Source: Russula earlei (Eukaryota; Basidiomycota; Agaricomycetes; Russulales; Russulaceae). Taken from it: a stretch of 64,000 nt of DNA. The first letter of the stretch is position 1, and each line of letters starts with the position of its first letter. Position numbers and translations under genes: made by a program. Where the stretch lies: assembly GCA_025769875.1 (NCBI GenBank), contig JAGFNK010000069.1:62001-126000 (forward strand), given 5' to 3'. Positions 1 to 64,000 of this stretch are shown here, one piece after another. The notes under the pieces were generated by a model. It made no database searches, was not told the DNA's origin, and saw only the letters and a list, made by a program, of their open reading frames with translations.

Positions 1-670
1 GTGGATCAGGCATGTTACAGATTGGGCGGGATGGGGAGGGGGAGGGGGAAAGGGAAGGGATATCGCACCAGGAGCATGAGAGAGGAGAGGAAGAGGAGCC
101 AGAAGTAGTCGGCCTTGCGGTTTGCGAATGAGGACTCTTCGAGCATGCGGCTATAGCGCATGCTGTTGTTGTTATCGTTCACGGTTTGATATGCGTGCGA
201 CAGGTGTCGGATCAGCAAAGGGTATGCGTGATGGGCGCGAAGCGAGGGGGGAAACGGAGGACTCACAAAAAGAATAGGTGGAAGACAAAGTCCAAGGATA
301 TCGAACCAAAGTAGAAGAACGTGGTGAACACTCTCCACGGCTATGACAGAGTGGGTCGGCACGGCTTCGGTAAGAAAAAGGCGGCGGTGTGCAAACGATT
401 TGAGGGACGTAGCTTTACCTGAGCGTTTCGGAATGCAGCTTTGAAGCTAAAGTAGAGCTGCAACGGCGTAATCAACTGGCATTGCTGCGGAGGGGGGGAG
501 TTAGTTTGCCATCGACTTGAGTCTCGAGACGAGAGGGCCACAGGTGGCGAGGGGGGTTGGCCAAGGGACACACATACAACTGCCACGCTTGTGAGGACGG
601 AAAGGGCGAGCCAGGTGCGCGTCACGGGTGGTATTTGCGTGAACCAGGCTTCCAAGCCGACAACAGGCAT
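1..670 (-). CDS. DER1: Derlin family ER membrane protein, 5' part
   Basis: Derlins are multi-span rhomboid-like pseudoproteases of the ER membrane that help move misfolded proteins out for degradation (ERAD). Four exons join cleanly: 670-578, 484-419, 340-267 and 162-69. Together they give 109 codons in phase. Recognisable blocks are an N-terminal MPVVGLEAWF, then QLITPLQLYF, a WRVFTTFFYFG segment and the strongly conserved RYSRMLEESSF followed by RKADYFWLLFLSS. The ATG at 670 fits the family's short N-terminus. The gene leaves the window at its 3' end after a GTGCGA donor, so the last transmembrane helices and tail are not seen. Membership in the derlin family is clear; which derlin paralogue it is cannot be told. 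Confidence 0.9.
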
Positions 671-1093
671 CGGGGTCGATGGTAGTCTGCGCTCGAGCGC
701 GGGGATGGAGAGTGGATGTATCTTGGTCCGTCAGATGTGTCACGATCCAAGCAGCGCAGCGTGGTCGCGACGACCGACGACTCAGCTCACGGCTCACGTG
801 TTTGGGCATCCCAGTCACGTCTCGCGCGGGTCGCGTGCAAAATCTGTCCAGATTCCGCTGTCGAGGTCCGTTGCTGAACGTTTGCGGCAGGTGTGACATT
901 GAAGGGCAAGTTGGCGGAAGGCGGAACACTTACGACGCCAAAGGAAGATATCGGACTCGGGTGATCGCTGTTCTTGGAATGCTGAAACTAGCGGCAACGG
1001 TGTGCATGGGTTCCGTGACTGGTAATAACACTCGTAATAAATCATGGTATGTACAACACATCCTGAATACATGTACTAGAGGTGGGCAACTTG
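671..1093. other. Intergenic, no gene seen
   Basis: This 423-bp stretch holds the 5' flank of the derlin gene and the 3' flank of the STAND gene. The open frames here have no recognisable domain and overlap each other on both strands. I see no supported feature. Confidence 0.6.
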
Positions 1094-4000
1094 TCACCTA
1101 GCGCCCATACCTGAAAGAAATTCCGCCATTTCGTGACGCCCATTTTTCATAGCTAATTGGAGTGGGGTCTCACCCTCGTTGTTCTCAGCGTTAATATCAG
1201 CACCATGCTCGAGCAGTAGGCGTGACCCTTCCGCCGTCCCGTAGAAGCTCTCCATACCATCTTTCTCCCAGAACGAAGACGAGTGCAGCGGCGTGCATCC
1301 ATCATTATCCCGGGCATTGGCATCGGCGCCTTGATCCAATAACAGTTGCATTATCTCAAGCTGATTTTGACCATTCGCAGGACTTGCTGCAATGTGGAGT
1401 GGAATTTCTCCCCAAGCATTTCGGGAACCGATATCGGCGTGGTGTGCTTGTAAGATACGGCATATTTCCAGTTGCCCGTGGCTAGCCGCGAAGAACAGTG
1501 CAACCCAGCCGTCAAACGTCTGAGCGTTCACATCCGCGCCATGATTGAGCAACCACAGCACCACGTCCACATAGCCCCTGCATGCGACATGCAGTGGTGT
1601 AAGATTATGCACTCCTCGAACATCGACGTTTGCATCATGCCGATACAGCAATTCTGCAATCTTGAAATCTTCGTCACGTAATGCTGCTACCAGTGGGGTT
1701 ACAAGCCGGCCGCCCCTAGCGTGTACATGCTCCGGATTCTTGACAATGAGGTGTTCTATCACGTCATAGAACCCGCACACCACAGCGTAGTTTAAGGGGG
1801 CTGCGATAGGGTTCACCGCTGTGAGTCTCGAAGAGAAGTATAAATCCCAAGCCGTTGGGGAAGGGTCGATGTCGTACACACGGCGCCACGCTGCCAAATG
1901 GGGTTTGTCCGCATCGAAGAAGTATTCCATCACGTCCCGAATCTGTGATGATACACCCTCAAACTTTGCATGCTCGACCCAGTGTCGCGCAGCGTACTCC
2001 GCAAGGGGTATTTCCCAGGCATTCTCGTTTGTGACTTTCTCGTCCAAGCGAAGTAGAACGCCAAGGCAGGCCTGCGTTAGGACGGTGTGCGCAGGCGACA
2101 GAACAATATGATATCGGGAGACATCTCCAATCGAACAAGCGAGCCGATCCGAAGTCAGGAACTCCTTGACCGAAAAGTGAGAGAATTGCACCACTTGAGA
2201 GTCCCTATCATCGACAACGGCAATCAAACTCGAGCAAGTCGATAGTACAGCCTGGTGTTGATCTGCCCACCTCCAATCCGGGTTTAACATCGGGATACCC
2301 CCACGAAGTGCTGCGTCAAAGTCAACTGCAAGCACCTGCGCAAGTTCTTCAACACGAAGCGGTCGAATGGCAACGGTGAGACATTGCAGCAGACGACGTG
2401 CGTGTTCTCGGTTCGCCTTATTGATGTCCCTTAAAATGCGCTCGTATGTCTCGTCCAGTGTTTCGGGCAATTCATCAAGAATGCCTCGCACACTTGGTGG
2501 GAGACAGTGCCTCAGCGCTTCCAGCTGACAGTGCACCCAACGAAACCTGTCACATTGTGAATGCGAATCATGCGCATGGACTAAGTCACTCTTACATTCC
2601 ATCCGCTCTTTCAGAGAGTGTTTCGATGACTAACTTCTTGTCCTCTTCACGCCATCTACGCATTTTCGTGTCTAAATATATGACAGAACTGACATATTTG
2701 ATGATGTTTTCCTTTTGTCCACTTTGGTGATGGAGAGAAACACAGTGAGATGTCAACGGTTCAAGGATATTTCCTATGTCGATTTCTGGGCGACTTGTGA
2801 CACAGATGTGTACATTTGGGAGGCATAGGTCAACAAGGTCCCTGACAAGATCGAGGATCTGTTCTCGTGGAGTTGGTATGCCAGAATTGTTAGGGCACTC
2901 GTCGAGGGCATCCACAATAAGGTATAAAGGTTCCTGCGATGGGAATGAGAGTACTTGTTTAAGGCATTGTATCAAGGCAACATCACTTGGCTTTTGTGCA
3001 CCCTTGTCGTGCTTCGAATAAAGCTGTGAGAGTGCATCGAAACAATGTTTGGATTGGGTAGACAGCTGGGAAAGAATGGAAAGGACAAGTTTGCGTTGGT
3101 TTTGCTTATCTTCGTCACGAAAATCACAGTAGAAATAAGCCATAGACACCGATCCCGCCTCCCGTAGTGCCGCGATGTCTTCGATAATGGTGGAGCTAGT
3201 CAACGACTTCAGTTCACCCGAACGAAAAACTCAGGCAAACCGCATACCAAAGAATACTCTTTCCTGATCCAGCTATGAAGACATGAATCTATGAAGTGCA
3301 GATAGAGGTCGGTAATAAGGACGTACGTTTCCCGTGGATCCATAAAAGAGAAGGAGATGTCTTCCACTTCTTGTAAATGTCGCCATCGAAGAACCAAGCG
3401 GCTGTCACCTGATACTGGACACTCAGGGCGGTGTTGTGATTTGTGGAGGGATCTGGTGGAGAAAGCCACTTCCGAATGTCCTGTCGTAGCTGGTCCCCTG
3501 CGATAATATATGAACTTTTGGAACAAAGAGCATGGGAACCAAAGGTAACGGACGCTTGACATCGTCCACTTTGCTCTCTGTCTGTTGAATACCTATTTTT
3601 ATTTCATTTCGGTGTAGACACATCAATATTTAGGACAACGTGGATGACCAGAAAACAACATTGCGTACCATCGAGGACAACGTTCACGTTCACGTCCGTC
3701 CGCCGCGTCACCTTCAAGACTTCCACGATCGCCATCCGCGCCTCTTCCTGAGTAAGTGTATCCAATCTCTTCAAAGCATCTTCGATGTCATTCTTTCCTA
3801 GAAGCTTTTTAACATATTTTTCTAAATAACTTAAGTCGTGACCCATATAACACGAAGGGTCGACATACTCGCGCGTCTTTGTTTGATTTCTTTTGTTGCG
3901 ATGGCAAGAATAGAGAGTACTTCAACCACGATTTTGATGATAATGTCCGTCATCGCCGCAGTCGGTGGCACCTCCGTATATGTCTCGATCCTCTTGAAGA

Positions 4001-4518
4001 AGTTCTCGATGCGTCCGAACAGGTCAACAAGTCTGTCTTGGTTCGCATCCACATCTTTCGCTGCCTAAGGGACAGCAACGTCACGATGGTCCGAACTAGG
4101 AGACCGAAGAGAATCCTTACCAAGAGAAGGATTCCAATCCCGGTAAAAATTACCTTTGCAGGTGAGAAAACCTGGAGAGACTAACATCAGAGGTCAGATT
4201 TCTCAAACCGCCTCATCTGGAACTCACGAGGCTGGCACCCTCGCTGAGAATAGCCGAGAATGCATAAAGCACGTTCACAGTTGGGTTGAGCCAATTTCGC
4301 AGCCCTTCATCTCTGCTACGACGCTGATCGAATTGTTGGACGAGACGTTCGAGGACGGATAGAACCTCGAACGGAGAGTTGCATGATTGGAGTTGGGCGG
4401 CAAGAGGATGGGTGAGAAGCTTGTTCTTTGTCTTTTTCTCGTATCGGTTCAAAGCAGCATTGAATATAGATTGGAAGTTGGAGGAAGAAGTCGAAGGCAG
4501 GGGAGTAACGTGGGACAT
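1094..4518 (-). CDS. Goodbye-NACHT-ankyrin STAND protein (fungal NLR-like)
   Basis: A putative fungal NOD-like receptor; such proteins are linked to non-self recognition and regulated cell death. Nine exons join in phase: 4518-4228, 4171-4121, 4064-3869, 3821-3669, 3592-3554, 3497-3327, 3272-3248, 3195-2596 and 2546-1094. The product is 992 residues. Residues ~10-230 match the fungal STAND N-terminal Goodbye domain (LTHPLAAQLQSC, LNPTVNVLYAFS, RIENFFKRIETYTEVPP). The NACHT part follows: the Walker A motif GKPGSGKS at ~300 is split by an intron, with LYLIVDALDECP (Walker B) and ICVTSRPE after it. LRVEELAQVLAVDF belongs to the post-NACHT helical region. The C-terminal third is a run of ankyrin repeats (for example LTPLHVAC, GCTPLHSS, ETPLQLA). 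No frameshift is visible and all key motifs are kept, so it looks functional. The ligand and downstream partner are unknown. Confidence 0.9.
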
Positions 4519-4725
4519 CGGATTGGTTGACTGACAGGGAGGATGACGGGGAGTTGATAGATGGGATTAGATGAGAGTGAATGGGACAGCCCTCTGCCTT
4601 CTGTGGTGATAGGTGTATTAGTTAGATTAGATTCGAGCCTGTTGATAAGATTTTGCTCTCACGCCCTGGCAATTGGTGTAAGTACAATGCGATGCAATCT
4701 CCCAATGGCCATTGTGTTCGTTCCG

Positions 4726-4770
4726 ATACTATCACCTATGGGGAACTCGCCATTCCACTACCATCTCGCC
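4726..4770 (+). repeat. Left terminal inverted repeat of the MITE-like element
   Basis: 45 bases, matched in reverse complement by 5299-5343 with one mismatch (T versus A at the 34th base). Similarity stops at both outer edges. Confidence 0.8.
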
Positions 4771-5342
4771 AGTCACAAATCTCACGAAAGTAATGGACAT
4801 GCCAAATTAAAGTCCGCCCAGGATGAATGTATTTATTGGGGACTAGGGAAAACAGTTGTAATGGAGTAGCATTATTGAGTGAAATCCAGGACTTGCTATG
4901 TATGGAACGCGGTGCTCACATCATGGGCCAGTGCTGCACGAGTAAAAAGTAAAAGATCAATATATATCATCGTTATAGCTGCCTGTAGCCGCTGCTCATA
5001 TGTATGGTCTTGTGCTGGCCAATTGGACCACCTGTAACATGGCATTAAGAGGATAAAACAGCAGTGGTGACCAGACTCCTCCGAGTCAGCGTACGGTGAT
5101 CACCCAGCTGGAATCAAACTCCGCACTCCGCCATGACAGAAGGCGTGATGCAGGCATGACCCCCAGCCAAAATACTACTCGAAAACCACTCAATGGACCT
5201 CCAATTTTCTTTGCTAGAATGACATTAATGGCACTCAATAGTATAACTACAAAGTTTTAAATGGGGTTGTTTGAGCAGATACAGGGGAAAATGAAATCGG
5301 CGAGATGGTTGTGGAATGGCGAGTTCCCCATAGGTGATAGTA
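4727..5342. mobile_element. MITE-like element with 45-bp terminal inverted repeats
   Basis: Positions 4726-4770 and 5299-5343 are reverse complements over 45 bases with a single mismatch. The outer end reads CTATCACCTATGGGGAACTC on the left and its complement on the right. If the target duplication is the TA at 4727-4728 and 5341-5342, the element is 612 bp (4729-5340). The interior has no transposase-like reading frame. Size, long terminal inverted repeats, TA flanks and absence of coding fit a non-autonomous DNA transposon, possibly Tc1/mariner-like. The superfamily is inferred from the TA only. Confidence 0.7.
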
Positions 5343-5343
5343 T
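5299..5343 (-). repeat. Right terminal inverted repeat of the MITE-like element
   Basis: Reverse complement of 4726-4770. The sequence outside it shows no further similarity to the left flank, so the repeat ends are sharp. Confidence 0.8.
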
Positions 5344-5723
5344 TTGTCGTCAAGTCGAGCCCCTGATTGTGTAACGAGGGTGGGCCCTACGCATCCCGTT
5401 AATCCTGCTGAACCTAGCCGGTGAGGCGGATTAGTTGCTATGGGGGATGGCGGCGAGCCTGTGAAGATACCGTGGACCGGATGTCAGAGAGCCCTCGAAA
5501 CACTTGCTTGGAGGGCTGTTGATGACAATGAACGGAGTAGCATAAGTTGAAGCCATCCCTTCTATTCTACTGACTATTCTTAGAAAAATCATATGTGACG
5601 ATAGCGACGTGAAACTGATGTAAACAGTCCAAAATACATGAAACACGAAAATAAAGGGGCAAATCGTAGTAGAAAGCAGAAACCTGGTGGGAACAAGCTG
5701 GAACGAGCTGTAGAGGTGTATCA

Positions 5724-8700
5724 TCAGCCGAATCTTTGCCGTTCGATGACTGACTTCTGCTTCGAGTCTCGAGACACACGCCTACATATCGAATTATGCC
5801 ATCTGCTCGTGGAGGTCAACCCGTCGACTCACCAATAGTATTCCATGACATTGCTCTGGCCGAGCTTCCGAAGGAAACTCTCGTCGTGCGTAATGATGAT
5901 AAGCTGGAAGTTAGCGTGGTTCTTTCGTTCGTTGATGATACTGCAAATCAATCAATCAATTTTCGCTCCTGGGAAGGTGTGGGATAAGACAAACTCGACA
6001 AGGCTAGCAGCCAGTGCATCGATATTCTCGACGTCGAGGGCGTTAGTCGGCTCATCAAGCGCCAATATCCCGCAATTTTGTCCGAAAGAGTCGGAAAGTG
6101 CAAGCCGGATGATGATAGATGCCAGCATTTTTTGTCCAGCTGAACAGCGTCCCCGCATGTCCATTTCCACTTGATCTTTTGTCATCACGACCTACAGACG
6201 GTGAGTGGGTAGATGAAGTCATGTTCATGTCAAGTCTGACGGCCGGTACGAGGAAGACGCACTCTATAGTTATAGGATCGCTTGGAGGCGCCGCCTTCGC
6301 TATCATACCGGATCCGGATTCCATCAATGTCTTTGGAAATTGTCTATTCAGATTGGACAGGTCACGCGAGGACGCGTGCGTACCTGTGCCCTGGTATGTC
6401 TTATTCCAGATGTGACGCATCGTGTCATTTACCTCCTCCATCTTCAGAGAGTGATATCTCATTATCGCGCTTTGTGTTGTGCGCTAGTGATGAGCACAAT
6501 GCGACAACTACGGAATAGGCCTTACTTGTCTAGTGCCTTGGCGTATTTTTCGAGGTCATTGTTCGCCATGTCAGATATCTTGTGAAATTAGATAGTTCCG
6601 CGGTGATAATGGCCGGAAACTTACCTTGACCTTCACTAGTTGATCCGTATACTTCTTGTTGATGTCCCTAAAATCTCGAAGATCTCCCTCGAGTTTATTC
6701 AATTGGGCTCTCAACGAAGTCAGCTCTCCCGCGACGTGAGCACTCTAACGAAGACAGTAAGATGGAAGGTTGTAAAAAAACACGCATGATTACCTTCTGC
6801 TGCATTTCGGTTTCCCTGTCTTTCTCCGGCTGATACCTCTCCTCAAAGTTTCGCTTCGCTTTCGCGGCGCCTTCTAGGTCACAAGAGTCTATCTCTTTCT
6901 GAGTTGCTTGAATGTCGCTTTGCAACTTTCTTATGCGGCGATTTTCACGAAGGTTGGTCAACGAGGCTCCTCCCTCATTGATCTCTTTGTCCAATTGTGC
7001 GATAGCCTTCCGTATCCGCTCGATCTCGAGCTGGTGCTCCTGTATTTTCGCCTCAAAACGAACGATATCGTCGGCGCAATCTTTGAGCCTTTTGCCGCGC
7101 TTATCTCGTATGTACCTGGATTCCGGTCATTAATGGCCACGTTCAAGGGCGCGCGTCTGGTCTCACCGTTCAATCTGCTTGTTGGCGCTGTCCAATTTAT
7201 CAACGCTTCTGCTGAGTTCCTGAGCCGCTTGTTGCGCCTGAGACAGTTTGGTGTTGAGTTCCATCTGCACAGCCTGATGCTCTCGATCAAGTAGGTCGAT
7301 AGGTCCTTGACCTTCTAGTATTTGAACATCCAGTTCCTGACAACGATTGGTCTCGTGTTTTAAGAAAGCGCCACATCGTTACCTTCATTTGATTGGTCAG
7401 AGATGCCATCTCTAGTTGCATGGCTTCGACGCTTTTCTGATGGGCCTCCTTTTCCCTGACCTTACTGCGAAGATCAGTTTCCTGCAGTTGTAGTTGATGA
7501 AGCTCAGTTTCGTTCGCCCGTAGAACATTACTCCGACGCTCCCGATCGTTCTGAACATTCTGTTTTTCTTTTTCTGTGTTTCGCCTGGAAAAGGTCATGA
7601 GTAAAACATAAATAGGCAGGGACGAACGACACTCACAAGTCTACAGACAGCGCGTCTAGCTCCTGCTGAACGTCGTCAGCTGTCTTCGTGGATCCCGTAA
7701 CAGCCAACGAGTTCTCGACGTTCGATATCTCCTTCCGAAGATCCTTGCAATCAGTGTGAAGCCTCGAAACGTTGACAGCATGTTGTCGTAGAGAAGCAAG
7801 TTCCTTCAACTCTTTCTTGATTGCTTGCAGTTTCTCATTGACCTGCCACACGCCTGTCAGATAGATACAGAGACTCTTAGACGCCATACCTTTTCAGCAA
7901 CTTCGGCCAGTGACGGCAGCAGTTCATCCTGGGCTTGAATTTGCTTTTCAAGAAGCGAGATGTCTACTTCCTTCAAGCGCTGGACGGAACTTTCGAGGGA
8001 CATGAGCTCTCGGTAGCCCTCGAGAACTAACTCCCAGGATTTCAGATCATTCTCGTACTCAAGCCGAGCACCTGGGGAAGTCTGCTTTATCCTTTCGTTG
8101 AGCTGCGGGTGATGGGCTTAGCATAAGATCTTCGTGAGCAAGGGGCATCGCCACACACGTAACTCTCGAAGGGTTTCATCTCCTCATTTGTCATGTGTCG
8201 GTTGCAGACCTCGCAAATATGGTTAGTCCTGCCAGATGTTAGTAGTTTCTGATAGAGGCCTATACTCTCTGAACTCTTAGAGAGCGATCTGCCAACATGA
8301 GATCATCAAATGTCATATCCGAATTGCTGGTGAGGATACGGACTCTCGCAGAAAGTTGATCTCGTCTGTTGTTTCTTTGATGGCCGACTCCACCGATGCA
8401 TGGTCCTCAAGTCCATCCTTTAACCTCTTCTCCAGTCCTATCTCACATCAGCAAAGATTACTTTTCGAACGCAATATAGTTGTACCTCTCAATTCCTCCG
8501 TTTTTGCTTTGAGTTGACTCTTCAACGACGATGAGTTAGTCTCTGCCTCGTGAAGTTTGCGATCGGCAAGGCTACATTCCGCCTCAAGATCCAAATGCGC
8601 TCTCTCGGTTTTCCTGAGCACAGTAAGCGGAAGAAATAAGGGCATCTTTCGAACAGACCACGAACGTAATAGCCTCGTTGACATCGCTTTCCATGGTCTC

Positions 8701-10802
8701 GGCGCTCGCCTCCGCTCCCACCAGTTTTGAGAATTTTGCGCTTGAAATCTGTAGACTGAAAGGGGTGAGATATGGGTAGTTCGGGACTCCTTTACGATCT
8801 CACATATTCTTGATCTCTCTCTCTTTGGCAGCCAAGTCCCTTTGATGCAGCGTCAATTTAGCTCGTGCGTCTGATTGCAAACTGAGCGTCCTAATTTCCA
8901 GCGAAAGGTTATCTCGCTCGTCCTCCATCGCGCGAATTTTGTTGTTTAGATCTGCTATGCGATCTTCGTGCTTCGCGTTGGCAATGTCCGCCTTCAACTT
9001 CTCGATGCGCGCGTTCTTCCCCTCTATATCAGAGACAATGTTTAGCAAGTCGCCATCGAGCAACTCTGCTGCTTCTATTTTGACCTCAGCGGATGCGACG
9101 TCCGACTGTAGTTTTGCCTTCGCTGCCAGTAAGGATTAATTGTTCAACGATATTGGCTGGACATACAATTCTGCTGCGGTTGCTTGCTCGCTGTTGTTTG
9201 TCCCTTTCTAAAGCCGCGTGCAACTGTCGAGACCGTTCATTGTAAGTTGTATTGCTCTGCTGGATCTCATTCTAAGGTATGAAGACGTGAACATAAGATA
9301 CGGTTGGGGGAGGTCTCATCAAAAAATGTACCTGTACACGTTCAACTTCAGTCGTTTGCTGAGACAGTAATAAGCCCAGCTTCGTCGTGAAGTCAGTGAG
9401 CTTGTCGCGTTCGAGAGGAGACATATCGAAACCCCGGATGCCGTAGTGTGTGGCGATCTCGCGGATGAGAGCCTCGCGATCTAGTATCCGCTCTTCTTGA
9501 GCCTGAAATAGTCTGTTGAAACGCACAGTTGAAAAGGAAAAAAAGGCCCTTCCCTCACCTTGGCTTCTGCTGTTAGCTGACCGTGCTCCTCGTTAAGCTC
9601 CACATGCTTCCTTCGAGCGGCAGAAAGCTCGTCCTCTTTATCTTGTTCAGCGGCTTCCTCGCGCCGTCGAACATTCCTTTGTTCGGCAATATGAGCATTG
9701 AAGTTTTTGATACGCTCTTCCAGTTGCTCGTTGGTATCTCATGAGACCAGAGGAATTAGAGCTCAACGCGATAATCATAGAAATTTAGCAGCATACCAGG
9801 AACCTCCTGCACATTTGGACGCAACTCAGCGAGATCTTCCTGATACTTCTGCTTCTCTTTTTCCAAGCTCTCGACTCTTATATATATTTCCCGGAACTTA
9901 GTTGCGCCTTCCTCGAATTTTCGATTCGACCTTGCCAATGCTTCATACAACTTCTTAGCCTCTTGATAATCTCCCTCCTTCGTCGCTATGGTGGTGTTCG
10001 TGGCGGAGATCTCGGCTCTGAGTTTGTCTGCGTGCCCCTTTTCGCGGGCTAAGGATTCGAGACGCTCTTTCTCAGTCTTCAGTTCAGCGACGCGTTCCTT
10101 CCGGAGAGCCTTTATGGAATCAAGTGCCTTTGTATACCTTGAATGTCTCAGACGTCGCAACAGTAGATAGGGAAGGGGTTGTCCTCACTTAGTGGCCTCG
10201 AATATATCGTCAAATTTCTTCTTGAGAACCGATGCCTCAGCTAGCGGCCAGTAAGAATCTTCTTGATGGCAAAAGATGACGTTTTCGAGCACGGCTTTCG
10301 AGACACCCAACAAGTGAGGTATCTCAACATCCAATTCCGCGCATTTTGTCGAGATGACGGAACGCTACACATGCCAAGTTCAGGTGGTAAGCGTCTCTAC
10401 ATCCAGACGACGTACTTTTCCAGACTTTTCGGCATTTCCATTGTCGAGAGCGAGGATGCCCTCCAATGTTTTCATGGTCATTCCGGCAGTCTTCTTCATT
10501 GTCACGGACAAGTTACGGACGGCAAGCATGCGTCGACCGTTCGCGGCGTAGAAGCGTAGTTTCACCTGAGCCTTTACCTCCTTTTCGTTCGCCATCTTGG
10601 GATCATGAACGAAAGCTCCGCCTCGCGTCCCGGGGGGTTGATCACCCGTCGTTGCATATTTCAAACACTCAATTATGGTAGTCTTTCCGCTACCGTTGTG
10701 GCCGACAATGACAGTGACGGGAGAGAAGAATTCAATGACTGAGAGGTTTTTGTCGTCGAATGAGCGGATTCCGCGGATGGCAAGCTTGTTCAGGGTTGAC
10801 AT
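5724..10802 (-). CDS. RAD50: DNA double-strand break repair ATPase Rad50
   Basis: SMC-like ATPase of the nuclear Mre11-Rad50-Nbs1/Xrs2 complex, acting in break sensing, end processing and telomere upkeep. The start is the ATG at 10802 ([15 protein letters not shown]), not the frame extension upstream of it, because Rad50 begins this way. Walker [10 protein letters not shown] lies at residues 34-42. A long heptad-rich coiled coil follows, broken by many short introns. The zinc hook is CEVC, encoded at 8204-8215, followed by a return coiled coil. The C-terminal lobe has the signature RCSAGQKML and Walker B/D-loop [11 protein letters not shown] (about 6180-5980), then [16 protein letters not shown] final intron splits the terminal tryptophan of EYYW, and the last exon ends at the TGA at 5724 (VIERQRFG). 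Both lobes and the hook are present, so the gene appears intact. Exact internal exon borders were not all resolved. Confidence 0.93.
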
Positions 10803-11004
10803 GGTACATAAAGTCAGGAGGAAAGGAAACCTCAATAGTGGTTCTGGCTCACGCGCCGTCGCGTCACATCACGTGGGACTTTTTCAGTACTCGGTGACCC
10901 GTCCATACTGTATATGCTAGCTAAGTGTATGCGCTTTGTTCCCGTTGTCAAGGCAAATCGTCGAGACCGGCTCTCAAACGGAAAGCATCACAAAGCATGG
11001 AAGG

Positions 11005-11351
11005 TCAACGCCGTTTAGCCATCTGCAACGTGAGGTTGTCGATGTACATCTGAAGAGTAGCGTTTCCAGACGACAGTTTATCTGCCTCTTTCTCGACCAT
11101 CTTAACGCGATCTAACAGCACTATTATCGGAGGTGATGTCAAATCGATCTCCCCACTAGGACGGAGGATGTATGGATACCTCTGAGATCATCTTGAAAAG
11201 CGAGGATATCCCTGATTTGTATGAGCAGAGCCAGACACGAATGCATGAAAGCACACTACCTGATGACCTTTTCCTTCTTCATGGCATCTTTGACTACGTC
11301 GCCGGTTGAGGCTACAACAGATGTGCCCCAACCCGCTTGATCAGCGAACAT
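11005..11351 (-). CDS. SCOC-like short coiled-coil protein
   Basis: A 76-residue protein built from three exons: 11351-11260, a middle one around 11211-11180, and a last one ending with the TGA at 11005. After an N-terminus MFADQAGWGTSVV, the rest is a continuous amphipathic helix ending DKLSSGNATLQMYIDNLTLQ, as in the short coiled-coil (SCOC, DUF2205) family. In animals SCOC is a Golgi protein that binds Arl1 and takes part in autophagy; that role is not shown here. It lies head to head with RPN13, with 128 bp between start codons. Gene structure is convincing; the family name rests on length and helix pattern. Confidence 0.75.
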
Positions 11352-11479
11352 TGTCTGGAGGGATTATGGGATCGTGGAGTCCGGCTCGTGCTATGTGATG
11401 GGGGGAGAGAAGTGTTGGCTGACCTAAACTGCAGTCATAAGCGACGCGCCATCCATCCCTTCCCTTACCCGCGCGAAGC

Positions 11480-12600
11480 ATGCCTCTGACAGAACGGTCC
11501 ACGATCCTCGCCTTCAAGGCCGGACGCGCATTTCGGCGCGAAGGTACCAATGTCGTCGAACCGAGGGCCGATAAGGGCGCAGTCGTGATCGAGCGTGGGG
11601 ACGACGAAGAGCTGCACTTTATGTGGAAGAATAGAGAAACCGAAGAGACGGAAGAGGTTCGTCTGTTCAATTTTCACTTTCGACGTGATTCCAGTTGATG
11701 ACACTTGCTACAGGACCTCATATTATTCCCACCCGACGCCAGTTTCGTGAGTGTTCCGCAAGCGAGCGGCCGTGTGTACGTCCTCAAATTCTCGTCATCG
11801 GATCAAAGACACTTCGTAAGTACACCTATCGGCGTCCTCAAAAAGAAAAATCTTACTGAATTTCCCAGTTTTGGATGCAGGTAACTTGCACCATGCACAG
11901 CCTTGAAGCCGATTGACATTGTATGGGGGGTTTAGGATGCGTCTAGCGAACGAGATGAGGAGTTTGCTTTCCACGTCAACCGGCTGCTTCAAATCCCTGG
12001 CTACATTCCCGTATGGGGCGTTTTAGATAGCGTCTCACAGACACCCGGTGCATCCACGTCTGCCCAGGCAGCGGCCCCGACCGAGTATGGTAACACGAGT
12101 CTTCCCATGCCTCTAAAATAACCTGCCGTCGTAGTGCCAGTCAACCCACCCCGCAACAACTCTCTCACTTACGCTCCTTGGTTGCACAGATGTCAGGCGC
12201 TACCGCGGCGGAGCCAGGTGAAATCAGGGCTCGTTATGCTTTCATTCTGCGCTGACTTGGAGCACCAGAATTATCCCTCACGGATGTTCTTACTGTCGAC
12301 AATTTGAGTCCGCTTTTTCTTTCTCACCCCGAACTCATCCAGTCGATCTTCCCCAACCTACCGCCCGACTTGCCTGCGGGCCCCTCACCAGAGGTACTCA
12401 CTCAAGTAGTATCCTCACAGCAGTTCCGAGCCGCGGTTGCAAATTTTGACCGTGCTTTGCGCACAGGACTATTGGGTGGCTTAGTAAGACAACTCGGACT
12501 ACCTGAAGAGGCTGGAACAAGTGTTGAAGCGTTTTTAAGGGCAATTCGTGACCAGGCTGGTGGCAGTGGATCAGGAGGGGAGAGCATGGACACAGATTAA
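11480..12600 (+). CDS. RPN13: Proteasomal ubiquitin receptor Rpn13 (ADRM1)
   Basis: Subunit of the 26S proteasome regulatory particle that binds ubiquitin and recruits the deubiquitinase Uch37/UCHL5. The N-terminal Pru domain starts ILAFKAGRAFRREGTNVVEP and continues through LHFMWKNR, DLILFPPDASF, GRVYVLKF, FFWMQ and VNRLLQIPGYIPV, spread over several exons. A linker follows (TSAQAAAPTEYG). The last exon (about 12270-12600) encodes the DEUBAD domain: LTDVLTVDNLSPLF, QVVSSQQFRAAVANFDRAL, VRQLGLPEEAG. The acidic end MDTD fits. Introns at about 11657-11717, 11817-11868 and 11881-11937 have proper borders. It converges with ARL8, with 102 bp between stop codons. Confidence 0.93.
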
Positions 12601-12702
12601 CTACAGATAGAGTTCTTTGTCGGGATCGATGACGTGAAAGTGTCATGAATACGGTAACAGAATCCTCTTTAAAAGGTGTGATACAAATACAAATAGACAC
12701 GC

Positions 12703-13814
12703 TCAGTGGCCCTGGTTGGAAAGCCACTGTAGTACGATATCCCTGTGCGACATTTTCAGACTGAACCGCACCCGAGGCATGGAAGACCTACAGATTGTGT
12801 TGGCTTTTCATGGAACACTGAATGCAGTCGTAAGCCACGGGATTCAAATCCTCGACCCGGTCAGAAGTACCACGTACTGAATAGCACTATGTCCATAGGT
12901 TGATTAGTTGTTTCTGTATAAAGCGCGAATACCTACCGAGACCGCCCGTCCAGTTATCTTATTGAGTTGTCTGAAAGGACCGGTCATATGTGTGTGTGGT
13001 ACGAAACAAGTTCACTTACAAGGCCCGTATCAAGCCTTGCACGTCTGTATGGCCATGAATGTCATTCTTGTTACCCAGCTGGTGGACGTGAGCCTATCGG
13101 AACACGACACAGATAGGCGTTACTGACCACGAGGAGCGGAACCCCAGACAAGGCGGGCTGACCGAGAAGCGCGTGTAGTTCGAATCTTGCAGTCTCGAAC
13201 TTGTCGCGCTGCCGATGTTATTACGAGGCAGTCAGCCGTTATACGACGGCAAAGTAACGGGTGCGAACATACGTCAGTCGAATCTACCACGAAGCTTGGT
13301 GGCCGATATCAGCGGCAGTCGCGAAGAGAAGCGACATCTTCATACACTATGGCATCGACTCCATTGCAATAACGTTCCCACATCGAGCGAAACTTTGGTT
13401 GGCCTGTACAGCCACCGACACCTGATGGGTGATGAGGCTCGGAGATTGACGGGACATTCGCACCTGCTACATCCCATATTTTAAGGACAAGGTTTCCTTT
13501 TCTTACTTTGCGGAAATTGAAGGCTACAGTTGGCACGACGTCCTCACTCCACTGGGAGAAGGCGAGAGCAGTGAACGGAACGGCCCTGTAATTTCGGAGC
13601 ATAGAAGCATACCTGCCCCGAGCCGATGACATTCACGAAGGATGTCTTTCCAGACGCCTGAAAGTGACAGTGGGCGGGGCACGCAGTCATTGCGCCAGTG
13701 AGGTACTCACCTGTAAGCCGACAACAGCTATCTCGGCTGCTTTGGTGAAGAACAGACTGTGATGGTTGAGAGACGGCCTGCTTGATATTTATCTCGACTC
13801 ACCCTGTTATCCAT
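12703..13814 (-). CDS. ARL8: Arl8-family small GTPase
   Basis: Arf-like GTPase; in animals Arl8 sits on lysosomes and drives kinesin-linked positioning, and in fungi it is linked to vacuole and vesicle motility. The gene is split into about ten small exons. Starting at the ATG at 13814 (MDNR), the parts read: [26 protein letters not shown] (P-loop), [16 protein letters not shown] (switch I), [27 protein letters not shown] (G3/switch II), [31 protein letters not shown] (G4) and CYS (G5 region). The last exon gives [14 protein letters not shown] and the TGA at 12703. Every motif is present and all joins use GT..AG. No N-terminal glycine for myristoylation is present, as expected for Arl8. It is divergent from PET127 (140 bp between starts). 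Confidence 0.9.
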
Positions 13815-13954
13815 TGGAAAAAAGAAGCGAAGAATGGGGCCATTCAAGAGCTGCGCGGGAGTGGTGAAATGAAATACGCCCGGGCCGGGAACAGCTAAAG
13901 CCCATAAACGATTAGCACGCCGTCACGTTTTAAACCTCTTCTACTTGCGACCGA

Positions 13955-16900
13955 ATGCACCTCCCTCGATGCGCCGCCCACACTTACCACCGGGTTCACT
14001 ACCCATCATTGCGCGAGCTTCATTCAATGCACGCCTATCTACCCACGTCTCGAGGCGTCCGTCAAATAGACGGCAACTCTACAAATGCAAAAGTTGACTC
14101 GAAATCACCGTCTCCAGAGCACTCGCCGTCCAGGACCAACGGAAAAAGGAACAAGTTGAGAGCAAAGGAAAGAAATTCACTCCGGAAGGAAGCCTCCTAC
14201 AGACTGTCCTCACTGCTACAACGCCGTAGCAAGCAAGCCCGGTCGAAGCGTTCAGCTGAGGGAGTCGAGGGTGCGTTTTCTTATTTTTCATGGCTGTCTT
14301 CCCGAAATCGAGCTATTATAGATGAAGAATTATCTTTTCAATGCGCATCTACAAAGCGCGAAGGTAATCTCAATACTGGTGAGAAATTTGGCGTTTTCCT
14401 TTACCTTCTCCATAATGTGACTTTCCATTCGCTATCAGAACAGTCAGCTTCCAATGGTGATAAGAGGAATGCGCGCCGTTCGCACAGCTCATCACCCTAC
14501 TCACGTCGCGTAGACGGCGTAATCTCGCCACGTGCTAGCGATGCATTCTTCCTCCAAGGTAATGCACCCCTATCAGCCATCACCCTTACTCAACCTGCCT
14601 AGATGTTATTTCGCCATCTCCGCAGAGTCCCATTGCCACTTTGGCACATGGCCTGGAGCGCGTCCTTTTCAAGTAAGAATCCTGAGAACCGAGTCGATAC
14701 CTAATCGTTCAGTTGAACCCCTCAGTCCAGGAGTTCAGTGGCTGAAAGATCCTAGATCGCAAGTGTATAGTTTCTCAACTTGGCTTGAAACAATTATCCC
14801 TGTGACGAATTTCGCGTTTGAGCGTCTCCCAACTTTCAGGCCTAGCTCGCGTGATGAGGTTCGCAACGCCTCATTCACAAGAGATGCCGTTAACACCGCC
14901 CTTCCAGGATCTATTCGCCGTAGCACAACGCGAAGGTCGAAAATATGCTGGATCAACTTCATCTATGTCAGGTCTGCTTAGTCAAATATACTACCTTATA
15001 TCCGGCGACAAACACATAAATACATCAAATCTTAGTAGCAATTTCGCAAAGCAGGTAAGAATATCCAAAATAGCGCCTCGCGCCTCCCGTGTCTCAGCAA
15101 TCCTCCCTAGCCAAGAACATTCACACCAGCTCAAAGAAGTCCAGTATCTGTTGTATTGCACTATCGCGATGGTGTATACTCGGTGGACAGTGCAGGGGAA
15201 GCCGTCTCAGGCTCGTCAAGTAAAAATATTTTGACTTGGATGGTACGTAAACCCTTTTTCTGTTCCTTCTTTTCTGATATATTGGTGTAGGGGACTTTAC
15301 TAGAAAAATACCTTACACACCCTCCGGCAGACTTTTTACGACTAACCCGCTCCGCCGGAGATTCTGCTGTCGTGGCGCAAGAGCCTACGCGTGAGGCATA
15401 TCGATATGCGAAGGTGGGGTTTCATTTTGATCTAGTTCTTGCTTTCGCGTTATATTCCTTTACAGTCAGACAAGTTCATTTTGCGCTCACAACTTGACTG
15501 TTTTGATCGTCGCCTCCCCGGAACTGGAGTGTTTGATCTCAAAACCCGCGCCGTCATGTCTATACGACATGATCTGCTTAATTTCGAAGAGAGCTCCGGC
15601 TATCAGATCTGCACTCTCCAAGGTCTTGTTGAGAGCTTTGAGAAAGAATATTACGACCTCATACGATCTGCGTTCCTCAAGTACAGGTAAGTCCTTATCA
15701 GAATGGGTGGGAGAGCCATATCGCCTCATGAAACGCACAGTTTTCAAGCACGCATAGGTAATATGGATGGTGTCTTCGTCGCATACCACAACACAAAACG
15801 GATCTTCGGATTCCAATATATCCCATTATCCGAGATGGACGCTCGGCTTTTCGGGGACTCCGCCGCTGGCGACGCCGTGTTTGAAAAGTGTCTGCGACTT
15901 CTTGAAGTAGTATTGGAAGAAGCTACACGCGAACTTCCATGCCAGGTATGCTCACAACATAAGAGTCCTGACCATATCTAATGGTGCTACCTCCTAGTCG
16001 ATTCGTCTCACTGCAGAAAAACGAGAGGGACAAGACACCCTGAAGGTGTTCCTCGAACCTGCGGCCAACAATGAAGAAATTCACGGATCGATGCCCGTCA
16101 TCCAACTAGATGTGTCGATCAATAATTACATCCTTAAGGAGGCTGCCAGTGGTCCGAATGCCGTGAACAGATCGAAGCATCCCTGTATGTTACCCCCTCG
16201 AATAGTCTCTAAGCCTTCTGTACTCATCAGTTGTGTATCGTAGGGACTATACTCTGGTCGGTGTCCAAGTCGGCCCGTGACCCTGATGTCATACGCGATA
16301 ATCTCGCTGCCGCTCGTAGGCGCGCTTTTTTCCCATTTTACCTCCCGAAAGGGGTAGGTATACGGGAGATGGAGAGAGTCTGGCATGAAATGCAGTTTAA
16401 CCCAATCGCACCTGTTGACGTACCTTTTAAGGCCGAACTTTTCCGCACACCGCCGAAGAGTGTGCAAGTACTACGTCAACTCTCACGGAAGGGACGCGGT
16501 TACCTCGCACGGACTATACGCATGCAAATGGGTAGACCCAAGCTCGTAATAGGCCTTCCTAATGATGCTCAGGAGGTTGCTCCGTTGGTGGCGTTAGCTC
16601 ATGGGCTAGGTTTGGATCAGAGTGTTGTTAGAAGTGATGATGAGCGGCTCGATGACAGCACTGCCAATTTCTCCACTAAGTATAGTGGTCTTGAAGACGT
16701 ACAAGAGCCAGTCAAGGTATCAAATGCGTTGATGGCAAACGCAGTTACCAAGAACCAAGAGACTTCCCAGAAAGTTACGACACCTTCCATCATCGACGCC
16801 AGCGAACGACGAACGCTGATCGCGGAGCAGGAACAGGCCGCACGAAGTCAGGCCAACCCATTGGCGATCCCCTTTGCTGATGGCGACGATTTCATTTCAG

Positions 16901-17166
16901 AGAGCACGTTATCCCATCTGGAGGAAATGCTGTCGGAGGATCAAGAGAGGATCGCGGAAAACGGGGACAGCTTCTCGGCAAGACGAAGCGATACGTTGCG
17001 CTCGAGGCACACCCATCCTCCTAGGGCTGCGGAGTACAGGAAATCGAGCCAATTGATAAAGGAACTGAAGAGGGATTTACAAAAACCCCCCAGGATCAAT
17101 AAACGGGGGCTGGCAACCCAAGAAGAACGTCCACATGCTGCGGAAGGGACGGAGAACGCCATTTAG
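13955..17166 (+). CDS. PET127: Mitochondrial RNA-processing protein Pet127
   Basis: Pet127 is a mitochondrial membrane-associated protein needed in yeast for 5' processing and turnover of mitochondrial RNAs. The conserved core is spread over exons from about 14620 to 16450. It includes FERLPTFRPSS, GRKYAGSTSSMSGLLSQIYY, DKFILRSQLDCFDRRLPGTG, VFDLKTRAVMSIRHDL, FEKEYYDLIRSAFLKY, GNMDGVFVAYHN and RIFGFQYIPLSEMD. The N-terminus (from the ATG at 13955) is basic with few acidic residues, compatible with a mitochondrial presequence. It is followed by a charged, low-complexity stretch. The C-terminal exon (about 16231-17166) adds a long polar tail beyond the conserved domain, ending at the TAG at 17166. 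No break was seen. The exact N-terminal exon structure is the least certain part. Confidence 0.87.
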
Positions 17167-18146
17167 CTAGAGTCTCTAGGCTCTACTAGCACTCCACCAT
17201 ATGACTTCCCTATCACGGGCCCCAGCGCGAGCACAGTCGCTTCGACGGGACCAAATCCACTTGGTAACTGACTCATCGCCGAAAAATATCTTTGCACTTC
17301 GATATTCATTCATTTATCTCACACCTCACTCACGTATCGTCCCCCCCCCCCCCCCCCCCATCCACACGCTTGGTGTTTAATACGGCCGTCACCAAAAGTA
17401 ATGGTAATATACTGCGCGATGCCACCTTGCGACGTTTGCACGGACCTGAACCGAACGCATGACCCGTAGACGCCGAAAAGTGCCCGGAAAATTTTGCGCG
17501 ACGGGTCGGTCAATGTCCGCTGCCCGCTTCCCACTTCCTACCTCGGCATTTATTAAGAGACGGAGCTGCTCCGGCTGGATTCACCCACCGCAGTAAGCGT
17601 TGGCAGACCGTGGCGTGCACAGCGCAACGGTTGCGTTGCATTGATTGGTGCGAACGCGCCTATCAGGACTGAGATCAATTTCCTTTGTCGGTTCAGTTCC
17701 TGGTGGATCATGGATACGGGGGGCCTCGGCTCTTCAGGGTCATCGTTTTCCTGACATTTCGGGGTCACACTAGTACTGGTACTGTACGGTTTTGCTTGGT
17801 TATCCAGAACCCCCCACTGGGTCCATTCAGCGTCCGTTCGCGACCCACGTTCGATATCGGAAAATGTGTCAATCGATCTCTTGGCGTCCCGTTGCCTACT
17901 CAAGCAAGGTTTCGCCAAGACACATATCGAAGCGCCGGAAAATTGTCTCCTAGACTAGGCTCTGAACTCTGAACCAACGTTGATGCGCGCTAATGATTAT
18001 TTTGATTGATGCATTGATAAGCGTCGACATCCCTAACGTAGATGAAGAATAAAAGAAAAAAAGGAATAGGAAATCGCATGGCAATTGATCCACAAACCGA
18101 GCCTCGGAACCTACAGGGAAAAACAAAAAAAAAAACGCCCGCGTTC
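17167..18146. other. Intergenic region with a 19-base C run
   Basis: About 1 kb between the convergent PET127 and the stress-protein gene. It contains a run of 19 C at 17341-17359. Open frames here lack recognisable domains. The A-rich end (about 18040-18140) may hold the 3' ends of both transcripts. Confidence 0.6.
17341..17359 (+). repeat. Poly-C run (19 bases)
   Basis: Nineteen consecutive C bases directly after ...GTATCGT. Such runs are prone to slippage and to sequencing length error. Confidence 0.9.
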
Positions 18147-20293
18147 TTACGAGCTCATCAAACTGGAGCTTCTCGCAGGGCCGTACGCGGACCCCTCGAC
18201 CTCTGTGACCGGTTCTCCCTCCTCGTCGACGCCCTCCCCGCGGCCTTCCTCCTGCACACGCATACGCTCACTCTCGCGATCCTCAGAACGCTCGATCTGG
18301 TCCCGCATGTGTGCAACCTCCTCATCGACGCGTTGAGTGACACGCTCGACTCCAGCCGCCTCCGCAAGCGACACCCGAGCGCGATGCTTCGCAAGATGTG
18401 CAGATCGGCGCGGGGGACGCTTCAGGCGGCGGCGGGCCACCATCACCGGGACGGAGCATTTCTGTATTAGGTAGTGCGATGTCGAGCCAAGCAGGATGCT
18501 GAGTCGGAGCAGCACATATTGAGCACCAGGCTGCGTGTGCAAATGACAAGGTAGATGACCGACCCTTTCAGATGACCAAGGCCACGGGAACCCACAATAA
18601 GCATCTCCGGTTCGACATGGTCGACGATGTCTGCCGGGCGTAAATGCGGAGCCACTATGGGTACCTTGATTAGACTTACCAAGAACCATGTGCCTGGCGT
18701 TCTTCGCGTGCCAGGCCTGACAAGAAATCGTTACGTTCAACCTTGTCCGCTGAAGCAGGCTGGTCGCTTGACGGCACAAGATGTACGCCAGACCCTGACG
18801 CTGTGGGAAAGATACTTGTCAAAACGGTCGTTATATGGAATTCGTGATGGCCACCGTACTTCTTGTTGAGAGCGCAGTTTGGTGGCTCGCTCCCCCGGGT
18901 TCGAGGAAGATGGATCGACTGCATATGTACTAGTCAGTTGCTGCGGTCAATGACATATTTAGAAGAGAAATTAATTTCCTCTGCTTTCGTTCTCGGAAAT
19001 TGTGACAATCAACCTTCTCTCAAGATCAGCCACATGGTACACGGCGCCTCGGACCAAAGTGACGTACATTTCATCACCATCCCTGAGGACGGTTCCTATT
19101 CCCCATTCGACGGCATAGCGACTCTCGTCGCTCAGATCACTCGCGATCACATATCTCCGGGAACGCCGGCCACTCTCTCTGAGAGCGCGCTCGGGGTCCC
19201 CCTGGGTGAGAGATATCGTGCACCTGTCGCGCTGGAAGGCAGGCCGCCCCGTCTGCAATGGAAGTGGGTCGGGACGTGTGGACTTTCGGCGGCGGGGATT
19301 CCGGGAACTTGTGTGGTTGAGGGTGGTGGGAAAGTAAGGTTCGGGTGGAACCACGACATTCACGCCTTCCCCTAGCGGATCGGCTATCTCGAGTGGGTCT
19401 GGCTCGGCAACGTCCGCAGCAACGAGGGAATTCGCCTCGGTATTAGCTTCGGTCACGGGGTCGAACTGGTCATCGACAGCCTGTTCTGATTCCGAGTCGC
19501 TCCCATTATCCCAGTCGGCATCGCCTTGAGATTCGTCGTCAGAGATGTATGAGCCACCGCGCCGGGTCGAGTCGGTGTCCGACTCAACGTCAGACTGGGC
19601 GAGCGCGCCAACATTGGGAGAGGGATCACGCGTGCGAGGACGGCGGAAACGGAAGGGAGACATGCTTCGAGAGCGCAACGTAAACGTGGAGTCGTCCTGG
19701 CCCGCGCGGGAGGCATTGGAAGATGATCGAGCGCGATGGCCATTGTCCCCTTTGGTCATTTTTGAATGCGAACGACCGCGGCCGTCTTCCGCGGTGCTAC
19801 GAGAGAGGGACAGAGAGGATAGGCCGCCCATCATCGAGCTGAAGGATTTTCGCCCGAAAGAGCCGGATATGCGAGATGCACCCGTCTCCGGAGTATGGCC
19901 GCCCTTGGTCGAATCAGGTCTCGAGGGCGTGCGTTCGAGGCCATTGGGGTCTGCCTGCTGCTTTGTTAGTATGCTTGAAGAAGACCATCTGGAAAAGAGG
20001 GGGGTCGAAGGTCGGGAAGAAGCGGGGGAGGAGGTGTCGGATACGGAGTTTGTGCGCGAAGCCGAAGTGTTCGGCGGTGCTGGTAGTTGCTGGAAGGCCG
20101 ACGCGGACGAGGGAAGACTGGCGACGGAAGAAGAGAGCGAATGACTGTTGTAGGACAGAAGCTCCACGCCCTCTTGAGGGGGGGCAAGGGGAGATGGGGT
20201 CTGGTCTTTGTCCCTGTCCTTTGAAGGGCCACCGCCGTAGACGGCCTTCTTCCAGCTGAGCCTTTTCGAGTTTGGTTGTCGACGTTCCACCAT
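18147..20293 (-). CDS. Universal stress protein (UspA) domain protein
   Basis: A fungal protein with a disordered N-terminal half and a C-terminal UspA fold. The first exon (20293 to about 19040) starts MVERRQPNSKRLSWKKAVYGG. It runs through about 370 Ser/Pro/Arg/Asp-rich residues and reaches the Usp start RRYVIASDLSDESRYAVEW. Later exons supply LLQRTRLNVTISCQAWHAKN, DIVDHVEPEMLIVGSRGLG and the nucleotide-binding-type motif LLGSTSHYLIQKCSVPVMVA. The tail has long charged helices (VTQRVDEEVAHMRDQIERSE) and ends SSLMSS at the TAA at 18147. The G-x2-G-x9-G-S type pattern of ATP-binding Usp proteins is present in divided form (GSRGLG then GSTSHYL). Exact function is unknown; members occur in signalling and stress responses. 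Internal exon borders between 18480 and 19040 are approximate. Confidence 0.82.
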
Positions 20294-20637
20294 TCAAGAG
20301 GCGGTGGGGGGTAGGAGGAGGGAGGGAGGAAGGTGAGGCAAGGTAGCGTCGCTCACCTGAAGATTGATGGAATCCGGTGAAAGCTGTGAAAGGAATGAGT
20401 CCCTCTTGGCGGGGACTAATAGAGAAGTGTCGGCAGAACTCTGATTTATAGCAGCCGCAGGCATTAGTGATGCTTGCTCCGAGAGGCAAGTGAAGGCGCT
20501 TAACTTACTTCCCACATCTCTTACAACGAGGTGAAATGAACCGCGTGTACGTGTCAGCAGAGCGGAAGGACGTTTTGATGGCCCATCACCAGCGTATATT
20601 CGTACGGAGACACTTCATTATTTTATACAAAGTCTGA

Positions 20638-23595
20638 CTATGAATTCCCAAAAATTTCCTGCATAAATGCCTCCGGATTTGGGTCGCGCCCAAGGAATTC
20701 CTGTCAACAACAACATCAGTCACCGTCAAAGGAAGGAATCACCTCTTCGTTACCTTGAGAGAATCCAGCTCATCCCGGCTACCGCCAGGTTCCAGGATAT
20801 TCCTCCGGTAACGATCTCCTCGCGCGGGATCGAGAGGATCACCCTTGAAGACGGTCGAATACATGTCTGACGCAAATACTAACGAGTAGGTGTACCTGTT
20901 CGTCTGCTTTGAGCAAGAGGAAACGCGCAGCGTCTCAAGACTCACCCGTAGTATCCGGCGTCGTATCCACCAACGATATGTCCGAACGAGCCCTGGCCCG
21001 CACTACGCTTACCACCTTTTACCAGCGAAACACGTTCACGCAGATCGTTCCACAGCGCCGTCACATCTTGTTTGTCTATGCGGATCGTCCGTTCCAACCT
21101 TCATGAAGGTGCTCGGGACCGGCTTACCTTTATTGGTATGCACCTCAAAGTCGAACCAAGCAAAGAAAAGCTGCCGCAAGTAGAAAAGGCCCACATGGAC
21201 ATAGCGGCTGTGAAGTTTCGCGAGTTAGTCCAGAAAGGAGCTCAAAGCACGACCGCGCCAGCACACCTCCGAACCAGTTTGTCTATCAGTTCAGCCGAAA
21301 GTGCCTCGTTTGTCTTATAATGGCTTGACATTTTCTTCAGAACCTTAGGCTCCCAGCACCTATCGAACCCAGATCGGGATGCGGCTGAATGCACGTGTCA
21401 TGAGACGCACCAATTCTCAAGCATCTGCGAAGGCGCTTCGACAAAGTCGCGTGCAACATGCGTCCCATGGAAGCGAGCGAACTGCGTACGGCTCAGCAAA
21501 CCGTGAAAGACGTGACCCATTTCATGGAAAAACGTGACAACGTCGTCATGACGCATCAATGCCGGACGATCCGGAGTAGGTTTGGCTAGGTTAGCGACCA
21601 TCGCAGCCAAGGGATACGCGCGCTTGCCGTCTGAGCGTATATATCCAGGCAGCAAGGGCCAGACAGCCGCGTGGCCGTACTTGGATTCTGATGATGTCGT
21701 GACGCGTGAGGTCTAGCAACATGAACGAGACAGCAAAAACACAAGACGACGTACCACGTGGGAAGAGATCAAGGTAGCAATAACCCACAAAACCGGATTC
21801 ATCTTTAGCATCCGCAGCCCACACCGCAAACATCTGCGCGTCTGGATGCCAAGTTTCTTTATCTTTAATCTCGTGGAATCGTACACCGAGCAAGTTCTGG
21901 TATATCTCCAGGATGGTCGGAACGACCGCTGATACCGGGAAATACTCCTTTACGAGAGCGTCGTCGAGGGAGAGGGTCCTCTCTGTATATAGGCGGTCGT
22001 AATAACGATAATCCCATAGGTAGAATTCGCCATCGAAAGGCTCTCCTTTAGTCTTGAGTTCATCAACTTTGAGTTTCAGGAGAGTTTCGCGCTCCTGCAG
22101 TCCTAACGGGCGCAGTTTCTGCTCGAGGTCAGTCAGAAACTGGGAGTATTGGTTAGCACCATCATTATGTGAAGGCATATTGGACAAGCCTTCTTGACGT
22201 TGTCACCACTCTTGACCATTTTGATCTCCGTTCGGTGGTCAGCCCAGTTCTTATATCCTAGTAAGGTGGCAATATTCCGACGCAGTTCGAGCGCACGGTC
22301 AAGGAGGGGAGCATTCAATTCGAGACGAGCCTCATAACTTTCATAGGCTCGGCGACGGGTCTCCGCACTTTCCGCATATTTGAACTGCATAATATCGTGA
22401 GGCAAGCGTGCCCAAGAAGCATCAACTTGCATACCACTGGGAAGATATCCGGGGTCTTATGGGTCACATCGTATAGCTCTTTGCCATCCTCAGTGCGCTT
22501 CGCATATCCTGAGATCACATCCTTCGGAACCCCTTTGAGTTCTTCGAGGGTGAAGCTCACAGTCCCCTGGAAGTCATGAATGACGATGGCATTCGATATG
22601 AGATATCAGTCCGACTTACATTCTCCTCATTGAAGTTTTTCTGTAGCCTGTTGATGAGGTCGCCATCCAAGAGCTGATATATTGAATACACTGACGCTGA
22701 ATTCCAGGCAGATTTGGGACAACTCCTTTTTCGACTCTGTGAGCTGTTCGCGATCTGCCTCGGGCAGGCCGAGTCCAGCACGCGTGCCCTCTTGAACCAT
22801 CTTCTCAACCAGGCGCTGTTCCTCCTGATTAAGTTTCCTTCCGGAGGTCTCGATATTCTTCTGCGCCGCGACCTTAGCGCGGTAGACATCGATGCGCATT
22901 GAAGACTCTACGCCGAAATCGCTCACGAGCTGCTCCGCCTCGTTCGAAGCATCGCGCAGTTCTTTCGATGGGGAGACATTCTGATAGAATGAGAGTGGCT
23001 CGGTGCTCGCATCAAATTCCGCTTCACTGTAGGCAAGCGCAAGCTAGGATCGCGCGGGAGGGGGGTTAGAGAGGAGCCCAAAAGTGGATACGAGTTTCTT
23101 ACAAAGACCTATGTTTTGTTAGAAGGGAGGAAAACCGCGTGAAAAGGGCGTCACACTCACGGTCTCAAATTGACATTCTGAGGGGGGAAGCTTGGCTACT
23201 CGATCCCGGACCTCGCGATCCCTCTCGATAGCTTCCTTGGTCAACTTGAGGATATCCTCGGGTGTGTGCGTCCACGAGGGTGGGGGTTGTGGGGGCGTCA
23301 AGTTGGCCATGTTGGAGGAGGACAACGAGGAAAGATCAAATATGGCAGAGAGCGCTGACGTTGTAGAGAAAAGGCGCGTGGCAGTTCTCCAGATGGGGAC
23401 GGAAGGGGACGAATGGGCGACACGAGTGTAACGACCGAGTACGCCTTGTCTACTGGCAGCGATCGATCTGAAGGCAGATCGAACCTCCCAACGCGTTGCG
23501 AGACCCACTGCGATGAGACCACAACCAACACTAAAAGCTGCTAGTCGTCGTCGAGGTTGTCGCGTGACCGCAAGCATGGCAACAACAACCAACAC
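20638..23595 (-). CDS. M3-family zinc oligopeptidase (thimet/saccharolysin type)
   Basis: Zinc endopeptidase that cleaves short peptides, in cytosol or mitochondria. The catalytic exon (about 21655-21400) has FFHEMGHVFHGLLS, i.e. HEMGH, plus the distal zinc ligand in EAPSQMLENW. Other conserved blocks are ELKTKGEPFDGEFYLWDYRYYDR-like sequence at about 22060-22000, FVGYCYLDLFPR before it in the gene, and a final exon ending LGRDPNPEAF with the TAG at 20638. The longest start (ATG at 23595) gives a basic, Arg-rich leader of about 94 residues. A second in-frame ATG at about 23310 (MANLTPPQPPPSW) matches the start of cytosolic relatives. Dual mitochondrial and cytosolic forms are therefore possible by inference. 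It is divergent from the polo-box gene (263 bp between starts). About 680 residues without the leader, usual for the family. Confidence 0.88.
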
Positions 23596-23858
23596 TCGGT
23601 TCGGCCCTGCAAAGGCCGCATCGCGCTCCCGTGATCACAAGCATTGGCACCCAACGCCGCCAACATCATCATCTACGAGTATCATCAAACTCCCCGACTT
23701 GAAAATCTTTTGGGCCTCATCTCTCGCCGGGTCAAGTTTTCCCGCTTTGTTCGTGCTTTCGTATCCTGTGCTGGCACACATAAACCTCCATTCTCGCTCG
23801 GCCAAACGACGTCTTGGTTCACAATTCGAACCATAAACCATAGTTCTGTTCCTCTCAT

Positions 23859-25906
23859 ATGTCAGGGAAATTGGATAGCTTTTCTGCCAAACAAGCTCGT
23901 GGCGGGATCCAATCTGACTGTAAACTCCCAGGAGCGAGAAGACTTCCTTTCGCCGATATCACCAACATGCTGGACGGCGGGCTGGGTCGGCATGATGAAC
24001 CCTCGTCCCCGCCGCCGCAATCTCACGCTCTGAGCGGGGTGGCCACGCAAAATGAGGGCGGCTTCAAACTGTCTGACTCTGTAGAGGCTCACAATGGTCT
24101 GACTCACTGTGTGGCTCCTGTTCGGAATTCACGGGCGATCCCGCCTTCCTCGCCTCGTTCTGCTCCTTTGCCTGGCTTGGTTCCTTGTCTCAATGGCCAT
24201 TCAATTAGGCCAAAATCCATCCGGCGACAAGTCTCCTTAGGCTCGGGCGCCCTCACTCGACGTCCTTATGAACCTCATCCTCTTGGGGACCCCGCTAGCA
24301 ACGACGTTTCACACTATGGTACCGCAAACGGTAAACATCCCTTGCCCTCATATCCTGGTACATCTACACGGGAACCTTTGTCGACGTCTCTTCTTCCCTC
24401 AATGACCCACAAGCTAGCCTGTGGTCAACTGGCAATTCTTCCTTCACGCTCTGTACTTGTTGACTTTCGCGAAGGAGAAAGAAGGAAGGGAAGGAAAGGC
24501 GATCAGGTAATGGTTGTAAGTCCAAATGGCGATCAGGTAACTATGATCTCCGACATCAAGGAACTTTGCTCAGAGACATCAAGATTCATATTTTTAGTGC
24601 CCCTCACCTCAGCACCCCTTGTTGCCTTGCAGAACCTATCGTCACCCATTCGTTAAACGCGCTACCAGAGGACCAGTACAAACTATACGAACAAGCCAAG
24701 AAGGTGATTGAACACATCAAAAGGAACATACCCAAGGTGCGCATCGTAGGTTCTATGAATGAGGTTGTATATAAGCGTGGTCGCGTATAATTCATCAGGT
24801 CGTCATGTACGAGGGAAACTTTGTATGTACTCTCATGGCAAACGAACCTCGAGGCGACGTCGAGATTAGATCAAATCCACGATCAACAAGCGCATCTATG
24901 TCTGCAAGCACAACAGCCGCTATTAGAGTTCGGTTCTCACGCAAATTACGGACGATGCAGATATTCTCCAGTGAGCCAAGAGTATGCAAGAAGACGATGT
25001 TCTGCAACGCGCGTGGTGTACCTACTGATGCGGGAGACTGGGCTTTGCTTACAAAGAACGAGAAAGAGTGTCTGGCAGCTCTCCTTGATTTCCTGCGCGT
25101 AGTGGAGGCTGTTGAAGGGCTACCCCGCGGCGCTTCGGAACTGTTGTGTGGAATATCCTCAGAACATCAAACGAAACCCCCGACCAAACGAGAACCCGGA
25201 TGCTCCGTGCCAAGTGCGATTTCCCCCCGCGACGACGAGGAAAACGACGCCTGCCGTCCACGACTCGGCCTTTCCAAACCATCTGCCACGCCCGCAGTGC
25301 CATTGCCATCCGCGACAGCACCAGAGCCAGCCAGGCGATCGATTAAAGTCGCCATCAGTCCCCGACCGCGATTCCCCTCCGCCCTCCCACGCGCCGCCAG
25401 TCACGGAAGTGACACGTCCAGGAAGGCGAGCAGCAGCACCGCCGTGAGCGATGCACCCGCACCACCGCCACCATCGGGAGACCGGCCATCCTCGCATATC
25501 ACCAGCGCAGAGAACGTAGCGTCCTTGCAGGATCTATCCGGTGGGGCGGCGCGCCTGCAGACCCGATTTATGCCCGGCGTCGGATGGTGCGTGCGCTCGG
25601 GCGGGGCGCGCTACCGCATCATGTTCACGGACGGCGCCGCGCTCGAGGTTGACGTGGATAAGGAACGGGTCGAGGTGGTCGAGTGTGACGGTTCCGTCGT
25701 CAGGTTTGTTTGGCCCTCTTCCTCCCCCCCCCCCCCTTCCCCACCTTTTTTTCTCGTTCTCATCCCGACTCAAGACTGACAATGCGGGGGTCTTTTTTTT
25801 TTTTCGCAGATTTTCGGTGCGCGAGTGCAGCGCGAGTCGGAAGGTCGGTGATCGCATGAAGGTGTTCCGAGAGTTTCTCCCTTTGTTCGACGAATCAGGC
25901 TCTTGA
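23859..25906 (+). CDS. Polo-box protein resembling the Plk4 C-terminal half, without kinase domain
   Basis: Four exons: 23859-24537, about 24586-24738, 24799-25702 and 25810-25906. The first 170 residues are Ser/Pro-rich. From there the protein reads LACGQLAILPSRSVLVDFRE, GERRKGRKGDQVMVVSPNG, FSAPHLSTPCCLAEPI, FVCTLMANEPRGDVEI, RVRFSRKLRTM and LTKNEKECLAALLDFLRVVE. I recognise this as the cryptic polo-box cassette of Plk4-like proteins. The end YRIMFTDGAALEVDVDKERV with MKVFREFLPLF resembles polo box 3. A kinase domain should precede this cassette, but only 263 bp separate the ATG from the divergent M3 peptidase, and no kinase motif occurs in any frame there. Either the kinase was lost or the gene descends from a kinase-less form. 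Splice joins are in phase and no stop interrupts it, so it looks functional. The Plk4 assignment is by recognition, not search. Confidence 0.72.
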
Positions 25907-26875
25907 TTGGAAAAGAAATTCCCTCTTTCCTTTTCTTTTGTGTTGTTTTCGAGTTTCCATAAAGATCGTTCTTTTGATCGGAGCCTCTCCACGTCGCAAA
26001 GGGCGGAGGACAACGGTTGGGCCGGGCGTCGCCTAGCCAGCGGCGCTCGCTACACACATGGAACGTTCGAAACACAAGCCGCTCCCAGGCGCCGTCACCC
26101 TTTCTTTTCTTTTCTTTTTTTTTTTTTGTCGTGGATTGTCGGGCTTGTGATCCGAGCCGCTCCCCGCCAACGTCAACGGGCGGGGGGGGGGGGGGGGATT
26201 CGCAGCAATGTCTCTTTTTCGCGTTTGCCCATCGGCGGAATACGCCCCCCCCCCCCTTGTGCTACCGTACGCTCGTACATGGCACGAGAGGCCGATACTG
26301 CGTGCGCACATTCGGGCAACTTGCTGCCCACGGACGTCCCATATGCATGTTATATAGCGTTGGTACGTGGCGTCCACTGTTGACCCCTTTGGTGGCGTTT
26401 TCGGCCACAACGCGTGGCGTAGAGAAGAATGGGGGCAGACGAGATGAGCACGGCAAGGCAGACACGAGGACGCCGATTGGCGCATCGAAAGTGCCGTCTC
26501 CTGCAACACCAGGTCAACGGCGCGGCCCACGTCGGATACTCATTCATGCTACATTGATGGTGGACGCCCTTGGTCCCTTACTACAGAGCCGCGCACATCC
26601 AGCAAAATTACCCCGCCCACGTTGAGACAACGTAATTCAGAATGACATGCTCGGAAATTTTACCAGCTACTGTGACATGAGCATTTCTCGTTGCGGTGCA
26701 TATTGCAACATTACAAGGTAAAAAAAAAAACCCTACGAAAGGGCCAGGCTAAACGTGAAGTACAGCATAGATACACCCTCGCAACTGACAAATAAAATCG
26801 GAACCCACTGGATACCAGTAGTCGGACAACCAAACGGGTCATTCGACAACCATCAAGATCGTCCATGAACCTGCT
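25907..26875. other. Intergenic, homopolymer-rich
   Basis: About 970 bp with T runs near 25790 and 26112, a 16-base G run at 26182-26197 and a C run near 26255. No supported gene. The A-rich stretch near 26720 lies beyond the 3' end of the membrane-protein gene. Confidence 0.6.
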
Positions 26876-28414
26876 TCACTTGGTGCGCGACGGATCAAAA
26901 TCGGCTATCTCACGGTCGACCGTTATTTTGACACCGCGCAGGCTAGCTGGTTTGGCGTATACAGCGTCGTACTCAGAGTCCTTCAACGGTGGAACGAAGG
27001 GTTTGTGATCATGCTCGGGGGTACTGAGGATGTCATTTTTCCCTTCCGTGCTATCCCAACCGGGATCTGCCTTCTGATGGATACCATCGATCGTGTACGT
27101 GGGCGCTGAGTGCGTGTGAGAAGTGATTTGCAGAACCGAAGGCGCGTTCGTAGGACCCCGGGCTGATCCTGTACCACCAGAAGCGGAGTGCGTGCCAGTG
27201 CTCGAGGACCATACCCCAGTGAAGGAACCACCGTAGGATAAAGAACCACGGACGGAAAGAATGATGCGAAGCGTCATTGTAGTCGTGATCACGGCGGTCA
27301 TACTGCATGTGTGTGTTGAAATCAGGACGGATGTTGAGAAGAAGGAAGCATACCTCGTGACGATGGTCTTGATGCTATCGGCATCCGAGTCGGGCTTGAT
27401 AATAAACCAGAATAGAACATTGACCACGTTTACTAGACAGATGGCCTACATATTCCGACGATGTTAAGAACCCAAAGTACGAGTGTGGAGCCGGGCTCAC
27501 GCCGTATAGGTTCAATCCATCACGAAGCATCAGCTTCCATGGGTTGAGGTTTTGAACTGAGAGCGACTGGACGGAGCGGTTCACAGCTAAAGCGCACTGA
27601 CCGAACGGACCTGTCAGCTGATAATGCGAAAGGTACTGGTGCAACTATCATACCGAGGCCATGTAAAAGAGGGTGGCTGAAAGCCAATACACACCAACCC
27701 AATTATGTTTCGGGCCAGCAATACATCCCTGTTCGTCTAATATTGGTACAGCTTTTGGAGAATGTCAGATGGGGGCGGCTCACAAGCGACAAAGGGAAAT
27801 GATGCTCACATCGATAGAATCCACAACAGATCGCGGTGATGACGATCTGAAGGGCCAGGAGAGAGCCCAGGCCATACAGGACAGAACGATTCTTGTCATA
27901 AATGCCATGAACCCGAATGACGTGGACCGCTGGGAAAGGGTCACTGATGAGGGAAAAGCAGCAGTTGGTAGATGTATCCACAGACCGGAACATGTTGCCA
28001 AGAGCACAGCAGTACATATTGGCTCAAAGAGGAAAAACCTCTGACAGGCCTGGAGAGAATTGAGCGTACATTGTGGCTGAGAGGAATTGGGTTACCGATC
28101 TCGACCAACCCGAGTCGAAGAAAGCAACTCCTTTGCAAGGACGTGTTCAGGTGCTTGGGCATTAAGAAGGCCGGTAAGGACGCACCGACTATGACGAACT
28201 CGACAGGCATCAAGAAACGGAGAAAGAAGAAAATAATTTTTAATGCGGGCCATCCTTCCGTCTTGAAGAGTTTCCAGCTCCTCGGGCTTAATACAAGTGT
28301 ATCCCATGCAGCGACGGTTAGTGTGCACACAAAGAAGTACTTGTGGGCAGAGAGATGAGGGGGGAGACGAAGGGAGTTGGGAAGAATATCTGGGCTGATT
28401 GTGATGTTAGACAT
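26876..28414 (-). CDS. Multi-span membrane protein, about seven helices, basidiomycete-type
   Basis: I recognise the general layout but not a named function. From the ATG at 28414 (MSNITISPDILPNSLRLP) the exons encode hydrophobic helices. These include YFFVCTLTVAAWDTLVL, IIFFFLRFLMPVEFVIVGAS, VHVIRVHGIYDKNRSVLYGL, LLALQIVITAICCGFYR, HNWVGVYWLSATLFYMASA and NLYGAIWLVNMVNVLFWFII. A further helix lies before LRIILSVRGSLSYGG. The C-terminal tail is about 120 polar residues (Ser/Thr/Gly-rich, then DREIADFDPSRTK) and ends at 26876. The seven-helix arrangement with a cytosolic tail resembles orphan basidiomycete membrane-protein families found in many copies. A receptor-like role is possible but unproven. 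Several short exons between 27430 and 28130 were joined only approximately. Confidence 0.75.
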
Positions 28415-29434
28415 GAGAGAGGGGGGAAGGAAGGGGGAATGAAGGAAAGGAAAAAAGTGTTTCACCACTGAGGGCGATGCGTCGGCAATATTTCTGTTCT
28501 TCCCAGCGTGATGTTCTCACACCAAGTTTGGCAGTGATTGTCCGACGGCTCGTCCCCTTTTCTTCGATTCGCCTGCTCGCCCTCGCTTGACTTGACTGGT
28601 ATTGCGGGTGTATCGCACAAGCACGACATCCCCCGGCTTCATAGTCATATACGAGCACGTATCGCACTCCCATTTTCTTTCCTTGGCGTCTTCATCCAAA
28701 ACGCCGACTTTGTGCCACGTGCCACCCATCATTTTATTAATCTACGCTACCTACCTACCATATCCAGACGCGACCACACATGATCATCCCGCCTCGTATC
28801 TCCGCTGACGTTGCCGTGGCAGAAACAAACAGAGAAACCTCTTGCGGATTCGCTGACCTGACCAGGGAGCGCCATGGTCATCCTGTCACGGTCAGACTAG
28901 TGACAGTGGGCAACCTATTGTTTTGTTTCACACGAACAGCCGCGTGCGCATCACACCGCAACCTTTTTTTTGATGGATGGAAGGGAAGCATACATGGGAA
29001 ACCACCAGTTCCCATAGCGTCGCTTCCAAGACCCCTGTCTTTATTCTTCTCATTGATGATGGCGGCAACTCGTCGACAAACACAGCCCGCTCTGGGTGGT
29101 TGCACTTGCTCGACCAGACATCATTTTCTCCATGGATGCGTGGCGCGTTCAGACAGAACCACCTCTCGGTTCTGCTTTTATTTTCAGTATCACGTCGCCT
29201 AATTTGATCACCTTGCAGCACGTTGGTGTGTGATAACGCAGAAACGGAAAGTGGAGCACCAGCAGCGTCGAATAGATGGGTAGCCATAGCACGACACTTG
29301 GGATACATGAGGGAACGAGTAGACTTATACTTCTCAGTAACTACATGATCACTCTAAACGTGGATGACAATTCCTGGTCGCAAGAAGTGAGACCATGGTG
29401 TGGATACCTTATTAATCCCCCTTTGTCAACAACC
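28415..29434. other. Intergenic, nothing firmly coding
   Basis: About 1 kb. A small minus-strand frame at 28517-28732 (MMGGTWHKVGVLDEDAKER, WECDTCSYMTMKPGDVVLV) reads like protein but has no family I know, so it is not called. The rest shows only overlapping unsupported frames. Confidence 0.5.
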
Positions 29435-30240
29435 TCACCTGCCCTCCCTCCTTGCGCTTTCTGTTCTTCTTTGCCATTGTATCCATTGCTGCTCCAGAAG
29501 ATTCAAACCGATCCGCATCAGCAGCAGGGGTAGGTTCGCTCCAAGGGCGAATAAGGCTACAATGATGTAGCCCACCAATGCACCAGCTGCTGGGGTGAAA
29601 GGATACGCCATCAGGCAACTAAATGGAGATTTCTTGCTTGCCACAAAAGTTGAAATCGGTTACCTGCATGGGCGATCCCAGTCAAGCCTGATTGGGATGA
29701 CACCAATCCACGCTCCCAGAAATGCGCCGTGCGTAAAGTAAAGTAATGCACGCTCAGAGATCGAGAGGAGCTTTTGCGAGACTCGCGAAGAGATCTAAGT
29801 ACTTACTCGCATTCCACGTATCTGCCCCCAGACCTCATTTTTCATGACCACATCGCCTGAGAATGGTATTTTCATTCAAAAAAAAAAAACAATAGAGAGA
29901 GATTGAAAGAGCCACCTGATGTCACGATGGGCATAATGGATATTGTAGGCCAAGCACGCCTAGAGTACGCTGCGAGGGGGGTCCTCGGATTGGACACCCA
30001 GAGCTTACTCAAACAGACGAAATGAGAATGTGGGGACACCACATGGGTATCGAGGCGTCAGGTGTATATTAGCTGAGAATGGTGATGATGAACCAGGGGC
30101 ACCGAGCATACACCACATGCACCACGTTGTTTTCCGACGAAGCTGCAAGCCACAGAATGGCCGGATGGAGACAAGGTCTTGACGGCAATCGAATGCCACA
30201 GGAGAACGAGTGGGATGGGACGGAACAAGTCTGGATAATC
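29435..30240 (-). pseudogene. Decayed PIG-F gene (GPI ethanolamine-phosphate transferase subunit)
   Basis: PIG-F is the multi-span ER subunit that stabilises the enzymes adding ethanolamine phosphate to GPI anchors. The C-terminal part is plain: SERALLYFTHGAFLGAW and IGVIPIRLDWDRP (about 29780-29670), then after an intron PFTPAAGALVGYIIVALFALG, ending near 29435. The invariant DWDRPW-Q motif here reads TGCAG where TGGCAG is expected, as if one G were lost, which shifts the frame. Upstream, only scraps fit: FRPIPLVLLWHSIAV (about 30225) and LGAP then GVPTFSF in a different frame, interrupted by stops. A functional protein cannot be assembled by eye. An alternative is a divergent gene with unseen exons, but several separate breaks favour a pseudogene. 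Confidence 0.6.
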
Positions 30241-30367
30241 TTATTCGTTTGAGTCTAGGTTACGACACCTTTGTCGATAGCGTTTGCATGCCGTCCCGCT
30301 GACTTTGGCAAAAGGGCTTTTTAAAGCCCACAGTGAGTTCCACACGATTTGTGCACGAGGATTCATC

Positions 30368-30408
<41 letters not shown>

Positions 30409-31045
30409 GACAGAGGACACCCGCGAAGCTCGACGGCGTTTATCTATCTGCCTCACGAGTGACGATTGGGGCGAATCCTTCGGAGTAGAAAAGTTTGCAG
30501 GAACCACGTGGTGCCGGGAAGAAATCAGTAGCCGTTTAGATCAGGACAAAATGGACGGACGATGCGGTATCCACATCAATTCCGAGCCGTAGTCGAGTCT
30601 TTCGAATTATATATTAACTGAGATCCAAAAATGTGACTCTCATTCCAACCAGGGTCCAGTAAGAAACAAGCGGGAAGAACCGGATGAGAAGAATCAGGCG
30701 GAGCGATCCCTCCAAAAGGAGATGACTGAGTGGAGGCGAAGCAGAGCGAGAGCGAGCGAAGAGCTACCAAGTGCGCGTACGCCGAGCGAGCTTCACTTCC
30801 AGTCCAACTGGTACAAGACAAGAGTTGCACTGTGCGAGATGAGATAGAACAGCTGTTGTGTTGTGAAATCATACGAATCGAGCTCGGACGGGCAGTCCCG
30901 GGCTCGGGGGCTGATCCCGATCTCCTACTATTGGCAATTATTGATGATTGCAGCGCTTCGCTCTCAGTCAGATAGATACGGAGATGTAGAGGCTTGCAGG
31001 CCGTAGCCCCTCTCACCCCAACTTCAACACCATCCTGCAGCAACC
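30241..31045. other. Intergenic, upstream of the sterol glucosyltransferase pair
   Basis: About 800 bp including a GA microsatellite. No supported gene; the 3' part is presumably promoter and leader of the first glucosyltransferase. Confidence 0.6.
30371..30405 (+). repeat. (GA)n microsatellite
   Basis: About 34 bases of almost pure GA dinucleotide repeat. Confidence 0.9.
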
Positions 31046-34000
31046 ATGCGGGCTTCCCGGCGTCAGACAGAGGACTCTGAGGAACATCGACCCAGCTCAC
31101 CGTCGTCCTCCGAAGGGACACCCCAGGACGACCCTACCTCGCATGAACCCCAGTTGCAAGACAAAGGCCTCGCCCAACTCTTTTCAGATGCTGCATCATA
31201 TGGACGGATCCTCACCTCCAGCCCTAATCCTTCTCAAAGTGATCTCGTCGCCGAGGACGGTCGATCCACAAAGGACTCTCTTGACGGCTTCTCGCAGCTC
31301 GTCGTGCGCGATCTTGATGATAACGAGCGTGTCGTCTCCGAAAAGTTCGCACAGCTAGCCGTCAGCAACTGGGCCCCTTCGCGGTCGCGATCCTCGACCC
31401 TATCCACCTATGTCGACCTCGCCGAGTCCGACGAGAGCCCGTCCGACGAGGAGCATGCTGAGCATGCTGAGCACGTTTTGACCGCGCCGCCGCAGGGTGG
31501 CGAGGCCCAAACGCCCGGAGTGCCGGACTTTGAAGATAAATTGACGCATGACGAAATTCTAGATCTGCTCCAGCAGGAATTCGGGGCTCTCGCCCCGCCC
31601 GGAGAAGAAAAATTGATCGTGGAGTCGGATGCTGTATTGCTTGATGACGTCTTGATCCTGGTAAGCCCCTCCTCTAGAATGGTCCAAGCTTACCGTTCAC
31701 AATTAACGCCAGGGGGTGATGCACCTTACCACGCATCGCCTCGCGTTCAATGCGTCGCTCTTGTCATCTCAACACAGCCGTGAGGACATCTTGAAGTCCG
31801 GTCCAGTTCTCGTGCATCGCAAAGGTTTGCGCCGCAAGAGAAGAGTGTGGTTGCAGTTGTCGCATGACATGGTCAGCACGTATCGCTCGAGTCGAGATGA
31901 AGATAGGATCAAACCTCTGAGGAGCATATTATGTAAGCAGTTGGATCTCTGCACATGACAATGTTCATCTTATCTCCCCCCGTGATCGTGAAATCAGTGA
32001 CTTCAATCAAAGTTATCAAACCACTTGATTCGAAACGTCCAAGGCATCTCACCGTTTCCTTTGAAACAAGCACAGGTATAGTCGAGTCGACCGTCGAATA
32101 CGACACCGAAGAATCTGCTCGGGATTGGAGGCGAGAGTTCCTAGGTGTGTTACGTCTTGAAGAGGAATATTAACGTGGCACAGACGTGATTTAATGGTCG
32201 CTAAATAGGTGCCCTGTTTTTGTATCGCAGGAATCGCCGTTTGGCTTTGATTAATGATGACTTGGACGATGCAAACGCCGTTCGCATCAATATCCCGCTC
32301 AGTCGAGTGAGTACTGTGGACAAGACGGATCACATTGCATTTGCTGGACTCCTCAGCGTCTCGTTTGACCCCAAATCTTACCATGGCGCAACCGAAAACC
32401 CCGCCCCAAATACGGAAGGACAAGAGGATATCACTCTTCTCGACACCGCACCGGAAAGACAAGTGCTACAGTTTGGTGTCCTGCGCAAGGACTTTGACTG
32501 GACGAGCGTGATGACCCACGTAAACAATGCAAAGACCTCTGCATCTGAGGACAATATCAAGTGGCCTGGATTCAGAGTTTTCCTCGATGTAGATAACCAG
32601 ACATGGGAGACCCAGAACAAATCCGACAACAATCTAAACGACGTCGTCAAGTCTGCTTCGTTGGCCCTGGGATTGGATACCACCAAAGAGATATGGGGTA
32701 CGTTTGTATCCTTTCTATCTCCATCCTTCTCTCATGCCTTCTCAGTTGCGAAGGCCAATCTTCATCGCTTAGTTGTGAGCTATTCTGGCCGCATTGCCGT
32801 AAACACGGACTGGGTCGGATTCTGGTCCAAGTCCGTTACTGGAGACATCACTTATCGCGTCCCGTTGTCTCGCATCAGGAGCGTGAAGCCACATGACCGC
32901 ACATGCGCACGCGACTATGCTCTCGCGATTGAAATACAGGGCCAGCACGATCTGCGCCTCGGGTTCTCCTCGGAAAAGAAACGAGACGACGCTATCGAGC
33001 AGATCAATCGCATTATTGGCCTCTCCGTGGACCACATTTCGTTGTCGCCCACGCCGACCTCCGTTCCCCTAGCTTCCCCTGTTCCTCCGATCGACCTGGG
33101 TTCGCAGGCCACTCTTGTGATCGACGACACGACTCCTCACGCGACACCCCGTCCCGCGCACACGTTGCCCTCGCGCAGCGCGACGTCCATTCTGGCGCCA
33201 CTCTCGCGCGTCCCGTCAAGTGTGCAGAACCAGCATATCCCTCACACGATGAAGTCGATCCTCCCAAAGGCGATCAATATGCCCGAGGGCATTTTGCTTT
33301 CCATGCCATCGATGCACGTTGTCTGCCTTACCATCGGGTCGCGGGGTGACGTACAGCCGTACATCGCGTTAGGTCGCGGGCTGCAGAAAGAGGGGCACAA
33401 AGTGACGATCGTCACGCACGAAGAGTACAAGGCGTGGGTAACAAGCTTCGGAATAGAGCACAGAACCGCGGGGGGCGATCCGGGTGCACTCATGAAGCTA
33501 AGCGTAGAGAACAAGGTGATAGACTGCTCGTTCGATTCGGGGGCCGAAGCTGATGCCTTTTGCTCGTGTAGATGTTCTCACCTCAATTCTTCAAGGAGAG
33601 CTTGTCTAATGTTCGTCTTGTGTTTCGCGATGACTTGCTCTTTCTGACCTGGGTTCTAGTTCCGTACTTGGCTGGACGACTGTACGCTTCCGAACCCCTG
33701 GCACGCGCCTTCATTCGTTGATATCATCTTCTGTAGTGCTCGTTGATTCTTGGGAGCAGTGCAAGGATGCAGATGTCCTACTGGAAAGTCCGTCAGCGAT
33801 GGCGGGCGTGCACATCGCTGAAGCACTCCGTGGGTCAAAGCGCTGGTCGATCACCTTCTTTGGCTGATCATTTGTCCGTATAGACATTCCATATTTCCGA
33901 ACTTTCACTATGCCTTGGACCAAGTACGATCGACGGTCGTTACTCGTCGTTTGAGTTGCTGACAGGGTATTTATAGGACCAAAGAGTTCCCTCACGCCTT

Positions 34001-35473
34001 CCTCGGGCCCCCGGTCGAGTCCCCGACATTCAACGCGGCATCGTAAGCTCTCCCTTTTTCCACTCCGACCCCACTCGCTGAGGACTGTTTCTCAGTTATG
34101 TGCTCTTCGACAATGTCTTTTGGACCGCCACCTCTTCTCAAATTAACAGGTGGCGCAAGCACACACTCGGGATCGGCCACACTGATATGGGCCACCTCGC
34201 TCAATCCAAAATTCCTTTCATCTATAACTTCTCCCCAGTATGCATACACCGACCCTTCGTTGCGCTTTCTGACATCATTGTCCAGTCTGTGGTGCCCAAA
34301 CCTCTTGATTGGGGAGATACCACAGTCGTCTCCGGGTAGTGAGTTTGGAGTTTTCCTTTTGTTCTTTCGACCAAATATCTATTCATCGCTTTAAAATCAG
34401 CTGGTTCCTGGACAACCCGGAGTTGGGCTGGACGCCACCGCAAACGCTGATCGATTGGATGAGGAAGGCTAGGGAAGACCGCAAGCCAATTGTGTACATT
34501 GGATTCGGGAGCATCACAGTGCCTGATCCCAAGCTTGTGACAGAGCGCATCATTCGCGGCGTTCTAAAGAGTTAGTGCCGGTCATGCGTCGTATAATGAC
34601 TGCCCCACACGTCGTTGACCTTCATTCTTGCATCAGGTGGTGTGCGTGCGATTATCTCCAAAGGTTGGTCAGCGCGAATGTCGAAGGGTAAGGATGAGGA
34701 TGTCACATTCCCCGACGAATGCTATTCGGTAAGTTACTCGAGGCACACGCTTCTGATTGGATCTGACCTTTGTTTTTTCGCTCAGTTGGACAAAGTACCA
34801 CATGAGTGCGTGTCGCCGCGCGGCGCTGAGCGGGGTTGCGTCAGCATGCTTACCACTTTGGCGCCATAGCTGGCTCTTCCCACAGATTGATGCCGTGTTG
34901 CATCACGGCGGGGCCGGAACCACAGGGGCTAGCTTACGAGGTGAGATATCATGTTCCTCGTCAGCGTCATCCTTTCTGATCACGACAGCTGGTATCCCAA
35001 CCCTTATCCGTCCCTGGTTTGGGTAAGTCGAGGCGACAGAGAAGGTTCATGTACTCACTACTATCCCAGGGACCAGTTCTTCTGGGCCTCCAGGGTGCAA
35101 AAGTTGGGCGTGCGTAACATCACTCGCATCACCAACGACCTCGTTTGACATGTGAATTCAGGCTGGCATCAGGTTGAACAGTCTTCATTCCAAAGAAGTG
35201 TCTCATGCCCTGAAGAAAGCAACGACTGATCGGTGAGTCACTGGCGCGGTTCCGTTGTCAGTGTTAGTATTGAGACGGTTGGTCGATCCAGTGTGATGAG
35301 AGAGAAGGCTGCGAATGTGGGAGAGCGCATCCGACAGGTAGGAATGAATACTCATTTCAATGATGAGCGTGAGCTGACCGATCACGTAGGAGGACGGAGT
35401 GTATACCACGATCAGGACCCTATACGATTACCTTCCTCGTGCAGGACGTGATCGCAAGACTATACATCATTGA
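31046..35473 (+). CDS. Sterol 3-beta-glucosyltransferase, copy 1 (Atg26/UGT51 type)
   Basis: Transfers glucose from UDP-glucose to ergosterol-type sterols; homologues act in membrane biology and, in some fungi, pexophagy. From the ATG at 31046 there is an acidic N-terminal region with [17 protein letters not shown]. Next comes a GRAM/PH part ([45 protein letters not shown]), then a second GRAM-like part ([27 protein letters not shown]). The GT-B fold starts [20 protein letters not shown]. Later exons give [56 protein letters not shown] and [16 protein letters not shown]. The UDP-sugar-binding block is [20 protein letters not shown] with [10 protein letters not shown] and [14 protein letters not shown]. 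The last exon ends [10 protein letters not shown] at the TGA at 35473. The C-terminal half is cut by about ten small introns. All motifs are intact. The second copy follows in the same orientation. Confidence 0.92.
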
Positions 35474-36205
35474 AGAGGTCATCTTGATTGAAACCTCCAC
35501 ATACTCTACTGCATCTACTGGCAGTCAGTCTGTCTTTACCAGGGCCCTTGTATTCACGGAGCTGGGATGTATTACCAATTCCCAGATAGGCGTAATTATT
35601 CCAGGCCCCAGCAGCGTGAATACGAAACTAAGTAGACCGGTCCGCGGATGACCGGCCGGACGAATGGGGATGGAAGGGTATCTTTTTTTCTTTTTTTTGG
35701 GTCAGCCGTAACGGGTGGGGAGAGAACTCGTTACCTAAACCGAGTTTGTAGGCGCCGAGAAGGCCCGTCGGCCTCTGTTCTCAAGGCTTGCGTGAAGCAG
35801 AACGGCTGGTTTGCAATGTCCAGCGCAGAAAGCGCATATATTAAGGTAGCCGTGGTTCCCTGGGTAGTAGGCGTGCCTCGGGGTGAATCGGGGAGCGGGT
35901 GACGGAAGTGATGAGTAAGATATGTCATCCCTCTGCCGTTTCCAGTGGGACGCAACGTCGGCAGGGATCGACCCCTCGAAGGGGTAAGGTCCGTGGACTG
36001 GACAAGTGAGAAGAGAGCAGATCCCTTAGGGCGTCAGAGTCACTTGATTGTCATCATACAAGTACAACGGAACGTGCACCGCAAACAGCAAGCAGCAGAA
36101 TCCCGTCCTTCCTATCATATCACAACATCATGCGCTGGCTACGCATGGCCCGCAAGTCACACGTCCAGTCTGACCTCCCCGGCCCTCATCGTAGCACCAT
36201 CGACG

Positions 36206-39200
36206 ATGGCCCCCAAGACGTATCTAACTGACGACCTCACAAAGCAGCCCGCTCAGCCGCCGGACGCCCACGTCAACCTCTCCCAGATGTTCAGCGACGC
36301 CGCCCTCTATGAGAGAGTGATCAACGCCTGCCCAGAGTCCTTGAAGAACCGCACCTTCTTCAACGCGGACGACCAGACGATCCCGAACTGCCTCGGCGGC
36401 TTCAACGACCTCATCGGCCGCGATCTCAGCCACGTCGAGCGCGCCGTCACGGACAGGCTCGCAAAGCTGTCCGTCCACAATTGGGCCTCGCCGACGGAGG
36501 ACCTCTTTGGCCCCGACGCCCCTCAAGAGGAAGAAGAGCACAGGGAGGCCAGCTCGTCCGACGAGGCCGAAGACGAGAAACGGTCACGCCCCCGGTCTGA
36601 GCCGTCGACCGCGGAAGAGGAGCCGGAGTCGCCTGGCGAACCCAAGCTCACCCCCGAGGAAGTCGTCGATCTGCTCGAACAGGAGTTTGGTGCGCTTGCT
36701 CCCCCTGGGGAGGAGAAGCTACTACTGGAGGCCGATGCGGCGTTCTTCAAGGATGTCGTCATTTTGGTCCGTCCTTTTGCCCTTAACACATCCCGTGTTG
36801 GCTCACCCCCTCTTTCTTTTTTTTTTTTTTTTTTTTTCCTTTTCTTGCCATGTTCAGGGCGTCGTTCACCTCACCACACACCGATTCACCTTTCACGCCT
36901 CACTCCTATCTTCTGAACCAGGTCACTCTGAAAAGATTGTCAAGTCCGGATCAGCCCTTATCCACCGCAGGGGATGGCGTCGAAAAAGGAGAGTCTGGTT
37001 GCAATTGGACCACGATATGATCAGCTCTTTCCCGTCCAGTCGTGACGAGGATAGAATCAAGCCCCTCAGGAGTATCCTCTGTATGTATCTCAACCGTTCT
37101 TAACTATGCGACTCCCGTTCTTTTGTTAACCCGATTATGCAGTGTCCTCAATCAAGGAAATCAAACCCGTTGATTGGAAGCGACCCCGAAGGATAGGTGT
37201 CGTCTTCGAGTCTAGACACGGCATTACTGAGGTATCTGTCGAGTTCGACACAATCGAAGCGGCACGAGATTGGAGGAACGAACTCAGAAGTGTGTCTCTT
37301 CTTACTTTCCTCTTCAAGCGATGGATGAATGAGGCTCTTCTCCATAGGCGTTATTTTCCTATATCGCCGAAATCGTCGGGCCGTTCTGGATCCTACAGAA
37401 GACGTCAATGCGATTCGCCTCAATATCCCTTTATCCCGGGTTGCAGGAGTATCCAAGTCATCATGCCTCTCGTTCGCTTACATGATTTCCCTTACCATCG
37501 CTGCTGATCCACTCGTTCCCAACGAGGCGACAAGCTCAATCAGCGCGGAAAGCGATACATCCTCTGACGTCCTCTCGGAGAGTGACACCGAGCCCTATGT
37601 CGTACAACTTAGCATTATACGCAAACACCCACTCTGGGATGATCTCACCCCGCACATCGAGAAGGCAAAGGCTGCTGCTGCTGCGGATACCACAGAGTGG
37701 CCTGGCGCAAGGGTGTACATTGACTTCGACCCGAGGACTGACTTGGCACGCCCAGAATCAGACAGCAGCGAGTTGAGCAATCTGCAATATTCTGTATCGC
37801 GTGCTTTGGGTCTCGATCCGACGAAAGACTTTTTTAGTGAGTGGAGATGTCTACGTTCAAGACACTTGTTTGATAAACACTTTTTCAGTGACTTCGGCAC
37901 ACACTCATGGTCGCTTCACCGTGAATTATGGCCGCTTCGCTGTAAATGCCGAATGCATCGGATTTTGGTCGCGATCTATTGCCTTTGGCAGAGATGTGTG
38001 CTATCGTGTCCCTATCGCGCGGGTCAAGGGAGTCACAGGACAAAGTCGCTGCAAATTTGGGCGGGATCATATTCTTGCTGTCCAAGTGCAAGGTCGGCGT
38101 GATCTTCACATACACTTCCTTGACCCAAAGAAGCGCGATACGGCGGTCGAACACGCAATCCGTTATATCGGGCTTGCGCAGGAATCACGCTATGACACAA
38201 CGGTATCCTCACCAATCACACTCACCCCTTATACCTCACGAGATGACTCGTCGACATCAAACGGTTCACCTCAACGTGCTGAAGGTCTAGACGATAGTGC
38301 AGCTTCGGCGGCGGCAAAGCCCACCTCGCCGCTGTCTCGGCTCCCCTCCTTACAGTCTACATCCACCTCATCCGGTAACTCAAAGTCTGGGCGCAACGCG
38401 AGCTCCATCTTGGCCCCACTATCACGCGTGCCCTCGACCGTGCAAAAGGCGAGGAATGGGCAAATTATGCGTGCACTTTTCCCCAAACCAGTAAACGTGC
38501 CCAACGAGGTTCTTATGACCATACCCTCGAAGCATTTTGTATGCTTGACGATCGGCTCGCGTGGCGACGTGCAACCCTACATCGCGCTGGGAAAAGCATT
38601 GCAGAAGGAGGGTCACAGGGTGACCATTGTGACCCATGAGGAGTATAAGAATTGGGTCACAGGTTTTGGAATTGAACACAGAACTGCAGGTGGTGATCCT
38701 GCGGCGCTGATGAAACTCAGTGTCGAGAACAAGGTGTGTAGGATATTCATGGTACGCTACTGTGTCAGATAACCTGGTTCTCAAAGATGTTCTCGCCTCA
38801 ATTCTTCAAGGAGAGCTTATCGAATGTGGGTATCCATGCTCTGAGAAATGGTCTTTTTAGCTCATAGCGTTCTTAGTTCCGTTCCTGGCTTGACGATCGT
38901 GCGCTTTCCTGTCTCCGTTTAATGGGACGGGTTCCTAATTCTCCACAGTCCTAGTTGATTCCTGGGAGCAATGCAAGGATGCCGATGTGCTCTTAGAAAG
39001 CCCCTCGGCCATGGCAGGTGTACACATTGCGGAAGCCCTCCGTGAGTTTCTTCATTACCCAATTCTCGTTCACAGTCGAACTTGGATTTCTGCAGACATC
39101 CCGTACTTCCGGACCTTTACCATGCCCTGGACGAAGTATGTTATCAGTCATGGACTGTTTTTCTGAGATCCTGACCCATAAATCACAGGACTCGCGAGTT

Positions 39201-40729
39201 CCCTCACGCCTTCCTGGGCCCACCAGTCGAGTCACCCACCTTTAACGCTGCGTCGTAAGTGGTTTTAACGGTGTTCCAATGTGCGGGCTATCGAGACACC
39301 TTCGATAGTTATATTCTTTTCGACAACGTTCTTTGGGCTGCCACTTCTTCCCAAATCAATCGTTGGCGTAAACATACTCTGGGGATAAGCTCAACTGATA
39401 TGGGCCATCTTGCCCAGTCCAAGATCCCATTCATCTATAACTTTTCTCAGGTACTTCCAGTATGTCACAACACATAGCCCTTTATATTCACGTCATTGTA
39501 TAGGCCGTGGTTCCCAAACCTCTCGACTGGGGAGATGCAACGGCCATTTCTGGATAGTGTGTCACACTTTCAATGGTCATTGCTCATGAGATTCTTATGG
39601 ACACCTCATTAGCTGGTTCCTTGATAATCCAGAGCTTAACTGGACGCCTCCTCGAGATCTTCTGGATTTTATTGCGAAGGCGCGCTCTGATGGAAAAGCA
39701 CTCGTCTACATCGGATTCGGTAGCATCATCGTACCCAATCCTAAACTGGTGACCGAGCGCCTCATTCGAGCGGTCCAGAAAAGTAAAGTCCACCTGGCGC
39801 GTGGCATACCACCTCCTGACACATGTACCCAGGTGATGTCCGCGCGATCATCTCGAAGGGTTGGTCAGCGCGCATGTCCAAATCCAAAGGCGAGGATGAC
39901 GTCGTTTTCCCGAAGGAGTGCTTCTCTGTGAGTTTAATCGGTTTCTTCTTCCTGTGGAGGTTATTCCAGACCGCTTACTACCTTGATCACCACCTACAGC
40001 TGGATCGAGTACCTCATGAGTATGCATTTATCACAGGTGACCATGTGCCTCTCCCTGACCGCCCCTACTTCGTAGTTGGCTCTTCCCCAAGATTGACGCA
40101 GCCTTACATCACGGCGGAGCTGGTACGACTGGTGCCAGCCTACGAGGTATGGCGTTTTATTCTTTCATGGGCGGGCGTTGATCAATCCGAACAGCTGGGA
40201 TCCCCACTCTGATTCGTCCATGGTTCGGGTGAGTCTTTCGAATTTTGAACTTCATAATTGTGCTGACGTACCATTGCGCTCGACGAACGTACAGAGACCA
40301 GTTTTTTTGGGCATCGCGGGTCCAGAAGCTCGGGGTAAACTTTCCGTCGCTACGTCGGCTCTGAGGTCATGATTCTGATTGCAAATATCGGATAACAGGC
40401 TGGTCTAAGGGTTAATAGTCTCCATTCAACTGAGGTCGCGAACGCACTGAAGAGGGCGACCACTGACCGGTGAGTGTCATCAAACTCGCTTTGTCCTCAA
40501 ATTTGATGTAGGTTTAACAAAATATTGCAGGGTAATGAAGGAGAAAGCAGCGAGCGTCGGAGAACGAATCCGATCCGTGAGTAATGCCTCTTCTTACGTT
40601 CCTGTCCTTTAAAGGGATTTGATTGACAATAATTCGCAGGAGGATGGCGTGCGCACGGCCATTGGTCAGATATATACGTATCTTCCCCGCGCCGGCCGCG
40701 ACCGCAAGTCAATCCCGAAGTCAGGATGA
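36206..40729 (+). CDS. Sterol 3-beta-glucosyltransferase, copy 2 (Atg26/UGT51 type)
   Basis: Tandem paralogue of the gene ending at 35473, with the same domain order and matching intron positions. The ATG at 36206 ([15 protein letters not shown]) is chosen because the open frame upstream lacks similarity to copy 1. N-terminal landmark [17 protein letters not shown] matches copy 1 almost exactly. GRAM parts: [34 protein letters not shown] and [86 protein letters not shown] and [13 protein letters not shown]. The final exon ends [12 protein letters not shown] at the TGA at 40729. A run of about 20 T interrupts the intron near 36820. N-termini and linkers have diverged much more than the catalytic domain. 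No break seen, so both copies are probably expressed. Confidence 0.92.
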
Positions 40730-41519
40730 TTAGTGACGCTACTACGATGATTTATCATGATCATGACATGATGGACCATTTGGGACCCTCAAGAACCACA
40801 CCTCTTTCCCCCCGTAAATTGTGCATATCCGTGCTCTTTTGCGACCTTTGACGTGTCAAGTAGCTGTAAATGTAGATCCTAATACTGTATAGGCCACCCT
40901 AGCGTCCCTCTCATCTTCTGTGTGCTACATCTGTCTTGGCCGTACTTTTGTGCCCGACATCCGTGTCTACCAGTGTAACGTTTTGCTTTACTTTCGAACA
41001 CGCTCAAATTTTGGTGACCTTCACTGTTGGCTTCGAGCGATCAGGACTAACATTGTCCGGCTCTTCGCGTTAGCGGCGGCGGCCACTTTCGATTTTTGAT
41101 TTTTCAAAAGTTAGGAAACGTCTCGTGTGATCGGGTGCCATCGCGTTCACGAATCGCACTCTCGAAGAACCAAACAGGTTCGAACATCGCATCGACGTCC
41201 TCTGAAAAGGCTGAAACGGCCTACTGGCGCTCATGGACACGCGACCCTCGTTTGGGGCGCAAGGGCTGGGCGTACGGTAGAGTAGCACACAAGCACCGCA
41301 CATGGAACAGGGCCGGTCGGTCGTCGGTCGTCGTACTAGGTGAGGAGCTAGCGCTAGCACGAGCACTGGCGCTGCCAGCACCGTCACGGTGACGGCGTGC
41401 GCACGAAAACGGGGAGAACTCCCGAGTCCATTCTTTGTTGCGATTGTGATGATCTTGTATCTTGCGGCTTCCTTCAGTTTTCCCGATCTCAACACAACCA
41501 ACCATGTGAGGCTTGCACT

Positions 41520-41534
41520 GTATATATATATATA
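41520..41534 (+). repeat. (TA)n repeat
   Basis: Fifteen bases of alternating TA just upstream of the hexamer repeat. Confidence 0.8.
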
Positions 41535-41567
41535 CAATGGAAGGGCGCCGGCGCGCTGAACCGAACC

Positions 41568-41600
41568 CAGTGCCAGTGCCAGTGCCAGTGCCAGTGCCAG
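41568..41600 (+). repeat. CAGTGC hexamer repeat, about 5.5 units
   Basis: Tandem CAGTGC units within a GC-rich segment; read as protein it gives Pro-Val or Leu-Ala runs depending on frame. Confidence 0.85.
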
Positions 41601-42792
41601 TACTAGTCCCAATACCCGAACTCGCAGATAGGAGGAAGAGTCCACTTGGAGAGGTCAAGCAGAGAAGCGGCACTGGGCACCGGCAGCTCCTTTTTTTTTT
41701 TTAGGTTCTAAACAATGTAAGTCACACGGCGGCAAGGTGAAACGCTGGCAGGATGGAGCAAAGGATGAAAGGGTTTATGAGGAAACCGACAAGAATGTAC
41801 GCAGGGCGCCCAGACGTTTCATCGGATGATCGGATGGTGACGATCTGCACGCAACTACTAACTCGGATGTGAGGCGTGCAGGCCAGGCGAAATGCAACGG
41901 GGGGGATGGGGATGGGGATGCTCACGGCTCACTTTCCATCGCGATCGCGAACACTGGCACTTATTGGCTCACCTCGCCTCTCAATCAACGTCAAGCATCA
42001 AGGGCCCAAAAAGAAAAATTGGCCGTTTGTTTTCTCCAAATAGTCACGTTCATGATCTTAAAGTTGAGGCCGACAAACCGGGGGACTCATTGCGGAAAAG
42101 TGACGGAAGACGAAGAAAGATACATGTTGCCAAATACTTGTGTGGGCAGGAAGGACGAGCGAGGGTCAGCGGGAGTTTCTTTGCGTGGTAAGGACAAAGG
42201 CATAAAATGTGCAGTTCCGGACCTCTGATTTTGTTTCAAAGAAACAAGATGAGAAAAACGAAAGGGAAAAGAGGTAATGATTCCAAAGTCGCAGTGTTTG
42301 GCCAAGGTTATTTACAGGTGGATTGGATTGTTGGGCACTGGAAGGGGGATTGGGGAGAGAGAGAAGGGATTAGGAGAGGCCCAGAATTACGAAAGATGAA
42401 TTGGGTGGGCTGTGGAATGTCCTTGAGCAGGAACCTGCGACCTAGGAGAAGACAAAAAAATAAATAGCAAAGGTGTATGGAACATTGGGAGCATTAATCA
42501 GAGTGACGTAGGCCGTGAACCATAAAATGAGGATGATAGCAGAAATGTATGGAAACCTGTGTAAGATGGCTGCATGCAAGGGGAAAGTTGCGGTGGGGTT
42601 CCGCTTTTTGCATAGTGAGTACAAACATTTGCCTTTGTTATGCATACACTGATCGAAGTGAGGTGCATAAACGAACGAAATAGAGTCCAGGGTGGTGAGG
42701 GTCAAGACGAAAGATGGACGGATTGGCTAAAAAAACAGTGATTGATTGATGTGCGTTATGCCTCGCTCTTGTTCGTGTCTATGAGGTTTGTT

Positions 42793-45700
42793 TCATGCGA
42801 TCGCTTTTAGCTCCGCGACCAACCGCTAATCAGTCAGCGAATATTTGTCAGAAACGTCAAGGCAACAGACAAAGGCGGCAGACACACCGTTGCCTCTCGC
42901 AAGAGGTCTTCTTGACTCATGTCTGCCGAATTTTGCTGTTGGCCAAGACGGATGCCGTATTGCAATAGCTGGCGCATATAGTACGGGTTGATGATCGTCT
43001 CGTCCTGGGCAAGCTCAGGCTTGCGTGTAGGTTCGGGTTGATAGTGTCTCCCCTAAATCCCGAGAATAAAAAAAGGTACCATCATCAATCAGCGTACGAC
43101 GGGAAAGAGAAGACCCGTGCAACGCACCTTCTTTCATTCCCAGCCATTCCTGCTCTAAAAGCTCGGGAATTGTCACTCTCTCCTTCGGATTTCGCGCCAA
43201 ACACTTCTTCGTGCATGCGATCACGTATGTCGGCACGCGCCGCCTGAGGTGGTCGAGCGTCTTCGGTGGACTTCCCATGCTCGCAGAGCGCACCGTTGGT
43301 GTCGCGTATTCAGGAAACTCGATCGCATGCGCGGTGTCGGGAATCGCCTTCATTTTCTGGTAAACCGAGAGGTGTTGGAATGGAGGGATGACCGTAGACC
43401 ATTTGATAGAGAATGCAGCCTAGCGACCATACATCACTTGGCCTGCCGACCTTGAGACGCCGCATACCATCGGGAAGCTCGATGGTTTCCGGAGACATGT
43501 AGTTCACGGTACCAATCTATGAGTCGAAGAAATTCTTGGGTCAGCGGGAGGACAACCACACTGAGATCTCCACGAAAGCATACCTGATGATCTCGCTGAA
43601 TGTTGGTGGTATCATTAGCAATCGCATTTGCGATCCCAAAATCGATTAATTTGAGCTGCCCACGGACGAGAACGAAGTTTGCCGGTTTGAGGTCAGAGTG
43701 CACAATCTTCTCTTCATGGATCACTTGAACGGCCTGAAGCATCTGGTAGGCAAATAAATCAGCACCCAGCGACCAAGGAAGCAGAAAACGGAACTACCTG
43801 CTGCCAGTAGTAGGCAATCCAGACCAAGTTCAGGGGCTCTTTCTGTTGATCTTGAAGAAGCCTTGCGAAGTCTTTGGATGCAAAAGGTCCAAGTTGAGCC
43901 ACAAGCCCCACCATGTCTCGTGTGAAATACGCCACTAACCGATTTCGCCGCACTCCATAACCAGCATCAAGTGACCCTTTGTTCCCCCTGGTCCGGGCTT
44001 AACTTCACTGTCCACAAGCCTGATGATCCTGCTGTTCCCGCTCAAGCGTTTAAGGAGAGCGATCTCGTTCATATATCCGCTCATCGTTTCTGCGTCTGTC
44101 TTGTCAAGCGAGACGCGTTTGATGGCATATATCTCGTTCGCATTGTTCATCACACGGTAAACGCGCGACGAACCGCCCTTTCCAATCAAGTCGAGCCGTG
44201 CATAGGCCTTTTTGCTCACAACGAGGTTGCGAGTCTTCACCTCTGGGACAGGTACATGAGCTACCTCATCCTCGCCTGCTACGGGATTTAGTTCTGACGT
44301 AGTGGGGCTGCGCCTGTGTCGAACAGAGGCGAGCGGGGCACGCGGGGGTGGTGGGACCTCGGCCAGTTTGGGTGACGTAGACTGTGGTCGTACAGGTGCG
44401 AGCGTTTGAGGTTGCGGAGGAGGAAGGTTGGTAACAGCGGATCGCAGTGTATCGGATTCGCGGCGCTGGTGACCATAGGTAGCGCGAAGGTGTGCCGCGC
44501 TAGCTACTGCAATATGCGTCGGGGATGGTGACTTACCGCGGACGATGTGGTCTTGCGGAAACGGTCGGCCTTAGAACATACATAAAGTGAGCACATGCGG
44601 AAATTGAAACTTGTCATGGACATTCACGGTCAGGGTCCACGTCCTCCTCTTCACGTCTCTGGAGAGCTCTGGCATACTCCGCTACACGAACGCGAATTAA
44701 AACATGCGATGGGACAGAAAGCAGAGTCTAGCCAACATACCATCTTCCAGGGCGATCTCCCGGTCACGGCGCCTCTTTTCCTCCAACGTTACGCGCGTCG
44801 CCCCTGTACGAGATTGGGTTAGACCCATGCTGGTCCCTGGTCGCGCACCAGAATGCGAGGCCACGCTCGAGAGGGGTGGCGCAACGGGTCGCTCCGGCGC
44901 TAGTCACTTTCAGCGAGCCTTTCATCTCAATCACGCAGGGGTACTCACTAGACGCGTCGCTGAGACTTGCAGATCGCCGGGGACGAGTACCAGAATGCGT
45001 GAGCGCATTGACGCGTTGACGTGTAGGCGGCGGTTGAGATCGCACGTATTGCCACTCTTCAGCACCACCAGCGGCCTCCGAGCTACCAGCCAGTTCAGCG
45101 ATCAAGGCGTCGTCCGCGCCATCAACCTCAGAAATCTTGTCGATAGCGAGGCCAGGCGTAAACTTTTTCTGTCCAAGTGAGTGCACGCGACTGAGACGGC
45201 TCGGTCCCGCAACCAGTTGGCGCGTGGAGGATGCGCTGGATGCAATCGGTAGTGATGGCCGTTGGGGAACTGGTACAACATCGGCCAAAGTGGAGCGGAC
45301 GTTAGAAGAGGAGGCACCGACAGCAGAGTAACGCGAGGAAAGGAAGCTGTAGTGGGCATCGGACAAAGCAGGTGCCGATCTAGGAGGAGAGTAGCGACGA
45401 TGGATGCTACTCGGACCAGGCGCGGTATCGAGAGGCATCAAAGAGGAGCCGTCAAGGTTCTCTTTGTCGTCCTGAGGGAGACCCGCGACTTGCGATTTGA
45501 GGTCGATTTCCTCCTGTTCTTGTTGCTGTTGGATCTTGAGCTTCTCGTTCATCTGGTTGAACTCTTCGAGGGTGACGCGTCTTGGACCGCCAGCCGAACG
45601 CCCGGAGCTACGTAGACCGCCGGCAAGAAGGGTACGAAAGTGAATGGAAGAGGGCTGAGCCGACGTATGCGATGATTGGGAGCCAGATTGGGGGAGAGAG

Positions 45701-46047
45701 ACGGGGCCAGAGAGAGCACGCTGGAAGGAGCGCAGGGCGGATTGGGCAGGTGGAACCGGATCAGGGCGGTCGGGGGGTATGGTGGAGGGGATGCCAGGTA
45801 AACTTTCTGATCGCGTGAGGGAAAGTCGGGTTGGATGGGGAGGGGAAGGGTTACCGGATGGGGACGGAATGAGGTCGGTGGAAGGAGGCGATTGCTTGTC
45901 CACAGGAGTTGGAGGAGAAGAACGGCCCTTTGAAACACGTTTCCATTCGCCGGCCGAGTTTTGCTCGTAGTCAAAGGAAAGCTCTAGCATGGCAGACTCG
46001 TCTGAAGGGGGTGTGTTCGGCGAAGAATTAGGAGATAGGGAGGCCAT
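42793..46047 (-). CDS. MPS1: Mps1/TTK-type spindle checkpoint kinase
   Basis: Dual-specificity kinase of the spindle assembly checkpoint and spindle pole duplication. The ATG at 46047 ([19 protein letters not shown]) starts a Ser/Pro-rich regulatory half. The kinase domain lies at about 44240-43160: glycine loop [22 protein letters not shown] (catalytic Lys), [14 protein letters not shown] (HSD in place of HRD, as in Mps1), [10 protein letters not shown] (DFG), [12 protein letters not shown] and [24 protein letters not shown] is the Mps1 activation-loop signature. The conserved tail [21 protein letters not shown] follows, then [10 protein letters not shown] and the TGA at 42793 after an intron beginning GTGTGT. 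The junction between the kinase lobe (ending LGMKE, about 43125) and the tail (about 43060) does not keep frame with consensus splice sites. This could be an unusual splice, a sequence error or a real frameshift. Confidence 0.87.
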
Positions 46048-46086
46048 GTTAGAGGAGAGGGACGAGGGAGGGGATAAGTTGAACTT

Positions 46087-47662
<1,576 letters not shown>

Positions 47663-47991
47663 CGTTCTTTCTGCTTGTTGTGGGGCCGCTCGAGTACGTT
47701 TGACACTTTGACTGGACTGTTTCCTAACCGGTTATTATACCTCCGAATGAACTCGGCTATACGGCATTCCCCATGTGATTCGAATCGGCGACTAGTCCAT
47801 TCATCTGACCGATGTCGGTCGTCTCACTGATCTCTACTACTGTACACGTCGTCTCGGGGCGAGACACAATAAACATAGGCTACGACATAGCATACCGAAC
47901 GTAACCAAGAAGAGGACATCCAAATTCAATCATACGATCCAAACGTGCGTTCACGATGCCTCTCGCAGGAGTGCTCGAGTGTCGGTACTGT

Positions 47992-48733
47992 TCAATTGCT
48001 CGAGTTTCGGTACTGTTCAAGTGCTCGCGATACAGCTTTGATATGTCCACTGAAATCAATCACCGAATCGAACACCTCACTGCGCGGAGAAGGTCACGAT
48101 TCACCGAATACGCCAAGACTTGAAACAGAGCACATACCGTACAACACCCTTCGAGTCAATGAAAAACGTGACGCGTCCCTCGGAGAGGCCCATCAAACCA
48201 CGGCTGACGCTGTATGCCTTCCGGGCCACGCCAGACTCATCACTCAACATTGGGTACTGCCATTTGATGTCAGTATAAACAAAAAACTCGGCGGGACATG
48301 TATTCTACATACGGTGACATCATGTTTCGCGGCAAACGCCTTGATGGTGGCAACTGAATCGTGGGAAATCCCAATAATCTGGATTCCCGAATCCTTAAAC
48401 TCGACCTTCTCTGAATGTACACGCGTTCATTGTTCGATATTCGTTGCGAGGTGCTGAATCTGGAGATATGACGTACCTGTGAGCGCATCCCGGAAACCGC
48501 AGACTTCTCTTGTGCAGCCATAGGTGCCTGTACAATCACCAATGCCAATGAGCGGTGAACAGAATGACGGAGCGTTGCAATGAAAGCAGGAGAAACGCAC
48601 CAGCCTTGGGGTAGAAGAATACCGCCGTAGGTTTACCGTTCGCACCCGGCTTGAACTCGTATGGCGAGCCGTTGACGTTGGGGAGCGAGAATGCCGGGGC
48701 AAGTTTTCCTATCAGCGAGTGTCTGGTGGACAT
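47992..48733 (-). CDS. PrxQ/BCP-type peroxiredoxin
   Basis: Thiol peroxidase that reduces hydrogen peroxide and organic peroxides, similar to yeast Dot5 and bacterial BCP. It starts at the ATG at 48733 (MSTRHSLIGKLAPAFSLPN); an in-frame ATG at 48829 would add a 32-residue leader. Then GKPTAVFFYPKA, and after an intron GTYGCTREVCGFRDAL, which holds the peroxidatic Cys and, five residues later, the resolving Cys typical of PrxQ. Next come GIQIIGISHDSVATIKAFA, then YPMLSDESGVARKAYSV, GRVTFFIDSKGVV and a last exon with VIDFSGHIKAVSRALEQY, ending at the TGA at 47992. Cellular site (nucleus, cytosol or mitochondria) cannot be decided. Intact. Confidence 0.9.
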
Positions 48734-49118
48734 GGTGGTTGAGGGAGAAGAGCTGACTGAGGCAGCTCCATGACTCCATTCCGCAGTCAGTGATATTCCG
48801 ACGCACGTGATGTCTACAACCTTTGACAATTACTGCTAGTTTGAAACATGCTGATGCTGTGCTGATGGTTCTGGGCCCTTCTAGCAATAAATTTCACACA
48901 AGAAATGGAGGCGATCACAGAAGCCTCCCCGTCTTTAAGGATTCACCCATACCCAATAGATTACTGTAGCACGGGGTACTTCCAACCCAACAACAGGGTA
49001 AATGACGGAGTGGCGAGCGAGACATTAAACGAATTAAGGTCTGTACGAGGTGGGTTTGAGACACCCGCTACTTTTGTGCAGCCGCGGAATTTATTGCTTC
49101 TGCAGTGAGGATTTACTA

Positions 49119-49513
49119 TCAGCTCCAATGAGTCGCTGCGGGATGATCGATGTGGCACACCTGCGTTCTGCTCAGCGAACCGCGCCCCCACTCGCTCTGA
49201 GTGTTTCAAGAATTTGTCGGCACAATTCATCATGCATTGCTCCTGACTGGACGTCGGACACGCGGCGCAATAAAAGAATTATCGGATCCTTCCTACCTCC
49301 TTCGATGACAAGGCCTTGCTGGTGAAGTCATTGCAACATGACATGAAGCAGCGCTCAACAAGGTTGGAGTACATCCGCATGAAGTCTTGCATCTAGTCGA
49401 CATGATTGAAAACGTTGCCAAGTGCGGGAGCCGAGACGTGGACAAACCTGCTTTTTCTCGATGACCTTGGTCATATGCGCCTGCTCCGCAGCATTGAATG
49501 CGGAAAAGTCCAT
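49119..49513 (-). CDS. TIM9: Small Tim chaperone Tim9
   Basis: Component of the Tim9-Tim10 hexamer in the mitochondrial intermembrane space, which escorts carrier and other membrane proteins to TIM22. The ATG at 49513 gives [20 protein letters not shown]. After an intron the next exon has [15 protein letters not shown] and the first CX3C (CFMSC), then the second CX3C (CMMNC) and [20 protein letters not shown]. The twin CX3C motifs and the length of about 90 residues are as expected. The gene is so small and split that it is easy to miss. The last few residues after EQNA depend on a short terminal intron and are less certain. Confidence 0.9.
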
Positions 49514-51014
49514 GAAGAAAGAAAGACTGCAAAACTAGTGCGACGCGGTGTGACGTGGTCCGAAGGCAAAGGCGGGTCCGATCCGTGTCTGTTTATCTGT
49601 GAGCGAGATTTTCAACGCCTGACGAGGAAATCTAACGGTGGCACAGGGAAAAGGCAGGGGGGCCTGAACTGACGGTAGGTAGCAGACCTGAGTTGGGTCT
49701 GCCTGGGAGGCAAAATTGGCGCGCAGCGGCGGGCACCAATGGACCGATCACATGGCTCATAACGCGTGCGTAATGCTCCTTCGCTTCGACTGTCCGATGC
49801 ACGCCGCTCGATTTCCAAACCTCGAATATCGCACTCGCACAGATTGATATACATCCAACACAGGGAGTAACTGACCTCTTTCCCGTCACCAACGGCTAAG
49901 TACGGAGGGATACATGACAGATCCGAGCGTGTACGCTAGCAATGAGTTATGCTGAGTGTTGCGGGATGACTGTGTTGCCCACGGACGTCAATAGGAACCA
50001 TCTTCCGATGATGCTGTCATGGATGGAGGCCCGATAACAGACGCTACGGTTCATTGACGTGGCCGGTTGAGAAATTCCACCGTAATTAATCACGACACAG
50101 CCGGTCACCGCTGGTCGCATATCTTGGTATCCGGCCACCGTATTAGTTCACAGAACGGCATGTCACCCCTTGCTGTAATGTGCCGGTTCCGTCTCCATAG
50201 GCCCGGTTAGAGGACATTGCGTTGGATCACTGAGACGTCAAGGGCAGTTTCTTGACCATATATGCACTACAGAAAAGTGGCCAATGGGCGTTTCAGGATG
50301 CAGTGATAGCATACGGGCCATGGATGTCGGTAATTCTGCTTATGCGGCAGGAACCTGTCGATATGTGAATGGTAAGCGGGCAACTCAGAATGTGATCCGT
50401 GAAGGCACCTAATGCGCTGCTCCTCCAACCCCTCAGCGCCCACGGAAGCTGACATCATGTGTTAATGTACCAGCGCGTTTTCAGCACGTTGACGGAGGTT
50501 TTGTTGGCAGGCAGCACAATTCAATTATCTAGTTCTTCGCGCAGTGGAATGCGATCTCAACTGCCAGGTGGATGGGTAGATTCCGGAAGAAGTAGACGAA
50601 TCGAGACATTCAACATTCTGATGCGTTCTTCTAAGTACAGATCAGCCTGGACTTTGCTTGAAGATGACATCTTATTTCCGCAAAGCATCGGACGTAGGAG
50701 ATACCGAGGAGAACAAGTGAGAGGCTGTGTAAAACAAAGAGGTGGATCACATAGCCGGTCCGATGAGAGGGTCAGCTTAGTCATCCCACGGTGGACTTCG
50801 TTGAGCTTGACTCGAAACATCCTTTCAAACTTTGCGACAACCACGAACGTGTCGTCCTCTAGTCTCAGGGAGGTAACATAATCTGCATTGGTTTCTTTCA
50901 CTCCTTCGTCCTATAAAAAGTGAGCGGATGTTCTTTGTGCCGCATCAGCTTCCTCACCCTTCCTCTCCTACAACACCTTCAAACTTTTCCATCCCTCCAG
51001 TGACCGATCTTAAC
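49514..51014. other. Intergenic, no gene recognised
   Basis: 1.5 kb between TIM9 and the DAHP synthase gene. Frames up to about 140 codons exist on both strands but show no domain, no consistent splice pattern and odd composition. The last 90 bp (CT-rich, 50935-51014) are the likely leader of the DAHP synthase gene. Confidence 0.55.
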
Positions 51015-52437
<1,423 letters not shown>

Positions 52438-52752
52438 ATTTTCATTCTAATTGTAACATGCGCTAGACTCGCGTGTATCGACCTTTCTTTGGGCCTCAAC
52501 AACAACTAGCTGGTATCACCTAGAGCTCCTCACGTCGTGATCATATAATATCCTTTTAGTCATTACATGTACATGTACACCTTATCTTATCTGATTGCTC
52601 TTAGAATGCACGTGCACCTGATTACACACCACACCAAATGAATGCGAGTGGATTGAAGAGCCAAACCACTTCCTCCCTCGGAATGGGAAAAAGTGCAAAA
52701 GTACACAAGCGTACTGTACGCCGCGAGGCCTCTCCTCTTGCACTAGAATAGG

Positions 52753-53148
52753 GTGTTGCTTACGATCTCTCCCTGCCACTGCACGCCACAGAAAAAGACA
52801 ACGAGCAGCAGCACGATCGCGACGCCGACACCGTCGTCGGAGCGCACGCAGGTTGCCGTCGCCACCACCGCCGTGACAGACGCGGCCAACGCGGCCAAAA
52901 AAGCAGCGAAGGTGAAGGCGAAGAGGGGCGGCGCTCGCGTGCGGCGGCGGCCCGGGCAGTCGAGTTTGGCAACGACAACGACGGCAGCGGCGGTGGCGGA
53001 CGCGGAGGGCCCGCATGGGCATGGGCATGGGCAGGGGCAGGGGCATGTGCTCGGCGGAGCGGATTATGTGGATATTCTGATGGGCAGTCGGCGGCGCGAG
53101 CGAGAAGAAGCGATGAAGTTGCCTCGCGATACCGTCCCATCCGAGTAA
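52753..53148 (+). CDS. Hypothetical low-complexity protein
   Basis: An open frame of 131 codons. The first 90 are Ala/Thr/Arg-rich and cross a GGGCAT-type hexamer repeat (PHGHGHGQGQGH). The end, GGADYVDILMGSRRREREEA, then MKLPRDTVPSE and stop at 53148, has balanced coding-like composition and could be the C-terminus of a real gene whose 5' exons I cannot place. No family recognised. A long overlapping frame on the other strand is probably a shadow. Confidence 0.3.
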   Translation: MLLTISPCHCTPQKKTTSSSTIATPTPSSERTQVAVATTAVTDAANAAKKAAKVKAKRGGARVRRRPGQSSLATTTTAAAVADAEGPHGHGHGQGQGHVLGGADYVDILMGSRRREREEAMKLPRDTVPSE

Positions 53149-54383
53149 AGCGCTGCCGCCGCATCCTGCCTACCTCCGCCGCCTTGCGCTTCCCCTCTCC
53201 TCCTCTCTTCCTGGAGGTCGCTTCCTGGAGGGAGGTGAGTGAGGCGATAGGGGCTTGAACCGGGATTGCCGTCATCGGTGGAATAATGGAATGGACTTCG
53301 ACACGAGAGGATGTGGATGGGTGGCTAGGTGTGCATGCAGCTGCGGCGGTGATGTGCTTCATCCATCCATCTCATTAGATCAAAGAGATTAGGTCCTTGA
53401 GCATTTTTTATTTTGGAAGGCAGTCCCCAAATCATGACCCCTCTTCCAATGGGCTGTACCTCAGCGTTGGAGGTACAAAGAAGTGATTCAGTTCTTATTA
53501 ACTAATGTTGGAATCCATCCACATGGCTGACAATTCATCAGGAAACTAGAGAGTGGGAGGCTTATTATTGCCGTTTTAAGCGAGCGCAGTTGGCGGAGCT
53601 TGAAAACCCACAAACAAATTCGTCACAAATATCAATTTCAATAAAACCTGACTCTGCTTAATGAGGGCTAGGGATTTGAGCAATATTTGGTGAAGCTGAA
53701 TGCAGGCAGCCTGCACATCTGTATGAGACAAATTACTCCCCTCAAAATTGCAGACATGGGCTGTGTTGAGACATTTGTTTTGTTTGACCCAAGAGTTATG
53801 TTATTCTCCTTGACTCATGGCGACGCGGCACCAGCCTCCATCGTAGCCTCGCCCACCATCTTCACTTCAGCACTGTCTGCCGTATCGCCAGCATCACCAA
53901 CATGCCAACCACCACTGTCACCTCAGCTTCCCCCACCCTGCCGTCTTAGGACCTGCTGAGCCAGCTGTCATCTCAGTCACTTCTGTCGCCGCCTCAGCTC
54001 TTTGTTCCATCACCACATCACCAGCACCAGCACCAGCACCAGCACTGCCACCCCAGCCATTTTAGCACCAGCCGTACAGCCGTCGTCTCGGAATTTGCCA
54101 GTCATTGCCTCAGCGCCATCCACCGCATCGCCATTATCGCCAGCCGCCACCACCTCAGCCCAAGCTGCCTTTCAGCACCGCCGCATCAGCCCTGCCCTCC
54201 GCCACAACCGTCTCAGCACCCTCTGCGCCTCCGCCTTCGCTTATGTCGCCAACCCTTGCCCCACCACCTGCCGTGTCGCCTCTGGCCCTGCTTGTCATTG
54301 CCACCTATGCCTGCATCTACGAACTCATGCCCATTGATCACCGGTCCTACATTTTCATTTTATTATAAAGATCACGAGTGGCA
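53149..54383. other. Gene-poor, Pro/Ser/Ala low-complexity sequence
   Basis: 1.2 kb without a supported gene. From about 53820 to 54340 it is CCA/TCA/GCC-rich repeat-like sequence that reads as Pro-Ser-Ala-Thr runs in several frames, similar in style to 55.5-56.3 kb. It leads directly into the STRAP pseudogene. Confidence 0.55.
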
Positions 54384-55456
54384 ATGTCAGCCCCGCAAAG
54401 AGCTGTGCCGCTCATCGCGCCAGGTCACACGCGCCCAATAGTCACCCGCCTATCTTTTTCTCCTCTTTTGGATGATGGCACGTACCTGCTTATATTTTGC
54501 TGCAAGGATGGAAACGCAAATGGATCGGGGATCGGATCGGCACCTTCGTCAGACATAAAGGCGCCGTTTGGAGCACCAAGCTCAGTCGTGATGGCTCTTG
54601 CGCAGCCTCTGGCAGTGCAGACTTTACGGCGTACGTCTCTCCATCGTATTTATGTACAAACTGAAGGTGTGCGGTCAGACTCACACCCCAGCTCTGCCCT
54701 GTTCTTTTGCAGTAAAATCCGGGATACGTACAGCGGGCAGATGCTTCACTCATTCCCGCACAATCACATCGTTCGCAGCATCGCGATCTCCCCAGATCCG
54801 TCGGCCAGGCGCTTGCTGACTGGCGGACAAGAAAAGAAGGTCCGAATCTTCGATTTGGGGAAAACGGATGCGGGGCCCGATGTTTTATCCGAGGGCGGTG
54901 GACAATCGCATGACGGCACAGTTGAGAGAGCATCGTGCGGCTCATGAGAATATCGGCGTGAGTGCGGGAGACGACGGGTTTGTCAAGTGAGTGTTCCTCC
55001 CTCCTGATGGTTTTTTTCTGATAGGTTGATCCGTGTGATGAGGTGGATGCATCCGCGCGCCAAGTCACTAAAAATATATTTTCTGACAACCCGATCACCT
55101 CGATGGAACTCTCCTCACCAACATAGCGACTCGTGACGTCTGGAAAGACTGCTAACTTCATTCCCGCACACCCCGCCGAGACACGCACGCCGACTCACAG
55201 CGTCAAGATGCCATACACTCCGCCCTCTGCGTCGGTCCACCCAATTCTCCAAGATCGCTTCGTCACTGGTGCTCGTCCACCGGATCAACGACGAGGAATT
55301 AGAGGTGCTCAAAAGTCATCATCACTGCGTCGAGTACAACCCGGATGAAGAGGTATATGCCAGTGGAAGCGGTGAGTGCAATGATGCCCATCTCGTTCGC
55401 TTTCGACTGAGGAAAATTTCCCACCACATTCTCTGATTCATCAGAGGACGGTATGT
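54384..55456 (+). pseudogene. STRAP-like WD40 pseudogene
   Basis: Remnant of the gene for STRAP/Unrip, a WD40 scaffold conserved in eukaryotes. The ATG at 54384 opens MSAPQRAVPLIAPGHTRPIV and [16 protein letters not shown] deletion near 54515-54540 shifts the frame; the expected sequence resumes one frame over as [19 protein letters not shown] former intron (GTACGT..GCAG) still separates it from the next block, which keeps DTYSGQMLHSFPHNHIVRSI and LLTGGQEKKVRIFDLGKTD. The conserved Lys-Val-Trp before it now reads K-I-R. From about 54920 more small deletions and stops follow. Later scraps are VTSGKTANFIPAHPA (about 55130), HPILQDRFVTG and LKSHHHCVEYNPDEEVYASG, ending at SEDG at 55456, where similarity stops. 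Kept intron positions argue for a DNA-level duplicate rather than a retrocopy. Confidence 0.82.
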
Positions 55457-56712
55457 TGGCCCTCTTTGATTTGATCAACTTGTGCTCACTGACGCCGCCA
55501 ACATGCCAGGACGCACCGCCATCTCAGGAGACATACCGCACGCTGCCTTCCCTGTTGCCTCCCCACTCACTCACGCGCCGTCGGCCATGCGTGCCATCGC
55601 CACCTCAGTTGGAGACGGCCACGGTGTCGTGGCCGAGACACAACGGCAAGAGCAACGTGCAAGTCGGGCTCGCAGCCCACCACCATTTCCTCCACTGCCG
55701 CCGATGCATTGCCCTCTCCCACCGCAGAAGGAACAGCAGCAGCCGCCTCACCGCCTCCCTCGAAACACCGGCTGCAGCCGCAACAACAATTTCAGCACCA
55801 GCAACAATGTCTGACCAAACAGCAACGTGCGACGACCAAGCCGCATGCACCTTCATGCGCGCACCATCCACTTCCCCGTCGACACACATGTTACCCACGC
55901 CTCCGGAGCCACGACGAGCCGCAGCGTGCAACGACGTCGACCGCCACTATCTGTTCTTCTTGCACAACGGAGGACCACCTGGCGCCACTGTGACACACAA
56001 CACCATGTTAGATTGCATCTGCATGTACGCCGCATTCCCCGCCTCATTATCACCCGCGCCGCCCACACCGCCCACGTCTCCTTCGCCGCGACTCGCTGCA
56101 GCGCGCCACGACGTCAGCTGTGTGCACTATTACTTCCTGCCCGACGGAGGACCCCCGATGGCCACAGCCCCAACAACATCACGCGCACGCACGACCTCAA
56201 GCCTCATTCGACCAGGGACTTCAATCCCCTGGGAGGTTTAAGGGAGGATTCCCGCTAGCCTTGGAATCACGCGCACGTCTTGTCATCGCCTCCCCTTTCT
56301 CCTCATGATTCTGCTGTGCCACCTATGCCTTATGCCACCTTCTCGTATGCCATGCCACTGTCTCTTTCTCACGCGTTCTCGACTCCATTTCCTGCTCCCC
56401 TTCCTTTCACCTCGTATTCTCCTTTGTGCTGCCCTGTACATCAAACTCTAGCTAACTTGAAGAATAATACTCTTTCCTGCAATCTCATCTGCCTGCCTGG
56501 AGACACCCTCATTGTTCTCGTGTCCATGTTCCATATTCCAGCTGGGTCTCGCTCCTCCCTCTTTTCTCCTTGGGTGTCCTCTGGGATAACAGGTCAGGTA
56601 ACCAGCCTTGCTAACTCACAATTGTGTCCTCCGGGATCACTACACCGAGACCGTGATGGATGATGGAGGGCAGGGCTCAGGCGGTGGCTGTGGCGGCTGG
56701 TGATGCTAGAGC
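55457..56712. other. Low-complexity, partly duplicated non-coding sequence
   Basis: Pro/Ser/Thr/His-rich in translation, with several overlapping long frames on both strands and no domain. A block at about 55890-55985 recurs in degenerate form at about 56080-56175 (both translate to ...D-x-GGPP.AT-like segments). No gene is supported. Confidence 0.5.
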
Positions 56713-57027
56713 AAAATTCGTGCTGAAATGACTTTTTTTTTGATTCTATATTACAAAATGTATTCGTAGTGCTATGTCGTTTGGACCCGAAAGTTTGTCA
56801 CAAAGTCAGTACTACCATACCACATTCGTGCCCTCCTCTCAATCCAAACCATACGCCACGAGTATCTCCTGTCTATAGGCGCGGTTAGCGAGCTCTTGGT
56901 GCCCACTTCTGGTAGCCACCCTGAAATTTATGTTCATTGTGACCACCTTAAAAATCGCCGTCATCTTCCGACGATCTGGATATGAACGGACGTGAGCGTC
57001 TCAGTATTCGTACACGTGAGAAATCGC

Positions 57028-57289
57028 CTACGTTTGTTTCTTCGAATGTGCATGATTTTCAAGCGCATTTGCCGCGTACCCACCCGCGAGGGCGCCAGCG
57101 AAAACCGCCTTTTTATAAACCCTTTTCTCAAGTGCTGGCTTTGCGTCTTGGCGCTCAGATCTATGAGGTAAAAGAAGTCAACTTCAGCAGGCAACAGGAG
57201 AGGTAAACATACAAAACAAGAGGAGTCGCGAATGTTGGAGCGATGCTGGTGGCGAAACAGAAAATGGCAATAACAGAGGAAGGACGCAT
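57028..57289 (-). CDS. Small secreted prepropeptide, copy A
   Basis: A 69-residue protein from two exons (57289-57213 and 57160-57028) with a 52-base intron (GTATGT..CATAG). Residues 1 to about 22 form a clear signal peptide: MRPSSVIAIFCFATSIAP, then TFATP. A short propeptide ends in EKR (residues 37-39), a Kex2-type Lys-Arg site. This would release a cationic peptide of 30 residues beginning VYKK, with an Ala/Gly-rich centre (AGALAGG) and ending HSKKQT. There is no cysteine in the mature part. A TATAAAG lies about 160 bases upstream of the ATG. Function unknown; secreted effector, signalling peptide or antimicrobial-like roles are all only possibilities. Copy B on the other arm confirms the gene model through shared splice sites. 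Confidence 0.75.
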
Positions 57290-57443
57290 GGTTGCAATAA
57301 TTGCGATCGTGGGTTTAAAACGAAATTCGTCAATTCGTGGTGGTTTGAAATAAAGTGTGGCTTGTTTGTAGGTATCCAGTACCTACGAGTATAAAGAAGT
57401 GAATGGGAGCGCGGCTGGAGAGCAGGTACTCTGGGCATTGGCT

Positions 57444-57450
57444 CTTTATA
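57444..57450 (-). promoter_or_regulatory. TATA box of peptide copy A
   Basis: CTTTATA on the plus strand, i.e. TATAAAG on the minus strand, about 160 bases before the ATG at 57289; conserved with 57969-57975. Confidence 0.5.
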
Positions 57451-57968
57451 CTTTTTGCCGAGTCCCGTCTTTCCGCTATTCATTTATTGCCATCAGCAAA
57501 TGTCCGGATTGGGGTGATTCCAATCCCATCTCTTTTACACAAGTGGTGATGCAAGGAAGTTGCGCGTTGATGCACCTATGATGCACCTACATTTCAAGGC
57601 TATTTGGAGCAGCGAGCGCGCACGCAAAGTCGTCTCACAAGTGGTGATGCAAGGAAGTGGCACGTTGATGCAACTATTGATTGATGGAAGAGGTCTCCGC
57701 TTTGATCGGTCTGAGACGACTTCGCGTGCGCGCTAGCTGCTTCACGTAACGCGTAGGTGCATCACGTGCCCGCATCACCACTTCTGAGACGACTTTGCGT
57801 GCGCGCTCGCTCGCTGCTCCAAATAGCCTTGAAACATAGGTGCATCATAGGTGCATCAACGTGCAACTTCCTTGCATCACCACTTGTGTAAAAGAGATGA
57901 GATTGGAATCACCCCAATCCGGACATTTGCTGATCAATGAATAGCGGAAAGACGGGACTCGGAAAAAG

Positions 57969-57975
57969 TATAAAG
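57969..57975 (+). promoter_or_regulatory. TATA box of peptide copy B
   Basis: TATAAAG 152 bases before the ATG at 58121. The other arm has the mirror copy at 57444-57450 on the minus strand, upstream of copy A. Confidence 0.5.
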
Positions 57976-58120
57976 AGCCAATGCCCAGAGTACCTGCTCT
58001 CCAGCTGCGCTCCCATTCACTGCTTTATACTCGTAGGTACTGGATACCTACAAACAAGCCACACTTTGTTTCAAACCACCACGAATTGACGAGTTTCGTT
58101 TTAAACCCACGATCGCAACC

Positions 58121-58376
58121 ATGCGTCTTTCCTCTGTTATTGCCATTTTCTGTTTCGCCACCAGCATCGCTCCAACTTTCGCGACTCCTCTTGTCTTGTA
58201 TGCTTACCTCTCCTGTTGCCTGCTGAAGTTGACTTCTATTACCTCATAGATCTGAGCGCCAAGACGCAACGCCAGCACATGAGAAAAGGGGAGAGAAAAA
58301 AATAGAACTCGCTGGCGCCGTCGCGGGTGGGGTCACGGCAAAGCAGATTGTAAAGCATTCGAAGAAACAAAAGTAG
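58121..58376 (+). CDS. Small secreted prepropeptide, copy B
   Basis: A 67-residue protein from exons 58121-58197 and 58250-58376; the 52-base intron differs from that of copy A at only two bases. The signal peptide differs at one residue (Leu for Pro at position 3). The propeptide keeps the Lys-Arg site at residues 38-39 with two changes before it. The predicted mature peptide has 28 residues, begins GEKK, keeps AGA-AGG and HSKKQ, but differs at about half of the aligned positions and lacks two codons. Frame, splice sites and stop are all kept. A TATAAAG at 57969-57975 lies about 150 bases upstream. No family recognised. Confidence 0.75.
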
Positions 58377-58891
58377 GCGGTTTCTCACGCGTACGAATAC
58401 TGAGACGCTCACACGTCCGTTCATATCCAGGTCGGAAGATGACGGCGATTATTAAGGTGGTCACAATGAACATAAATTTCAAGGTGGCTACCAGAAGTGG
58501 GCACCAAGAGCTCGCTAACCGCACCTACAGATGGGAGATACTCGTGGCGTATGATTTGGATTGAGAGGAGGGCACGAATGCGGTATGGTAGGACTGACTT
58601 TGTGACAAACTTTCGGCTCCAAATGACGTAGCACTACAACATTGAGATTGCATGAATACATTTAGTAATATAAAATCAAAAAAAAAAAGTTATTTCAGCA
58701 CGAATTTTACGCTTTTGGCTGCTTACCACAAATGCATGTCACGCGCCTTCGCGGTACCCCTACCCGACCGAATCATGCGGGGAAGGGGAGACATGGCTCG
58801 TCGGACACAAACCCTAACGGCGATCGCCATCATAAACCAATCCATATCGCACTATAAACGCAACGACGCTTCCCGCTAACTGACGAGATCG

Positions 58892-59890
58892 TCAATAATC
58901 GTTTTCACACAAGGAGGGCCCCATGCGCAAAAGCAATACATTGAACAAAGTCAGGTTCGTCGCCTCGAGGATCGTCCCATCCGGAAGTGTAGTCAGTTCT
59001 GTACAGCCGAGTCCCGCCAACACCCGTAGAACCACGGCCGAAAGTCGCGATGTCCGCTTTAGAAAAACGGCTTTGGATGGAGGCAGAAGATGGGTCTCTG
59101 GGTCGAAGCTGCGGTTCACGTCAGCACGGAGGGCCGCGGTGTTCAAGCGGGTTCATACCGGGGGACACGACGGCGCGGGCATGGCACGAGTCCAAACAGT
59201 TGGGGACAGGAAAGGACAAAGTCGAAGATTGGTGGAAGGAGGAAGAAGAGTAGCGTCTTGGAAAAGTGACCCTGGATGCCCACAACCGCGAACGCCATGC
59301 CGGTCACATAGCACAGTGTATCTCCAGGAAATGCGTGGGAGGGATACCTGTTCGTCCGTTGCATTGAGATTCGATGAAGAATCAACGGGAGACTTTACGC
59401 ACCAGTTATGGAACAAAAAGCCAAGACAGACACCCAAGAGCGGAAGCACAAAGTACAAACTAAAGAGGTGTCGCTCGACCAACTCAATGCTACCATATGC
59501 CATGCCTGCGCTCCAGACCGACTTCCACTTCCGCACGACTCCCAAGAAGGTGTAATGGAACTCGAAAGCCGGTCGGCTAGGGGAGGTACAGCAGGTCGTT
59601 TAGTTGATGCCAGCAAGGATATGGATGCTATTGGTCGGAAACGTGGAGAGCAGCGACATGTACAGGTAGTACAGAGGACCTACGCTTCCCAAGCATTGGC
59701 AGATCGATCCGAACAGACAAAAGAACACGTACCGAGATTCAGGAGGGAACCCGGAAGGGGAGGGAATCGGTACTACGATGTGGGTGTTACCTTGTCAGCA
59801 TAATAGACCATCAACGGTGGTATCGATGCGATGATAGGAATGGGTATCTTGTCTGATCTGGAGGAGGACGGACGGTGGGAGGGTCACCGG
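58892..59890 (-). pseudogene. ALG7-like pseudogene (UDP-GlcNAc:dolichyl-P GlcNAc-1-P transferase)
   Basis: ALG7/DPAGT1 starts N-glycan precursor synthesis in the ER membrane. The C-terminal part is well kept: RHLFSLYFVLPLLGVCLGFL, then HNW|YPSHAFPGDTLCYVTGMAFA (intron 59395-59355), GHFSKTLLFFLLPPIFDF and CPQLFGLVPCPRRRVPR. A further proper intron leads to FDPETHLLPPSKAVF, LRVLAGLGCTELTTLPDG and EATNLTLFNVLLLRMGP, ending at 58892. Upstream it is broken. KIPIPIIASIPPLMVYYAD (about 59840) begins without the roughly 120 residues that should precede it. The next block, LYYLYMSLLSTFPTNSIHIL then AGIN, runs into a stop, with about 40 bases missing before NDLLYL. At least one more frameshift lies at about 59795. 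Since ALG7 is essential, an intact copy is expected elsewhere. Confidence 0.85.
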
Positions 59891-60198
59891 ATTCGGGGGT
59901 TCCCCGGCCCTTCATGGCAACTTTACATAACTAAATTGCCTTATCTGTCTGGCACCATTATCAAATGAAAAAATCTTTTTGAGCAGCTTGCCGCGAAAAG
60001 GGGTCATGCTGTGCTGTAACGTCCTCTCCTCTCCTCTTAGCTTTTGACTTTTAGCGGTGGGTTGGATGATCAAGAATTGCCATAAAAGGCGATTGGTCGG
60101 CAAGAGAATCGGGGGTTCAATCACGCATTAAATTACACATATAAGCGAGTTAACAGTAGCATAACTACTTACCTTTTTCCCTACCAAATCAAAAACAA
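59891..60198. other. Gap before the transposase, no gene seen
   Basis: About 300 bp between the truncated 5' end of the ALG7 remnant and the transposase start. It may contain the end of the MULE element, but no terminal inverted repeat could be defined because the other end is not in view. Confidence 0.5.
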
Positions 60199-61602
60199 AT
60201 GTTATCCCGTTTCCGATTGGCCGGCGCATCATCCGCCCCATCCGCTCCATCCGCCGCTTCCGGCCCGAGCGCCCCTTGCACGACACAATGTTTAAAGTTC
60301 ACGCATGCCCCTTCAAAGATCATTGCCAATTCTGGAAAGAGGGGAGATTTTAATTATGACCGGGAGCACGGTGGATACCCCATGGAATGGCCGACAGCAG
60401 CCGATTTCGACGCGTGGCGCCGGCAAGAAGAACTGGCTAATGCCATTGAATTGATTACATCCAGCACCGAGCATGGGCAGGGATGGACAAAAAAAGTTTT
60501 CGTCTGTTCCCGCCAACTATCCGGAGGAGCTTCGCGTTATGTAAAGAAGCACCCCAATCGCACACGGAGATCCGAGATCAAGAAGACGGGTTGCCGTTGC
60601 CGAATAGTCATCAAATCATACGCGGACGTGCCTACCATTCTCGGACAATACGCAAGCGAGCATGACCATGAAATTGGAATTGCTAATCTCGCTTACACAC
60701 GAATGTCATGCGTAGCGCGCGATAAAATTAGATCCTTGTTGTCAAGGAAGGTTGATCCACGGGAAATAGTAAGTGTGCATTGAATTTATTTTTAATCGCT
60801 AACCTAATGAATTGAAAGGTACGCGATATTCAGGATTCGTCGCCCAATGGCAGCTGAGACCAATTCATCTCGCTTCGGGATGTGAGCCGCATGGCCCGGG
60901 AAATTGAAGATAACAATATCAGGCTGCATCCAGAGCATGCCATCTCCACCAGGCTCTGGTTGGACAGATTGAGAGATGAAAATACAAATGTATTTTACAA
61001 AGATAGGCTGCACAGTGCCCCATCTCAGTCAAATCTGCAGGAGGATGCATATGTGTTATGCATCCAGACCCCTTTCCAAATGGAGGCATTCCGCCGCCTC
61101 AGGAACGGCTTCATCGGTATTGACGCAACTCATAATATTACTCAATATCCGGACTTTTTATTATTTACCATGATCGCGCGGGATCACTGGGGACATGGTG
61201 CGTAATATTTAGTAAATGTCAATTTAGCGCGCTTACCTTTTCCGGATAGGTGTGCCTGTTGCCTGGATGCTGGCATCCAATGGAACAACGGACACAATTT
61301 CCTTTTTTGTCCGTTGGGTCAGGGATGCCAGTCCGGCTATCCGGCCGTCTATTATTATGACAGATCGTGATGCCATGCAGATTGCCGCCCTCAAGATTGC
61401 TTATCCGGGAAGTCGGATATGGCTTTGCAAATGGCACGTGTTGCGCGCGATGCGATCACACTTCAATACAACCGAATTTCCTGATCTGTGGGATAAGATC
61501 AAGAGATGGGTACATACAGATGATCAGGCCAACTTTCTGCAAATCTGGGAGGAGATCTCCACTGATCCTCAGGTCCCACAAAGTTTTGTGAACTACCTTG
61601 GG
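60199..61602 (+). pseudogene. MULE-type transposase gene, nonsense-mutated and interrupted
   Basis: Transposase of the Mutator-like (MULE) superfamily. Exons: 60199-60768, 60819-61197 and 61250-61602. The N-terminal part holds a FAR1/WRKY-type DNA-binding module (ends TGCRCRIVIKSY, YASEHDHEIG; C and H ligands visible). The DDE core starts FRRLRNGFIGIDATHNITQY (first Asp), continues VPVAWMLASNGTTDTISFFV and IIMTDRDAMQIAALKIAYP (second Asp), and has the typical LCKWHVLRAM. A TGA at 60855-60857 interrupts the second exon where CGA would restore arginine. The reading frame is cut at 61602 by an LTR retrotransposon, so the third acidic residue and the C-terminus are missing from view. Inactive as it stands. 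Confidence 0.85.
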
Positions 61603-62483
61603 TGTTACACCATTTTCCTTTTACGTTTACTTCCTACCTTTTGCTACGGACTGCTTGCTTGCGTACGTCCCTTTACTTACTGATCTTGTGATTTCTTACG
61701 TCTTGTGATCCTTTCTGTGTTATCATGTGATCCATACACGTCCAGGTAACACTGGATTGCTGTTACTTTCCCTTTGTTTGGTTCTCTTTCCATTTATGTT
61801 CACTTCTTAGTTTCGACTGTGCAATGCTGCACACCTACTGTGCAGCACAGTTACTTGGTTCTGACTCATTCGTGGCCTCATTCCTATGACTCCTACTTAT
61901 TATGACTCCTACTATACTAGTAGCACAGTCAAAGCGCAGCTATTGCTGTGCTTCTCCTGTATATATAAGCTCAGTACTTTGTGACCAAAGCCCTAAGCTT
62001 GGTCTCTTGTAGAATCCAACCTACTCTTGTCCAACATATTCGCCTGCAACCCACTTCACTCTCACAAACTTAACTCACAACCACCTCTCCATTTCATCAA
62101 CTCTTAACACACCATCCACCATCTACTCTTCGCCTTTCCCTTCCTTCCCTAAGAGTCTCTCTTCACTCTCCTGAGAAGAGCTCTCCTCCTTTAAGACCTA
62201 CCTTCCTCTACTCTCTCTGCGTTGTTCAAGGTCCCAACGGACTTGAACGCATATAGCTAGTGGAACCAGCCCTAGTCTATCCCATTACAAACTTACCCTA
62301 GCTTCTCAACGGACCGAGTCGTACTAGGAAGGGTCTATTGGCCATAACCTGTTTAGCATAAAACACTTCGACCGCTGCAGGGATCCTTACTCACTATACA
62401 CGGGAACCAGCCCGTTTCTTGAACACATCTCTATCATCGACTTGCTTTCTGCTTGTGAACTGACACGGCTAGTTACCGTGACA
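61603..62483 (+). repeat. 5' LTR
   Basis: Begins TGTTAC and ends GTGACA (imperfect inverted ends, TG..CA). It contains a TATA box at 61960-61968 and the predicted transcript start near 61995. The right edge is inferred from the CA end just before the primer-binding site, since the 3' LTR is out of view. Confidence 0.72.
61960..61968 (+). promoter_or_regulatory. LTR TATA box
   Basis: TATATATAA, 35 bases upstream of the AAGCTTGGTCT segment that pairs with the primer-binding site. Confidence 0.65.
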
Positions 62484-62485
62484 TC

Positions 62486-62497
62486 AGACCAAGCTTA
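62486..62497 (+). other. Self-priming primer-binding site
   Basis: AGACCAAGCTTA is the exact reverse complement of 61994-62005 (TAAGCTTGGTCT), which lies about 35 bases downstream of the LTR TATA box. In Tf1 of fission yeast the first 11 transcript bases fold onto the primer-binding site just after the LTR and serve as primer in place of a tRNA. The spacing and match here follow that pattern. Confidence 0.7.
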
Positions 62498-62504
62498 ACG
62501 TTCC

Positions 62505-64000
62505 ACCACGGCTTCTACCTCAAATACTCTTGTTATCCCTGAACCTTCTATCGAACCCGCTTCCTCATCTAACCCTCTTCAACACTGAACCGTCACTCGA
62601 CGCAACCAAGAAAACCTACCTAGTCATATTACTGGTAACGCCTTTTGGCATCCCGACGAACCCGAAGTAGGATACTACCTCCGCATTGAAAACCTTTACC
62701 ACCCTATCGAATTTATCAACGGACGTTGGTATAAACTTGATAGACGAGAAGTCGGACTCAACCTTGAATACGCCACTCATGAAGGCCTTGTTCTCAATAA
62801 CAAAGAACACGGTTTAGGAACTTGGGATCAATCAGACCCCCAGTACCAACTTTTTCAATACCAACCTTCACCTTCTCTTGGAAGACATCGTTTATCTTCA
62901 GCAGAAGAATCCGAACGACCTTCCTCTCGACCTCGAACTAGACAACCTTCACCAAGGTTATCTCCTATACATCTAGCTGTAGAAGCCGCGCCAGCACCCG
63001 AACCACTTCCTGTACCACAAAGGATTTTTGGTATCGCTCGCGTACCCACTCCTAGACCTATTACCCCTCCTACTCCACCTTCACCTCCTACTCCACCACC
63101 TCCAGCTATGGCTGCCATAGTCCCAATCCCCTCTAATGGAGCGGTCAGGGGAAACCCACCATCTATCTTCGATGGAGATCGCTCCCAATCCTCCAAATTC
63201 ATGAGAGAGTTTGCCATCTTTCGCAATATGAATGATGAAAACTCCCTCTTCAACAATCCTTATAGACGAGTTAACGCTTGTCTATCCTTTATAAGAGGCC
63301 CTAATGTAGACCATTGGGTTGACACTCAACTGGAAGCAGTCAATAATAGTGTCAACACACTGGGAATACTCAGGACCGATGAAGTTCTATGGAACGACTT
63401 TAGAAATGCGTTTAACAATGCCTTCACTGACACCAATAAAAGGCAAAACGCATTCAACAAATTAGCTGTTCTAAGGCAACAAGGACCTGACCTGGACTCT
63501 TATATTGCCACCTTTACCAACCTTGCTAATGACGCAGGATACGACCTAAATGCAAACGGAACTCTAGACTACTTTGCTAGAGGTCTTAGTAGGCCACTCC
63601 TTAACAACGTCTTATCAAGGGAAACCCTACCTACCAACTTTACGGAATGGACTGAAGCAGCTAGAAAGGAACATAACAAATATGCCGTGAGGCAAAGCTA
63701 CATGGGAGATATACGCAATATCGCACGTAATCCCCAACGATTCCTTAACTTCCGTCCTACCAACACTACATTCCGCCCTCCTACTGGACCGCCTCCTAGG
63801 GCCAATCCTACGTTTGTACCAAGGAACCCTACGGGTCAATTTATTCCTAGGAGCAACAACCAAGTTGTTCCAATGGATGTTGATTGTGCTAGAGCGGCCA
63901 CCACTGAGCAAGAGAAGAAACAACATCAAATTGAAGGACGTTGCTTCTTTTGCTCTAAACAAGGACATGTTGCACGCAACTGTCCTAACAAGCCGACCAC
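62505..64000 (+). CDS. Retrotransposon Gag, partial, with an internal stop
   Basis: Capsid/nucleocapsid protein of the LTR element. One frame runs from about 62505 to the window end, broken only by a TGA at 62586-62588; no start codon is evident upstream. Readable parts are GNAFWHPDEPEVGYYLRIEN, a Pro-rich linker (PTPPSPPTPPPPA), and from the in-frame ATG at 63108 the capsid region NPPSIFDGDRSQSSKFMREF, WNDFRNAFNNAFTDTNKRQN and LDYFARGLSRPLLNNVLS. At the edge lies a CX2CX4HX4C zinc knuckle (CFFCSKQGHVARNC, 63943-63983). A shorter Gag starting at 63108 is possible. The TGA could be an old CGA mutated by C to T. Confidence 0.8.

Follow-up and report, generated by a model that had tools for sequence, protein, structure and literature searches.

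A head-to-head gene pair of Russula earlei and the probably secreted, hypervariable family with a conserved expression-and-export unit to which it belongs

The window analyzed here, a stretch of 64,000 nucleotides of Russula earlei, a basidiomycete in the order Russulales (contig JAGFNK010000069.1, positions 62,001 to 126,000; coordinates below count from its first letter), contains a large inverted repeat. A preliminary description made from the sequence had proposed two arms of about 940 bp in opposite orientation, and blastn of one arm against the other (the left as its reverse complement) delimited a left arm of 938 bp (56713..57650, minus strand) and a right arm of 937 bp (57772..58708, plus strand), identical at 857 of 962 alignment columns (89%, E=0). 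Between them lies an asymmetric 121-bp centre (57651..57771) with diverged pieces of the promoter-distal region of the arms (repeat families D1, D3, I6, I7 and I11). Each arm carries one open gene, and both genes read outward, away from the centre. The inverted repeat itself is real and far beyond chance. Over the aligned noncoding bases, with the 3' region counted in, the arms differ at 27 of 677 positions (4%), and there are several indels too, so the repeat was not made by folding one molecule back on itself. This noncoding divergence also means that the repeat is not of very recent origin and did not arise by fold-back during assembly.

The repeat lies in a transposon-rich strip, as had been described. 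On its left side, a multicopy repeat with a WD40 fragment (54350..56709, strand unassigned) ends abruptly at 56709, next to the inverted repeat, whereas in contigs C791 and C60 it continues into other DNA. On its right side are a MULE-type transposon with a MULE transposase and a Ty3-type gag; the MULE-type piece at 60039..61605 (plus strand) has many copies, most of those listed being 89-99% identical. A search with the right flank gave, among the matches listed, none at the junction on C791 or C60, the contigs in which the left repeat continues. In a search of the assembly with the left arm as query, genomic relatives with E values down to 2e-159 were found besides the right arm.

Both arms contain the elements previously attributed to them: a TATA box, a start codon with its leader, a coding start that resembles a signal peptide, a GT..AG intron of 52 nt and a Lys-Arg site. 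The end of the coding region had to be revised. In the left gene (minus strand), the signal-peptide exon 1 (57213..57289, 77 nt, ending in phase 2), structured as in NCBI models P0001, P0002, P0003 and P0019, is followed by a predicted intron 1 (57161..57212, 52 nt; 49 or 52 nt among the eight copies of the subfamily described below), a hypervariable exon 2 (57032..57160, 129 nt, with Lys-Arg at 57121-57126), a predicted intron 2 (56976..57031, 56 nt) and a predicted exon 3 (56948..56975) for the acidic tail SSEDDGDF and a TAA stop. The right gene (plus strand) has a predicted signal-peptide exon 1 (58121..58197, 77 nt), a predicted intron 1 (58198..58249, 52 nt), a hypervariable exon 2 (58250..58372, 123 nt, with Lys-Arg at 58284-58289), an intron 2 predicted by homology (58373..58430, 58 nt) and a predicted exon 3 (58431..58455) for the tail SEDDGDY and a TAA stop.

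The stop codon that had been taken to end a short cationic peptide is a TAG within GTAGGC, the donor of the predicted second intron. This donor is preceded by AC in the left arm and by AA in the right arm, and the acceptors are CATATCCAG, which gives introns of 56 and 58 nt. The NCBI models of four relatives (C327b = P0001; C36 = P0002, marked partial; C430 = P0003; C327a = P0019) read through the same junction into another exon, and all four place intron 1 where the preliminary description had it. Over aligned bases, intron 2 of the left arm is 84-96% identical to intron 2 of five other distinct genes. The peptide end and charge were thus misjudged because the second intron had been missed, and a plain gene reading truncates the window's genes at that intron.

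The arms encode predicted three-exon proteins of 77 (left) and 74 (right) residues with an acidic tail, ending in ...SKKQTSSEDDGDF and ...SKKQKSEDDGDY, respectively. Residues 7-20 have a mean hydropathy of 1.86 in both proteins, no Cys occurs after residue 21 in either, and dibasic sites are present at 38 (KR), 42 (KK) and 66 in the left or 64 in the right protein (KK). A cationic peptide was ruled out for the arms: with the corrected tail, the part after KR is near-neutral, with a net K+R-D-E charge of -1 (left) and +1 (right) in the predicted proteins. After residue 21, the remaining four distinct proteins of the subfamily are basic overall (pI 9.5-10.0). The models of two of these genes (P0002 and P0003) have yet another exon after ...NQK, which makes their C-termini uncertain; the arms have an in-frame TAA before that point. 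Protein searches did not return the two arm genes themselves as annotated proteins; a search with the left-arm protein gave a single hit, to a hypothetical protein of R. earlei.

Upstream of the signal exon, the two genes share several motifs. A TATAAAG box is located at 57444..57450 (minus strand) in the left gene and at 57969..57975 (plus strand) in the right gene, in both cases within a conserved stretch of a 32-row alignment (see below). The start-region pattern CTCCAGCTGNGCTCCTATTC was matched at 57401..57420 (minus strand) with 2 mismatches and at 57999..58018 (plus strand) with 1 mismatch, and the 5' leader contains the element GGTACTGGATACC at 57371..57383 (minus strand) and 58036..58048 (plus strand), one base different from its superfamily form GGTACTGGTTACC. 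The start-region search places the motif CTCCAGCTG in both arms.

Using a 35-base signal-exon pattern built from the known copies (up to 3 mismatches), we found eight genomic sites and none in the control: the two arms, one each on C36 and C430, two on C327 and two on C881. The last two contigs agree at 99.3% and 99.6% of positions over two fetched stretches and probably represent two haplotypes; the eight copies were therefore counted as six distinct genes. Both introns are in phase 2 in seven of the eight copies, and the eighth, the second gene as present on C881, is shifted out of frame by one base in exon 1, a change that is either genuine or a sequencing error. The lengths of exon 2 in the six genes are 129, 123, 159, 63, 99 and 108 nt, all multiples of 3, and those of intron 2 are 56, 58, 63, 70, 56 and 69 nt (range 56-70); the end of exon 2 agrees with the NCBI model in four of the six. 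A Gly/Ala-rich hydrophobic stretch is seen in both arms, C36, C327b and the metagenome protein P0004 (see below), with none clear in C881a and C430. Such a stretch would allow for a membrane-active peptide.

Divergence within the subfamily is very uneven. Over aligned bases, the 15 pairs are 86-98% identical in intron 1, 82-96% in intron 2 and 66-85% in exon 2. When all columns including indels are counted, the values become 83-96% for intron 1 and 66-93% for intron 2, and exon 2 drops to 29-55% outside the arm pair, with 78% within it. Counted in the same way, identity over the 250 nt after the stop codon reaches 81% between the arms and 70% for C36/C430, and lies at 46-54% for the other 13 of the 15 pairs. 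Because the region after the stop has diverged too, exon 2 is fast relative to the promoter, exon 1 and the introns but not relative to everything. Each of the six genes has intron 2 directly behind exon 2, which shows that exon 2 there has changed in place.

Between the arms, the excess lies in nonsynonymous sites. Residues 1-30 show 1 nonsynonymous change. From residue 31 to the end, there are 22.8 nonsynonymous changes per 101.7 sites compared with 27 per 677 noncoding bases (odds ratio 7.0, Fisher p=2.8e-9); dN is 0.267 and dS 0.112, the latter based on about 3 (3.2) synonymous changes. Fast evolution, at which the preliminary description had hinted, is thus borne out for the part predicted to be exported, by the divergence of exon 2 in the subfamily and the superfamily and by the nonsynonymous excess between the arms. 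The differences between the arms are clustered behind KR, so a mosaic derived from an unseen paralogue could mimic selection, and the exon 2 differences of the arms may have such a mosaic origin. None of the 17 match rows of the left-arm search is a template copy for that arm's exon 2 elsewhere in the assembly.

The promoter and signal exon extend to a far larger set of loci. The left arm has its promoter, leader and signal exon in common with contig C455 (promoter side 71%, E=7e-7). With C455 as query, we obtained at least 44 match rows, which fall at 40 places and include two copies of the query itself; of the 96 candidates, 40 were scored. Thirty fetched loci and the eight subfamily copies were aligned (38 rows), and 6 rows were dropped at 97% identity or more, which left 32 rows; L062 and L063, probable haplotypes, were both retained. 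Counted from the ATG, these rows are conserved in patches between positions -340 and +130 or so, with weak parts at about -300 to -241 and at about -200 to -181; farther on, conservation falls to background level until the alignment ends at +239. The conserved stretches comprise the TATA box, CTCCAGCTGCGCTCCTATTC, CTTGGTACTGGTTACCAACA, CGACTTTCATTTTAAATCGA, the signal exon and the intron. Since the C455 query spanned DNA after intron 1, the drop there is no artefact of the choice of query.

We quantified this pattern in 26 loci with a placed intron, namely the six subfamily genes and 20 of the 30 fetched loci, chosen by hand from those whose spliced frame reaches 55 residues or more (left out were L041, L044, L051, L063 and L067 as probable haplotype copies, L050 and L069 as having no such frame, and L052, L054 and L064). 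Median identity over the 325 pairs was 57% upstream, 67% in exon 1, 65% in intron 1 and 50% in the first 100 nt after intron 1, compared with 50% (95th percentile 55%) for a shuffled-letter null. In 318 of the 325 pairs the first 100 nt after intron 1 were less similar than intron 1; for C881a this stretch extends into intron 2. Intron 1 is 49-58 nt long in the 26 loci, its placement being partly by hand. Similarity reappears farther downstream, without a change of orientation, in L055/L057, in L054/L064/L065/L068 and in L058/L066, so that in those loci exon 2 has changed in place; several other downstream matches, for example L045/L053 (opposite orientation), look like dispersed repeats.

Pattern searches of the whole assembly gave 149 matches to the signal exon (up to 3 mismatches), 108 to a 20-base leader pattern (up to 2 mismatches) and 99 to the start-region motif (up to 2 mismatches), and the reversed-pattern control gave 0 for each. 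Among the 100 signal sites listed of the 149, which are spread over 87 contigs, 53 have a promoter motif 96-187 nt upstream and 0 have one downstream. The union of the three patterns, taken from the matches listed (100 of 149, 100 of 108 and 99 of 99), comprises at least 225 loci on 174 contigs, haplotype copies included. All four of the loci that were fetched on a promoter or leader motif alone have a signal exon of the same type. Both arms show the features common to the superfamily: the promoter and leader motifs precede a signal exon, and the intron behind this exon is in phase 2 and within the 49-58 nt range. In the window beyond the arms, there is no further match to either of two signal-exon patterns. 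Neither the six-gene subfamily nor the far larger superfamily had been noticed in the preliminary description.

As to coding status, 25 members are annotated in R. earlei (P0001-P0003 and P0005-P0026), all as hypothetical proteins. In a test on 25 loci, intron 1 could be placed by motifs alone in 16, and it is in phase 2 in 15 of the 16. The frame continuing after the intron has a median of 85 open codons, compared with 30 (p=0.16) and 15 (p=0.004) in the other two frames (Wilcoxon, 16 loci). Some NCBI models (e.g. P0017, P0023 and P0024) treat intron-1 sequence as coding. Exon 1 appears to be under mild purifying selection at the protein level: over 14 loci (91 pairs), pN is 0.235 and pS 0.319, pN is below pS in 79 of the 91 pairs, and second codon positions differ least. 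Within the window's subfamily this constraint is not visible, pN being below pS in only 8 of the 15 pairs.

A metagenome protein of 120 residues, P0004, matched the subfamily profile as a distant relative (E=7.8e-5). It is continuous across the position of intron 1 (...ILSER...), which would fit a spliced transcript. Protein searches, in which a match needs shared 5-residue words, found no relative in a second named species. On conservation in related species, which had been set as a test of the preliminary description, the outcome is therefore mixed: there is a distant homologue from a metagenome but, at the sensitivity of the searches, none from another named species. The statement that the peptides belong to no described family held. 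For 16 proteins (six one-intron subfamily models and ten database proteins including P0019 and P0004), Pfam gave no match above cut-off; below it, E values were 0.038-0.2, and the closest entry for the right arm in its one-intron model was TMEM70 (E=0.13). PDB gave 0 matches to profile A2, built on the corrected models. AlphaFold, run for P0002 with four sequences, gave a mean pLDDT of 49.8 and no usable fold, and in the open-licence literature (titles and starts of abstracts) we found no paper describing this family.

The shared elements probably mark a large family, seen in one named species, whose hypervariable and probably secreted products are without a recognized domain and whose expression-and-export unit is conserved. 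We favor, with reasonable though far from full confidence, the interpretation that the two arm genes are an old head-to-head duplicate pair of the six-gene subfamily, within a large R. earlei superfamily (about 150-225 loci, haplotype copies included) of co-regulated, fast-diversifying secreted proteins that face outward. Across the members compared, the common expression-and-export unit consists of the TATA box, the leader motifs, the signal-peptide exon and the phase-2 intron. Judging from the shared promoter motifs, a common regulator may turn many members on together; the signal peptide would then export the product, and in the arms a kexin-type protease would cleave at KR. The peptide released, 35-38 residues long and marked by a hydrophobic stretch rich in Gly and Ala and by its acidic tail, would act outside the cell. 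It might serve as an effector where the fungus meets the root, as an antimicrobial peptide or as a signal of self and non-self. Replacement above the noncoding rate in exons 2 and 3, as found for the arms, fits a role in antagonism or recognition. The favored picture is of an outward-facing arsenal with hosts or roots, microbes or rivals as possible targets, without a choice between root and microbial ones.

The mirror arrangement itself appears to matter little. The preliminary description had suggested that the palindrome could promote gene conversion, copy-number change or hairpin silencing, in which case the inverted repeat would be a functional unit. That the arms are 89% identical and only 121 bp apart is in keeping with this idea, but the genes diverge and their transcripts run away from the centre, so that neither transcript need read the opposite arm; the other subfamily genes have no inverted copy within the 3.3-5.5 kb fetched around each; the 100 signal sites listed of the 149 are scattered over 87 contigs; and exon 2 of the arms has diverged instead of being homogenized. 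We regard such a function as highly improbable and the suggestion as unsupported. Still less credible is an assembly artefact arising from a fold-back read. Near-identical inverted copies do exist elsewhere in the assembly (C455 copies at 99.7%; on C791, two equal-scoring copies on opposite strands), but one fold-back molecule cannot yield the noncoding differences and the several indels that separate the arms.

The divergence behind the signal exon could have other sources than selection on an exported product. One is that a promoter-signal-intron unit has been copied around the genome and that the exons behind it are mostly unselected chance sequence, as in the birth and death of new genes. 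The scatter of signal sites in a transposon-rich genome would agree with this, as would the similarity at shuffled-null level after intron 1, with background to +239 in the 32 rows, the retention of intron-1 sequence as coding in P0017, P0023 and P0024, the mixed outcome of the frame test and the repeat-like downstream matches such as L045/L053. Yet intron 2 follows exon 2 throughout the subfamily and same-orientation homology resumes downstream in some other pairs, the length of exon 2 is a multiple of 3 in all six genes, and the excess in the arm pair sits in nonsynonymous sites, which is not what one would expect of neutral decay. We consider this account unlikely, though the least unlikely of the alternatives. 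In another account, exon 2 would drift under relaxed constraint, with no positive selection, and gene conversion would explain why promoter, signal exon and introns have stayed similar. Introns conserved nearly as well as the signal exon (65% versus 67%) suggest block copying over purifying selection alone, and near-identical cassettes with different second exons (e.g. L055/L057 and C36/C430) point the same way. Drift, however, cannot exceed the noncoding rate, and the odds of nonsynonymous change in the arms are 7 times those of noncoding bases; for drift to suffice, conversion would have to keep the noncoding parts alike as well. It would also need explaining why conversion tracts should end at the edges of exon 2 in many pairs. 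This second account seems to us improbable.

The old-duplicate interpretation may be carried further. One promoter-signal-intron unit at some 150-225 places, with exon 2 altered in place far faster than its own introns and everything else kept uniform, could be a generator of diversity built into the secretome of a mushroom, a speculation to which we give only a small chance. Each individual would then export a different set of peptides under one switch. With no template copy of the left arm's exon 2 among the match rows, the change would stem from local mutation, indels and selection, not from cassette switching. If the favored interpretation is right, a co-regulated hypervariable family with a constant export unit would make up a sizeable part of the Russula secretome. 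The three DNA patterns offer a handle for counting such genes in any Russula genome and for testing their induction in mycorrhiza.

Russula is an ectomycorrhizal genus, among the commonest genera of root-partner mushrooms; to our knowledge, little is known of how it deals with roots and soil microbes. A conserved signal part and conserved introns next to a fast-changing mature part with excess replacement change are characteristic of conotoxins and frog antimicrobial peptides. The pattern of divergence in the arms is alike, but the arm genes are fungal and their products have no cysteine framework; we claim no kinship in sequence. Among mushrooms, the MSDIN precursors of Amanita form a large family with a constant leader and a variable core. 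As far as we know, they have no signal peptide, and constant flanks enclose, on both sides, a core that is shorter than a dozen residues; the R. earlei family differs in its signal-peptide-like start and long variable part.

Mycorrhiza-induced small secreted proteins (MiSSPs) resemble the arm proteins in being short (74-77 residues here), in their signal-peptide-like start, in having no known domain and in occurring in one named species of an ectomycorrhizal genus, secretion being predicted here. They are defined by induction in mycorrhiza, whereas the R. earlei family is known here from its sequence. For L. deliciosus, the Lactarius paper gives only 22 MiSSP genes, and the parts of the MiSSP literature consulted describe no single superfamily as large as this one and built on a common promoter-signal-intron unit. 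KEX2-processed repeat proteins (KEPs) and dikaritins (PMC9769878) share with the arm proteins a signal-peptide-like start and dibasic KR/KK sites, and at least two KEX2-type sites, the number used to define KEPs, are present in both arm proteins. By the same source, KEPs need repeated core peptides between the sites, whereas the arm proteins have no repeats and the pieces between their sites are all different by eye. Internal repeats are present in some other members of the superfamily, namely in the models of L055 and L061 and in P0018.

In five of the six distinct genes of the subfamily, the phase-2 donor of intron 2 is GTAG or GTAA, which would give an immediate stop if the intron were retained; these include the left and right genes of the window (introns at 56976-57031 on the minus strand and 58373-58430 on the plus strand). 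Because the donor then reads as a stop, retention of intron 2 would, as predicted from the sequence, free the peptide without its tail. In exon 1 of the second gene on contig C881 (locus L011), a 1-base deletion relative to the C327 copy closes the frame after 31 residues; this copy is either a null allele or has been misread in sequencing.

In some members of the superfamily (our gene models at loci L055 and L061, and database protein P0018), the exported part contains internal repeats, with units built, for example, around SGSRRGRG. These members are similar in look to KEX2-processed repeat proteins (KEPs). The only relative seen beyond Russula earlei was P0004, on a JGI contig of 1,234 bases. 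Since it reads on unbroken across the position of intron 1, this contig possibly comes from a transcript assembly.

Seven NCBI models of superfamily genes look wrong: the upstream leader was apparently translated into protein in P0007, P0018, P0019 and P0022, and intron-1 sequence was apparently retained as coding in P0017, P0023 and P0024.

A second superfamily gene was found as a near-identical (99.7%) inverted pair at C455:36499-40503 (loci L015, L040 and L041), with a 1-kb self-inverse stretch nearby; the exon 2 reading frame is not the same in the two copies. This pair may be a fold-back artefact of assembly. The same is possibly true of contig C791, where two copies of the left-flank WD40-fragment repeat, equal in score, lie on opposite strands (7294-9762 and 13661-16129).

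Close to the repeat-rich strip of the window, the open stretch at 51293-51853 matches DAHP synthetase I (Pfam, E=1.1e-50) and is an ordinary metabolic gene or a fragment of one.
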